Below, one piece after another: positions 1 to 64,000 of a DNA stretch of 64,000 bases. Location of the stretch: positions 682,001-746,000 of the forward strand of contig CM066291.1 of the NCBI GenBank assembly GCA_033816765.1. Direction: 5' to 3'. Under the pieces are notes generated by a model, which saw only the letters and a program-made list of their open reading frames with translations, was not told where the DNA came from and made no database searches. Both the position numbers and the translations under genes were made by a program. This stretch comes from Nothopassalora personata (Eukaryota; Ascomycota; Dothideomycetes; Mycosphaerellales; Mycosphaerellaceae). The first letter of the stretch is position 1, and every line of letters starts with the position of its first letter.

Positions 1-380
1 TTGAAAAGGGTGTAGCTCCTGAACATTCCGGTGGGGTCTTGTCGTCCCATACCTTCAAGGTATTCCTTAAGGTAAGGTTTGATCCAGTTCTGCGCACTTC
101 CGCGAAGGTACGTGATGGCGAAAATAGTTCTTTTATCGGCATCGACTGGGTTGAACATGAGGTACATATCCATCTGACTGATCCAGTCGTCGAACTTGGC
201 TCTATCTCCATAGAAGAGGTCTGGCTTAGCAGCCTTAACGTCATTCTTCCTTGGAATAGGCTCGTCATCGTCGTCAGACTCATCGTTCCTCGTAGCGGTC
301 TGTTGTGGTGGCGCACGGCGGATGCTTCCTGCTTCGCTGGGGGCGGGTGTTCCCCTACCAGCTGCTTGAGTAGCGCTCAT
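1..380 (-). CDS. Gag N-terminus of Ty3/gypsy element 1 (partial)
   Basis: Reads leftward off the window edge from an ATG at 380 with no stop. It is closely similar to the Gag start of the intact element at 51-58 kb, sharing the MSATQAAGRG start, an acidic DDDDEP stretch and a segment ending near FYGDRAKFDDW. Gag is the capsid protein of a Ty3/gypsy retrotransposon and packages element RNA. The frame is open and lacks the TpA-rich RIP pattern of the adjoining element A, so this copy is young. It is truncated by the window edge, not visibly broken. Confidence 0.85.
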   Translation of the reverse strand, partial: MSATQAAGRGTPAPSEAGSIRRAPPQQTATRNDESDDDDEPIPRKNDVKAAKPDLFYGDRAKFDDWISQMDMYLMFNPVDADKRTIFAITYLRGSAQNWIKPYLKEYLEGMGRQDPTGMFRSYTLF

Positions 381-397
381 CCTGAGGGCGTTCAAAG

Positions 398-779
398 TGT
401 TATTGTCTCGTTCCAGGGCTAGTCTCAAAGAGAGATAAGTCAAGTCACGTGGCGGGATTATTCTTTGGAGAGGCTGAAGCAAGCTGAGCGAAGATGAATA
501 ATTGGAATAAGAGTTGTATTCCAATCAGTGAGATAGTAACATGAGTTGAACGCATTAGAACCATAAGGGTTTCTAGCGTTCCTAAATACAAAGGAGATTC
601 GTAGATCTCGGTGATCAGTCTGATCAGTCTGAGCATGAGCAGTCTGATCAGTCTGAGCATGAGCAGTCTGATCGCTCCAAGTCTGAGCGCTCAGGCAGGA
701 TGAGTCACGTGTTCGTCTTTGAGTCACGTGTTCGTCTTGTCATTATGATTCCAGGGTCCATGGGAATCATTCCGTAACA
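398..779 (-). repeat. 5' LTR of element 1
   Basis: Starts TGTTATTGTC and ends CCGTAACA. It aligns over much of its length with the 378-bp LTRs of the element at 51206-58083, but its outer half diverges and carries tandem repeats. In element orientation (minus) this is the 5' LTR, followed by the Gag start. Element 1 is inserted into the LTR of element A; the 5 bases after it (780-784, CTTAT) are the expected right copy of the target duplication. The left copy is outside the window. Confidence 0.85.
622..669. repeat. 24-bp tandem repeat in LTR
   Basis: Two adjacent perfect copies of a 24-bp unit (622-645 and 646-669) beginning GATCAGTCTGAGC, flanked by partial units. A second tandem pair of 18-bp units, each holding TCACGTG, lies at 702-719 and 721-738. 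Both sit in the upstream half of the LTR, where promoter control sequences are expected. The copy at 51-58 kb lacks them. Confidence 0.8.
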
Positions 780-938
780 CTTATATATAACATACGGTCG
801 CGACCGGCTACTAAGCCGTACGTAACACGTATAAGTACACCTTGCGACGCGCGATGCGTCTTAAACAAAAGGCAAGAATTAGTTCATCTACGACTAGCAG
901 GTCGTAGGCGTGCTATACATTACGACATCCCCTTAATA
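780..938 (+). repeat. 5' LTR remnant of element A
   Basis: Matches the right part of the 3' LTR at 7258-7453, including the palindrome CGGTCGCGACCG and the terminal CATCCCCTTAATA (originally ending CA). The left part of this LTR lies beyond element 1, outside the window. Confidence 0.8.
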
Positions 939-941
939 GTT

Positions 942-950
942 CTAATTCTT
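942..950 (+). other. Candidate self-priming primer-binding site of A
   Basis: CTAATTCTT lies three bases inside the 5' LTR end and is the exact reverse complement of AAGAATTAG at 874-882 in the LTR. No tRNA-like TGG start is present. Tf1/sushi-type chromoviruses prime from the 5' end of their own RNA annealed at this position. Element B keeps the pairing with different bases (see findings). Confidence 0.55.
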
Positions 951-1074
951 CTCTTCGTTGCAATCCATACACGCTATAGAGTCCGAACGCGACGATAGCA
1001 GCGCTACGCCTACGGCTCCCCTAAGCCCTAGGGCCTAGTAATAAGCGAGGCGTGCAGCCTTAGTCGTAAGGAGG

Positions 1075-2110
1075 GATGCCCTTCGGGCAGAGGTTAAGGA
1101 GAAGGAGATATAGAGGGAGATTGAACAGTTAGAGATCTTGCGGGACGTAAGCGTGCCGCCGGCGGACCCTTAGGGCGAATCCGGCGGAGAACTATCCCCT
1201 ACTCCCCCTCCCCCTCCTCTATCTATAGTAACTAACGATAATATCGTAGCTTAAGGCGCGGTTGCATCGTATGCGATACGTTTGCGTCTTAAAGAACCTA
1301 CGCCTTTTAGAGGGGACTCGATTAAGAAAGCACGGGTATTCCTAAGGGAGCTCTCTCTTATCTTTACCCTCTTAGGCGGCACGTATGCGACGAACGAGTT
1401 AAAGGTCCTATATAGGGTTATATACCTAAGCGGAGAGGCAAGTAAGCGATAGCACGCTAACTATAGCGTCCTTAACCTTAAAGGGTATATATACTAGGAC
1501 TTTAAGGAGTTCTATCGAGACGTATACGGTGATCCTATAAACCGCGTACTTAACGTAATGTTAGAGTATAAGGCGGTGAAATAGAAGGATAACTAGACAG
1601 TGCGTCAGTTTGCGACTAAGCTAGATGTTATAGAGGATTAGTTAGGGGACTATACGGAGGCGCAACGCGTGCGACATATGCTCGCTAAGCTTACGCCTAG
1701 CCTAGGGTCCGTAATCGTTAAGTTTTATAACATCCTAACAACTAGAGAGAAACTAGTGATCCTAGCTTCGCGTATTAAAAGCACGGAGCGTAGTAGCGGA
1801 GGGCACGACCGCGGGTAGCATAGTCGCCGTAGGCGAGAGACTAAGGGCGACTAAGGGCGAAGCAATCGTAGCTCGAAGTAGTAGAAGCATAGTTAGGCGT
1901 CGCGTAACCCGGGTGCGAGTTACTAGCGGGACGCCGGCGGATCGTCTATAACCTTCGATAGGACTAAAGCGGAGTGCTATAGATGCTATAAGAAGGGTTA
2001 CATTAAGACGGATTGCCCGAATAGGCACCTATGGAAGGACCGTAGCGCGTAAGCGGTTCGTAGGGTAGACGCTACGAAGGCTCTAACTAAGAAGGGCAGC
2101 GACTAGGGAA
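1075..2110 (+). pseudogene. Gag pseudogene of element A
   Basis: A plus-strand frame can be followed through a retroviral Gag-like helical region (around 1310-1780) into a zinc-knuckle remnant near 1975-2022, reading C-x2-C-x4-[Y]-x4-C. The histidine codon CAC has become TAC, as RIP predicts. The frame is interrupted by TAG codons. Gag would have packaged element RNA. Exact ends are uncertain. Confidence 0.65.
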
Positions 2111-2149
2111 AAGGTAGAGGACTAGAAGTAGGTCGCTCCTAAGTCCGAG

Positions 2150-5100
2150 TTTTCCTAAAGTCGACCCCTTAAGGCGAGTAGATATGTGTCTATCGCAGCG
2201 ACTAGGGAAAAGGTAGAGGACTATAAGTAGGTCGCTCCTAAGTCCGAGTTTTCCTAAAGTCGACCCTTTAAGGCGAGTAGATGCGTGTCTAGCGCGTTAC
2301 TTACGAGGCGCAGTCGAGACTCGTAAGGGCTTTCGCGAGGCTACGTTTCTCCTAGATAACTATACGGATCTTAGCCTAGTGTCGTATAAGTATGTACTCC
2401 GACATTAAATGCAACCTATTAATAGGGTAAGGCTACCGAAGTTAGAGTCGTATGCGCATAACCTAGGGTATTACTACGGCGCCTTTGCGGTTCGGCTACG
2501 ACTCGCTAATAACGCGGGAGTAGAGCGCGTAAGTAACGCCATCTACTACGCGGTGCCTATAGGTAGGCTATTAGTGATTTTAGGTAGACCCTAGCGGCAT
2601 CGTAATCGGATAGTAAAGGCCGATAAGGATAACTAGTAGTACTACGGTATAGAGACGCCTACGGTTTAGTAGCGTAACGCACGCGAGTTCCTTAAGGATC
2701 TCGTGGGCTTAAAGTAGGTTTATGCGATAAGTGTTCGGGCTATTACTATAGTAGTACCTAAAGGAGAGGGCCCCTCGTAGCCTAAAGAATTTACAGACTT
2801 CCGAGATGTATACGCACCTAATAAGTAGGCGAAGCGCAAGATGCCCGACGGGGTTAAGCATGCGATTAATCTCGTTAAAGGAAAGAAACCCCCTTTTAAG
2901 CCGCTATACTACTAGTCCTTAACTAAGCTAGAGGCCTGAAAGGAGTACCTTACGTAAGTAATGGAGAAGGGGTGGATTAGGCGGTCCGTAAGCGAGGCAG
3001 GTGCGCCTATCTTGTTCGTACTAAAGAAAGACGGTACCCTTAGGCTCTATATAGACTATAGAGGCTTAAATAAGATTATAGTAAAGAACCGATACCCCCT
3101 ACCCCTAATTAGCGAGACGCTAGATAGGCTATTAGGTTCTAGGTTCTTTACTATAATCGATTTAAAGGACGCCTACTATCGTATCCCTATTAAGCGAGGC
3201 GATAAGTGGAAGATAGCGTTTCGTACGCGATACGGATACTACGAGTACCTAGTAATGCCCTTCGGGTTAACTAACGCACTAGTAACCTTTTAAGGGTATA
3301 TTAATAAGGCGATAACCGGCTTAGTTAATAACATTTACGTAGTCTACCTAGATAATATCCTCATCTATAGCGAGACGCGTAAGGCACACGTACGAGCCGT
3401 ACGCGAAGTGCTTACGAGGCTACGGAAGTTTACTCTATTCGTAAATCCTAAGAAGTGCTACTTCTTTTAGGAGAGTATAGAGTTCCTTAGGTTTATCGTA
3501 AGCGCCGTAGGCGTGTCGATAGATAGGAGTAGGGTAGCCGCTATCGAGGAATGGCCTACACGTACGACCTTTTATAAGGTCTAGTCCTTCCTTAGGTTTT
3601 GTAACTTCTACCGGCGTTTTATAGAAGGATACTTAAGGGTCTATAAGCCCCTAACGGACCTACTAAAGGGATCTAAGGACGGTAAGAAGTAGGGCCCTCT
3701 TACGTAGACCTTAAGCGAAGAGTAGGCGTTTCGATAGCTTAAGGCCGGATTCTTAGGTGTACTAATGCTTAGGCACTTTGATTCTACGCTACGCACGCGA
3801 GTCGAAACCGACGCGTTAGGTTTCGCGATCGTAGGTATTATATCCTAATTGTTTAGTACTAAGTAGTATCCTATCGCGTTCTATTTACGTAAGATAATAC
3901 TAGCCGAGTGTAACTACGAGACGCACGATTAGGAGCTACTTATAGTAGTTAAGGCTTTTAAGCATTAGAGGCTATACTTAGAGGGCGCTACGTATACGGT
4001 ACGAGTACTAGTCGACTACGCTAACCTATAGGGCTTTATAACAGTAAAGTAGCTAAATGGGCGGTAAGCTCGATAGGCTACGTTCCTATAGTCTTTTAAT
4101 TTTATAGTAGAGCATCGGCCGGGTAAGACTAACCTAGCCGACGCGCCTTCGAGACGTAGTAACTACGTAGCTATAACGTAATAAACTTCGAACTTGCTAC
4201 CTACCTTATAAAGTAAGCTATCTTTCTAGAAGGAGTCTCTAGAAGGGATAAGCAAGCCGACGGTAAAGCGCGTGCTTACTACCTACGAGGCGATGTAGGG
4301 CGACATAGGCGCGGCAATAGTAGTACGGAGAGGTAACCTTCCCTATTAAGACAAGCCGTCGTTACTAGTAGTAGTATGCGCTACAGTAATATAGGGTTAA
4401 GCTTATAGCTCGACGGGTAAGTTAATCCTACTCTTAATAAAGATCGCGTAGTAGTAAGACGACTAGTATATCGTATACTTAGCGTAGGCGCTAAGCGCGA
4501 GGGACGCTAAGGGATAGTATATAAAGGATAACCTTATATACTACGGAGACGCGATCGTAGTACCTAGGGATTACGTAATTAGGTCGCATCTAATTCGTAT
4601 GTACTATAACGACGTCCTCGCGGGTTACTTTAGAAGGACTAAGACTAAAGAGCTATTACGACGTAATTATTAGTAGGACTTACTTAGTACGGACGTGAAG
4701 TAATACGTCTAAGCCTATAGAACCTACTAGGGTTCGAAGGCTAAACGCTATCGACCCTATAGTAGGCTATAACCGCTTCCTAGACCGGAGCGGCCGTAGT
4801 AGGAAATCACTATAGATTTTATTACGGACCTACCTCTAAGTACGCGAGCCGGTTACGTATATAATGCGATCCTAGTAATAGTCGATCGCTACTTAAAAAT
4901 GAGCTTATACATTCCGACGACGAAGACTTATATAGCCGTAGAGCTTACGAGGCTCCTACGAGACAAAGTCGTGCGATACTATAGTGTCCCGTTAGGCATA
5001 GTAAGCGACCGAGGTCCGGTCTTTACTAGTTAGTTTTAGAGTAACTTCTACTTCGAGGCGCGTATAAAGCGTAAGCTATCTACGGCCTTTTACCCTTAGA

Positions 5101-5864
5101 CTAACGGCTAAACTAAGAGGGTAAACTAAACCCTCGAACAATATCTTCGTTATTACTATAGTAACAATTAAACTAAGTAGGCTAAGTAGCTTATAGTTAC
5201 TAAATTCGTAGCTAATAATAGCATCTACCTAATACTATAGATAAGTCCGTTCGAGATAGCGTACGGTTAGCGACCTAAGATTGCCTCTATACTAACTAGA
5301 TCTCGAGACGAGACCTAGGGGGGGGAAGTACTAGTAGCGGTAATAGCTACGAGTCGTATACAAAAACTACGCGCTACACTCGAGGAGCGATAGAAGGCTA
5401 TAGTAGAAAGCTAGGCTCGCTACTATAATAAGACCTACTAAGCTAAGACCTACCGCGTAGGTAACTTAGTCCTATTATTAACGAAGAACCTTAAGTTAGC
5501 AGTGCTAAAGAAGAAGATAGGGCCGAAGTTCATCGGCCTATACCGCATTACGGACGCTATCGGTTCGTAGGCGTACCGCCTAGCGCTACTAGCTGACTTA
5601 AGGCTCTATAACGTCTTCTATATCTCTCTCCTCGAGCCGTATATCGGTAGCGATGAGGATGGACCCGTACCCCCTCTAGCTAATAAGGACGGAGAGTATA
5701 AGGTAGAGGTAGTACTAGATAGGCGTAAGCGTAAGGGTAAGCTGTAGTATCTAGTCTAGTAGAAGGACTAGCTAGAGGAGTATAATAGCTAGGAACCGGC
5801 GGAGGGCCTCGCGAATACGGATCGCATAGTAGCCGACTATAAGGCGTTAAGGAGAAGTAAATAA
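2150..5864 (+). pseudogene. Pol pseudogene of element A (RT-RH-IN-chromodomain)
   Basis: Reverse transcriptase is clear at about 2961-3400: an uninterrupted 110-codon stretch carries [29 protein letters not shown] and MPFGLTN. RNase H and integrase blocks follow, with an integrase-like HPQTDG counterpart (FYP-TNG) near 5090. The C-terminus just before the stop at 5862-5864 reads as a chromodomain (YLVQWK and NSWEP when TAG is read as W/Q), which in chromoviruses targets integration to chromatin. Many TAG stops make the copy dead. It converges with the opposite-strand gene ending at 5999. Confidence 0.75.
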
Positions 5865-5998
5865 GACTAGCACTAGAGCATAAACAAAACTTTTCTTAAC
5901 TATAAACAAAACAAAAGCTAAAGAGTAGCGCGCCTACTAGGGGCTACGTAGAGTAGTAGTAGGCAAGGAGCCCGCGAGTAGCGTGTAAGGCAAGCGCC

Positions 5999-6956
5999 TC
6001 AGTTATCGTCGCGTAGTAACTTAGGTAGGAATGCCTAGTTAGTAGCGGTAGTATTAATGTTCTACGCCTATAGGAACTAGGACTACGGTTAGTAGGGTAC
6101 ACGTATATAAGGAACATACGACTTACGGCGCGGCCGAGTTCGAATAGCCTATTAAGGGCGCGGTTCTACTCCTACTAGAGCGCGAGGGCTACGGCGGCGG
6201 GGGCGGCGGTAGTAGTAGCGGCGGCGGTAGTAGTAGCGGCGGCGGGGGCACGTATATAGGTTTCCCCGGTACGCTTATGCTTATAGGCATTAAACTGCCT
6301 AATGGCCTATAGAAAGGGTTAGCCGAAGCATAGGAGACGTACTAGAGCCCCCCCCGCGAGTAGTAGTCGACTCGTAGGAGCAAAGTAGCGACTTACCTCC
6401 GTAATGTCGTTACCTAGCTAGGCACATAGGCGGATCTACTCTACTAGCTCCTACTACTAGAGGTCTATAGGCGCCTAGCCTATTATAGCCGTAAGGAAGT
6501 CGCGCTAGGAGCGCGCGGCGCGTAGGCGGCTTACTAGCGAGGCGATAGCGTAGCTAGTATTAGGTACGCACTTGTGTCTATTACGCCTATAGCGGCCGTA
6601 CTTCCTTAGGAGCTCGCCGGTAGTAACACTATTACAGTTATCGGCTTCGTCTAGTAAGTAGTTAGTATACGAATTGTAGGCGGCGCGCGTAGAGACTTAC
6701 CCTTAACGAAGTATAGGAGGCACCGTATATATATATTAATCCTCTACGAGAGCTTAGTAGCGGGCGAGGGCGTTAGTAGCTACGAGGGGGATACTAGTCG
6801 CTTACGACTACTAGGCGTTCTAGGTGCGTCGCGTACTAGAGCCGCCTAGCGGCGCTCGTCTTCTAAGGTGCTAGTAGTAGTAGTACTGTCGCTACTAATG
6901 CTACGGAAGGAGACGGAGCGGCTAGAGAATAAAGGCGAGGAGGGCCCGTTAGATAT
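5999..6956 (-). pseudogene. Antisense Zn2Cys6-like gene of A, RIP-damaged, 3 introns
   Basis: Opposite-strand gene between Pol and the 3' LTR. It matches the D copy (37309-38246) exon for exon. Intron 1 keeps its GTAAGT donor (6695-6700 on the forward strand) and a CTAAC branch site; introns 2 and 3 also keep GTAAGT donors, CTAAC branches and TATAG acceptors. The start codon has mutated from ATG to ATA (6956-6954) and several Gln codons are TAG. The C-terminal exon ends in TGA at 6001-5999. Encodes a six-cysteine cluster plus a basic/helical region; some cysteine codons are TAT/TAC here. Function unknown; DNA binding is inferred from the cluster. Confidence 0.7.
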
Positions 6957-7257
6957 AATAATAATGATGCTAGCGAGGCGCTTACGGTACGGGTGCGGTA
7001 CGGGTACGTAGTAGTAGTGTAACGAAGGTAGTACGCTAGGGAACGTGCTAGGAGAATAGGGCTAGGTTAGGCTAGAGTTTTATGCCCCTAACTAGCTACG
7101 TCGGTATAGTAACTAAGCCTTACTTACCTACACCTATATAACGACACGTACGTGACCCGTATGTAGGCCGTATAGTAACTATAATTCTAGAAGTACGTAG
7201 GAACCTCTACGTAGCAACTAGCGAGCTAAGGACAGCTCGCACGGGAGGGGAGGCAAT

Positions 7258-7453
7258 TATAAGGGGCAGCCTAGTAGCTAACCCTTATATGTAGCCTTAT
7301 ATGTAATATACGGTCGCGACCGGCTACTAAGCCGTACGTAACACGCATACGTACACCTTACGACGCGCGATACGTCTTAAACAAAAGGTAAGAATTAGTT
7401 TATCTACGACTAGTAGGTCGTAGGCGTACTATACATTACAACATCCCTTAATA
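7258..7453 (+). repeat. 3' LTR of element A
   Basis: 196 bp from TATAAGGGGC to CCCTTAATA; both ends are RIP-altered TG...CA. Preceded by a purine run (GGGAGGGGAGGCAA, about 7243-7256), the expected polypurine tract for plus-strand priming. Contains the palindrome CGGTCGCGACCG and the primer-complement segment also seen in the 5' LTR. Confidence 0.8.
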
Positions 7454-9072
7454 ATAGAAGTCTTATGTATACCTCTAACTTTAACTGCAATATTAGACGG
7501 CATTATAGATAGTAGAATCTTAGCTACGCCGTCCTTACTAGATTTACGTGCTACCTTAATGCGTCTATACTACTCTTATATATAACCGCCTTTAATAGTA
7601 TAGTACTTACCTTCCTTAATAAGATAGCCTATTAGACTAGTGCCCTTAGACTTCTTATTATTACACTGTTTATCTTCGTAGCGATGCATAAGTAGGAGCT
7701 TCTAATAGTCCTTACGTGTTGTTAGTATCTTGTCGAACGCGTTAATAATAGCTATATTAGCCTTCGTAGTTTACTTCTTATTTAGCTGCTTCGTAGGCTC
7801 CGGTTATAAGGACTCTTCGAATGTCTCTTACGGTAATAGCGGTAGCGACGAACCTAGTATAACAGTAGGTACGTTAGTCCATTTCTTAGTAATATAGAGT
7901 GTTATAACACGCTTTATGTCTTACTATAGTTTAAGGAAGGGTTCTACGTTTACCGTAAAATTAGTAGGCTTAGTAAGCTCGAATTAATTAGTATCTAGCG
8001 TTATGCCGTGCTTCTTAGCCTCTAGTAACGCCTACCTCGATAACATGAAGTATTGCATACCCTTAGAGTCTACGTATGCCTTCGCCTACGCCTCTAACTT
8101 CCTTAGAAGCTTAGTAATAGCTCTAATATCACCTTAGTAGAGGTTACTAATAGGGGGAAGTTCCTTCTTATTAAACACGACTATTAACTTAACACGGACT
8201 AGATCCAGTCGCGGCGTTAATAGAGCTAGCGTTACTAAGGGCCGTAGCGTTACTAATAGCCGTGAAGTAGCGACAGAGGGCGCGGGTGTTGCCGTAATAG
8301 ACTTAGCTCTAGTTAATAAAATATTAGGTTCTTTCGGCGGCGATAGTAGACGCATTTCTTAACCGTTTAACTTACTTTTTATTCGAGCGACATGCTATAA
8401 TTGCGTAGATAATGCCTATGCTTTTCTAGACTTCTTAGGCTTCTAGGTTAATGTGTCCTTAATAGGTAGAGCTAGCCTCTTTTTTGTAGTCGGAGGGGTC
8501 GGTTATTAAGCCTTAATCGATAGCCGCTTACTAAGCTTCAACTTCACTACTAGCTTCGCGCTACTAGCTACGGGTGTCGCGTATGCTTTAGAGCCTAATT
8601 TGGCCGTAGTTTTCACCGGTTCTAATACACCCTACCTAAGCTAAGTCTCTACTAGCGTAGCCATTCTCCTAGTATATATACTGCGCTAATAATCCTTGTC
8701 TAAATCGTTACTTATGTCGTCCTTAATCTAGCGTAACTAGTCGCGTTGCAATGCGTCTTCTATAGGATCGTATAACTAAACAGTAGGCAGTTCTTAATTA
8801 GACTCTAATAGCTCTTCCTCGTACTTAGTCTAGGTCTCCGGAGGTAGCGGTAGTAGTAAGAAATCGCACAACTGTATGTTCGTGAGGCCCTAAGTCTCTG
8901 TAGTGCGCGCAATATAGCTAGGAGGCAACGGTATAGGAGGTGAGGATCGGGTAAGGTCGTATATCTTCGAGGTATGCGCCGGGGGTGTCAGTAGGCTAAA
9001 ATCTAGACCTTTTAGGCTGCTTTTTCTTTCTATGGCCTTAGACAACGTAGAGCAATTAGAATATGTAGTCAT
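7454..9072 (-). pseudogene. RIP-mutated gene of unknown function, cut by element A
   Basis: From an ATG at 9072 a single minus-strand frame can be followed for about 1.6 kb to the edge of element A. It is interrupted almost only by TAG/TAA where Gln or Trp fits. The protein starts MTTYSNCSTLSKAIERK, has a Ser/Thr/Pro and Lys-rich middle and a longer helical C-terminal part. I do not recognise the family. RIP acts on duplicated DNA, so this gene probably has or had other copies and may belong to a mobile element. The unmutated host sequence starts almost exactly at the ATG, giving a sharp composition boundary near 9080. The 3' end is missing because of A. Confidence 0.55.
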
Positions 9073-9079
9073 TTGTGTG

Positions 9080-9735
9080 TGTAGAGGTCGTTAATATGGT
9101 GCGCTATGTGTAGGAAGTTTCTATGTGATTACGCTGAGGGTACTGGGTTACCCCACATTGAAGAGTCCCGACCCTTTTGTCGGCTTGAATAACGCATATC
9201 AGGTACAAGCTTTTCTCGGCGGTGCTTGATCCGATCGGGACCGCGGGATCATTTCACTCGCCCCATCTTCCAACTCGTTGAGCTGGCGAGACGAGCTCTC
9301 ATCATGCATCGCAAGCGCCGCATCAGAAACCATACAGACGTGACGAATGGACACATGACGCGTATGGAACGCAACCTGGTGTTTCGTCTAGTCTACGTCT
9401 TGGGCGTGTGAGCCTTCGAAGCAGCAGCACGTTATCACCCTCAGATAAGGTGTGGATGCCTTATCTGCAACAAGGCGCCGCATGATAGCCTGCGTTGGTT
9501 GACTGCAGCTGCAGGCACAAGGCATGATTAGTGCTCGCTGCCAGATACCTAGCCGGAAGCTGACTCGCGAGCCAGCTCTGAAGCAAGACTGATCGCCCTG
9601 TGACGTGCCATAGTATGGGACATGATGTAGCAGCCGTGCTCCCGTCGAGCGATGGCTTGAAGCATATATGACCACGCGGTAGCCAAGGGAAAGTGACCTT
9701 CTCCTCCCAAAGGCTCCTCGATCATATACTGCAAT
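9080..9735. other. Intergenic, no gene recognised
   Basis: Unmutated host-like sequence upstream of the protease gene. The short open frames on both strands show no recognisable domain. No convincing signal-peptide exon for the downstream protease could be found, although one would be expected here. Confidence 0.5.
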
Positions 9736-11185
9736 ATGGCTAGCAAATCCAATTTCGTGCGCGGCGCGTTGAAGCGCAACCCAAACCACAAGCGCGACGG
9801 CCTAAGGTCTTATGTGCATGCAATGAACAAGTGGGGCTTTGGGCCTACGATTCAAGGTCCATACTGCAGGGTGAACCAGGTTCATCAGCAAGGTCAACAG
9901 GCTGTGTTCAAGCAGACTGGCAAGAGAATGTGAAGTCAACGATTGTTTCGTAGACGACCACTACTGACAGAATTGCAGTGGCGGAAGAGCACACGTGAAG
10001 GGTCACGTTCTTGCTAAGACTGATTCGTCTGGTCAGACCGGCAATGTTCCTGTAAGGACATCGTAAGCAAGGTGGAGAGTGATGTTCGCTAAACAGGCGT
10101 AGGCTGAAGACATCGAGAACAACGCCGAGTACTTGGCAACGGTTGGCATCGGCACACCAGCGCAGAATCTAGCACTAGACTTTGACACTGGAAGTGCTGA
10201 CCTCTGGGTGTGGTCGACTGAACTTCCCTCCAACGTCAAGAAGCAGTCCGGCGGAACCGCACACACCATCTTCGACTCGTCAAAGAGCTCTACCTTCAAG
10301 AAGTCGTCTGGCTCTACCTGGCAGATCCAGTACGGCGACGGCTCGACCGCCTCCGGTGACGTTGGAACCGACAACGTCAATGCCGGCGGCCTCATCGTCC
10401 AGAACCAAGCCATAGAGCTCGCAAAGACCCTCAGCGCTCAATTTGTGCAAGGTCCTGGTGATGGCCTCCTCGGTCTTGCCTTTGGCAGAATCAACACAGT
10501 CCGTCCAACGCCAGTCAACACCCTGGTCGAGAACATGATTGCCCAAAACGATATCGACAAGCCAAACGAGCTCTTCACTGCATATCTCGGCAGCACCGCC
10601 GTTGGTGGTAGCTCTTCTGGCAACAGCGGCTGTACATCTGACGATTCTACCAGCTTCTACACTTTCGGCTACGTTGATGATCAAGCCACTGATGGCCAGA
10701 CTCCTTGTTACACAGCCGTCGACAACTCGCAGGGCTTCTGGATGTTCGATAGCACTTCGGCTAAGGTTGGTGATCAGACTGTTACCCGAAATGGCAATAC
10801 TGCGATCGCGGACACTGGCACAACTCTCGCCCTGGTCGGTGATGATGTCTGTAGGGCAGTCTATGGTGCTATTCCGGGTGCTAAGGAGAATACTCAGCAA
10901 CAGGGCTGGGTCTTCCCGACTAGCACGGATCTTTCGACCTTGCCGCAGGTTCAGTTCGCGGTTGGTGATAAGCTCTTCACAATCAACCCGGAAGAGCTTC
11001 CATTCCAGGACCTTGGTGATGGAACGTACTATGGTGGCATTCAGTCCCGTGGTGACCAGGGCTTTGACATCTTTGGTGATGTTTTCTTGCGCTCGGTGTA
11101 TGCCATTTTCGACCAGGGTAACATGCGCTTTGGAGCTACGCAGCGAGCGTCGACTTTGAGCTCCTCGACGACTGCCAAGAAGTAG
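9736..11185 (+). CDS. Pepsin-family (A1) aspartic endopeptidase, three exons
   Basis: Aspergillopepsin/penicillopepsin-like acid protease. Proposed exons are 9736-9929, 9979-10051 and 10103-11185, giving 449 residues. Intron 1 (49 bp) runs GTGAAGT to GCAG with a CTGAC branch; intron 2 (51 bp) runs GTAAGG to GTAG with GCTAAAC. Splicing restores a family-typical propeptide (NPNHKRDG, YVHAMNKWGF, then TGNVPAED, NNAEYLATVGIGTPAQ). Catalytic aspartates lie in DFDTGSADLWVW and IADTGTTLALV; the flap-region YGDGS and the AVDNSQGFWMF block are present. No signal peptide is visible from the ATG at 9736 and the frame closes at 9696 upstream, so the secretion signal is lost or sits in an unrecognised exon. 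Starting at 10133 alone would need TTG and would drop the propeptide. Confidence 0.85.
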
Positions 11186-11577
11186 GACGTTGCTTATTGC
11201 CCGAGCAGTACGTGGTGCATCACGAGAGAGCTGTCGACAGATGACATGAAGTATTGACAAAGAAGAATCTCGACCTCTATGCTGTCTACAAGCGTCTTCT
11301 TTTTGTCACATAGACAAACCCTCTTTTTGTGTCATGAGCAGTAAGCATTGCAGAGCACCAGACCAGCATTCTGCTGAGAGCAGAGTCCACCAACATATTC
11401 AATGGGTCCGCCACCTCCGAAAAGTCGGAAACAACAAGCAAAGGACAACCCAGCCGCAAATACTGAGCCCAGTCATGCTACGACTTGTTGCGACCAGATA
11501 CATCTTACACATCGGGGCTGTTAGGTCTGGTCGTCTCTGGTGGCGTGGAGAAGATATCGTCGTCTGAGTCGTCCTGA
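11186..11577. other. Convergent intergenic region
   Basis: About 390 bp between the stop of the protease gene and the stop of the DUF7918 gene, which point at each other. No domain-bearing frame was seen; presumed shared 3' flank. Confidence 0.5.
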
Positions 11578-12845
11578 TCACATTGAGCGGGCGTTGCGGA
11601 AATTTGCTGTTGAGCTCGGCGTGAAGATCCGAGCAGCAACTTGAGAGCCGGAGTAAGAGGTCACCGAGAAAGCATCAACGGGCTCATCCTGGCGTGAAAT
11701 AGCGAGATCTTGGAGCCTGCTGGCCAGAGCGGTTGGCGGGACGCCGATAGGATGTTGACTCGGCCTGTGCATGTGACGTCCTCTGTTGGCCTCCTTTGAG
11801 TAGTCAGTTCACATCTAGACCTTGAAATAGCGTCAGACTCACATTCGTTGCCAGAGCACTCTCAGTGAGGACCGCTCTGTGGTAGCTTGACTCTTCTGAA
11901 GCTTCTTCGATGATGCTCGAATTTGGATCGAGTATAGATTGCAATATGCCTATCAGCAAGTCAGCCCACTAAAGTTCCCTGCAGACGATATTTGCACTTA
12001 CGTGAGGAACGGTAGTGGAAGATGTAAGTAGCTACTGGCTGGCGTGAGCCCTTGAGGTGCTCAGTCACCCATCTCTCCTCACTGACCCTAGTCTTTTCGG
12101 GTGCGGACAGACTGATTTCAAATCAGCTTTGCGCCTTTGCATCGTCGCTGGGTCAACTTACGTGATAACATGCGACATGGCATTTTCTCTGGCGGCCGAC
12201 TTTTTATTGTCCATGTTGATGCTGAAGCCTGTGTGTCTAGCCTTGAAAGGTTCCTGGTAGAGTCGCTTCTTGTGCGTGACCTCGACCTTGATGGTACCCA
12301 GCTCTTCCATGTTCGAGACTGGCCTATGTGATGTGGCCGAAGTTACAGCCCGGGTGGCAGTGGTAGCCGGTGTGAATATGATGTCCTGTCTGATCATCGA
12401 GGTCGCTCTTGAAGGCGTTCTTGACGACAGGGAGGAACTCTCATATGCCACTGATCTGATATTAGCGGCAGTCTAAGATGACAAAAGTGTTGAACTAACT
12501 AATCTCGACGTCAGTGAACTGATAGTTGTATTTCATGTCTGTCGCGACTCGAAGCCCCTTACTGCCGCCGGACATTGTGCCATTCTTCACGTCCATTTTC
12601 CCGAGCAGATGCGAGGACACAGCCTCTCCGTCCACATATACTTTGAAGCATAGGTCTGTGCCCTTGAAACTGTCCGTTTGCGCCACGTTCCATCTCACTT
12701 CGAAAGCTTGGTTCGAGCTGGCCTCCACTAAACGGTCGACAGTACGCTTTGCAGGCTCGGGCTTAACGCAGGTATGCTCTTGAAGGTCAGATCCGTTAGC
12801 GAAGATCGTGACTTGAACGCCCGGCAGTTCTTTCAAGATCGCCAT
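11578..12845 (-). CDS. DUF7918-family protein, five exons
   Basis: Proposed exons, in gene order: 12845-12500, 12450-12162, 12111-12002, 11949-11843 and 11793-11578, together 355 residues. All four introns are 49-52 bp with GT donors (GTTAGT, GTAAGT, GTAAGT, GTGAGT) and AG acceptors, and together they keep one frame. The N-terminus (MAILKELPGVQVTIFANG) followed by FKVYVDGEAV and a later TYIFHYRS block resembles the fungal DUF7918 family: a beta-rich domain, then a low-complexity C-terminus with a short basic/Ser-rich tail. The molecular role is unknown. It is divergent from the oxidoreductase gene at 13542, sharing about 700 bp of upstream DNA. Family assignment is from recognition, not a search. 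Confidence 0.75.
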
Positions 12846-13541
12846 ATTTGCTCCGTGGGTGCTCTAAATAAGTAAACAGCTTACGATGAAGCGCAAAGGA
12901 AGTTTGTCTTGCTGGTGAGGCGGATTTCGGGCTCGAATACAAATCGCCGTTCCTAGCGCGCCTATCACATGTCATCACGGCTATGAACGGCTTTTAGCTT
13001 CCTGTTACAGCTCGCCCAAGGAGAGCACTTTGCATGCCAACATGGGTTCTGTACGCACAAGCTACGACACCACACACCAACCTAAAAATACTCAGAGGCT
13101 CTCTGAGCCGCAGCGAAGGCAGGCAGCTAGCTGGGCGTGTTGCCTTCTCGGGATGGACTGACCAAAGTCTCGGGAGGACAACCATGAACAGCTCGCCGGT
13201 CGCCGCTCGGGAGATTGTCAGCAGAGCTGCGCAATCGCATCTAGGAGCTAGCACTATATCAGCAAGTTGGGGTCCTCATCGATCGCTCCTCAAAGAGGTT
13301 CACTCCACAAGACATCTTCTCGCGAGCACTGCACCTGTTTGAAGCAGCGTGATCATGGCGAATGTACTCGTCACCGTCATAACCATAAGCGTTCGAAGGT
13401 CGTTATTGAAACGACATTGGCTAGTTGAGCTTCAAAGTAGTCCTTGGCTTAATTCCTGCGCTGGAACTGCTCGACTCCTGGAGCTTCGAGACTGAATACA
13501 TATCCAAGATCAGTCCCTTCCCTGGTTGCAGGTTTTGCATC
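12846..13541. promoter_or_regulatory. Shared upstream region of a divergent gene pair
   Basis: About 700 bp between the ATGs of the DUF7918 gene (minus) and the CmcJ-like gene (plus). It must contain both promoters. No TATA box or known operator could be assigned with confidence, and the open frames inside it look like chance. Confidence 0.4.
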
Positions 13542-14652
13542 ATGCGAGAGGCAGCAACTTCGCCTAGCTATGGCATCTTTCGCTTCTACGAACCAGACCT
13601 CTCTGTACCAGCTGAGGAACGGGCAATCTTCGCGGGTCCAGCCAACATTCGAGCTGCAGAAGAGAAGATCCAACTTCATGACTTTCGCATCTCAAATGAC
13701 GTCGCCAAGGGCGCCAAAGGCCTGGATGTGCAAGCCTTCACCTACGTAAAGCACAAGTCTTCGTTGACCGCAGAAGAATTAGTCCAGGGCGACAATGTCG
13801 AGAGGATATATGTTCCCGAGACAATTGAAATGGTTCTGAAGCTGACTGGCGCCTCCTGTGGTGTGGTACACAATGTAGCTTTTAGAAGGGCTCCGGTCAC
13901 CAAAGCGTCTGATATCAACTTCGTCGACAGGGCTGGAGGCGAAAGGGATCAGGCTATCAAAGCGCTGCCTCGAGACCGCGTTCTGGGTGAGTTAAGATCA
14001 TGTTAGTGGATGCAATGGCTGAAACATGGCAGTCAACGGCCGAGATGCAGCCACCGGGAGTGAGCCTTCTCGCCATGCTCACTGTGACATGATCTTGGAG
14101 TCGCTGCGTGATACGTTAACAATGTGCCGACGTGACATTTGCGAAATTGCCAAGCCAGCTGCTGAAGCTGAAGCGGCGAGAGCTCAAGGAGCTGTGGTAC
14201 GAGTTCCTCGTTACGCAGCTTTCAGTGTTTGGGTAAGTACAAAATCCAGATGTTGAACCATCCGCCCTGAGTACAGTGCTGACTTCGCTCCACAGCGCCC
14301 GTTGAAGACCGTCAAACGCGACCCAATAGCAGTTCTCGACTGGCGCAGCATCGATCCGTCCGAGCTACCCATCACAGACTTTCGCGTCCCAAGCGAAGTC
14401 ACAGAGAACGGCGAGTATATTGTCAAGGCATGGCTGCACGCTCCCCCACAAAATCCCGACAATCTCAAGTGGTACTGGATGCCGAATCAGACTCCTGAAG
14501 ATGTGTGTATCATCAAATTCTCGGACTCAGCATCGGCCGAAGATCCCACTATCGCCGCCGGATGCATCCACTGCTCCCCTATCATCCCGGGGACGGAGAA
14601 TGAGGAGGTGAGGCAGAGTGTCGAGACTAGGGTTTATGCTATCTGGGACTAG
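13542..14652 (+). CDS. CmcJ/NvfI/AsaB-like oxidoreductase, three exons
   Basis: Proposed exons 13542-13986, 14033-14232 and 14296-14652, 333 residues. Intron 1 (46 bp) is GTGAGT...GGCAG; intron 2 (63 bp) is GTAAGT...CACAG with a GCTGAC branch. The product fits the fungal CmcJ/AsaB hydroxylase-desaturase family: N-terminal IFRFYEPDLSVPAEER, central IYVPETIEMVLKLTGAS, SRHAHCD with an H-x-D pair in the usual metal-ligand position, then FSVWRPL, LDWRSIDP, KWYWMPNQTPED and a distal CIHCSP histidine. The C-terminal block SVETRVYAIWD fits the usual ESIEVR-type ending. Members act in secondary metabolism, but no biosynthetic cluster is visible nearby. The ATG at 13542 (MREAATSPSYG) is chosen because the frame further upstream has no ATG. 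Confidence 0.75.
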
Positions 14653-14736
14653 CTATTGGGATCTCAGCAACGACAATGACTGGCGTCGTGTCTTTCGATC
14701 TCAACTATTTTGGGTGTATGCAACGACGATCTCACC

Positions 14737-15239
14737 CTAGCCATCAGGGTGATTGAAGCCGCGGACATACTGCTCCAGTAGCTCGCGCGATATATCTAAG
14801 GCGGAGTTGGCGTTCATCTCTTTCTCCTGCCTGTCCCGAATCCGTTGTCACAGAAGCTCCTCATCTAACTTGAACTAGACCAAGACCAATCGTGCTGCGT
14901 GGCTCTCTGAAATCGTCGCGATCTCCTTTCGCGTATAATGATCGGTCAAGCACTATTTCGACATCTTCCTTCAGCTTTCGCCGCGATTGCAGGAAGACAA
15001 CATCAGCTTCATCTTGGTACTCGTCATACTTTCCAGGCTCGTAGTCGACGCCGCAAGTGCCGTGTCTGGCTGCGATTATCTCGTAATCAGAAAATCTCTG
15101 GAAGGTTGACAGTGTACCGCAAATTGCTTCGGCCAATGTTGTTCTGCCAGAGCCTAATGGAAATGATTAGGTGGGACTATGGACGCGGTCATACAGATTT
15201 ATCCGAGATCCCGCATGTCATCAACACAACGAGTCGCTG
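14737..15239 (-). pseudogene. Decayed P-loop (AAA_33-type) ATPase/kinase
   Basis: Recognisable parts, in gene order: LVVLMTCGIS (about 15239-15205), a Walker A remnant GSGRTTLAEA (near 15150), FLQSRRKLKEDVEIVLDRS with the usual downstream VLDRS motif, then a C-terminal RLVLV...ALDISRELLEQYVRGF block (to 14737). The pieces do not make one protein. The first two need an intron for which no GT donor lies in the right phase (TCTCGG is followed by ATAAAT, not GTAAAT). A +1 frame change occurs near 14915, and TAG and TGA stops follow. These changes are not RIP-like. Family members phosphorylate small molecules or are uncharacterised. Confidence 0.6.
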
Positions 15240-16740
15240 GTCTCGAGTTGTTCTCAGAAGATGTGGTGTGAGCTCTGCTAGAATCTGGACTGGGTCGTGC
15301 TGATGAATGGTGATTGGATGTGTCATTACAGATATGAACAGGAACATGTCTCGAGGATGCAGAGCGCGTGGGCATAAATTCAGTGGTGACGAGCCTGTCT
15401 CGTGACTCATGTCACAAGAGTATGGGATGCTCGTGTTTGCGGCGAGATTGACTGTTGACGGGGAACCGCACGTCTTGGCGGACATGTGAGAGTTGAGATG
15501 ATCTTGCAGCACGACAAGGCTCACACCTTCACATTCTAGGTGCAGAATACGACAAAAAGACATCTTATCTTACGAAGTTGCTGTGTATCGCGTGCCGCGC
15601 ACGTCCCGGGACGAGTTTCTACAAATGTAGTAGCTGGAGGAGTCCTGTTTACTCATGATCAACCATGCAGCTGGCTCGGCCGCTGATGTTATACAGACGG
15701 TGGTGCGCCTGGTATGCCATCTCTACATATGGGCAGCTATATCTTGAGTTATGTGGCCGGCAGGATGGTCGTGATTGTCGAGCGAGATAGTCAAGATGGC
15801 CATGAGGCATCACCAACATCGAGGTCGTTCCTCGGATTCCGATAACTGTGGGTGTTGCAGGGCGTCATGCAGCTCCTTCTACGCGCTCGATGCAGAGTCA
15901 CATCCCGGAGCCTCAATGCCAGCGCTTCTAGCATCACGACACAGTAACCCAGGCCGACAAGCGGGCTGTTCGGTTCTTTCTCGAGAATGGTAACAGACCA
16001 GGCAAATGTTCGATGACAATTCACAACCAAGAAGATTTGCAGAGTCCTGACATCTCTCTTGAGGCCGAAGGCTTCTCCTTTGACCCCGCTACGGTTCAGA
16101 GCGCACTCGACAGCATCCTGCAGGTGGTGACAGTTTTGCAGCACGGAGGAAGAATGGAGGGTCACATCCTGCTGTTCAGACAGGGCGAAGTAGACTTCAA
16201 CTTAGCCGCCATTCTCCTTCTGCACTGGAATCTGGATGGGGTGCTGGATGCTGATGCCGATTCTGCCGTCATCGCTGCAGACGAATCGCTCACGCGTTGT
16301 GGTCTGAGCGAGCTTCATCAACCCGCCGCTGGTTGTCACGCTCACTTCTGTCGTCACGCTTGTATTGCCTACACACATATTGCCAGCCGCCCCTATTGTA
16401 AAATTTCCACAGCCAGCTTCCACAATATCCGCGTCAATGGTCGCCACAATGTCCGACTGGGATGAAGCCGATATCGAGCGCCTGATGGAGATACCTGTAC
16501 GCGATTTGATGCCGGGTCCATGCCAACGTGAAGCTAGTATGGGTATAGAGTGAGCATTTAAATAAGGGAGAGCATGCGCGCCTGGCACATCGTAGAGACA
16601 GCGCCGTCGAATTTTCTGGCATGCGCCGTACCAACTGGAAGCCTCTCTGAGTATGTCCAGTGGTCTGCTTCGTCGAGAGTCGACAGCATTCACCCTCCTA
16701 GCATCCACCCCAACTTCCCGAATGGACTAGATCTGTCGGG
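15240..16740. other. Unresolved stretch, ambiguous open frames
   Basis: About 1.5 kb of unmutated host sequence with overlapping open frames on both strands and no recognised domain. The plus frame at 16013-16465 begins with a plausible acidic helical segment (DISLEAEGFSFDPATVQ). The minus frame at 16202-16708 is described separately. They overlap, so at most one is likely to be coding in that overlap. Confidence 0.35.
16202..16708 (-). CDS. Hypothetical protein (low confidence)
   Basis: A 168-codon open frame. Its second half (EAGCGNFTIGAAGNMCVGN, then Thr/Val/Ser-rich sequence and a third cysteine) looks more protein-like than chance. The first half is Arg/Ser-rich and may not be coding. 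No domain recognised, and a competing plus-strand frame overlaps it. Confidence 0.2.
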   Translation of the reverse strand: MDARRVNAVDSRRSRPLDILREASSWYGACQKIRRRCLYDVPGAHALPYLNAHSIPILASRWHGPGIKSRTGISIRRSISASSQSDIVATIDADIVEAGCGNFTIGAAGNMCVGNTSVTTEVSVTTSGGLMKLAQTTTRERFVCSDDGRIGISIQHPIQIPVQKENGG

Positions 16741-16747
16741 ATGGTAG

Positions 16748-16912
16748 GTGGAAGTGAAGTGTCAGCTCTGTGAGTGTGGCGCCAATGCCACCAAACTGAT
16801 CATTGGCGGCATGCCTTCCCGTCGTCTGATGGAGCTGAAGAAGCACATGAAGGATGTGCACGGCGCAAATGCGCTAGTCCGCAGCCTCGACAAACGTTGT
16901 GAGCGCAAGTAG
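16748..16912 (+). CDS. Possible exon with a C2H2-like zinc-finger pattern
   Basis: A 54-codon open segment following a GGTAG that could be a splice acceptor. It reads KCQLCECGANATK...LKKHMKDVHG: a C-x2-C pair and an H-x4-H pair about 26 residues apart, ending at a TAG. There is no ATG in frame, so it would have to be an internal or terminal exon. A possible upstream start (MSDWDEADIERLMEI, 16449) cannot be joined in phase with standard splice sites. Confidence 0.3.
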   Translation: MEVKCQLCECGANATKLIIGGMPSRRLMELKKHMKDVHGANALVRSLDKRCERK

Positions 16913-17313
16913 AATAGTAAGGGCGACGTCAAGCTCATGTTGGCTGGTAAGCCTCCAAAATACCGGCGTACCGCCCAGTGCCACAGATGTACTGCGCAGC
17001 ACTGAGCGCCATGAGTGAAGCCTCGATTGCGCCACCACAGCAGGTCACTGTGCCATCGGAGGCGCCTCCAGTTGACCACGACGGCTTCATGGCCGTACAA
17101 TTGAAGTACAAAGAAGTGGAGCGCCTGCCCATACTAGCATATCGCAGACTTGAAAATGCGCTTGCCGAGTGGCAGACACCACTGACCATGGGGCAGAGAC
17201 TGGCGCATACTATAATCGCTTGAGGGAACTTCTCGGCCGAAACAATTGAGTATGGTATCATCCAAAATGCCATCATAACATCACTAACCGCCGCCGCCGC
17301 AACCAAAGACGAC

Positions 17314-18531
17314 TCAATCTTCATCGATCTTCTCCCACGATATGCTACCAGCACTGGCGCTCAAATCCTCTTCACTAGCAGCTCTTTCCACCACCGGCCT
17401 GCGACCGGCACCCATCATCCACGCAATGAACGACGGTGGCATGATACCACCAATCAAGTCATAGGTCAGACTGCCACGGCCTACATGAATCGTGCTCCGC
17501 GGCCGCCGCGAAACAAGAGTATCGAAAACGGTATCATGGAGATATCGCAGCGGCGTGGGCTTCAACTTCGGCGCTGGTACACCATCTCTTCTCCGCCTAG
17601 CGGTCATCGCCGGAATATCAACATGGCCCAGCTTCAGATGCGACACAGTCACCCCATCCTGCCGCAGCTCTGCGGAAAGAGTCGAAACAAATCCTTGAAG
17701 CGCACCAAACACCGTACTCTCCACCGCATGCATGGGCGGCCTCAACGACGGCGTAACGCTTGGTGTCAGCAGCAGCACCTTCGCCTTATGCTCCACCACG
17801 CTCGGCAACAGCATCTGCGTCGCGGCAATCGTACTCAGCACTTTCGCATTCAACGCATCGCTCCACTCCTCACTCGTCAGATCCTCCACCCGCACTGGCG
17901 CAGATTTCGTATCCGGCACCAGCACCAACCCTCTCAGGCGTAACTTATGCGGCTCCGCCCCATCGAACGCAACATGCGACCGGCTAAGCAACTGCTGAAA
18001 CCGCACCAACTGGTTCTGCGCCCTGAACGGATCTCCCAGGTCCAGAGATAGCGGTATAAGATCCGCCCGACTCCGCGCGCGGATGTAATGTTCATCCTCC
18101 GCCGTGCTAGCAACGACATACACCACAAAGCCCCTCCTCTCTAGATCCAAGTACAGCGCACTCGTCAAGGGGTTCGCGACCGCGCCTGCGACCACTACGA
18201 CTTCCGTCCTCGCACCACTGGGCGACTTCTTCGCTCGCCTCTTCCTGTTCGCGCTCCTACTGCGGACGTAAACGAGCGTTCCAACTGAGCCTGTTACGAG
18301 GAATGCAACGATGGCGGCTGTGAGAGCTTTGTTTCGGAGGATCCATCGTTCGATTTGCTGGAGTGTGGTGGGAGGAGGGAGTCGGCGGGGTGGTGGGGAG
18401 AAAGGTTTCGAAGGTGAGTGGAAGCGGTCTTTGAGAGTTCCGGCGACTTGGTCGAAGTGGCGTTCTACGTCTGCGGCGATGGCGTCGAATTGGGTGCGGG
18501 CGTAGTTTATGAGTTGTTGGGCGTCGGTCAT
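17314..18531 (-). CDS. DUF1776-family (YSC83-like) SDR-fold protein
   Basis: Single-exon gene of 405 codons with an ATG at 18531. Residues about 68-90 (LTAAIVAFLVTGSVGTLVYV) form one membrane segment after a charged, proline-rich N-terminus. The rest resembles a short-chain dehydrogenase fold without its canonical glycine motif: VVVVAGAVANPLTSALYLDL, a later VLLLTPSVTPS and TVSHLKLGHVDI. This matches the fungal DUF1776 family, whose yeast member YSC83 is mitochondrial. The biochemical role is unknown. The gene is complete and unmutated and marks the right side of the host island. Confidence 0.8.
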   Translation of the reverse strand: MTDAQQLINYARTQFDAIAADVERHFDQVAGTLKDRFHSPSKPFSPPPRRLPPPTTLQQIERWILRNKALTAAIVAFLVTGSVGTLVYVRSRSANRKRRAKKSPSGARTEVVVVAGAVANPLTSALYLDLERRGFVVYVVASTAEDEHYIRARSRADLIPLSLDLGDPFRAQNQLVRFQQLLSRSHVAFDGAEPHKLRLRGLVLVPDTKSAPVRVEDLTSEEWSDALNAKVLSTIAATQMLLPSVVEHKAKVLLLTPSVTPSLRPPMHAVESTVFGALQGFVSTLSAELRQDGVTVSHLKLGHVDIPAMTARRRRDGVPAPKLKPTPLRYLHDTVFDTLVSRRPRSTIHVGRGSLTYDLIGGIMPPSFIAWMMGAGRRPVVERAASEEDLSASAGSISWEKIDED

Positions 18532-19768
18532 GATTGCTGTGCGGTCTGATGAAGGGAAGAGAGGATGTGATGGGGGTGATGTTTGAGTGATGAAGCTCGA
18601 GGTGTAAGAGGTGGGGTGAGACTTACCTCAGCAAGCTCAGTCGCTTCTTTCTCGGCTCGGCACCGTTTAGCTCCGATCATTACGGGTTAGCACGGTTTAG
18701 CACGGTTTAGCCAATCGGGTGATTCCGCAGCAGCGAGCCTTGGCGAAGCGTCTAAGATCGAATAGGGCTTGTTTTAGTGCAGCTTAAAGCTATGTAGTAC
18801 TACTACTATATTTTAGTACGCGATAGTAACCGATTACTACGCCCGGCCGAGCTCCTATAGATTTAAATAATAGCGCCGATAGTAGAGATTACGACGGCGT
18901 CGAGAACGTAACGATCCGATAGCGCATTATATACGAAGTATATCCTCGAATATAAAACCGACTTTATATAGTTTAAACTAATATTAGCTAGCGAGCTACT
19001 AACGCCTCTTACGAGTATACTACTACCCCTATTTGATTCCTTAGGCTAAATAAGTAAGAGTTATTAATGTTAAAAGTAGTATATTATATTCGGTAGGCGC
19101 GCTAAGACGCGAAGCTAGGTAAATATATAACTATTAAGTCTATTATATAGCGCGCAATTGTCTATCGTGCCGTATACTATACGTACACCTTCCTAGTTAA
19201 TCGTACGCTTCATAGTCGTACTAGTGTAGTTATATCGCTATAGTAGAACATTAGTATTTAATAAGAGCGTAGTTTACGTAGTGTTTTAAATACTCTATTT
19301 ACCCCTATTTATACGGGTCTTAACGGGTTAGTACCGTTTCGTACGGTTTAGCTAATAAGAGGGTAGCGCTAGGTGCTATATACCGCGTTATCTATAGTAG
19401 TAGGCGGTACGCGTAGTAGTCTTAGTAGCTTAACGGATCTCTACGCTCGCTTCTTAATAACACCCTTTTTACGGGCTAGTACCGATCTATATGCTTTAGT
19501 AGACTTTAGTACGCTTCGAATATACCTTTAGTAGCGAATACGTCGTCTAGAAAAGCCGATAGGAGAGGTAAGCGGGCGAAGGCGAAACGTCTAAAGCCGT
19601 ATACGCTAGATACGACGACATTCTTAGCCTCTCGTCTCTATCCTTAGCCTCTCGTCTCGATACTATTCGATATCGTTATCCCCGAGAGCGTCTAAAGGAG
19701 GCTATAGATAAAGCTCGAAACGTACGCTATATAAATATCTAGTAGCGTATTATCTATTAGTATCTATA
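18532..19768. other. Promoter side of the DUF1776 gene, then RIP-mutated DNA
   Basis: The first about 230 bp are unmutated. From about 18770 the sequence turns TpA-rich and CpA-poor with no recognisable gene. A motif with ACGGGTTAG and ACGGTTTAG occurs unmutated at 18683-18715 and again in altered form at 19328-19360, suggesting the ends of a degraded repeat. Confidence 0.45.
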
Positions 19769-19966
19769 TATAAGGGTAGCCTATAGCTAACCCTTATATA
19801 TAATACGGCTATGCCCGGCTTAGTATACTACACGTAACGCATATACGTACACTAGGAGACGCGTATAGCGTTAATAGAAGAAAGTAAGCTTTAGTTTATC
19901 TACGATTAGAAGATCGTAGGCGTGCTATATATTACGACATCCCCTTATAGCCTTACGGCCCTTATA
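19769..19966 (+). repeat. 5' LTR of element B
   Basis: Begins TATAAGGGTAGCC and ends CCCTTATA; a near-duplicate end at 19949 makes the exact boundary uncertain by 17 bp. The segment AAGCTTTAG at 19886-19894 sits where A has AAGAATTAG. Confidence 0.65.
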
Positions 19967-19969
19967 GTT

Positions 19970-19978
19970 CTAAAGCTT
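19970..19978 (+). other. Candidate self-priming primer-binding site of B
   Basis: CTAAAGCTT, the exact reverse complement of AAGCTTTAG at 19886-19894 in the same element's LTR. It differs from the A/C site at two positions, and both are compensated in the LTR. Confidence 0.6.
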
Positions 19979-20375
19979 CCCTTCGTTATAATCTATACAC
20001 GCTATAGAGCCCGATCGCGACGTACACGACGGCGAGTCGCCTACGCCGCCCCTAAGCCCTAGAGCATAGTAGTAGGCGCGTCGTGTAGCCTTAGTTACGA
20101 GAAGAGAGGCCTTACGGGCTAAGATTAAAGAGTAAGAGATATAGCGGGAGATCGAGCGGCTAGAGATCTTACGCGCTATAAGCGTACCGCCTCTAGAGCG
20201 TATAGGAGGGAGGATATAAGGGTACCTACTTAGGTAGTACGAAGTTGTTAGATAAGGTATCTAAGAGGAGCGCGAGGTGCGCGAAGTAGATATATAAGCC
20301 GAGGCACGCGGGTCGGCCCGGGCCCGGTTACGTAACGCGCTACGTTTACTCGTCGTACGGCTATAGGCCGTTATA

Positions 20376-23300
20376 CTACCCCCCCCCTTTAAAACGGTCA
20401 CTCCGGTGCACCGTATCATTTATTAACCTACTATAAGTATGTACAAATGCTTCGTTATCCTCTATATTAGTCTCATTATTCGTCGTGTCGTTATCTAGGC
20501 CCGCGCTCTACGCTTCCGTCGCTCTATCTCGGTAGCTAACTTAGCCTATATAGGATATGTTACGCTAGCTACAACGGTAAGCGAAGTCCGTAAGAGAGTC
20601 CGTTACATCGGCTATTACTTAGGTTACTAAAGAGCTACGGGGTCTAATACTAACTTAAGTTAGTAGTGCCTTCGTAGTTACCGTATTAAGGGAAGTATAA
20701 TGTCTATTTCGCGTGTCGCTCGCACCTTACTAGTTATCGGTTACCTTCGTAGGCGCTATGCCTAGCGGGTTATTATCTTTATGCGAGCCGTTATCTTCTA
20801 CTAGAAGTGCTATAGGCCCCTACGAGAGAATGTACTTACGTAGCCCTCCTATAGTTACTAGGTTAGACGTAATTATCGTAGCGCTAAGGTTTACGCCCGC
20901 GTTATTAGACAGTGCTTCCTTATTAGCTATCTATCCTAGCGGTAGTATAAAGCCGGCTAGTCTAGGGGCCGTAGGGTAGTTATAATAGAAGTTAGTAATA
21001 GAGGCGGCTACTGTTATAATCATAGTCTCTACGGGCTCCTAAGTTAGCTTATTGTCACCTACCCACTTTACGTAGTACTTGTATATCGGGATCTTTCCTC
21101 TAACTAGTACTCGACCGGGCGGTAGGGACCTATACGAATCTACGACTTTCTCTATATGCTACTCCTAGTGCGATCTATCTTCGTCTTCTACCTTAATTAG
21201 CGGAGGTAGAGGGACGACTTACCCTATAACTAGATTATAACCTAGCCGTAGGTAATTAGCGTAGAAACCGTCGTATAGGTTACTTAAGGAGTCTAGTAAC
21301 GCGACTCGGTACGTGTCGCGTAGTAGTACTTCCTTAATAGGATAGGGTCCTACGTACTTATAGTCTAGCTTCTTAGATAGTCGCGTAGTGTACTAGTTCT
21401 TAGTACTAATGTGCACCATGTCGCCTAGTTATTATACTAGCGCTATAGTCCTACGTCGGTTAGCGTATTCGGCTTACGTATCTTATACTATCTATATAGC
21501 GTCGCGTAACGCGGCTCTTATCTCGTTTATACGAGTCCCGAAAGCGGTTACTAATTCCGCATCTAGACGCTACTTATGTAGCATAAGCTCTAGCGGTAGC
21601 ATAACTTCTACATTAGAGTATCTCGGGTTCTTACTAATTGTTACTATAAATAGGGAGAAACCGGTTATCTCTAAGACGTAGTCGTTAGTAGTAAACTCTA
21701 CTAATAGTAGCTAGTCGGGCTAGTTATCCTATACGTAGTTAATATACGTACGTAGGTACTTCTCTATTCCCTTATTCGTAATCTTGCTCTATCTATTAGT
21801 CTAAGGGTAATAGCCTATCGATAGCTTACGCTTAATGCCTAGTAATTAGTAGAGTCGCTTCTAGAATACGGAAAGCTATTAGGGTCCTCTATCTATAACG
21901 ATTAACTTTAGTAGACTATAGCGGCTAAATACGTACTTAAGGTAGATAAACGCAATATACTCCGCGGTTATATTTAAGACTAGGATTAGATACCGCTCCT
22001 TACTTAGGCGATCCGTTACCGTAAGAATGTTCTTATACTTTTATCTATCGGTACTATAGTAGCCTTCGGGTAGTTCGACTACGAAGTCTATCGCGATATC
22101 GTCCTATGTATCGAATAGCACTAGTAACGGGGCTAGTAACCCGTGTTCGGCATCCTACACCGGGTTCACATTTGTACAAGTCGTGCATCCTTTATAGAAC
22201 TCGCGGATGAAGCGGGTTATACCTAGCTAGATATAGTAGCGCTTTAGTAAGGTGTTAGTCTTAGTCTTACCTAGATAGCCTACTACGGGAGCGTCGTAGA
22301 AATACTTTATAATCCGTACGTAGACTATGTTCTCTTCGTTATCCTCCGGTAGCTCTAGGACGTATAGACTATAGCCTCCTTCTCTATTCTTAACGTAGAT
22401 TATACCTTCGATAGATATAGCTAGTTTCGGGTCAATCTTATAACGATAGAGCATTTTAACCTTATCTCCGGCTACTAGCTACTATAGTACCTCTTATAGC
22501 TCTTATTATTTATACAATTTGCGGATGTCGCGTTATAGGTCTTCGTCTACGACACCTATTACTTCGGACGCTACGAGATAAAGAACTCTACTAGCTAATA
22601 GCTTTAGTATAAAGAGTTCGGGCCCTAGGAGCACTCGGTTTTACTAAGTGTACCGTAGGTCGTTCTCTCCCTCTCCCTTACGTATTACATCTTACAAGCG
22701 CCGTGTAAGGCTGTCGGGTTTACCTCCTTAGACACCTAGTCGATAGATAATCTTAAAGTGGAACTATAATAGGAACTCTACCTACCGTGCTTAGCGTCTA
22801 TTAAGCTCCTTCGTTATTATAAAGTACTCGAGGTTCTTATAATCTAAGTAGACTAGTACCGGTTTACCGCTTAGGTTAGTAAGGAAGTTCTCGTAATCGC
22901 TATCTACGCAATTAATGTCGCCCGCTACTAACTCTAGCCGCTATTCCTCGAAGGCCTTAACTATAGCTAGGAGCTCCTTATCGTAGATATCGTAGTTATA
23001 CTCTTAGGGCGATATCTTCTTCGATAGGTAGGCTACCGGTCTTAAGATACTATTGTAACGCTAGGAGAGTACTACTACGGTAACGAAATCTAAAGCGTCG
23101 GTCTCGAGAACCGTCTCTAGTCTATGCTAAAAAACTGCTAGTATCTCTCCTTCCGCGTCCGTAAATGCTTTCTTAAGCCCGTCGAACGCTACTTAATACT
23201 CTAGCGTCCATTACTATAGTACGTCTTTCTTAGTAAGGCGGGTAAGTAGTAACGTTATCTTACTATAGTTCTTAATAAATCGCCGGTAGAACCTAGCGAA

Positions 23301-26300
23301 GCCGTTAAATGCTAACACGTCGGTTACGTTACGAGGAGTCTCCTACTCCTACACTACTCTAACTTTCTCTAGGTACATAGAGATTCTATCCTTACCGATA
23401 ATAAGGCTAAGGTATTTAGTAGATTAGGTATAGAACTCGCATTTCTTAATGTCTAGTTATAGCCTAGCATCCCTACATCTACCGAGTACTTTCTTAACGT
23501 GCTCGATGTGCTCTTTAAGCGTATCGCTAAAGATTAGGATGTCGTCTAAGTATACTAAGGCGAAGTCGTCTAAGAACTCTCTTAATGTGTCATTTACGTA
23601 TACTTAGAATGTTCCTAGCGCGTTGTATAATCCGAAGGGCATTACAAGGTACTCGAACTGCCCGTATCGGGTAGTAAAGGCAGTTATCTATTCGTGTCCC
23701 TTAGTAATACGTATACGGTTAAAGGCTACGATTACGTCTAGCTTAGTAAACTACTTCTTACCCGCAATACGGTTTAGAGTGTCTTACATTAACGGGATGG
23801 GGTATCTTAACTTAATAGTAAGAGCGTTAAGTGCCCTATAGTCTACGTATACCCTTAGCCTACCTTCGGGCTTCTTTACGATAAGGACGGGAGATGCTAT
23901 ATCCGCACGTCCTTCATTCCTCTAGATCTTACCTTACGCGAGCTACTTATCGGTCTAGTACTTAATAACCTCGTCTTCCTATTTAGACATACGGTACGGT
24001 CTCTTAAACGGCGGCACGGCTCCTAGCTTAAGCTTAATTTTATAGTCGATACTAGGTTAATAAGGTAGTAGCTCCTCGGACGCCTTCTTAGAGAAGCAGT
24101 CTATATACTCGTAATAGGTGGGTAGTAGATAGTCTTTTAGATTAATCTATTCGTCATTAATCTTTATAAACTTTACTACGTCTAATTTAGCGTACATCTT
24201 ATATAATCGAAGCGATAGCGCGGTTCGGTTACATGCTAGTACAAAGGCGGCTACTTATGCGTCGAGCCGCTAGATAGTCTTATCGTCTAAGAGCATCTTA
24301 TAGTTACCGCCTACGACTAGCCTTATGTTATACGCGGTTATAGCGTATACGGCTAGCGAGTTGCCCGATCGCTACTACTCTACCTTCGGGTTATATACGT
24401 ACATTAAGTAGACTTATACGCCCTTCTACTTAGCGAGTCGTATAAAGTAGTCCGTATTAACTTCCTTAAGGTCGATAGGCTTCTTAGGCCTATCTCCCGC
24501 TTCCTCTACTATAGCTTCGGCGGCGGCTACTTTAGCTTCCTTTTCCTTGCGTCGCTTCGTAGCTCGGCGTACGAGTCTAGGTCCGCGAGAAGTTATGCGC
24601 TTAATGGTTAGTTCTCTATTAGCCGGAAGTAGTAATCGGGCATACTACTACGTAAGGTCTCCTTTATTATCTTCTTCTACCGAAGCTAATCGGTAGGTAG
24701 TAAGGAGTTCCTCCTCGTGTACCTATCGTATAAGGATAGAGGCTTAGTTCTAGTCGTTAATAGACTAAACCTAAGCTAGTCCGTCGTGTTTGAGGTAGTA
24801 TTCCCTACAATGTTCCGAGTCTAAGGTTATAGTACCGGACTCGTAGTACAGTCCTAGCTAGTACTTATCGTACTAAGGTCGTCCTAGTACGATATCGTAC
24901 TTAAGGTTAGTTAGCTAGCCTATAATCTCTTTAGTGTAGCCGTCGATATCTAGGGTGAACTTAGTCCGGTATTTAATTAGTTCCTTTGCCGTAGACATAT
25001 CGGCTAGGCCTAGTACTAATGGGCTGTCTAGCTTAGTAAGTGGTAAATTATTCTTTCGCGTATATACGATGTTAACGTAGGTAGAGTTTACTCCGATATT
25101 AAGAAACGAGAATGCATTCTTTCCATTTGCCTTATATAGTACTACTAGGTATAAACTAATAACGGGATTGTGTTCTACGTACACTATTTGTAAGGAATAG
25201 GATAATATCCTAAGGTCGATTCCTAGAGCCTTATCTCCCGTTAATATGTTCGTATCTAGTCTACTAGTTATTACGCTTAACGAGTAGACTATGCTTTTTC
25301 CGACTAGGTCGGGCGCGGTAGTATCTAGTAGACCTAGAGCTTACACTCCTTATCGGTTAGCTTATAACCTAGCTTACGGTACTTCTTACATAACCGCTCC
25401 TTTATGTAGCGCTCGGTCTCGGCGTTATCGAGGAGTAGGAGGTTCTTAAATTTAGCTAGGCGGGTGTCCTATAGGAGGCGGTCGACCTTACGCTTCGATC
25501 CGCTACTAGAGCCGCCGGCTAGTAGAGTACCGTTAGACTTGTCCTTATCCTTATCCTTATCGTCCTTCTTAGCCGAAGGCTTCTTCTTTAGGTAAAGAGT
25601 CTCGGCGATCTTAAAATCCTCCTTAGCCTTAAATAGGGCGTCGACTACGTCGGTAAGGGTCTTAAGGTTAGCTTACTAATAGCGGATTAGATAGCGATAG
25701 TTAAGTTTACGTATAAGATTGTCTATAGCGTCTTCGCCGGACATACGCATAAGGTTAGTATAGCGGCGCTACTTACGGTAGAGCTCGGCGAAGGAGTCCT
25801 TAGAGCTCTCTTCTAGCTACTTTAGTACTAACATATAATCGCGAGCCCGGCCGACTAGGTTACGATCGCCGTACTACTCGATTAGGGACTTTATTATCTT
25901 ATTAACCGATAAGTATAGGCGCTCGCTCCTACTTATAATACCTACGATAGACGGAACCTTCGGGTTAAGTAACGCCTAGGCACCTCCATCGGTGTAATCT
26001 AGTATAAATTTAAGTATAGCGTCCTTATCGCGGAAGCTAGTAGCGGCGAGCTTAGTCTCTAGTACGCTAAGCTACTTCTCGAGTAATAGTCCCTTTAGGT
26101 CGCCTTCCTTACTAAGGTCGCCTTAGAACTTCTACTTAGGGCTATCTACGCTTCGGTCTATCTTCTATAGGCGATCGAGTAACTCGTCGATATCTAGGAT
26201 GTCGTTAAAGTCGATCTTAGTCTTCTTAGTCTTCTTAGACTTACGGCGGCGAGTACGGCGGTCGTCCTCGGAGGACTCGTCGCTACTACTACTATTACTA

Positions 26301-26398
26301 CTATCCGGATTATATCTCGGCTTCCTACTCTTACGCTACTTACTAGCCCTATCCTTCTTAATAACCTCTTTACTTAACTTATCGGATAAGTCTCCTCC
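20376..26398 (-). pseudogene. Gag/Pol pseudogene of element E
   Basis: Read leftward. Gag-like acidic and helical sequence lies at about 26400-25500, with more Gag sequence beyond the insert at 27197-28480. A protease-like region follows near 25200-24900. Reverse transcriptase is clear at 23960-23600 ([47 protein letters not shown]). The integrase zinc region and IDFVVELPEG occur near 22190-22050. TAG stops and other RIP changes interrupt all of it. The Pol C-terminus lies near 21000. No antisense accessory gene was recognised in this element. Confidence 0.65.
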
Positions 26399-26423
26399 GC
26401 TAGGCTACCTACTAGCCTAATCC

Positions 26424-27183
26424 GTCGTCCTATAGAGAGCGCCTTCACGCGGCGGACGACGTAAGTATCTTCGTTACGACGAAGAGAAACTAAGACTCTC
26501 TCTCTCGAAAAATACAAGCCTACTCGACTCGAAACAAGAAAAGACAGGTCGGACGAACCGAACGAACGAGATACGCTCAAAATCTACAAACAAGAACTCC
26601 GGAACTGCGAGAAGGGAAAGCGACGTACATAGCGTACACGTCGCTCGAACAACGAAGGCGCTGTCTACCTGTCGTCCCGGCAAACCACGTAAACTGCCGG
26701 CTGGAACCAAGAGAGGCGTTTAGGGGCGCAAACCACGTATACTGCACGGCTGGAACCAAGAGAGGCCGAGGGGGGGACGACAGCGAGGCCACTGCGACCG
26801 AGGAGCTACACTCGAGACCGGAGAACGCGACTGGATTGAAACAGAGGCAACGGGTGTTTCTTGGGATTTTGCTCGGTGCGTACGGGTACGGCCGGCTTGG
26901 CTTTTTAAAACAAGAACGAGACACGGGCGCAAAACTTGTCTCGCCCGGGGCAAGGCGACAAACCGCAATTCTCGACAAGACACGACTACCGGGTACGCGC
27001 GTACTACGCCGCAATATATTCGATTTACGGTTCGAATAGCGAGCGTTGCTCGCATCTTTTAAGGAGTTTTTACGTCCGGGGTACGACGGGGCTTTTCTCC
27101 TTCTCTCAAATTTTGGTCTCGTTCTCGAGACCCGTGTTGCATAGTCTTTGACTCAAATAGCACGTTAATGGAATAATCAATCA
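26424..27183. mobile_element. 760-bp unmutated insert flanked by 13-bp direct repeats
   Basis: A block without RIP bias inside the RIP-mutated element E. The 13 bases ACTAGCCTAATCC occur on both sides (26411-26423 and 27184-27196) and read as a target-site duplication longer than those of LTR elements. Inside, a segment of roughly 37 bp containing CGGCTGGAACCAAGAGAGGC is repeated (about 26682-26720 and 26728-26766). Open frames on both strands match no family I know. A 13-bp duplication suggests a non-LTR mechanism, but no poly(A) tail or reverse transcriptase is visible. Confidence 0.55.
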
Positions 27184-28658
27184 ACTAGCCTAATCCTTAT
27201 CCTTAGGAGGCGATAGCTCTCGTCCTACGTAGCGGCGTAAGATAGATCTTAATAGTAAAGATCGGCGGTCCTTGCCTCTCTCTTCGGTACGGCCGCGCTG
27301 TTTAGTAGCTTCGAGTTCCTTAGCGTATACGTTACGTAGGGCTTAGAGGTTATGCTCGTAATCGGTAACTGCCTCCTCGTAGTTATCTACTTCGCGCTAA
27401 AGTTCTTTAATGCGGGCTTCGCGTTCCTTAACCTAGATTATAGCTTACTTCGCCTATGTATAGGACTTCTTAGCGTCTATAGGGACTAGTAGTACTTTAA
27501 GGGTAGCTAGCTCGATCTAAGTAGTACTAAGATCTTAAGTAGTAGAGTTACGTTTAGTAACGGCGGTGTTACGTTCTATAACGGCTATGTTACGCTCTAA
27601 CGACGCCGTATCGCGTACTTAGGTAACTAGGTTAAGGTTATTAACAGTAGTGTCGCGTTCTACTACGACCTTAGCTAAGTCCTTACGGAGGTCGTTTTAC
27701 TAAGCGTTTAACGTCTTAAGTAGCTTATCTAGATCTACTACTTACTTCTTCGCATCGTTAAGCTCCTTCTACAACTTATCTCTATACTCTTAATTCTCGT
27801 AATAGCTCTCATATAATAGCTCGGCGAGGTTAGAGACGTTACGGTACTCCTCTTCGCCACGGCGTAGGATAAAGTAGATTACGGGAGGTGTAGATACGTC
27901 GCTACCGTATAACTTCTCGAAAGTAGCGATGTCGAGTTAGGTTAGCGACTTAAGTGTTACTCGATAGGTCTTCGCGACTTATGCCTCTTTATTTCCCTCT
28001 TTACCTTCATCTATTGCTACGTCGTCTATGTAGTCTACTACTACTATAGCCTCCTTACCCTCCTCCTCGATAATCTCGTCGTCGTATAGGAAGTCGCTTA
28101 GGTTAAGGTACGCCTATAGTTTGGTAACTAGTTTACCGAGGTTAATTATCTTTTACTAAAGGCGTTCTTATTCTTATTCTTACGTCGTATTACGACCTTA
28201 AGTCTATGTGTTAAGCACCGACTCGCATTAGACCGCTAGTCGTAGCGCTAGTAGTAACTAGCGGCCGCCGTTACCGCGTACTATCTTATTAACTTATTAA
28301 CTTAGGGTTAACTTAACTTAATTACGATAGGTCGTCGTACTTAATAACTTAACTTAAGTGCGTTTATCTATCGCACTTTTTCTTAGAGTCGTACTATCGG
28401 TAGACTTAACGCGCTTATCGCGTTTATCGGACTTAATCTACCCTTCGTAGATCCTTCGTAGCTTATCTACGGAAAAGAAAGGTCTAATAAAGTATAAGGG
28501 CACCTACTTAGGTAGTACGAAGTTGTTAGATAAGGTATCTAAGAGGAGCGCGAGGTGCGCGAAGTAGATATATAAGCCGAGGCACGCGGGTCGGCCCGGG
28601 CCCGGTTACGTAACGCGCTACGTTTACTCGTCGTGCGGCCATGGGCCGTTATAGAGGA

Positions 28659-31600
28659 GAGAAGATTACCTCCCTACTATAACCCCTACCTCTATCTCTA
28701 TAACTACTAACGATAATATTATAGTACGAGGCGCGGCCGTAGCGTATACGACGCGACCGCGTCTAAAAGAGCCGACGCCTTTTAGAGGGGATTTAATAAG
28801 GAAGGTAAGGGTATTCCTTTAGGAGCTCTTACTTATCTTCGCCCTCTTAGGTACTATATACGCGATAGACAAATTAAAGGTCCTATATAGGGTTATATAC
28901 CTTAGCGGAGAGATAAGCGAGCGATAGTATACTAACTATAGCGCCGTTAACCTTATAGGGTATATATACTAGGACTTTAAGGAGTTCTACCGAGACGTAT
29001 ACGGCGATCCTATAAATCGCGTGCTTAACGTTATGTTAGAGTACGAGGTTACGAGATAGAAGGATAACTAGATAGCGCGATAGTTCGCGACTAAGCTAGA
29101 TGTTATAGAGGACTAGTTAGGTAACTACTCGGAAGCGTAACGTATACGGTACCTACTAGCTGTTAGGAACCGCTGTACGTTATCCCAACTGGGCTTGGAT
29201 CTTTGCAGTGATGTCTCTGACTCGTTGAGAAGGTAGTGGTCCCAAACAGTATATGGTGTATACTTAAAATGAGTTGAGCACGAGGCTCCTATCTATACTC
29301 GTAAAGAAGCGTCGTCTATATAGTGCCATGTCTTGGCGTGACTGATCAGTCGGATCAGTTGATCTGTCCTGCTCTCTCTGCTCTGTTACAGAGCACGCAG
29401 ATCGGAGAGAGCACTCTGCATATCGGATCCTTCCACTAGTGTGTAGGCATCGATTGGTTGGCTGGAGCTTCTCCGGATCGATCCGTAACACTAGCGAAGC
29501 TTACGCCTCGCTTACGGTCCGCTATCGTTAGCTACTATAATATCCCTACGACTAGAGAAGACCTAGTAGTCCTAGCCTCGCGTATCGAAAGTACCGAGCG
29601 CCGAGGTAGTAGCGGATGGTACGACCGCGGGTAGTATATACGTCGTAAGCGTAAAGCTAAGGGCGTACATAAGCGGGCCGATCGCCTAAAGTAATAGAAG
29701 TAGAGTTAAGCACCGGGCGCCTCGGGTGCGAGTTAGTAGCGAGACGCCGGTAGCTCGTCTTTAACTAGCTAGAAGTCGAAAGTAGAGTACTACGGCTACG
29801 GTAGGAAGGGTTACTATAAGACGGAGTACTAGAATAGACACCTATAGAAAGACCGTAACGCGTAAGCGGTTCGTAGGTTAGAAACTGTCGAGGCTTTAAC
29901 TAAGAAGGGCGAATAGGGAAAAGGTAGAGGACTAGGTAAGGGTCGCTCCTAAGTCCGAGTTTCTATATAGACCCCTTAAGGTAAGTCGATACGAGTCTAG
30001 CGCGTTACTTACGAGGCGCCGTCGAGACGCGTAAGGTCTTTCGCGAGGCTACGTTTCTTCTAGATAACGGTATAGATTTAAGCTTAGTATCGTACGAGTA
30101 TATACTCCGATACTAGATATAGCCTATTAGTAGTATAAAGCTTCTAAATCTAGAGTCGTACGCGTAGGACTAGGGGCATTACTACGGCGCCTATACGGTT
30201 CGCGTACGACTAGCTAACGATATAGGAGTAGAGCGCGTAAGCGATGCTATCTACTATGTAGCGCCTATAGGTAGGCCATTAGTTATTTTAGGTAGACCCT
30301 AGCGGTATCGTAATCGGATAGTAAAGGCCAATAAGGATAACTAGTAGTACTATAGTGTAGAGACGCCTACGATTTAGTAGCGTAACGTACGCGAGTTCCT
30401 TAAGGATCTCGAGAGCTTAAAGTAGGTTTATACGATAAGTGTTCGGGTTATTACTATAGTAGTATCTAAAGGAGAGGGCCCCTTATAGCCTAAAGAATTT
30501 ATAGACTTCCGAGATGTATACGTACCTAATAAGTAGGTAAAGCGTAAGATGCCCGACGGGGTTAAGTATACGATTAATCTCGTTAAAGGAAAGAAACCCC
30601 CTTTTAAGCCGCTATACTACTAGTCCTTAACTAAGCTAGAGGCCTTAAAGGAGTACCTTACGTAAGCAATAGAGAAGGGGTAGATTAGGCGATCCGTAAG
30701 TAAGGCGGGTGCGCCTATCCTATTCGTACTAAAGAAGAATAGTACTCTTAGGCTCTATGTAGATTATAGAGGCCTAAATGAGATTATAGTAAAGAACCGG
30801 TACCTACTGCCCCTAATTAGTAAGACCTTAGATAGGCTATAGGGCGCTAGGCTCTTTACTATAATCGACCTATAGGATGCCTACTACCGTATTCCTATTA
30901 AGCGAGGAGACGAGTAGAAGACTACGTTTTGCACGCGATACGGTTACTACGAGTACTTAGTTATGCCTTTTAGGTTAACTAACGTACTAGCTACCTTTTA
31001 GGGGTACATTAACAAGGCCCTTACTAGGTTAGTAGATAACATCTACGTAGTCTACCTAGATGACATCCTTATCTATAGCGTAACGCGTAAGGAGTACGTA
31101 CGAGCCGTACGCGCGGTACTAGAGAGGCTACGAAAGTTCGCCTTGTTTACGAACCTAAAGAAGTATAGCTTCTTCTAGGAGAATGCCGAGTTCCTAGGAT
31201 TTATCGTAAGCGTCGTAGGCGTATCGATAGATAGGAGTAGGGTAGCCGTAATCGAGGAATAGTCTATGCCTACGAGTTTTTATAAGGTTTAATCCTTCCT
31301 AGGATTCTATAACTTCTATAGGCGCTTTATCGAAGGGTACTCGAGGATTACGAAGCTATTAATAGACCTACTAAAGGGATGTAAGAATAGTAAGAAGCAA
31401 GGGCCTCTTATGTAGTCCGCTTACGAGGAGTAAGCGTTCTAACGGCTAAAAGCTAGCTTCCTCGGAGCACCTATCCTAAGGCACTTCGATCCTTCGTTAC
31501 GTACGAGGGTTAAGACGGATGCCTTAGGTTTTACGATTATAGGCATTATCTCCTAGCTATTTAGGACTAAGTAGCATCTAATTGCCTTCTATTCTCGTAA

Positions 31601-33551
31601 GATAATACCTACCGAGTATAATTATAAGACCTATAACTAAGAGCTACTAGTAGTAGTAGAGGCATTTAAGTATTAGCGACCGTACCTCGAAGGCGCATCG
31701 TATACGGTTTAGGTCCTAGTCGACTATACGAACCTATAGGGTTTTATAATAGTAAAGTAGCTAAACGGGAGGTAAGCTCGATAGGCGACGTTTCTATAAT
31801 CTTTCGACTTCGTAGTAGAGTATAGGTCGGGGAAGAGTAACCTAGCCGATAAGCTATCGCGACGTAGTAACTATGTATACGTAGCGTAGTAGACGTCGAG
31901 CTTGCTTCCTACGCTATAAAGTAAGCTATCTTTCTAGAAGGAATCCCTATTAAGAGAGGACGAGCCTATAGTAAGGCTCGTAACCGCTACCTACGAGAAG
32001 ATATAGGATAAGGCGACAATAATAGTAGTAGGAGCCTACGAGCCGTAGGGGACCCGATCGCTACTAGTAAGAGTGTACGCTATAATAATGTAGGGCGGCG
32101 TAGGTAAACTACTTATACTACTAATAAAAATCGTATAGGGGAGAGACGATAGGTACGTCGTATACTTATCGTAGGTACCTAGCGAAGGGGACGCTAAGGA
32201 CTAGTATATAAAAGACGGGTTAGTCTATCGTAGGAACACGATTGTAGTACCCGAAGATTATATAGTAAGAGTATAGCTACTCTATATATATTATAACGAC
32301 CTACTAGTAGGGCACTTTAGTAAGGTAAAGACTAAAGAGCTACTACGACGTTATTACTAGTAGGAATTACTTAGTAAGGAAGTAAGAGAGTATGTTAGAA
32401 ACTATAGGGCTTATTAGATCTCGAAGGCGAGGTGCTATTAACCCTACGGCGAGCTACGGCTACTACCTAGGCTAGACGGTCTATAGTAGGAAATTACTAT
32501 AGATTTTATTACGGACCTACCGCTAAGTAAATAAGGAGAATGCGTGTATAATGCGATCCTAGTAATCGTCGACCGCTACTCTAAAATAAACTTATATATT
32601 CCTACGACTAAGACATATATAGCGGCGGAGCTTACGAGGATCTTACGAGACGAAGTCGTACGGCATTATAGTATACTAGCGGGTATAGTAAGTAACCGCG
32701 GGTTAGTGTTTACGAGTAAGTTCTAGAGTAACTTCTACTTTAAGGCGTAGGTAAAGCGTAAGCTATCTATAGCTTTCTACCCTTAGACTAACGGCTAGAC
32801 TAAGAGGGTAGACTAAACCTTAGAATAGTACCTTCGTTATTACTATAGTAAGAACTAGATAGAGTAGGCTAAGTAGCTAGCTATTACTAAATTTGTATAT
32901 AATAATAGCGTCTACCCTACGCTACGTATAAGCCTATTTGAGATAGCGTATAGTTAGAGACCTAAGATTGCCCTAACACCTATAGCATCTCGAGGCGAGA
33001 TCCGGGAAGGGAAGGTACTAGTAGCGGTAGACTTAGTTAACCGTATACGAGAGATACGTACTACGCTTACGAAGCGTTAGGAAATCGTAGTAGCCGATTA
33101 GACTCGCTACTATAATAAGACTTATAAGGCTAAGAGCTATCGCGTAGGTAACATAGTCTTATTATTTACGAAGAACCTAAGGTTAGTATTACCGAAGAAG
33201 AAGATAGGTCCGAAGTTTATTAGACCGTACCGTATTATCGACGCTATCGGTTCGTAGGCGTACCGCCTAGTACTACTAGCCGACTTAAGAATTTATAATG
33301 TATTCTATATATCCCTCCTCGAGCCGTACGCGGGTAGCGAGAAGGATAGAGGCACTATAGCCCTCGCTAATAAGGACGGGGAATATAAAGTAGAGGTAGT
33401 ACTAGGAAAGCGTAAGTATAAGGGTAAAGTATAGTACCTAGTACGATAGAAGGGCTAGCTAGAAGAGTATAATAGCTAGGAGCTAGTATAAGGACTCGCG
33501 AATGCTACGCATATAGTAGCCGAATATAAGGCGTTAGCGAAGACGGTATAA
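28659..33551 (+). pseudogene. Gag and Pol pseudogenes of element B
   Basis: Gag resumes after E and continues past the solo LTR. Its zinc knuckle at 29788-29829 has lost all ligands: tyrosine codons (TAC/TAT) stand at every Cys and His position. Reverse transcriptase is at about 30670-31080 ([24 protein letters not shown]). Integrase follows near 32500-32800, with an open stretch at 32544-32726 (ILVIVDRYSKINLYIPTTKTY). A chromodomain-like end lies before about 33551. Dense TAG stops. Confidence 0.7.
29161..29490 (-). repeat. Solo LTR in element B
   Basis: 330 bp, TGTTAGGAAC...CCGTAACA, flanked by a perfect 5-bp duplication CTAGC (29156-29160 and 29491-29495). No internal element sequence. 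It is related, in opposite orientation, to the solo LTR at 58938-59254. It is not RIP-mutated while its surroundings are, so it arrived after the RIP that damaged B. Confidence 0.9.
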
Positions 33552-33945
33552 GCCGGCGGAAGCGTCCGCGAAGGCTACGCGTATAGTAGTCGAATATAAG
33601 GTACCTACGAAGGCCGTGTAAGGTGCTAAAATAAGGGCATAGGTTATATATTTAGGCCTTAACCCTTCGGTAGCTAGATATAAGGACCTCTACCCCCGAT
33701 AGTAAAATTAGCTATAACCTACATATAAGACACTAACCTATAGTATATTCTATCGGACTAAAAGGCTCGCTTACTTAGTTAAGTAAACACCCCTAATAGT
33801 AATAACATTAGAGAGGGAGGTAAGGAGAGAGAAGAGTAGAGAGAAGAGTATTTATTTTAAAAACAAACTTTTATAGGCGCGCTACGGCGCTACGTAGACA
33901 AAAGACAGGCGCGTAGTAGGCGGCTAATATACGTAGAGCGCGCGA
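33552..33945. other. Element B spacer after Pol
   Basis: RIP-mutated spacer between the Pol end and the antisense remnant; a short duplicated Pol-end-like segment lies near 33560-33620. No gene seen. Confidence 0.35.
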
Positions 33946-34125
33946 TTACTCGTTATTATTATCCTTATTATCCTCCTTATTATACTCGCCCCGTAGGGCT
34001 AGTAGTAAGAAGGTCCTATCGGCCGTAGTAGTATTAATGTTTCTAGCCTATAGGAACTATAACTACGGTTAGTATAGGATACGTATACGACACGTATATT
34101 ACTTACCGTACGGCCGAGCTCGAAG
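33946..34125 (-). pseudogene. Antisense-gene remnant of B (last intron and exon)
   Basis: Opposite-strand end of the accessory gene found in A, C and D: the end of exon 3, then an intron with GTAAGT donor, TACTAAC branch and CTATAG acceptor, then a final exon reading NINTTTADR and ending in an Asn/Asp-rich tail with TAA at 33948-33946. The 5' part is lost to the insertion of element F. Confidence 0.6.
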
Positions 34126-34331
34126 TATTACGTTATAAGTGGTTAGAAGTTATAAAATGGGCTTATAAAGGTGTTTTAAAAGTAGGTAGTAGATTATATA
34201 TATCTAAGCTAGAATTGAAAGGGCTACTTATAAAAAGGCTATAGGTAACTAATTAATATTACCTAATTCTTAGCCGCTACTACCTTAGGTTTAATTAGGC
34301 TATAGCGCCGGTGCACGCTTAGATCGTAACA
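34126..34331 (-). repeat. Left (3') LTR of copia element F
   Basis: 206 bp; partner of 49392-49494, from which it differs at a few transition sites. Ends in the unmutated CGTAACA. Confidence 0.75.
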
Positions 34332-35073
34332 CACCCCCTTAGCTCGTGCGGCTTATAGGTAAATGAGCTAATCGCATGTAATCGCGTACACCCTATCTAT
34401 TACCTATTACCCTACCTACCTACCCATAACGTAAGGCGTCGTTACTATAAGCTTATTAGAGCTCTATTATAAGCTATACAGTAGGGCGCTAAGTTAGCGT
34501 TTTAGGTAAGGCTATTATCCTAGCCTTACATCCCTATTTATAATCTTACTATGTCCCTTACACTACAGTTAACCTATATAATAGGTTCTAAGCGATGTAA
34601 TTCTTATCCGGTAGGGTAGCTAAGCTATTCTTATAGTACTAAACGGTAAGGCGTACTATCTCCCTACATTTTAACGGACATGTAAGGTTATAGGTTCGAG
34701 TCCTAGGGGTTATTATATCTACTAAATTTATTGCTTAGCCTATCGTTCGCTTTAATGTCCGCTCTATTCTTAATTAAAATCCTAGGTGTTATAGTACGCT
34801 ATTACTTTAGCAATTAGGGTGCCTTACTACTATCTAATAACTACCTATATATAACTTCGGTTACGGTCTTAGAGAACTCCGCTTCCTACCTTAGGTAGAG
34901 ATTACTATTTAGCTACGTCCTAGTAGGAACTCTTTTACCTAATAAAAGGTCTTTATAGCTTATAAAAGCCTTATCTTTCTACTTAGGGTAAGGGTAATCC
35001 TATCGACGGTAGTACTATAGGTACTATATGCCTAGCGGGTAGAGATGTTATCTCTAAGTAAGGTAAGGACGAT
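34332..35073. other. Element F 3' internal sequence
   Basis: RIP-mutated sequence between the left LTR of F and the insertion of C. No gene recognised. Contains an isolated tRNA B-box-like GGTTCGAGTCC that I rejected as a tRNA. Confidence 0.35.
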
Positions 35074-35575
35074 TGTTAAGGGATGTCGTAATGTATAGTA
35101 CGCCTACGACCTACTAGTCGTAGATAAACTAATTCTTGCCTTCCGTTTAAGACGCATTGCGCGTCGTAAGGTGTACGTATGCGTGTTACGTACGGTATAC
35201 TAAGCCGGGCATAGCCGCATTATATATAAGGGTTAGCTATAGGCTGCCCTTATAACTGCCTCCCCTTCTAGGCCGAGCTACCCTTAGCTCGCGGCTTTAG
35301 GAGATTTCTATATAAGTAATCTATCTACTTCTCGTAGATTCCGTTACTATACGACCCGCCTACGGGTCTCGTGCGTGTCGTTATCGTAGTATAGGTAGGT
35401 ATAAAGTTATAGTTACCGGGTTAACTAACTCGAGGGTTTAAGAAGCGCACCCTCTCCCTCCTTTTCCTTCTTTTTCCTTATACTACGTTCTCGTAGCGTA
35501 CTATACCCGCACTACTAGCGATCTACTAGCTCCTCGCTAGCGACTACCTAGCGACCCGCTAGTATTATTATTATT

Positions 35576-36501
35576 ATGTCTACCTCGCCTCCGTCTTCTA
35601 GCCGCTCCGCCTCCTTCTATAGCATTAGTAGCGATAGTACTACTAGCGCCTTAGAAGACGAGCGCCGCTAGGCGGCTCTAGTACGTAACGTACCTAGAAC
35701 GCCTAGTAGTCGTAAGCGACTAGCATCCCCCTCGTAGCTACTAACGCCCTCGCCCGCTACTAAGCTCTCGTAGAGGATTAACATATATATACGGTGCCTC
35801 CCCTACTTCGTTAAGGGTAAGTCTCTACGCGCGCCGCCTACGATCCGTATACTAATTACTTACTAGACGAAGCCGATGACTGTAATAGTGTTACTACCGG
35901 CGAGCTCTTAAAGAAGTGTAGCCGCTATAGGCGTAATAGACATAAGTACGCGCCTAATACTAGCTACGCTATTGCCTCGCTAGTAAGCCGCCTACGCGCC
36001 GCGCGGTCCTAGCGCGACTTCCTTACGGCTATAATGGGCTAGGCGCCTATAGACCTCTAGTAGTAGGAGCTAGTAGAGTAGATCCGCCTATGTACCTAGC
36101 TAGGTAACGACATTACGGAGGTAAGTCGCTACTTCGCTCCTACGAGTCGACTACTACTCGCGGGAGGAGGCTCTAGTACGTCTCCTATGCTTCGGCTAAC
36201 CCTTTCTATAGGCTATTAGGCAGTTTAATGCCTATAAGTACAAGCGTGCCGGGGAAAACCGTATACGTACCTCCGCCGCCGCTACTACTACCGCCGCCCC
36301 CGCCGCCGTAGCCCTCGCGCTCTAGTAGGAGTAGAACCGCGCCCTTAATGGGCTGTTCGAGCTCGGCCGCGCCGTAAGTCGCATGTTCCTCGTATACGTA
36401 TACCCTACTAACCGTAGTCCTAGTTCCTATAGGCGTAGAACATCGACACTACCGCCGCCGACTAGGCATTCCTACCTAAGTTACTACGCGACGACAACTA
36501 A
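35576..36501 (+). pseudogene. Antisense Zn2Cys6-like gene of C, RIP-damaged, 3 introns
   Basis: Second copy of the accessory gene, running opposite to Gag-Pol of C. ATG at 35576-35578 and TAA at 36499-36501. Intron 1 is 35817-35866 (50 bp, GTAAGT to CTAG), the same length as in D; introns 2 and 3 retain GTAAGT, CTAAC and TATAG. The N-terminus is Ser/Thr-rich. TAG codons replace several Gln, and some cysteines are Tyr. The C-terminal exon reads NIDTTAAD then FLPKLLRDDN. Confidence 0.7.
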
Positions 36502-36643
36502 GGCGCTCGCCTTACACGCTACTCGCGGGCTCCTCGCCTACTACTACTCTACGTAGCCCCTAGTAGGCGCGCTACTATTTAGCTTTTGTTTTATTTATAG
36601 TTAAGAAAAGTTTTATTTATACTCTAGTACTCCTATACTAGTC

Positions 36644-36810
36644 TTATTTACTTCTCCTTAACGCCTTATAGTCGGCTACTATACGATCCGCATTCGCGAG
36701 GCCCTCCGCCGGTTCCTAGCTATTATACTCCTCTAGCTAGTCCTTCTACTAGACTAGATACTATAGCTTACCCTTACGCTTACGCCTATCTAGTACTGTC
36801 TCTACCTTAT
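36644..36810 (-). pseudogene. Pol C-terminal fragment of C (chromodomain end)
   Basis: Minus-strand Pol end with stop at 36644-36646, matching the D copy near 38381-38540 and A near 5700-5864. It breaks off at CTTAT (36806-36810), immediately before the LTR of D. Confidence 0.65.
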
Positions 36811-37007
36811 TGTTAAGGGGATGTCGTAATGTATAGCACGCCCACGACCTGCTAGTCGTAGATGAACTAATTCTTGCCTTTTGTTTAAGACGCATCGCGC
36901 GTCGCAAGGTGTACTTATACGTGTTACGTGCGGCTTAGTAGCCGGTCGCGACCGCATGTTACATGTAAGGCTACATGTAGGGGTTAGCTACTAGGCTGCC
37001 CCTTATA
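36811..37007 (-). repeat. 3' LTR of element D
   Basis: 197 bp, TGTTAAGGGG...CCCCTTATA, of the A subtype (contains the GGTCGCGACC core), unlike the C LTRs on either side. A purine tract in minus orientation follows (37008-37025). Confidence 0.8.
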
Positions 37008-37308
37008 ATTGCCTCCCCTCCCGTGCAAGCTGTCCTTAGCTCGCTAGTTGCTACGTAGAGGCTCCTATGTACTTCTAGAACTATAGTTACTATACGGCCT
37101 ATATGCGGGTTACGTGCGTGTCGTTATGTAGGTGTAGGTAAGTGAGGCTTAGTTACTATGCCGACGTAGCTAGTTAGGGGCATAAAACTCTAGCCTAACC
37201 TAGCCCTTTCTTAGCACGCTCCCTAGCTTATTACCTTCGCTACACTACCACTACGCACCCGTACCGCACTATTATCGCAAGCGCCTCGCTAGCATTATTA
37301 TTATTATT

Positions 37309-38246
37309 ATGTCTACCGTGCCCTCCTCGCCGCTATTCTCTAGCCGCTCCGCCTCCTCTAGTAGCACTAGTAGCGATAGCACTACTAGCGCCGTAGAAGA
37401 CGAGCGCCGCTAGGCGGCTCTAGTGCGCGACGCCTCTAGAACGCCTAGTGGTCGTAAGCGACTAGCATTACCCTCGTAGCCACTAACGCCCTCGCTAGCT
37501 ACTAAGCTCTCGTAGAGAATTAATATGTGTATACGGTGCCTCCCGTACTTCGTTAGGGGTAAGTCTCTACGCGCGTCGCCTACGATTCGTATGCTAACCA
37601 CTTGCTAGACGAGGCCGATAACTGTAATAGTGTTACTACCGGCGAGCTCCTAAAGAAGTGTAGCCGCTATAGGCGTAGTAAACATAGCTACGTGCCTAAT
37701 ACTAGCTACGCCATCGCCTCGCTAGTAAGCCGCCTACGCGCCGCGCGGTCCTAGCGCGACTTCCTTACGGCCATAATAGGCTAGGCGCCTATAGACCTCT
37801 AGTAGTAGGAGCTAGTAGAGTAGATCCGCCTATATGCCTAGCTAGGCAACGACATTAAGGAGGTAAGTCGCTACTTCGCTCGTGCGAGTCGACTACTACT
37901 CGCGGGAGAGGGCTCTAGTGCGTCCCCTATGCTTCGGCTAACCCTTCCTATAGGCTATTAGGCAGTTCAATACCTATAAGCATAAGCGTGCCGGGGAGAC
38001 CCGCATACGTGCCTCCGCCGCCGCCGCTACTACTGCCGCCGCCCCCGCCGCCGAAGCCCTCGCGCTCTAGTAGGAGCAGAACCGCGCCCTTAATAGGCTG
38101 TTCGAACTCGGCCGCGCCGTAAGTCGCACGTTCCTCGCCTACGTATACCCTACTAACCGTGGTCCTAGTTCCTATAGGCGTAGAACATCGATACTACCGC
38201 CGCCGACTAGGCATTCTTACCTAAGTTACTACGTAACGATAACTAA
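37309..38246 (+). pseudogene. Antisense Zn2Cys6-like gene of D, best copy, 4 exons
   Basis: Best-preserved accessory gene. Exons 37309-37558, 37609-37862, 37954-38118 and 38178-38246; introns of 50, 91 and 59 bp, each GTAAGT...TAG with GCTAAC, GGCTAAC and TACTAAC branch sites. Splicing keeps one frame of 245 codons, broken only by stops consistent with RIP of CAG/CAA. Product: Ser/Thr-rich N-terminus, a cysteine cluster with spacing C-x2-C-x11-C-x11-C-x2-C-x6-C (two cysteines now Tyr; Cys seen in other copies), Arg-rich helix, an Ala-rich helix and a short C-terminal exon. Intron 1 lies inside the cluster. It converges with Pol of the same element (stop 38381, gap 134 bp). The cluster resembles a Zn2Cys6 DNA-binding domain with enlarged loops; the function is inferred. 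Confidence 0.75.
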
Positions 38247-38380
38247 GGCGCTCGCCTCACACGCTACTCGCGGGCTCCTCGCCTACTACTACTCTACGTA
38301 GCCCCCGGTAGGCGCGCTACTCTTTAGCTTTTGTTTTATTTATAGTTAAGAAAAGTTTTGTTTATGCTCTAGTACTAGTC

Positions 38381-41300
38381 TTATTTACTTCTCCTTAACG
38401 CCTCATAGTCGGCTACTATGCGATCCGCATTCGCGAGGCCCTCCGCCGGTTCCTAGCTATTATACTCCTCTAGCTAGTCCTTCTACTAGACTAGATACTA
38501 CAGCTTGCCCTTACGCTTACGCCTATCTAGTACTACCTCTACCTTATACTCTCCGTCCTTATTAGCTAGAGGGGGTACGGGTCCATCCTTATCGCTACCG
38601 ATATACGGCTCGAGGAGAGAGACATAGAAGACGTTATAGAGCCTTAAGTCGGCTAGTAGCGCTAGGCGGTACGCCTACGAACCGACAGCGTCCGTAATGC
38701 GGTATAGGCCGATAAACTTCGGACCTATCTTCTTCTTTAGCACTACTAACTTAAGGTTCTTCGTTAATAATAGGACTAAGTTACCTACGCGGTAGGTCTT
38801 AGCTTAGTAGGTCTTATTATAGTAGCGAGCCTAGCTTTCTACTATAGCCTTCTATCGCTCCTCGAGTATAGCGCGTAGTTTTCGCATGCGACTCGTAGCT
38901 GTTACCGCTACTAGTACTTCCCCCCCCCTAGGTCTCGTCTCGAGATCTAGTTAGTGTAGGGGCAATCTTAGGTCGCTAACCGTACGCTATCTCGAACGGA
39001 CTTATCCGTAGTATTAGGTAGATACTATTGTTAGCTACGAATTTAGTAACTGTAAGCTACTTAGCCTACTTAGTTTAATTGTTACTATAGTAATAACGAA
39101 GATATTGTTCGAGGGTTTAGTTTACCCTCTTAGTTTAGCCGTTAGTCTAAGGGTAAAAGGCCGTAGATAGCTTACGCTTTACACGCGCCTCGAAGTAGAA
39201 GTTACTCTAAAACTAACTAGTAAAGACCGGACCTCGGTCGCTTACTATACCTAACGGGACACTATAGTATCGTACGACTTCGTCTCGTAGGAGCCTCGTA
39301 AGCTCTATAGCTATGTAAGTCTTCGTCGTCGGGATGTATAAGCTTATTTTTAAGTAGCGATCGACTATTACTAGGATCGCATTATACACGTAACCGGCTT
39401 GCGTACTTAGAGGTAGGTCCGTAATGAAATCTATAGTGATTTCCTACTACGGACCGTCTAGCCTAGGTAGTAGCTATAGCTCGCCGTAGGGTCGATAGCG
39501 CCTCGCCTTCGAGGTCTAATAAGCCCTATAGTTTCTAACATACTCCCTTACATCCTTACTTAGTAATTCCTACTAGTAATAACGTCGTAGTAGCTCTTTA
39601 GTCTTTACCTTACTAAAGTGCCCTACTAGTAGGTCGTTATAATATATATAGAGTAGCTATACTCTTACTATATAATCTTCGGGTACTACAATCGTGTTCC
39701 TACGATAGACTAACCCGTCTTTTATATACTAGTCCTTAGCGTCCCCTTCGCTAGGTACCTACGATAAGTATACGACGTACCTATCGTCTCTCCCCTATAC
39801 GATTTTTATTAGTAGTATAAGTAGTTTACCTACGCCGCCCTACATTATTATAGCGTACACTCTTACTAGTAGCGATCGGGTCCCCTACGGCTCGTAGGCT
39901 CCTACTACTATTATTGTCGCCTTATCCTATATCTTCTCGTAGGTAGCGGTTACGAGCCTTACTATAGGCTCGTCCTCTCTTAATAGGGATTCCTTCTAGA
40001 AAGATAGCTTACTTTATAGCGTAGGAAGCAAGCTCGACGTCTACTACGCTACGTATACATAGTTACTACGTCGCGATAGCTTATCGGCTAGGTTACTCTT
40101 CCCCGACCTATACTCTACTACGAAGTCGAAAGATTATAGAAACGTCGCCTATCGAGCTTACCTCCCGTTTAGCTACTTTACTATTATAAAACCCTATAGG
40201 TTCGTATAGTCGACTAGGACCTAAACCGTATACGATGCGCCTTCGAGGTACGGTCGCTAATACTTAAATGCCTCTACTACTACTAGTAGCTCTTAGTTAT
40301 AGGTCTTATAATTATACTCGGTAGGTATTATCTTACGAGAATAGAAGGCAATTAGATGCTACTTAGTCCTAAATAGCTAGGAGATAATGCCTATAATCGT
40401 AAAACCTAAGGCATCCGTCTTAACCCTCGTACGTAACGAAGGATCGAAGTGCCTTAGGATAGGTGCTCCGAGGAAGCTAGCTTTTAGCCGTTAGAACGCT
40501 TACTCCTCGTAAGCGGACTACATAAGAGGCCCTTGCTTCTTACTATTCTTACATCCCTTTAGTAGGTCTATTAATAGCTTCGTAATCCTCGAGTACCCTT
40601 CGATAAAGCGCCTATAGAAGTTATAGAATCCTAGGAAGGATTAAACCTTATAAAAACTCGTAGGCATAGACTATTCCTCGATTACGGCTACCCTACTCCT
40701 ATCTATCGATACGCCTACGACGCTTACGATAAATCCTAGGAACTCGGCATTCTCCTAGAAGAAGCTATACTTCTTTAGGTTCGTAAACAAGGCGAACTTT
40801 CGTAGCCTCTCTAGTACCGCGCGTACGGCTCGTACGTACTCCTTACGCGTTACGCTATAGATAAGGATGTCATCTAGGTAGACTACGTAGATGTTATCTA
40901 CTAACCTAGTAAGGGCCTTGTTAATGTACCCCTAAAAGGTAGCTAGTACGTTAGTTAACCTAAAAGGCATAACTAAGTACTCGTAGTAACCGTATCGCGT
41001 GCAAAACGTAGTCTTCTACTCGTCTCCTCGCTTAATAGGAATACGGTAGTAGGCATCCTATAGGTCGATTATAGTAAAGAGCCTAGCGCCCTATAGCCTA
41101 TCTAAGGTCTTACTAATTAGGGGCAGTAGGTACCGGTTCTTTACTATAATCTCATTTAGGCCTCTATAATCTACATAGAGCCTAAGAGTACTATTCTTCT
41201 TTAGTACGAATAGGATAGGCGCACCCGCCTTACTTACGGATCGCCTAATCTACCCCTTCTCTATTGCTTACGTAAGGTACTCCTTTAAGGCCTCTAGCTT

Positions 41301-43187
41301 AGTTAAGGACTAGTAGTATAGCGGCTTAAAAGGGGGTTTCTTTCCTTTAACGAGATTAATCGCATGCTTAACCCCGTCGGGCATCTTACGCTTCGCCTAC
41401 TTATTAGGTGCGTATACATCTCGGAAGTCTACAAATTCTTTAGGCTACGAGGGGCCCTCTCCTTCGGGTACTGCTATAGCAATAGCCCGAATACTTATCG
41501 TATAAACCTACTTTAAGCTCTCGAGATCCTTAAGGAACTCGCGTACGTTACGCTACTAAATCGTAGGCGTCTCTACACCGTAGTACTACTAGTTATCCTT
41601 ATCGGCCTTTACTATCCGATTACGATGCCGCTAGGGTCTACCTAAAATCACTAATGGCCTACCTATAGGCACCGCGTAGTAGATAGTGTTACTTACGCGC
41701 TCTACTCCCGCGTTATTAGCGAGTCGTAGCCGAACCGTAAAGGCGCCGTAGCAATACCCTAGGTTATGCGTATACGACTCTAACTTCGGTAGCCTTGCCC
41801 TATTAATAGGTTACATTTAATGTCGGAGTATATACTTATACGATACTAGGCTAAGATCCGTACAGTTATCTAGGAGAAACGTAGCCTCGCAAAAGCCCTT
41901 ACGAGTCTCGACTACGCCTCATAAGTAACGCGCTAGACACGTATCTACTCGCCTTAAAGGGTCGACTTTAGGAAAACTCGGACTTAGGAGCGACTTACTT
42001 ATAGTCCTCTACCTTTTCCCTAGTTACTACCCTTCTTAGTTAGAGCCTTCGTAGCGTCTACCCTACGAACCGCTTACGCGTTACGGTCCTTCTATAGGTA
42101 CCTATTCGGGCAATCCGTCTTAATGTAACCCTTCTTATAGTATCTATAGCACTCCGCTTTAGTCCTATTAAAGGTTATAGACGATCCGCCGGCGTCCCGC
42201 TAGTAACTCGTACCCGGGTCGCGCGACGCCTAACTATACTTCTACTACTTCGAGCTACGATCGCTTCGCCCTTAGTCGCCCTTAGTCTCTCGCCTACGGC
42301 GACTATACTACCCGCGGTCGTGCCCTCCGCTACTACGCTCCGTACTTTTAATACGCGAAGCTAGGATTACTAGTTCCTCTCTAGTTATTAGGATGTTATA
42401 AAACTTAACGATTACGGACCCTAGGCTAGGCGTAAGCTTAGCGAGCATGTGTCGCACGCGTTACGCCTCCGTATAGTCCCCTAACTAATCCTCTATAACA
42501 TCTAGCTTAGTCGTAAACTAACGTACTATCTAGTTATCCTTCTGTTTCACCGCCTTATACTCTAACATTACGTTAAGTACGCGGTTTATAGGGTTACCGT
42601 ATGCGTCTCGATAGAACTTCTTAAAGTCCTAGTATATATACCCTTTAAGGTTAAGGACGCTATAGTTAGCGTACTATCGCTTACTTACCTCTCCGCTTAG
42701 GTACATAACCCTATATAGGACCTTTAACTCGTTCGTCGCATACGTACCGCCTAAGAGGGTAAAGATAAGAGAGAGCTCCCTTAGGAATACCCGTACTTTC
42801 TTAATCGAGTCCCCTCTAAAAGGCGTAGGTTCTTTAAGACGTAAACGTATCGTATACGATACGACCGCGCCTCGAGCTACGATATTATCGTTAGTTACTA
42901 TAGATAGAGGAGGGGGAGGGGGAGTAGGGGATAGTTCTCCGCCGGGTTCGCCCTAAGGGTCCGCCGGCGGTACGCTTACGTCCCGTAAGATCTCTAACTG
43001 TTTAATCTCCCTCTATATCCCCTTCTCCTTAACCTCTACCCGAAGGGCATCCCTCCTTACGACTAAGGCTACACGCCTCGCTTATTACTAGGCCCTAGGG
43101 CTTAGGGGAGCCGTAGGCGTAGCGCTACTATCGTCGCGTTCGGACTCTATAGCGTGTATAGATTATAACGAAGAGAAGAATTAGAAC
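38381..43187 (-). pseudogene. Pol and Gag pseudogenes of C/D
   Basis: Read leftward: Gag about 43080-42050 with zinc-knuckle remnant near 42130, then Pol with reverse transcriptase about 41300-40870, RNase H about 40430-40250, integrase about 39600-39130 and a chromodomain-like end at 38540-38381. Dense TAG stops. The rightmost part belongs to C and the leftmost to D; the crossover point cannot be placed by eye. The candidate primer-binding site (AAGAATTAG on this strand, 43176-43184) is just inside the right LTR. Confidence 0.65.
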
Positions 43188-43373
43188 TGTTAAGGGATGT
43201 CGTAATGTATAGTACGCCTACGACCTACTAGTCGTAGATAAACTAATTCTTGCCTTCCGTTTAAGACGCATCGCGCGTCGTAAGGTGTACGTATACGTGT
43301 TACGTACGGCATCCTAAGCCGGGTATAGCCGTATTACATGTAAGGGTTAGCTATAGGCTACCCTTATAACGAT

Positions 43374-46300
43374 AATAGAGGGATTAACGATAATGTTATA
43401 GCGTTCGTTATAATATAGTAACGGAGGTAGTAATAGTAATACTAATGCTACTAGCAGTAGGGAAGTTAATAGTGTTTTAGCGCTCGTAATTAGCTACGCC
43501 GTTACTAGTGCGTATACGCTATACCGCTACTAGTAATAGGGGTGTTTCCGGTCCTTTTACTATAGGCTAATAGGAGTCCGAGAAACACCTACTAGTAATA
43601 GTAGTACTAGGGCAGCGCCGGTAAATAGTAGACGCTTACTCTAGCGGTAGCGGCGCTAGCGGCGCTAGGCGGTAGTACGGAGCCGGTAGAGGAGATAGTA
43701 GTGCCGAATATACTATATAACCTCTACCGGTCCATGTTAGTTGGTTAAGGAAAGAGGAAGGGTTTAGACCTAAAGAGGTGTTTTTATACAGTCCTACTAC
43801 TAGTTCCTTCCCAATATAGTATAGAAGGATAAAAGGGAAGTTGCGCTTAGTAGTAGCTAATTACTATGTCGTTCTACATCGCTACTACGATACGCCGAGG
43901 AGAAGATTCCTATAGTTAAAGCCTAGTACTAGTAACTGTCGAGAAGAGCTACTACTAGTGTAGTAGTAGGCCTACGCTTCTTAGGCGTTATTATCACCCC
44001 CTAAGGTAATGCGGCTAGTGTTAGTATCTATAGTAGGCGCTAAGGAGCGTAGGTCTACGCCTTCCTTAGCTATGTTAAGTAGCTCCACGAAGCGCCTATA
44101 CTTTTATAGTAGTAGTAGCTTAGTAAGCCTATCTATAGGTATGTCGTTAGTATTAAGATACCAAATCTCGATATCTCCTCGCTAGTTTCTCTAGCGGAGC
44201 TAGTAGTAGTGGATATTAACATAGCGTAGCTTAGTATTAAGCTTTTACCCTTACTAGTTAATAAGTCGAATAGTCTAGGTGTTATTATAGTATAGGTGTA
44301 TATACTAGTTAAACTCGAGATAGATCTCGGCGAAGATGCGTTCCTACTAGATTAGCTCTAATACCGCTTATAATAGGCTAAGGAGTTCGGCTTCGGTTAA
44401 GGACTTAGTAATAGTAATCTACTTAGATGCTTTATAGTCGACTAGTCCGCTGAAGAGCATAAAGATCTATCCGCTAGAGCTAGTCCTATCGACGTTTATG
44501 CCGTAGGAGGCATCTAATGCACCGAAGAACTTATAGTTCTTACCGAGATGTTTAGGTTAACTATGTAGGCTAGTAATGTGCTTACTAGCGCTATACATAA
44601 GGTAGAGGTTCTTAGTCTCTAGGAGGTAGCGTAGGTACTAGTCTATAAGCTTTAGATACGTGTCTATTAGCTTAGTTAGATACTACGAAAGCATTAATAG
44701 GGAAAAGGTAATGTCCGGGCGTATATATGTTACTACGAAGTTAAGGGATCTAATGCGTTATTAGTAAGTAAGGATCTTAATAGCTTCTATAACATAGCCT
44801 TTAGGTACCGTCTAGTTAAGGTATTAATCCACTAGCACATTTGTCTTACGTACGCTAGTAGATATGCTAAACTTAGTAGCGAGCTTCTCGATGTAGTCCT
44901 CCTATAAGAGCTATAGTAGTCTCTTCTACCGATCTCGTGTTACCTTAATTCCTAGAAACTAGGTAAGATCTCTAAGTTCGTGCATCTCGTACTTAGTAAG
45001 TAGACGCTTCTTAATGCTAAGTGTATAGTCCTTATACTTACGGTAATATAGCATAACTAGGTCGTCTATATAAAAGAAGAACATAACCTTATTATTATAG
45101 TAGATGCATTCGGAGTCCGAGAGAGAAACCATTCTAAGGGAGGCTAGCGTCTCGGTAAGGGAGTTGTACTATAATAAAGGGGACTCCTTTAGTCCGTAGA
45201 GGGCCTTAACTAGTTTAAGAGCGTATCTATCGGTAGGGCGATCGATTCTAGGAGGCGGCTATAGATATATAGTATATAGTAGGTCTAAGTTTAAGAAGGC
45301 GTTAACAACATTAAACTGTTTAGCTTCTAGGTCGAAGCTCGCGGCTATAGTACAGTAGAGGCGAAACATGCTTACTAGTAATGTAGCGGCGTATGTATCT
45401 AAGTGTATGCCCTATAGATCGCCTCTTACGTATAGCCGGGCCTTAAAGCTCTTTAGTATACTATGCTTATCTAACTTATACTTATATACCCACTTTAGCG
45501 GTAATAGTAGCTAAAGTCCGTCCTCTTACTAAGCATTATAATCCTTCTCTTAATGTATAGTCCATTTAAACGTGCCGGTTAAGACTACTTTAGTAAACTC
45601 TTTAGCTATAGCTTTACGCTATTATTAGGCGAAGCGGTACTTTATAGCGGCTCGGTAGTTTAGAGGTTTAGGCGGAAGGTTATCGCGGTACATCGACGTA
45701 ATAGTGTTAATAGTGCGTATAGGGGAGGATCGGCGTGTTCGTACGACATCGTAGTACTTACGTCCTAGGTAACGAGGTCTCGGGCGGATGCCTGCTATCT
45801 AGCTAATAACAACGTTAGCGACTATAATATTATGTAGAGTATAGTAGAAGTAGGCGGTTCGGAGCCTCTTCCTAGTGTCGGTAAGGGTATAGTTAGAATT
45901 AGGGGAAAACTCATCTATTTAACTAAGTTCTTCGAAGGAGATTGCTAAAGGAGGAGCGGTAGCGACGTCTAGAGTCGTCGAAGCATCTATGTCTACTATA
46001 ATCTCCTTACGGTCTTCCTCTATAAGTGCATCTATCAATTACTACTTAAAGTCGTTAATGTACTATTAAGACGCGTTACTATTAACCGCGTTGTTTTAAT
46101 AGCTATTATTATAGTCGGAGTTCTCTATACTCTTATTAGTCAATAGTTCGACCCCGGATTTAACCTAGTCTCGTAAAAGTGTAGGGGTTGTAGCCTTATT
46201 TAATAACGGCTAATTAAGTAGCTAGAAACTGCTATTACCTTTAGGTTAGTTAAATGTTACTAGCGCTCGGTATTGTAGCTAGTGTAGTTTATACCTAAGT

Positions 46301-49300
46301 AGTAATTGTTAATAGGCGTGTTAACGAGGGTTTTAATAGAGCGGCTACTATTAAGCCTATTCTTCCACCCCCTCGGCCTATAGTGTATCCTACTTATAGT
46401 AAGCTACATACAGGTCGTAGTACTATTTAGGCTCTTTAGCCGGTTCTACTATTACGATGTTCTTAATAGGGGTTAAGTAACTAGCAGTAAGAATTAATAG
46501 GTCGTAGAGCGTAGTCTTATTAAAGAGGACGTCCTTTACCCGTATAACCCTATCTTTCGATAGGTCCTACACCCTATAGATGTTAGTAGAGTCGTAGCCT
46601 ACAAGGTATCCAATAAGTGCTCGTTCTTTAAGCTTCTTAGTCTTACCTAGTTAAGTAGTGCTATAAATGTACACGTAGGCTAGGTAGCCGTACACTACTA
46701 TGTAGCCTACATTTAGTACCCTGCCTATTGCCAATTCGAAGGGAGTCTTCTAGCCTTTTAATTAGATTAGTAACCGCTAGAGAATGTAGACGGTAGCTAC
46801 TATGTATTCATTCTAGAGCTTTTTAGGTAGGCGAGCATAAATGCGGATTATGCGAGACATCGTAATAATGACGCCGCCCGCTCGTTCTACTAGGTCCTAG
46901 TTAGACGCGTAGTTAGTAGTGTTATGCCACTTAATTTAATTGTTATTAATAGTTAAGCGGAAGGCTATACTAATAGCTACTTTATTATCGCTATAGAAGT
47001 AAATAAACCTACGCCTAATGAAATTAATAAAGCTAAGTAGGCTATTAAAGCAAGCTAATACTAATAGTTAGTCCCTATTCTTAATAGTGAATTAAAAGTG
47101 CCCGTAGGTATCTAAATCTTAGAAATGAACTAGGTAACGATTACTATTGTATGCTAGTATAAACTTAGCTAAATCTATAGCTACGTACCTATAGGGAGTC
47201 ATTACCCTAATTGGCTTAGTTCTATTAAACACTTTATGTGCCTTAGCTAGGCCACATGCTCTATAATGTGTAGTAAGGGGTGCTTTAGGTACATTAGGGT
47301 TAATAACCACCCCCTCAACTCTAAACGGAAGCTAGTTAATGCGTTTAGCGCTAATATAGCCGAAGATTTAGTACTACTAGCGGCCTAAGAGCTTACGGTG
47401 TTTAATAGGGGTCCTACTAGACGTTACTACACCTTTAGTGCCCCCTATACTATTTATTACTACTATAACGGTACGGTCGCCGTTAGAGTCCTAAATAGGC
47501 GGTGTTTAGATAGTATTACCCTTACTAATTGTACTAATGAAGTGCGCTATGCGCTACTTCTTAGTAATCTTTAGTAGGATACTCCCATTATTACTCGATA
47601 GCTATTTATAGACCATCTCTAACTAAGGCGGTGTAACTACCTTAAAGAAGGGGATTGTGCTAGTAGGGCGGTGTAGGTCCATTAATTTCTTATTATTATA
47701 ATAGACTAAATTAGTACGTCCGTACTACTAAAGTCTAGCCGTCTCTATGCGTGAGTAGGAGATAACGTTCATATAAAAGCCTAGGTAATAGGCTACATCT
47801 AATAGGGTGAATAGTATCCCCTCTATCTTTATGCGAACCTTGCCTAATGCGGCAATAGGGAATGTCGTAGTTCCGGCTTAGATTAATAAGGTGGTTAGGC
47901 GCTCTATAATGAATTCTACGCCCTACTAGTTATAGTAATTAATAACATAGGTGTCCGAGTAGTTATCGTATACCTAGTAATCCCTAAAGTTAAAGCTTAA
48001 TTAGCTTATCGAGCTCGAAAGGATAGTGAGACTAGTAAAGCCGTACGGTACTACCTTACCCTTAGTAATTACCTTATCTCGTTCCTTATCCGTGCGCCTA
48101 TTACGGTTCAATACGCCTAGTAAGCGTTTACTATTATCGCCTAAGCAGTAATTAATAAAGTGCTTCTAGCACTTCTTCTACTGCTTAGAGCGCTAATTCT
48201 TTAATAGACGCTTCTTAGGGTTAACTACATCGCATAAATAGAGGTTCTTATAATAACTCTCCTTAGGCTCGCCGGTAATGTTCTAGTAGCCGCTTAGCCT
48301 ATCGTTATTGTTACTGCTCTTTCCTTTGTTTATACCGTTACTACGGTTACGACTCTTATCGCCGCGGCTACGACGACGGTCGTTATTGTTATTATCGTTC
48401 CTACCGACTGTACCTACTATAGGCGCTTATAGTAGAGGCTCGTCCTCTACTAAGGGTTCGCCTATAAAGGTTATAAAGACTAATCGACCGTTCGTAGTAA
48501 CTAGGGTAGTGTCGCGTATCTATTCGAGGTATCGCTTAGTAAGCTTACTAAGCAAGAGCTTATTACGCTTCTACTCGTTATATAGTAATACTCTATAGGT
48601 AGGAGTTTTCTACTATATTACAAGTAGGAAGTGTCGTAGTAGGTCTCCGTACTCGGTATAGTTGTAATCTAGCATCTTAGTCTATAGCACTAGCTAGTCT
48701 AAACACTAGTCGTCGACCCTTCGGGCCTAGCTCTTCTAAAGCCTATTTAGCTCTAGTGTAAGCTGTCGCTTACGTAACATGTCGTTTAGTCCGTACTAAT
48801 CCTTTAGAGCCTAGACCTTGCCTCTAAGGGTACGTTTACTATGCATTAGCTCCTAGCCTAGCTCTATAGTAGTCCTAATTAGGTAGGTAACTAATTTGGA
48901 CCTTACGGACGTAAAGATGTTATACATCCGCTACCTACGGTCGGTGTCTAACTAGCGGAGCTTAATAAGCTCCTTATCTTTAGCCGTAGCGTCTTTAGTA
49001 GTGTATACTAATTGGATTTACTCGAACGTTAAGTACACCGGCTCTATTAGCTCGGCGGTAGTGTCGTTCGGATCCACATACTTCTAGATGTTTAGAGACT
49101 TAGCGTAGAGCTCTAACTAACGGTTAAACTTGTCCCATTAGTTATGACTCTTAAGAACGATAGTACCGTGCGGTAAAATACCGGTACTACCGGGTGTCTC
49201 GGTAGTCGCTATAACGGTGTTAATAGGCCTAATAAAGGTTCCTATAGGTCTACTAGGGTTACTACACTACTATGTAATGGTTATTAATAGGATAATGATA

Positions 49301-49391
49301 GATCCTACTAGTTTTTAATAACGATGCAAAATCTGCTCTAGGGCTTCGTTTTATGTAGCGAACGTTAGTAAGCGCCTATCGGGCTCATAAC
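43374..49391 (-). pseudogene. Copia polyprotein pseudogene of F
   Basis: Leftward frames in copia order: Gag-like sequence at about 49390-48300, integrase about 47700-46700 (open stretch 47310-47119, with TPYRYVAIDLAKF), reverse transcriptase with a YIDD box near 45070, and RNase H near 44450. The integrase-before-RT order and the F-x-Y-I-D-D context identify Ty1/copia. RIP stops throughout. Confidence 0.65.
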
Positions 49392-50159
49392 TATTACGTT
49401 ATAAGTAGTTAGAAGTTATGAAATGGGCTTATAAAGGTTTTTTAAAAGTAGGTAGTAGATTATATGTATCTAAGCTAGAATTAAAAGGGCTACTTGTTAA
49501 GATGTAGCATCTTAAGGGGAGCTAACAGTTAGGTTGTGATCTAATAGCCTAAGGCATCTACGATGACTTAGCTTATCGGAAGACACCTTCTCTCCCCTTT
49601 AGCTTAGATAGACATCTAATATAACTAACGCATTAGTTCCTAATATATTGCTGCATGCCCTGTAGCTATTAGCTAGTTGAAGATTGATCTCTTACTCTAC
49701 TCCGCTGCTAACTACGTATCCTATTAGGTCTTAACTTTACAGGTTATAAGCCCGGGTTTATATAGGAGTAAGAGCAACCTATATTAGTATAGGTTACTTA
49801 TATCCCTTGCTATTATAGCAGAAAACATCTAGGAAGCAGAAGTCTACCCTATCTGTCCTATTAAGGAGCTTAGTTTAATACTAAGTAATAGGTAATCTAG
49901 AAAAGGACTCTATGCGGCTTACTATAAGCTAATACCTTAAAGACACTCTATAGGTAGAACTACATCGAGATACTATTAAGAAGGACTTTAAGTAAGTTAT
50001 TTGGAACTCTACTAGGAGAGATAGACCTATGTCCTAGCTCCGAGACTATACCGCTCTTTCTTTACCCTACTAAGTAGGCCTTAGTATCTACACCTACGAA
50101 CCTTACTATTCTACACTAAAAGCCTTAGTAGGACCTGAGCCACGACCTTGAAGCATATA

Positions 50160-51205
50160 CACCTTGTTTCATTACATTCAATTTATTATAGATTTACACT
50201 AAGAGAAAGGAGAAGAGAAGGGAACTAAAATCCCAATTCTTAGGAGAGATAACTAGAAGAGATATTTCAACCTTTAGAGATATAAGATAGAGAGCTAGTT
50301 AGCATTCTTTGCAATTGATAACCTGTTAGAAGTGTTATTTAACAACATTAAGGGCAAGAACCTAAAACTCTAGGAAGAGACTAAGATTAAAGAGATTCTT
50401 AATGCACTAATATAGACAAAACAAAATACAGCTTACTACTTTAGTATCCTAAGTAGGATTATAGAAGAAGATGAATTTAAGCTTAAGGGCTCTTACGAAT
50501 CTAGAAAAGCTACTAAGATATAGGTGCATCTCTAGAACAAGTATAGCTAGGTGTTGCTAACCTATGTATATAAGCTTATAAAATAGTTTATGAACTTTAA
50601 GATAAGTAAAGAGTTTACTATTAGATCTGCATAGGCACACCTAGTATCTCTTAGAAGGAGGATTGCTAATGTTAACCTAGAGGGCTAGTACTATAGGAAA
50701 GCTAATATAAGAATAACCTAGCTTTTAAGCTTACTGCTACCTAACTACTATGTAGCTAGGGATACTATTATAGCTTAGCTAAAGATAGATCATAAAAGGA
50801 CCTTAAAGATCCTTAAGGCTTAAGAGGCTAGATTAAATCCCTCTAAGGCTAAGTATAGTATAGTAGCTACCTAGGTTAGGCCCTTAGGTTAGGCAAGATC
50901 ACTTTCCTACCTTCTCTATAAGAAGGACTATCTTATTAAGGACTGCCCTAGTCTCTCTAAGGCAAAGAAGGTCCTTAGATCTTATTCCTAAGTACTATCC
51001 TCCTAGAATATAACACATGTTAAGAAGAGAAGATCTCTACTACTATCTTTAAGAAGAACACTAAGAGAGAAGTCCTCTATAGAGGAACTTAAGAAAATAG
51101 TAAAGAAACTTAGCTCTAATATACTGTCACTCTAGAAGAACTAGGCCTAGTCTCCTTCCTCTAAAACAAGGAAGACTAGGAAAGGTTTCTCTACCTAAGA
51201 GCCAC
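50160..51205 (+). pseudogene. Gag pseudogene of copia element G
   Basis: A lysine-rich Gag-like frame (KLTRDNW- and FAIDN-like blocks near 50250-50320) continues to a CCHC zinc-knuckle remnant at about 50918-50953 (...KKDYLIKDCP, with Cys and His codons changed to Tyr). TAG stops are present. Broken at 51205 by element I. Confidence 0.6.
51201..51205. repeat. Target-site duplication of element I (left)
   Basis: GCCAC immediately left of element I; the identical GCCAC lies immediately right of it at 58084-58088. Confidence 0.95.
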
Positions 51206-51583
51206 TGTTATGTCTCGTTCCAGGGCTAATCTCAAGGGGGGAGAGAAGTCAAGTCACGTGGCGGTATTCTTTGGAGAGGCTGAGGCGAGCTGAGAGCGAA
51301 GTGCAATAATTGGAGTAAGAGGTGTATTCCAATCAGTGAGATAGTAACATGAGTTGAACGCCTCGAAGCCATAAGGGTTTCTCAGCGTTCCTAAATACAT
51401 AGGAGAATGCTTCTGGCTCGAAGCTCTTGGCAGGCGCGCTGTGTCGCGCTGGCTCGACATTGCGCAGGCTCGACAGCCGTCGCGCTCTTGCAGCGTCGCG
51501 CCATATCTTATTGGTCCTTGCTTCCTGTGAGCTGTAGGGCGTCCATTGGCTGGGCAGTGTCCTCGTCATATTGATCCGTAACA
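51206..51583 (-). repeat. 3' LTR of element I
   Basis: 378 bp, TGTTATGTCT...CCGTAACA. Sequence appears identical to 57706-58083. It also lies directly upstream of the plus-strand ORF at 51678, so it may supply that ORF's promoter. Confidence 0.95.
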
Positions 51584-51604
51584 CCATCTCCCTCCTTCCT
51601 TTGG
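51584..51604 (-). other. Polypurine tract of element I
   Basis: In element orientation a purine run (AAAGGAAGGAGGGAGATGG) directly precedes the 3' LTR, as needed to prime plus-strand DNA synthesis. Confidence 0.8.
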
Positions 51605-51635
51605 CCGTGTCCTCACGGTCACGTGTTAGTAAGAT

Positions 51636-51644
51636 GATATAATC
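51636..51644 (+). promoter_or_regulatory. Possible TATA box of the antisense ORF
   Basis: GATATAATC lies about 40 bases upstream of the ATG at 51678 and downstream of a CACGTG (51620-51625). The position fits a compact promoter between the 3' LTR and the ORF. Motif-based guess only. Confidence 0.3.
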
Positions 51645-51677
51645 AGGGTTGTCCCCGCCCTCGTGGATACTGTAACG

Positions 51678-52181
51678 ATGTCTTCTCGCAAGTCCTCCGA
51701 CCGTCATTCTCGCCATCGACGAATACTCGCCAATCCCCTCGACGCTCCAGTCCCTTGCGATTTCTGCTCTTCTCGTAGCCGTTGCTGCGTATACATCGCG
51801 GATTTTTCCCTTATGCCTTGCGCAGAGTGTGCTCGTCGCGGCAAGGAGTGCGTCACTTCTTCCTGGGAGAAGCTAGACCGGGTGGACGACGCTCTCGCGG
51901 CTAGGATCGAGGCCGATAAGAAAGAGATGGACGAGACAACGCGAGAAGCTCTTCGGTTGTTTTCTCGCATGTCGGAGCTCCAGGCGCGGATAGATCGCAA
52001 CTCGAAGGTCCGGGATGCGAACAACAAACTGCTGAACGCGAAGATTGCGTGCGTCTCCCGGGAGGTATCCTCCTCGAATATCGATCCTCCTCCGGATCTA
52101 GAATCATTCGCCCAAGACTTGGAGGCTATTGGTGTGGCGTCTCCATTTGTCTTCTCCGGGAGTTCTGAAGTTCGATTATAG
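51678..52181 (+). CDS. Antisense Zn2Cys6-type coiled-coil protein of element I
   Basis: Intact 167-codon ORF on the strand opposite Gag-Pol, between the 3' LTR and the Pol stop; the two stops are 6 bp apart (52181 and 52188). Cysteines 27, 30, 37, 48, 51 and 58 have spacing C-x2-C-x6-C-x10-C-x2-C-x6-C, within the Gal4-type Zn2Cys6 consensus. The N-terminus is basic (RHSRHRR). Residues about 62-125 are charged and heptad-like (KLDRVDDALAARIEADKKEM), suggesting a coiled coil, as in Zn2Cys6 dimers. There is no large regulatory domain. I start at ATG 51678; an in-frame GTG 15 bases upstream is unlikely. The A-D elements have a spliced counterpart at the same place. Function unknown: it could regulate the element's LTR or target DNA, but this is inference. 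Confidence 0.75.
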   Translation: MSSRKSSDRHSRHRRILANPLDAPVPCDFCSSRSRCCVYIADFSLMPCAECARRGKECVTSSWEKLDRVDDALAARIEADKKEMDETTREALRLFSRMSELQARIDRNSKVRDANNKLLNAKIACVSREVSSSNIDPPPDLESFAQDLEAIGVASPFVFSGSSEVRL

Positions 52182-52187
52182 CGTAGG

Positions 52188-55100
52188 TCACTCTCGTTCC
52201 CGAAATTGTTTGATCCTTTGCTGACAGTTCTGAAGGTTCTTTTCTGGTTCCCAGGTATTTTCTGAGTCGTCGTATCCTTTCCATTTGACGAGGTAGTGCT
52301 GACCTCGCTTTTGCAGGATCTTTTCGACTTCGAATTCGTCTTCTTCTTCCGTCTGGAAACGGAATGTCTGTTGGCATGGTGTTTTGGGGTCTGCTGGTTC
52401 CAGCTTGGAAATGTGGAATACTGGGTGGATTTTTGCGTCCTTTGGCAATTGCAGTCGGTAGTTGGTTGGTCCTCGTACTTCCTCAACGAGAAATGGTCCG
52501 ACTTTCACATGGTCCAGTTTTTTGGTCTTCCTTCTTGTTCTCAATTTTGCGGTAAGGAGGTAGACCTTATCCCCCTTCTTAAGCTGAGGTGCCATTTGTC
52601 GTTTCGCTCGTGTTTTCGTAAGTATTGTCTGTTGTTGTTGAATTCTGGAATTGAGCTTGTCGTGTATTTTTCGTAGGCTCTCTGTAGCCGTAATTGCTCT
52701 TTCCGCTTGCGGGTGGCCTTGCCGTTCTCCGAACAGGTTTGGATGCTTGCCGTAGTTGGCGAAGAACGGTGTCTCTTTTGTAGTTTCTGATTCGTGATTG
52801 TTTAGTGCAAGTTGTGCCATAGGTAGGAGTGATACCCAGTTGTCTTGTGCGTAGTTGACGTAGTGTCGCAGGTACTGTTCCAATGTCTGATTTGTTCTTT
52901 CCGTCTGACCGTCCGTCTGTGGATGGTACGCCGTGGACAGCTTGTGTCGTATACCAATTTCTGCTACAAGGGTCTTCCAGTAGTTTGATGTAAATAGCTT
53001 GTCTCTGTCTGTAATGAAGACTTTGGGGAATCCGTGGTACCGTACTAGTCTATCGAGAACGAGGTATCCGAGTTGTTCTGCTGTGTATGTCTCGCTAGCA
53101 GGTATGAAGTGTGCATATTTGGTTAGTCGATCGACCATAACAAGTATCATGTCGCACCTTGTCCCGTTTGCTTTGTCCGTAGAGATAGGGAGCTTTGTAA
53201 TGAAGTCCATCGTAACTTCTTCCCATGGTTGTGTCGGTGGTGTCCTGAACTGTATTTCTCCGTACTTCTCGTGTCTTGCAGCCTTGTTTCGTTGGCAGTG
53301 TGTGCATTCTTTGATGTACTGAAGCACCTTTTGTCTCATCTGTGGGAAAGAGAAGCTGCGTCGTATGATCTCGAGAGTCTTCGTGGTTCCAGGATGTCCG
53401 TATACGGGGTTGTCGTGATGTTGCTGTATGCATTCTTGTTCTCGTTCCTTCGGTACTTGGTATTTTCCTTGTGCTAGTGGGAACTGTTCTTCTGTGTCCT
53501 GAAGAACGCGCACTATGCTGTTAAACTCCTTTGTGTTGGCGCTAAGACTTCCGTCGTGGTTAGTCTTCAATATTTGTTGCTGCACTGGTTCTTTTCCTTC
53601 CATGTAGTCGCTTCTTCGGCTCAGTGCGTCGGCCCTGCCGTTGTCCTTTCCGGGTGTATAGCGGATTTCGAACTTGTACTGACCAAGCAGTTCCGACCAG
53701 CGGGACTGTCTTCGTGTCAGCACTTTCGTCGTAGTGAAGTAAGTGAGATTCTTGTGATCAGAAAGAATCGTCAGCTTAGGTGCTCCTTCCGCGTATACCC
53801 TCCAGTGCTGCATTGCAGCGACAATAGCGAGAAGTTCTTTATCATGGATGTCGTAGTTTCGTTCCGCGGGTGTCATTTTCCTTGAGTAATAGGCCACTGG
53901 GTGTCGTTTCCCATCATGCTCCTGCGTGAGGCATGCTCCTATAGCCATGTCCGATGCGTCAGTCTCAATCTGGACTTCTTTTGTGCCGTCGAATAATCGT
54001 AGTGTAGGTGCTCGGGTGCATTGTTCCTTCAGTAGTTGGAACGCTTGTTGTTCTTTGCTGCCCCATTTCCATTTGGTATCCTTTCGTGTGAGCGCTGTCA
54101 TAGCCGCAGCTGTCTTAGAGTAATCCTTGATGAACTTCCTGTTGTAGTTCGCGAGTCCTAGGAAGGATTGTACGTCCTTGACATTAGCTGGTGTCGGCCA
54201 TTCTTGGATAGACTGTGTCTTTGCTGGGTCGATCTGGATTCCTGTTGTGCTTATAATAAATCCAAGGAATTTGACTCGTTTCTTGTGGAATTCGCATTTC
54301 TCTGGTGCCGTCTTGAATCCTGCGCGGGTAAGGCGCTCGAAGACGTCCTGGACCCGTGTAATGTGTTCCTGTAGCGATCCTCTAGTATAGACGAGGATGT
54401 CGTCCATGTAGGCAATAACGCACACGTCGAGAAGGTCTCTCAGTGTCTCATTGACTAGATCTTGACAGGATGCAGGTGCGTTGGTTAACCCCATAGGCAT
54501 AACCAAGAATTCGTAGAGTCCGTATCGTGTTCTAAATGCGGTTTTCCATTCCTCTCCTTCTGCCATGCGTATAGCGTAGAAGGCGTCTCGTAGATCGATC
54601 TTCGTGTACCAGTCTGATCCAGTAAGTCTGTCCTGTGCTTCTTCGATATTCGGTAGTGGGTATCGGTTCTTGATGGTGATCTCGTTCAACTTTCGGTAGT
54701 CTTGGACGAGTCGTAGTTTCCCGTTCTGCTTTGGAACAAACATACATGGAGTTCCCGCGCTTGAGGTGGACCGTCGTATCCATCCTTTGGCGAGTTTCTC
54801 CTTCAGCCATTCTCGTAGGGTTTCTAGCTCTTTCTCGGACATTTGATATAGGGGTCCCCATGGAGGCTCTTTCCCTGGCTGAATGTTTATCTTGTGGTCC
54901 CATGGTTGATGTTTAGGTAAGGCGTCTTTGCCCTTTTCCTCTTCAAAGAGCCTCTTCCACTTGAGGTACTCCTTGGGGATAGCTGGTTCCGATATGCCAG
55001 TATCCTTCGATGGTGCGTTACGTACATCCGTTCCAGTGACTTCGTGATCCGGCGGCCCCACGCCAGTATCTGTCCCGGTCGAAGGTGGTTCTTCTGTCCT

Positions 55101-55595
55101 TCTGTTCGGCGCAAGCTCGAATGCGTTGAGCTGTTTCCTTGCCTCATCTACCATCGTCCGCTGTCGATGCGTAGGCTGAATGCCAATAACGCAATTGCAT
55201 TCCCTAAATGTGAGTACTCCTCTCCTCCAGTCGATTGCTGGGTTGTGCTGTCTCAACCAAGGCATACCTAATACTATGTCATGACTGGCCATATCAGTGA
55301 CATCCAAGGTAATATTCTCGTGGTGCTGTTGGATAGCCAGTGGCAATGGTGTCGTCTCCCATTCCACGTTAGGTAACGATGATCCGTCTACCGCGATCAA
55401 CTCGTAACCCCATTTCTTCTTCAGGGTAGCTAACCCGTTTCTTCTTGCGAAAGACTTGGAGACAAAATTCCCCGCTGCTCCGGAGTCGATCATGACACTA
55501 GTTCTGTGTCCGTTGACGATTGCTTTGGTTTGGAAAACTGTTAGTGATGTCGATGCTCGAGCTTCTGTGTTGCATAACTCCCTTTGGCCGCTCAT
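52188..55595 (-). CDS. pol: Pol of element I: PR-RT-RNaseH-IN-chromodomain
   Basis: 1135 codons, complete. Aspartic protease DSGA (about 37-40). Reverse transcriptase about 270-450 with YPLPN, MPMGLTNAP and the catalytic YMDD (396-399). RNase H with TDASD (about 545) and KELLAI. Integrase zinc region around 725-772, ending CTHCQ. DDE core with MDF (797), ITDRD (863) and HPQTDGQTE (E899). GPF module (KVGPF, about 1033). C-terminal chromodomain about 1087-1130 (YLVKWKGYDDSENTWEP). These copy element RNA to DNA and insert it. The ATG overlaps the Gag stop as ATGA; the Pol frame is also open for 18 codons upstream, allowing a -1 frameshift fusion. Confidence 0.95.
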   Translation of the reverse strand: MSGQRELCNTEARASTSLTVFQTKAIVNGHRTSVMIDSGAAGNFVSKSFARRNGLATLKKKWGYELIAVDGSSLPNVEWETTPLPLAIQQHHENITLDVTDMASHDIVLGMPWLRQHNPAIDWRRGVLTFRECNCVIGIQPTHRQRTMVDEARKQLNAFELAPNRRTEEPPSTGTDTGVGPPDHEVTGTDVRNAPSKDTGISEPAIPKEYLKWKRLFEEEKGKDALPKHQPWDHKINIQPGKEPPWGPLYQMSEKELETLREWLKEKLAKGWIRRSTSSAGTPCMFVPKQNGKLRLVQDYRKLNEITIKNRYPLPNIEEAQDRLTGSDWYTKIDLRDAFYAIRMAEGEEWKTAFRTRYGLYEFLVMPMGLTNAPASCQDLVNETLRDLLDVCVIAYMDDILVYTRGSLQEHITRVQDVFERLTRAGFKTAPEKCEFHKKRVKFLGFIISTTGIQIDPAKTQSIQEWPTPANVKDVQSFLGLANYNRKFIKDYSKTAAAMTALTRKDTKWKWGSKEQQAFQLLKEQCTRAPTLRLFDGTKEVQIETDASDMAIGACLTQEHDGKRHPVAYYSRKMTPAERNYDIHDKELLAIVAAMQHWRVYAEGAPKLTILSDHKNLTYFTTTKVLTRRQSRWSELLGQYKFEIRYTPGKDNGRADALSRRSDYMEGKEPVQQQILKTNHDGSLSANTKEFNSIVRVLQDTEEQFPLAQGKYQVPKEREQECIQQHHDNPVYGHPGTTKTLEIIRRSFSFPQMRQKVLQYIKECTHCQRNKAARHEKYGEIQFRTPPTQPWEEVTMDFITKLPISTDKANGTRCDMILVMVDRLTKYAHFIPASETYTAEQLGYLVLDRLVRYHGFPKVFITDRDKLFTSNYWKTLVAEIGIRHKLSTAYHPQTDGQTERTNQTLEQYLRHYVNYAQDNWVSLLPMAQLALNNHESETTKETPFFANYGKHPNLFGERQGHPQAERAITATESLRKIHDKLNSRIQQQQTILTKTRAKRQMAPQLKKGDKVYLLTAKLRTRRKTKKLDHVKVGPFLVEEVRGPTNYRLQLPKDAKIHPVFHISKLEPADPKTPCQQTFRFQTEEEDEFEVEKILQKRGQHYLVKWKGYDDSENTWEPEKNLQNCQQRIKQFRERE

Positions 55596-55619
55596 TCCTG
55601 GGGAGCTGATCCTTTTCCC
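55576..55619 (-). promoter_or_regulatory. -1 ribosomal frameshift signal at the Gag/Pol junction
   Basis: In element orientation: GGGAAAA (55619-55613) with Gag codons GGA AAA, the canonical X XXY YYZ phasing; a 5-base spacer; then a possible 7-bp hairpin (AGCTCCC at 55607-55601 with GGGAGTT at 55582-55576, one G-U pair, 18-base loop). Slipping -1 joins Gag to the open Pol frame. The ATGA overlap (55595-55592) lies in the loop and would alternatively allow termination-reinitiation. Confidence 0.6.
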
Positions 55620-57688
55620 GAATGGTATGTGGTTCGCTGTGCTTCGTGCCTAGATGCTTCGGCTAGAACCTGTAGCCCGTTGCTCTGTGTCCACACCTGT
55701 AGTTTGTTGCGTTCCTGGATCTTCTGCGATTCTGAGTAGAGAGCACGTACGTGCTGTACTGCTTGGCGTAATTCGTTGGATACTAATATCCCTGACGGTG
55801 TAAGGTACCCGGTACCTATCATCTTGCTTCCTATTGGTGGTCGCTCGGTCATTGCTCGCATAGTGTCGAGTGTCTTGTCAAATTCGACTGGATGCAAGTA
55901 TCTCTTGCCCGAGACCTTGGGTAGGAATTCTTCGTGCTTGCGCGTCAGATAGACAATAATGTCGTAGAACTTCTTGGGTGCGTCTATCGTGAACGTCAAG
56001 ACTTCATTGTCGTCGTCAGTTTCGCTCTCTTCTCCTTCGGATGAGTCCTCGCTCGACTCTTCCGGGGTATGATCTTCTTCGATGGTATCCAGGGTTTCTT
56101 CTTGTTGTACGGGGGACCATCGTCCATCCCATGTTGGTTCCTGGTTTTCTTTGTCTTCATCATCGAAGCAAGACTCATCAATGTCCACTTCTCGGAGCCT
56201 GGCATCTTGCCTGTGCTGAGCTCCCAGGGTTCCCCTTGGCTGTTGTGGCCAATACCCTGCTCCTTCCTTCGCGGAGTAGTGGATCGAGCACGAGTCTTGG
56301 TAACAGAAGCTCCAATGAAGGGTTCCGTGACCATTTCGAGGGCCCGTAGCAGCCTCGTTTCCCCGCGCTATCATGCCGAATTCTCGTTTCTCCTGTCGTT
56401 CGATCTCGCTGGTTATTTCCCACCATCGCTTATGGAGGTCGTCGTGTTGTTGTATAGCTGTGAGATCTATCCGGTCCTCGTGAAGATACATCCAGGTGTC
56501 AATCTGGTCGAATGCATTATCGAGGTCGTTCCTTTCCTGGAGAAGTTGTTCGAGTTCGCATGTTTCTGTGAACTGTTGTGGCTGGTCCTCTTGACCATGG
56601 TATCCTCCTCGTCCCATCGAGGGGTCCAAGGAAGGTCCTTCGTTAACTCTTCCTTCCACTCCCTGAGTATAGTCGGTGTCTCCCAGAGTCCCAACGCTGC
56701 TCCCAGGTTTACTAGTTCGTGGTTGCATCATGTTGAACTGCTCGCGGCGCACCATATTTTTACCGCGGCAATCCCGCGCCATGTGGCCTTCCTTGCCACA
56801 CGCGTAGCATGTCGGTTTTCCTTTTCCCTTGAAGGGCTTTCCTCGGCCCTTGCCTCTGTCGATCCTTTCTCCTCGTTGGGTAACGTCCAGCTCCATTGGT
56901 TGTGGTCCGTAGTAGGGCTGGTTGTGTCGCGGAAAGTTCCCCTTCGCAACGTAGCCCGTAGAAGGCTTGCGATCCGGAACGTATCCTGCCATGCCTCCCA
57001 CTTTGGAGTCGTATTTCTTTTCCTGGTAACGTTCCCACAACTGATCGTCGATCTCAATCGATGCTCGCATCAGTCGCTCGAGGGTGTCGACCTGTCCTCC
57101 GTGTCTCATGAGCTCGTCCTTGACGGAGTCCTTGAGTCCACGTCTGAACATTGTCATCAACGCCGTCTGGTCCCATCCGGTAATCTGTCCGTATTCTTCA
57201 AACTTGGCCGCGTACTCCGAAGTAGACGTCTTCTGCTTCAGGTGTTGGATTATTCGTATGGCCTGTTGAACCTCGTTGGAAGTCCCAAAGATAGACTTCA
57301 TCTTGTCCTTAAAGAGGGTGTAGTTCCTGAACATTCCGGTGGGGTCTCGTTGTCCCGTACCGTCAAGGTATTCCTTGAGGTACGGCTTGATCCAGTTCTG
57401 CGCGCTTCCACGAAGGAACGTGATGGCGAAAATAGTTCTCTTGTCGGAGTCGACTGGGTTGAACATGAGGTACATATCCATTTGATTGACCCAATCATCG
57501 AACTTGGCCCTGTCTCCATAGAAGAGGTCCGGCTTGGCAGCCTTAACGTCCTTCTTCCTAGGAACGGGTTCGTCGTCGTCATCAGACTCATCGTCCTTCA
57601 TGGTGGTTTGTTGCGGTGGCGCACGGCGGATGCTTCCTGCTTCGCTGGGGGCGGGTGTTCCCCTACCAGCTGCCTGAGTAGCACTCAT
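55592..57688 (-). CDS. gag: Gag of element I
   Basis: 698 residues from the ATG at 57688; the longer frame begins with TTG, which overlaps the primer-binding site. Capsid-like helical region about 45-235 (FYGDRAKFDDWVNQMDMYL, then EYAAKFEEYGQITGW). A Lys/Gly/Arg-rich stretch precedes one zinc knuckle, CYACGKEGHMARDC, at about 294-307. A long C-terminal extension has an acidic stretch (SSEDSSEGEESETDDDNE). Gag forms virus-like particles and packages element RNA. It ends TGA overlapping the Pol ATG. Longer than many Ty3 Gags because of the C-terminal extension. Confidence 0.9.
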   Translation of the reverse strand: MSATQAAGRGTPAPSEAGSIRRAPPQQTTMKDDESDDDDEPVPRKKDVKAAKPDLFYGDRAKFDDWVNQMDMYLMFNPVDSDKRTIFAITFLRGSAQNWIKPYLKEYLDGTGQRDPTGMFRNYTLFKDKMKSIFGTSNEVQQAIRIIQHLKQKTSTSEYAAKFEEYGQITGWDQTALMTMFRRGLKDSVKDELMRHGGQVDTLERLMRASIEIDDQLWERYQEKKYDSKVGGMAGYVPDRKPSTGYVAKGNFPRHNQPYYGPQPMELDVTQRGERIDRGKGRGKPFKGKGKPTCYACGKEGHMARDCRGKNMVRREQFNMMQPRTSKPGSSVGTLGDTDYTQGVEGRVNEGPSLDPSMGRGGYHGQEDQPQQFTETCELEQLLQERNDLDNAFDQIDTWMYLHEDRIDLTAIQQHDDLHKRWWEITSEIERQEKREFGMIARGNEAATGPRNGHGTLHWSFCYQDSCSIHYSAKEGAGYWPQQPRGTLGAQHRQDARLREVDIDESCFDDEDKENQEPTWDGRWSPVQQEETLDTIEEDHTPEESSEDSSEGEESETDDDNEVLTFTIDAPKKFYDIIVYLTRKHEEFLPKVSGKRYLHPVEFDKTLDTMRAMTERPPIGSKMIGTGYLTPSGILVSNELRQAVQHVRALYSESQKIQERNKLQVWTQSNGLQVLAEASRHEAQRTTYHSGKGSAPQE

Positions 57689-57694
57689 CCTGAG

Positions 57695-57703
57695 GGCGTT
57701 CAA
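57695..57703 (-). other. Candidate self-priming primer-binding site of I
   Basis: In element orientation TTGAACGCC begins two bases after the 5' LTR and is the exact complement of GGCGTTCAA in the same LTR (57862-57854). That segment lies about 35-45 bases after a TATTTAGG that could be a TATA element, so it may be the 5' end of the transcript. Confidence 0.5.
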
Positions 57704-57705
57704 AG

Positions 57706-58083
57706 TGTTATGTCTCGTTCCAGGGCTAATCTCAAGGGGGGAGAGAAGTCAAGTCACGTGGCGGTATTCTTTGGAGAGGCTGAGGCGAGCTGAGAGCGAA
57801 GTGCAATAATTGGAGTAAGAGGTGTATTCCAATCAGTGAGATAGTAACATGAGTTGAACGCCTCGAAGCCATAAGGGTTTCTCAGCGTTCCTAAATACAT
57901 AGGAGAATGCTTCTGGCTCGAAGCTCTTGGCAGGCGCGCTGTGTCGCGCTGGCTCGACATTGCGCAGGCTCGACAGCCGTCGCGCTCTTGCAGCGTCGCG
58001 CCATATCTTATTGGTCCTTGCTTCCTGTGAGCTGTAGGGCGTCCATTGGCTGGGCAGTGTCCTCGTCATATTGATCCGTAACA
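57706..58083 (-). repeat. 5' LTR of element I
   Basis: 378 bp, apparently identical to 51206-51583. Followed on the right by the GCCAC target duplication (58084-58088). Confidence 0.95.
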
Positions 58084-58088
58084 GCCAC

Positions 58089-58937
58089 CTAACTTATGCA
58101 ACTTATCCTAGAAGACAATGTCTAATAATAATAAGTATAATGAAGTAGCTTACTTAACTGCAGAAGTCTAAGGCAAGTTCCCCTTATTAGAGTAGTTACT
58201 TAATTCTTATGCTTTATCCTATATAACTAACTAGAACTGCCTCTTTAGATCCATAACTCCCTTAATAAAGAAGAAATAGATTAAAGTAGGAGGTAGGCAT
58301 TTGTTAGCTACTTATATTAGGACTATAGAGATAAGTAGGAGATCTAGTAGGAAAGTTGTTTTAGAAGATGTTCTACTTATACCTAAGCTAGGGGTGAACC
58401 TAGTTTCTTAGAACCAGTTTAGTAAGCAGTTTAGTGTCTAACCTCCTTTATTTTCTCTTATATCCCCCTCTAGCTAAACTGTTGTCTAGATAAGGCTTCT
58501 TAGGGGGGTTCTATTCATTAATGAGATTTCTCCTCTACTATAAGAAAGGGTACATTACTTATTATATACACTACTAATAGAGAATGCCTTTATAACTGCT
58601 AAATTAGAGACTAACCTAAAACAGTAGGAGCTTTAGCATAGAAGATTTACACACTTTAGGAAGAACTTGCTCTAGAATCTTTATAAGGTAACAGACTTAA
58701 AAGAACCTATTCCTATTCCTAGGGATAGCTTCTACTAGTATAGAGTATGTTCAATAGCAAAGATAAAGAAGTATAAAGGCAAAGTTACTAAGAGAAGACC
58801 TAAAAGACTTGCCCTTATATCTATTAACATATATAGTCCACTACTAACATTAAGGCTAGGGTTTAAATACTAGCTTAAGATTATTAACAACTTCTCTAGA
58901 AAAAAGTGGACCTGTCCTCTTAAGAAAAGAGAAGATG
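58089..58937 (+). pseudogene. Copia Pol of G, first part (protease to integrase start)
   Basis: Resumes after element I. A copia protease-like block (VLEDVLLIPKLGVNLVS, about 58348-58410) and an integrase start near 58890 (FSRKKWTCPLKKRED) can be read with few interruptions. RIP-mutated, with TAG stops. Cut at 58937 by a solo LTR. Confidence 0.6.
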
Positions 58938-59254
58938 TGTTACGGTTTAGTTCGCAGAGAGGGGACAACCAATCATCCAGGCAGCAAGGCAAGGATCAGA
59001 ACACGTGACCAAGGGATCTGAGGGATCTGTGGGATCTGTCGAACAGATCCGCAGAGCAGGACAGATCTCGCGAGACCACGCCAAGACATGGCACTATATA
59101 GACGACGCTCTTTTGCAAGTAGATAGGAGCCTCGTGCTCAACTCATTTCAAGTATACACCATATACTGTTTGGGACCACTACCTTCTCAACGAGTCAGAG
59201 ACATCACTGCAAAGATCCAAGCCCAGTTGGGATAACGTACAGCGGTTCCTAACA
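58938..59254 (+). repeat. Solo LTR in copia element G
   Basis: 317 bp, TGTTACGG...TTCCTAACA, flanked by the perfect duplication AGATG (58933-58937 and 59255-59259). TATATAGACG (59095-59104) is a plausible TATA region. Not RIP-mutated; related to the solo LTR at 29161-29490. Confidence 0.9.
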
Positions 59255-59725
59255 AGATGCTCTAGTTGCTCTCTAGAACTAGAAGATTAAGACAGAGAGG
59301 AAATTATTAGTATAGTTAAAAGTAGTTAGGCTTAATAATGTAAGGGAACTTATTACATTAGTTAAGCAGTAGGAGAAGAATTTAGGAATTGGGCTAGAGT
59401 ATACTAAGGCATATAACTCGCTCTAAAATAGACTAGTTAAAAGGTTAATACAAACCTTAGAAGACTCTATAAGGGCAATGCTTAAAGAGGCTAAGATGCT
59501 AATTAAATTCTAGCCTAAAGCACTAGAAGCCCAAACCTACATAAGGAACAAACTACTAAATAGTCTAGACTATAATAGGTTTAAGGTTTTACTAGATAAA
59601 GCCTTTAATGGTATTAAGCTAACTATTAACTATTTAAAGGTTTAGGGATACAAAGCTATTGTCTATATAGACACAAGATCCTAGCCTTAATAGGCAAGAA
59701 GTAATAAACTAATAAACAGAGGCAA
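59255..59725 (+). pseudogene. Copia Pol of G, integrase core continued
   Basis: Reads as copia integrase after the solo LTR: EYTKAYNSLQNGLVERLIQT (with a TAG at the Q), then LEDSIRAMLKEAK and a TYIRNKLLN block, the usual QNGVAER-type neighbourhood. Interrupted by TAG stops and broken off at 59725 by element H. Confidence 0.65.
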
Positions 59726-59877
59726 TGTGACGGGCAGGTGGTAGACGAGTTGCAATACGAGTCTACGAAGAAGAGCGCGAGATGCGCGAGCTATTTAAAT
59801 GCGCCGGAACAACGTTGTTCCGGGCCGATCTTTCACTGCAGGGTCCATTCACATGTGCCTGGTGTCGCTTCGTGACA
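59726..59877 (-). repeat. 3' LTR of element H
   Basis: 152 bp, TGTGACGG...CGTGACA, with near-perfect inverted ends and an ATTTAAAT box. Unusually short. Preceded in element orientation by a purine tract (59878-59892, GGGAGGGGGTAC). Confidence 0.85.
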
Positions 59878-59967
59878 GTACCCCCTCCCTTCAAAGAACG
59901 AGCTCCTGCGAGTGCCGTATACGTCTAGAGTCTCTTATACTTGCGCGCGTGTCGTCGTGTCGGTTGG

Positions 59968-62900
59968 CTATGCCGAACCGCTCACGCTGGCTTGCTGTCG
60001 CTGCTCATCATGTCGCTGGCTTGTGCTCGCTCCTTTGCGTCGTCGCAACATCGCAAATCCATCTTGTCCAAGCTTATGTACTGGGGACGTAGTTGCGTCG
60101 CGTCCATCCATGTCACCATCGTCTGTCACGCGAGCCGGTCTGGATGTGGCGCTGTCAAACAGGCGGCCTTTTTCAATCACTGCCAGTCCGTACAGTATGG
60201 GTTCTGGAAGCTCGTAGGGTGGCTTCGGCTTGTCTGGATAGCGCGCGTAGAAGTCGGCAACCAGTTCTTCACAACCTGGCAATAGGTCGTCCCATCTCTG
60301 TGTCCGTATATCACCGCTCTTATAGCGCAAGGTGAACCACACTTGCCTATTCCTGTACTTGATAGCAGCATTAAGCACTTCGTCAACTTCCCATTCTGTG
60401 TCCACTTCTCCTTCTCTTTCGACTTCGACGGGCGGCGGCGGAGGGTTGTGTTGTCCCGCAAGTGGGTCGTTCGTGTCACGTCGGAGAAGGCTCGAGTGGA
60501 ATACGTTGTGAATGTTCAGATCGGGCTGGCTGTCGAGGTCGAGTCGGTAGGATCGCTTGCCTATCTGCGCTGTAACGGGGAATGGTCCGATGAACTTGTC
60601 GTCAAGTTTCTTCGCGGGTCTCTTGGTGGTGATGTTTTTGGTGTTCAGGAAAACTCGGTCACCAACCTCAAAATTTGGGGCGGGTGCACGGTGTCGATTC
60701 GCTTGGTCAGCGGTCCGTGCTTGGCCATAAGCATGTGCCGCTTGCAGGTCCGCGAGCACTCCCTTGAGGAAGTCGCCAGTCTGCCTTATGCGTTCGGCAA
60801 ATGTCTCCGCACGCTCGAGTTGTGGCACTTCTCGAGCCAGCGCTTGCGGTCGGTCCACAGCTTTCACGTCCATTCGGGGGTGTCGTCCCGTATTGGCAAA
60901 GAATGGAGTCATGCCAGTTGTCGCCGACTCATGGTTGTTGAGTGCGAACTCTGCATTGGGCAGCAAGTCTGCCCAGTCGTCCTGCTGGTAGTTGGTGAAC
61001 AAGCGTAGGTACTGCTCCAATGCCTGGTTAGTTCTCTCGGATTGGCCATCTGTCTGAGGATGGAATGCAGTCGACAGGTTCTGCTTGGTTCCCAGCAACG
61101 CGCAGAACCTCTTGAAGAATGCACAGGTCCACTGGGTTCCTCTGTCTGAGAAGACAATCTCGGGGACGCCATGCTTCGGATACACATAGGTGTAGATCAG
61201 GCGGGCGACATGCTCGGCTTCCAGGCTGTTCGTTGGGATGAAGATGACTTGTTTCGAAAGGCAATCCGTCACTGTCAGTATGTTTTTGTAGGTAACGCCA
61301 TCGATTGTGCGCTTGCTCGGCGGCAATTCTACAATGAAGTCCATAGCAATATGCTTCCATACGTCTGGTGGGGCTTGAAGTGGTGCTAGCAATCCCTGGT
61401 ACTTGAGTCGTGACGGGTTTGCTCTCCGGCATGGTTGACAATTGCGGACGTACCGTGCTACGTCGCCTTGCATCAGCGGCCAATACATGCTATGGCGCTG
61501 GATCAAGTCGAATGTGCGTGCTGCTCCTTGGTGCCCTGCTATTGCGGTGTCATGATGGGCTCGAATGACCTTTGTCCGCAGGTTCTTGTACATGGGCACG
61601 TACAATCTTCCATTCACGAACAACTGGTCGTTGTGAATAAGGCAATCCGTCGCCGCTATCTTCTGCTTCTGCAGGAACTCGGATGAGCGTCGCGCTGCTA
61701 GGTCGGCTTGCAGTCGTCTTATACGAGTTGCAATTGATGGGTCTGCGTACGCTTCATCAATGAGTTCGACGAGGTCTTCTCCTTCGTCTTGGTGTTCAGG
61801 GTCTGCTTCGGCGGGTGCGGGCTCTTGTCCTGGCGCTGGCGCTGCGGGTTCTACTGCTGGTGTGGGCTCTGCTGTAGGTGTTTCTTCCTCCCCTTCCTCG
61901 TTGAGCTGCTCTTCTTCTGCTGCTTCTTGTCGTGCTCGTGCTCGGGTCATCGCGTATAGCTGACCTTCGTCGTCCTCTTCAGCCTTAGCAAGATGCATTG
62001 CGAAGTTGGCGATGTCAAGCATCTCTGGCTTGAGCACTACTTGGTGCTGATGTTGCATTCTCGGGTCCTCTACACCTTGTGGGATGTCCTGCGATCTCCG
62101 GGTCAGGCTGTCAGGCTTGGTACCCTGTCGCCCAGGCCGGTACGTGATCTTGAAGTTGAACTGAGCCAAGAATTCCGCCCAACGTGCCTGTCGCCGGTTC
62201 AGTTGCTTGGTAGTCATAAACCATTCCAGGTTCCGGTGGTCCGAGAGCACACGAATGGGGGCTTCATCCGTGCCTTGCCCGATTAGCTCATACTGCCATT
62301 CTTCAAAGCACTTAATGATGGCAAGCAACTCCTTGTCATAGATGTCGTAGTTGCATTCGTGCACGTTCATCTTCTTGGAGAAGTACGCTACTGGGCGTAC
62401 GAGACCGTCCGGTTGGCGCTGCGATAGCACTCCTGCTGTGACCCAATCTGAGGCATCGGTTTCGACGATGGTCTCATAGTCCGGATTGAAGTGGGCAAGC
62501 ACACGGCCTTTTGCCGACGTGAATCTGTCTTTCAGCGTCTCGAATGCCTTTTGACATGCTTCTGACCATTCGAACTTGACGTCTTTCTTCGTGAGCTCCA
62601 CCATGGGTGATACCACGCGGGAGAATGCTTCTACGAATCTTCTGTAAAAGCCTGCGAAGCCTAGGAACGCCAACACGTCTTTGGCGTTACGTGGCGTATC
62701 CCAGTTGGCTATCGCATCTACCTTAGCTGGGTCCATCTCGATGCCTTCAGTCGTGAGGATGAGACCTAGGTACTTCACGCGCTTGACTGCGAATTCGGAC
62801 TTCTCAATGTCCACAGGAAGGCCGGCTTCCATTAGCTTGTCCAGAACTAGTTCGACGTGCTTGTAATGGTCCTCTTCGTTACCATCCGTGTAGATCAGGA

Positions 62901-64000
62901 TATCATCCAGGTAAACAGTGCAGAATAGATCCAGGAATTCGCGTAGAATCTCGTTGATTTTCCGTTGCCAGCTACTTGGGCCATTGCACAGACCGAAGGG
63001 CATTGCTCGAAACTGGTATAGACCATACCGGGTGATGAAGGACGTTAGGTATTCGTCACCTTTTCGAATTCGCATGTTGTTGAATGCAGCCACGATGTCC
63101 AACTTCGTGAACCATTTGGCCTTGCATAGGCGGTCTAGGGTCTCGCGAATCAGCGGAATAGGGTATCGGTCCTTAATTGTCAGCGCATTAAGCGCGCGGT
63201 AGTCGACACAGACCCGCAGCCCACCTCCGGGCTTCTTGACAATCAGAAGGGGTGAGCATCCGTCCGCGAAGGACTTCTCAAGGAGTCCTGTCGCCATGCC
63301 TTCGTCGACGAACTTCTTGGTCACGGCTAGTTGTTGGGAATTCATAGCATAACCCTTGTGGTAAGGCAGCTTCGCTCCTTCTTTCAAGTTGATGGCGTGG
63401 TCTGCCGACGAGTGTTCAGGTAGCACCCATTCAGATTTATGGCGGAATGCTTTCTCCTTATGCCACAGGCGTCGTGGCAACTTAGTCTTCGGGTCCACTG
63501 CTTCGGATCGCTCGAGGAATCGCTCAACGTCTTCAGGTGACATGGCGTTGAGGAACTCTTCGTCTCTTCCAGGGTCGAAATCTTCTGGCCAGAGGGCATA
63601 GATCTCATGATCCTTGCGCTTGCTCATGCGGTGGAAGTATTCTGCGCTGACCATGCAGATCTCTTCGGTGCTGGTAGAAGTCTGTGCCTTTGGACGCACA
63701 CTGGTCTCTCCTCTGCTATCCACAGCGATCATGCAAGGTCGTCCATCACTGCAGTGATTGTGGAAGCACTCAGGCTTATCGAAAGTCAGGGTACGGTTCT
63801 TGAAGTCTGGTGTAGGATTATGTTCTTCCCACCACGACATTCCTAGGACCATGTCATAGGTGTCCAAGTCGGTGACGTATGCCATTTGCTGCTCCGTATG
63901 GTTGCCAATAGTGAAGTTGACCATGGCCATATGGGTGAGGTGCGATAGGGCACCATCTGCTAGTCTCAACCGTCTAGCTCGTGCTAGCGGTATAAGTGGG
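59968..64000 (-). CDS. pol: Pol of element H (5' end beyond window)
   Basis: Over 1340 codons open to the last base, so the start and any Gag lie outside. The protease part is DTYDMVLGMSWWEEHNP. Reverse transcriptase has KKPGGGLRVCVDYRALN, RYPIPLI, AMPFGLCNGPSSWQ and the catalytic YLDD. RNase H has ETDASDW and DKELLAI. An acidic, Pro/Glu/Ala-rich linker (about 61760-61930) precedes the integrase, which has CQPCRR, MDFIVELPPS, FSDRGTQW and HPQTDGQSERTNQ. The GPF module is FIGPFPV. The end (EWEVDEVLNAAIKYRNRQVW, then RWDDLLPGCEEL) looks like a divergent chromodomain. Intact, so possibly active. Confidence 0.95.
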   Translation of the reverse strand, partial: PLIPLARARRLRLADGALSHLTHMAMVNFTIGNHTEQQMAYVTDLDTYDMVLGMSWWEEHNPTPDFKNRTLTFDKPECFHNHCSDGRPCMIAVDSRGETSVRPKAQTSTSTEEICMVSAEYFHRMSKRKDHEIYALWPEDFDPGRDEEFLNAMSPEDVERFLERSEAVDPKTKLPRRLWHKEKAFRHKSEWVLPEHSSADHAINLKEGAKLPYHKGYAMNSQQLAVTKKFVDEGMATGLLEKSFADGCSPLLIVKKPGGGLRVCVDYRALNALTIKDRYPIPLIRETLDRLCKAKWFTKLDIVAAFNNMRIRKGDEYLTSFITRYGLYQFRAMPFGLCNGPSSWQRKINEILREFLDLFCTVYLDDILIYTDGNEEDHYKHVELVLDKLMEAGLPVDIEKSEFAVKRVKYLGLILTTEGIEMDPAKVDAIANWDTPRNAKDVLAFLGFAGFYRRFVEAFSRVVSPMVELTKKDVKFEWSEACQKAFETLKDRFTSAKGRVLAHFNPDYETIVETDASDWVTAGVLSQRQPDGLVRPVAYFSKKMNVHECNYDIYDKELLAIIKCFEEWQYELIGQGTDEAPIRVLSDHRNLEWFMTTKQLNRRQARWAEFLAQFNFKITYRPGRQGTKPDSLTRRSQDIPQGVEDPRMQHQHQVVLKPEMLDIANFAMHLAKAEEDDEGQLYAMTRARARQEAAEEEQLNEEGEEETPTAEPTPAVEPAAPAPGQEPAPAEADPEHQDEGEDLVELIDEAYADPSIATRIRRLQADLAARRSSEFLQKQKIAATDCLIHNDQLFVNGRLYVPMYKNLRTKVIRAHHDTAIAGHQGAARTFDLIQRHSMYWPLMQGDVARYVRNCQPCRRANPSRLKYQGLLAPLQAPPDVWKHIAMDFIVELPPSKRTIDGVTYKNILTVTDCLSKQVIFIPTNSLEAEHVARLIYTYVYPKHGVPEIVFSDRGTQWTCAFFKRFCALLGTKQNLSTAFHPQTDGQSERTNQALEQYLRLFTNYQQDDWADLLPNAEFALNNHESATTGMTPFFANTGRHPRMDVKAVDRPQALAREVPQLERAETFAERIRQTGDFLKGVLADLQAAHAYGQARTADQANRHRAPAPNFEVGDRVFLNTKNITTKRPAKKLDDKFIGPFPVTAQIGKRSYRLDLDSQPDLNIHNVFHSSLLRRDTNDPLAGQHNPPPPPVEVEREGEVDTEWEVDEVLNAAIKYRNRQVWFTLRYKSGDIRTQRWDDLLPGCEELVADFYARYPDKPKPPYELPEPILYGLAVIEKGRLFDSATSRPARVTDDGDMDGRDATTSPVHKLGQDGFAMLRRRKGASTSQRHDEQRQQASVSGSA

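What the first reader, a model, noticed from the sequence alone, without database searches (positions are those of the whole stretch)
37309..38246. Spliced antisense Zn2Cys6-like gene carried by a chromovirus family (A, B, C, D)
On the strand opposite Gag-Pol, between the Pol stop and the 3' LTR, lies a four-exon gene. Each of its three introns has GTAAGT, a CTAAC-type branch site and a TAG acceptor, and splicing alone gives a continuous frame (245 codons in D). The arrangement repeats in A (6956-5999), C (35576-36501) and, truncated, in B (33946-34125). Intron 1 is 50 bp in both C and D. Introns antisense to the genomic RNA cannot be spliced from it, so they persist through retrotransposition; their conservation implies independent transcription and selection on the protein. 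The protein has a six-cysteine cluster with the spacing C-x2-C-x11-C-x11-C-x2-C-x6-C.
Basis: partly seen in the sequence, partly recalled or inferred. Interest (0 to 1): 0.9.

Follow-up and report, generated by a model that had tools for sequence, protein, structure and literature searches.

The report
Intron-bearing antisense gene in fungal retrotransposons
A family of jumping genes in an apparently fungal genome carries an extra gene on its opposite strand whose introns survive every jump; comparing copies suggests that both its protein and its splice sites were kept by selection, so the element probably uses that protein.

Summary
The antisense gene is real, but the window's copy is dead. 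At 37309-38246 (+) the four exons join to 245 codons, of which 14 are in-frame TAG, in DNA saturated with RIP-type change. The same genome holds young copies with little RIP: of 20 fetched, one encodes 245 aa with three introns and no stop, 18 a 209-aa in-frame deletion form, one stops after 34 aa. A second family, 68-69% identical in DNA, keeps the three introns at the same positions and phases.

Transversions, which RIP does not make, are enriched at four-fold sites only in the predicted spliced frame (37/94 against 79/455, p=6e-6; other five frames p 0.15-1). Splice signals carry 1 transversion in 52-53 sites, intron bodies 34-36 in 143-144. No D-type copy lacking intron 1 or 2 was found.

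The element is a chromovirus. The protein has a conserved six-cysteine cluster that is not canonical Zn2Cys6; no homolog was found. [quoted passage not shown]). This is a multi-intron, Cys6 variant. Transcription, splicing and function are untested.

The parts
37309..37558 (+). D gene, exon 1 (ATG at 37309; codes the first two of the six Cys positions)
37559..37608 (+). D gene, intron 1 (50 nt, GTAAGT..TAG)
37609..37862 (+). D gene, exon 2 (254 nt, same length in A, C, young and B-type copies)
37863..37953 (+). D gene, intron 2 (91 nt)
37954..38118 (+). D gene, exon 3
38119..38177 (+). D gene, intron 3 (59 nt; lost by deletion in the 209-aa young form)
38178..38246 (+). D gene, exon 4 and TAA stop
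36809..36970 (.). LTR beside the D gene (the element's 3' LTR; gag-pol is on the - strand)
37182..37189 (+). TATA-like ATAAAACT, 127 nt before the ATG; also in A and two young copies examined; function inferred only
35576..36501 (+). C copy of the gene (exons of 241, 254, 162, 69 nt; introns of 50, 91, 59 nt)
5999..6956 (-). A copy of the gene (exons of 256, 254, 180, 69 nt; introns of 50, 90, 59 nt)
33946..34125 (-). B remnant: end of exon 3, intron 3, exon 4 of the second family

Best explanation
An accessory gene of a chromovirus, antisense to gag-pol between the pol stop and the 3' LTR. Shown: layout, three introns, phases and cysteine cluster shared by two diverged families; stop-free young copies; RIP decay of old ones. 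Shown by statistics on one pair of families: constraint on the spliced protein and on the splice signals. Inferred: it is transcribed from a promoter beside the 3' LTR and spliced from that RNA; being antisense to the genomic RNA, its introns are copied at each jump instead of being removed. Inferred with less confidence: the basic 26.5-kDa protein folds a six-cysteine zinc module and acts in the nucleus on the element's own expression, RNA or DNA, as antisense accessory proteins such as HTLV-1 HBZ do in retroviruses. I put about 0.9 on a real spliced protein gene and about 0.45 on a nuclear regulator.
For: Stop-free 245-aa and 209-aa forms in young copies. Same three introns in B-type copies, exon 2 of 254 nt in both families. 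Four-fold sites 37/94 against 79/455 transversions in the predicted frame, p=6e-6; other five frames p 0.15-1; p=5e-5 when stratified by base. Splice signals 1 in 52-53, intron bodies 34-36 in 143-144, p 4e-5 to 9e-5. Twelve lost donors in B-type loci all follow T, the RIP context. Six Cys positions read C or Y in 251 of 252 cells of 42 rows. Chromodomain, reverse transcriptase and integrase in Pol. 265 intron 1 junctions and no spliced junction. Nuclear or DNA-binding roles reported or proposed for plant antisense accessory proteins (passages of PMC7264820 and PMC11963269).
Against: No RNA or protein evidence. Exon 2 alone gives no significant codon-position bias (p 0.27-0.45). Whole introns (35-37 of 195-197 transversions) are no more diverged than exon 2 (60-61 of 254), and Pol four-fold sites are less diverged (0.16 and 0.21 in the two long matches) than those of this gene (0.39). 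The six B copies are related, so the tests are one comparison. The branch positions were taken from the young copy and the signals help to anchor the alignment. The 24 copies with the deletion junction lost 36 codons, so the C-terminal part is dispensable. No zinc-cluster profile matched.
Confidence: 0.55

Rival explanations
1. The antisense transcript matters, not the protein: it pairs with genomic RNA, feeds silencing and so tunes the element; the frame is a by-product.
For: Antisense RNA roles are discussed for such loci (passages of PMC7264820). Whole introns are about as conserved as exon 2.
Against: Transversions favour four-fold sites in one frame only; exons 1-3 change length by multiples of three between families while introns do not.
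Confidence: 0.12
2. A host gene with introns was captured antisense by an ancestor and has since been carried along with weak or relaxed selection.
For: Spliceosomal introns suggest capture of genomic DNA (inference). The gene evolves faster than Pol. Its C-terminal part could be lost in the youngest copies.
Against: Two families share it with constrained frame and splice signals. No host homolog was seen, though the own-genome protein search scored only 150 of 845 candidates and was filled by element copies.
Confidence: 0.15
3. The protein acts on RNA or particles in the cytoplasm (export, packaging or translation of genomic RNA) and not as a nuclear DNA-binding regulator.
For: No domain is assigned; a Cys-rich basic module can bind RNA as well as DNA (general knowledge).
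Against: None direct; nuclear localisation is reported for one plant antisense accessory protein (passages of PMC7264820).
Confidence: 0.12
4. Chance: a GC-rich stretch with open frames and splice-like motifs.
For: Open frames are cheap here: 179 of 5000 random sequences of like composition stay open over 244 codons, and other frames are long too.
Against: Conserved intron positions, phases and signals in two families and the frame-specific substitution pattern.
Confidence: 0.03

Closest known systems
brtn of Boty / BcGypsy1 (Botrytis cinerea, Sclerotinia sclerotiorum)
   Same: Extra antisense gene between pol and 3' LTR of a fungal LTR element; Boty-like elements also have a chromodomain (passages of PMC7264820, PMC8365987, PMC4227169).
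   Different: The original paper is not held and no BRTN sequence was at hand, so homology and introns of brtn could not be compared. Three introns and a Cys6 cluster are shown here for this gene.
Antisense ORFs of plant elements: Grande gene23, RIRE2, Retand (TRP28), PvRetro13
   Same: Position, orientation and presence in most copies of a family; nuclear or DNA-binding role reported or proposed (passages of PMC7264820 and PMC11963269).
   Different: Plant lineages; Retand is described there as non-chromovirus; the word 'intron' does not occur in either text; the TRP28 domain (PF04195) was not matched by this protein.
HTLV-1 HBZ
   Same: Works like it, if the inference holds: an antisense accessory gene of a retroelement with a nuclear protein (HBZ: passage of PMC11963269; that HBZ mRNA is spliced is recalled).
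   Different: HBZ is a bZIP protein of a retrovirus (recalled); no kinship is claimed or tested.
Fungal Zn2Cys6 cluster (PF00172)
   Same: Six cysteines, two C-x2-C units, second half C-x2-C-x6-C with basic residues.
   Different: First half is C-x2-C-x11-C where the canonical pattern (recalled) has x6; regular expression not matched; no PF00172 match at E<=10.

Membership tests
Chromovirus (Ty3/Gypsy) | reverse transcriptase and integrase in Pol | tested here: met
   PF00078 E=8.6e-40, PF00665 E=3.5e-10 on pieces of a young copy's Pol
Chromovirus (Ty3/Gypsy) | chromodomain at the end of Pol | tested here: met
   PF00385 E=7.5e-17
Chromovirus (Ty3/Gypsy) | paired LTRs around gag-pol | tested here: met
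   L077: 200-bp LTRs 99.5% alike, gag frame 398 aa, pol frame 1356 aa
Antisense extra ORF between pol and 3' LTR (aORF-3R kind, incl. brtn) | antisense, between pol stop and 3' LTR | tested here: met
   L077: LTR ends at 214, gene match starts at 519, the following stretch matches from 1290, pol frame ends at 1427
Antisense extra ORF between pol and 3' LTR (aORF-3R kind, incl. brtn) | widely present in copies of the family | tested here: met
   265 D-type junctions, 150 scored B-type exon 2 matches; the share of all element copies was not measured
Antisense extra ORF between pol and 3' LTR (aORF-3R kind, incl. brtn) | transcription from its own promoter | not testable with these tools
   no RNA data; only a TATA-like motif seen
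brtn itself | sequence homology to BRTN | not testable with these tools
   paper not held; no BRTN sequence at hand; no homolog in three protein searches
Zn2Cys6 (PF00172) | profile match | tested here: not met
   no PF00172 at E<=10
Zn2Cys6 (PF00172) | canonical spacing C-x2-C-x6-C..C-x2-C-x6-8-C (recalled) | tested here: not met
   regular expression false; first half has x11
Spliced protein-coding gene | conserved intron positions, phases and signals, frame under constraint | tested here: met
   exon 2 alone not significant
Spliced protein-coding gene | spliced RNA and protein product | not testable with these tools
   no RNA or protein data held
HBZ-like antisense regulator | bZIP, nuclear, acts on LTR transcription (recalled) | not tested
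   no functional data; used only as a model of how it may work

The most novel reading that the evidence does not exclude
A chromovirus lineage keeps a three-intron antisense gene whose protein, a new six-cysteine class, acts in trans on the element, and the element's fitness depends on host splicing of this minus-strand transcript: an HBZ-like regulator in a retrotransposon, with splice signals under selection and its history fossilised in hundreds of RIP-damaged copies beside a recent wave of undamaged ones.
Probability: 0.45. Interest if true: 0.8.

Novelty: new variant of a known kind. Interest (0 to 1): 0.62.

Why it matters
Retroelements lose sense-strand introns when they jump; antisense introns escape this, so conserved ones mark a gene that is transcribed on its own, and here that mark could be tested statistically. 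It makes the open question of what antisense accessory genes of LTR retrotransposons do directly testable: splice junctions, a protein and a cysteine module are now named. The window's copy alone looks like junk; reading it against young copies shows how such genes can be found behind RIP damage in other fungi.

Tried and rejected
Chance open frame: disfavoured. A changed genetic code with TAG as sense was considered and set aside: the TAG-rich copies lie in RIP-type DNA and 19 of 20 young copies have no in-frame stop. Copies lacking introns were looked for as direct proof of splicing; none for intron 1 or intron 2, D-type patterns only, up to 2 mismatches; the intron 2 pattern had no positive control of its own. 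Codon-position counts on exon 2 alone were not significant, and transversions among A, C, D and the young copy were too few to use. Protein searches, Pfam and NCBIfam, PDB sequences and one scan of viral contigs gave no credible relative; the weak lines (E 0.1 or more) were taken as noise. I do not know how many fungi the protein collection holds. Twelve donors lost in B-type loci first looked like a contradiction; all follow T, as RIP would do. A bacterial promoter scan found nothing and does not apply to a eukaryote; Rfam found nothing in the window. Paper searches. No three-intron antisense gene or Cys6 antisense protein of a fungal retrotransposon was seen in those listings, nor in the passages read of five papers (PMC7264820, PMC8365987, PMC4227169, PMC5987419, PMC11963269); most subscription papers are not held, the brtn paper among them. 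Structure prediction was not tried, because the tool's list of accepted proteins does not cover these.

Full report
What is in the window. The window belongs to a genome of 54.5 Mb in 40 contigs. In 2-kb bins TpA/ApT is 2.4-2.7 from 2 to 8 kb and 2.1-3.0 from 20 to 50 kb, with strong loss of CpA and TpG. The finding lies in the second block, on the + strand, opposite a damaged Gag-Pol.

The observation. The splice coordinates are right. Exons 37309-37558, 37609-37862, 37954-38118 and 38178-38246 join to 738 nt, 245 codons and TAA. The joined frame holds 14 TAG in D and 15 stops each in C and A, so 'splicing alone gives a continuous frame' is wrong as stated. In the 27 of 42 rows with a clean crop, 389 of 390 internal stops are TAG, the kind RIP is expected to make. 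Among 39 rows, 192 of 223 variable columns are C/T or A/G only; 55 of the 113 C/T columns precede A and 45 of the 79 A/G columns follow T. These rows are the copies most like D, a biased sample.

Undamaged relatives exist. A translated search of the genome with the stop-masked middle of the protein listed 24 copies without a stop, beside RIP-damaged ones with mostly 5-7 TAG in exon 2 (150 of 845 candidates scored, list cut). I fetched 20 of those 24. Their stretches have TpA/ApT of 0.99-1.35. All 20 have ATG, GTAAGT at introns 1 and 2 and TAG acceptors there; 18 give 209 aa, one (L061) 245 aa with all three introns, and one stops after 34 aa. The 209-aa form lacks 36 codons, through a deletion that runs from exon 3 over intron 3 into exon 4 and keeps the frame. 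Its junction occurs 24 times in the genome, each time exact and without RIP marks, although 2 mismatches were allowed. An undamaged stretch of full-length exon 3 occurs twice. No mending was needed to read the protein.

The element. A young copy (L077) has 200-bp LTRs 99.5% alike, a 398-aa gag frame and a 1356-aa pol frame. Pieces of Pol match reverse transcriptase, integrase and chromodomain profiles, so it is a chromovirus. The antisense gene lies between the pol stop and the 3' LTR.

A second family keeps the gene. The B remnant in the window led to complete B-type copies. Seven copies match D at 67.9-69.2% over 731-742 columns; an eighth, L071, holds only the last exons. Six of the seven show GT..AG introns of 53, 88 and 59 nt at the same positions and phases, with exon 2 of 254 nt; the seventh, L074, has a frame break in exon 3. 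From residue 57 on, three B-type proteins with stops masked are 47-50% identical to the young protein. Of 20 lower-ranked loci fetched, 19 are B-type and one (L097) is D-type; several are truncated. Twelve donors there read AT for GT; all twelve follow T, and donors after other bases keep GT (L079 was left out because its match ends before intron 2). That is RIP context, not absence of the intron. B-type exon 2 has 150 scored matches from 500 candidates, all with stops.

More than an open frame? Open frames are cheap here: 179 of 5000 random sequences of like composition stay open over 244 codons. I therefore used transversions, which RIP does not make. Over 183 alignable codons (the first 62 codons of the young protein were left out; L071 and L074 were not used) four-fold sites differ by transversion in 37 of 94 and other sites in 79 of 455, Fisher p=6e-6 for L072; six B copies give p from 6e-6 to 2e-5. 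The five other frames give p of 0.15 to 1. Shuffling within base classes gives 20.9 expected against 37, p=5e-5. The ratio of transversion distances, position 2 to four-fold, is 0.22. Splice signals (six bases each at donor, branch and acceptor) show 1 transversion in 52-53 sites, intron bodies 34-36 in 143-144, p 4e-5 to 9e-5. All this is one comparison between two families, seen through six related copies.

Results against strong constraint. Exon 2 alone has no significant codon-position bias (p 0.27-0.45). Whole introns carry 35-37 transversions in 195-197 sites in the two copies examined, exon 2 carries 60-61 in 254. Pol of the window's B element differs far less from young Pol (four-fold 0.16 and 0.21, other sites 0.02 and 0.04 in the two long matches). 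The accessory gene is thus fast-evolving, or its part of the B element has a separate, older history.

Introns and jumping. The exon 1-intron 1 junction occurs 265 times (up to 3 mismatches); spliced D-type junctions of introns 1 and 2 were not found. This fits introns that are antisense to the genomic RNA and so are copied, not lost. It does not by itself prove splicing.

The protein. The 245-aa protein has calculated mass 26.5 kDa and pI 9.1, with C-x2-C-x11-C-x11-C-x2-C-x6-C at residues 74-111; in 42 D-type rows these six positions read C or Y in 251 of 252 cells, Y being what RIP makes of Cys codons. It fails the canonical Zn2Cys6 pattern (recalled) and has no credible Pfam, NCBIfam or PDB relative. 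Three searches of a 5.8-billion-protein collection found nothing. A zinc-binding, nucleic-acid-binding role is inference.

What is known. [quoted passage not shown] Retand's TRP28 proteins are proposed DNA-binding regulators (passages of PMC11963269). brtn belongs to BcGypsy1 (passages of PMC8365987), and a Boty-like element with brtn has a chromodomain (passages of PMC4227169). A Monilinia transcript resembles truncated Pol and BRTN (passage of PMC5987419). The brtn paper is not held, so I could not check whether brtn has introns or is homologous. The finding is a new variant of a known kind.

Mechanism. Most likely: a promoter beside the 3' LTR (a TATA-like ATAAAACT lies 124-130 nt before the ATG in D, A and two young copies; C and B have ATAAAGTT further up), transcription against gag-pol, splicing, translation of a basic Cys6 protein, action on the element in the nucleus. 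Anatomy, conservation and decay are shown; transcription, splicing and action are inferred.

Noticed in passing
35072-43370: Composite of elements: the LTRs at 35074-35256 and 43188-43370 match each other (95%), while the LTR beside the D gene (36809-36970) is closer to an A-element LTR (97%).
   Followed up: partly
35257-36501: C looks like a chimera: the stretch before its gene is 94% identical to B-type copies, but its gene body is 91% identical to A and 68% to B. A pattern across that junction occurs exactly at two places; 73 other places within 3 mismatches look A-like.
   Followed up: partly
2096-2295; L077:4993-5489; L078:5917-6215: A 99-bp tandem repeat near the start of the pol frame varies between copies: about 2 units in the window's A element, about 5 in L077, about 3 in L078.
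   Followed up: no
L049-L068; junction listed: A recent wave of at least 24 copies that share one in-frame deletion in the accessory gene and lack RIP marks, beside hundreds of RIP-damaged relatives: RIP may have weakened lately, or the wave is very young.
   Followed up: partly
51206-51583 and 57706-58083; 1-597 and 57309-57906: A 378-bp stretch repeated at 100% identity and a related 600-bp stretch at 89%; nature not examined.
   Followed up: no
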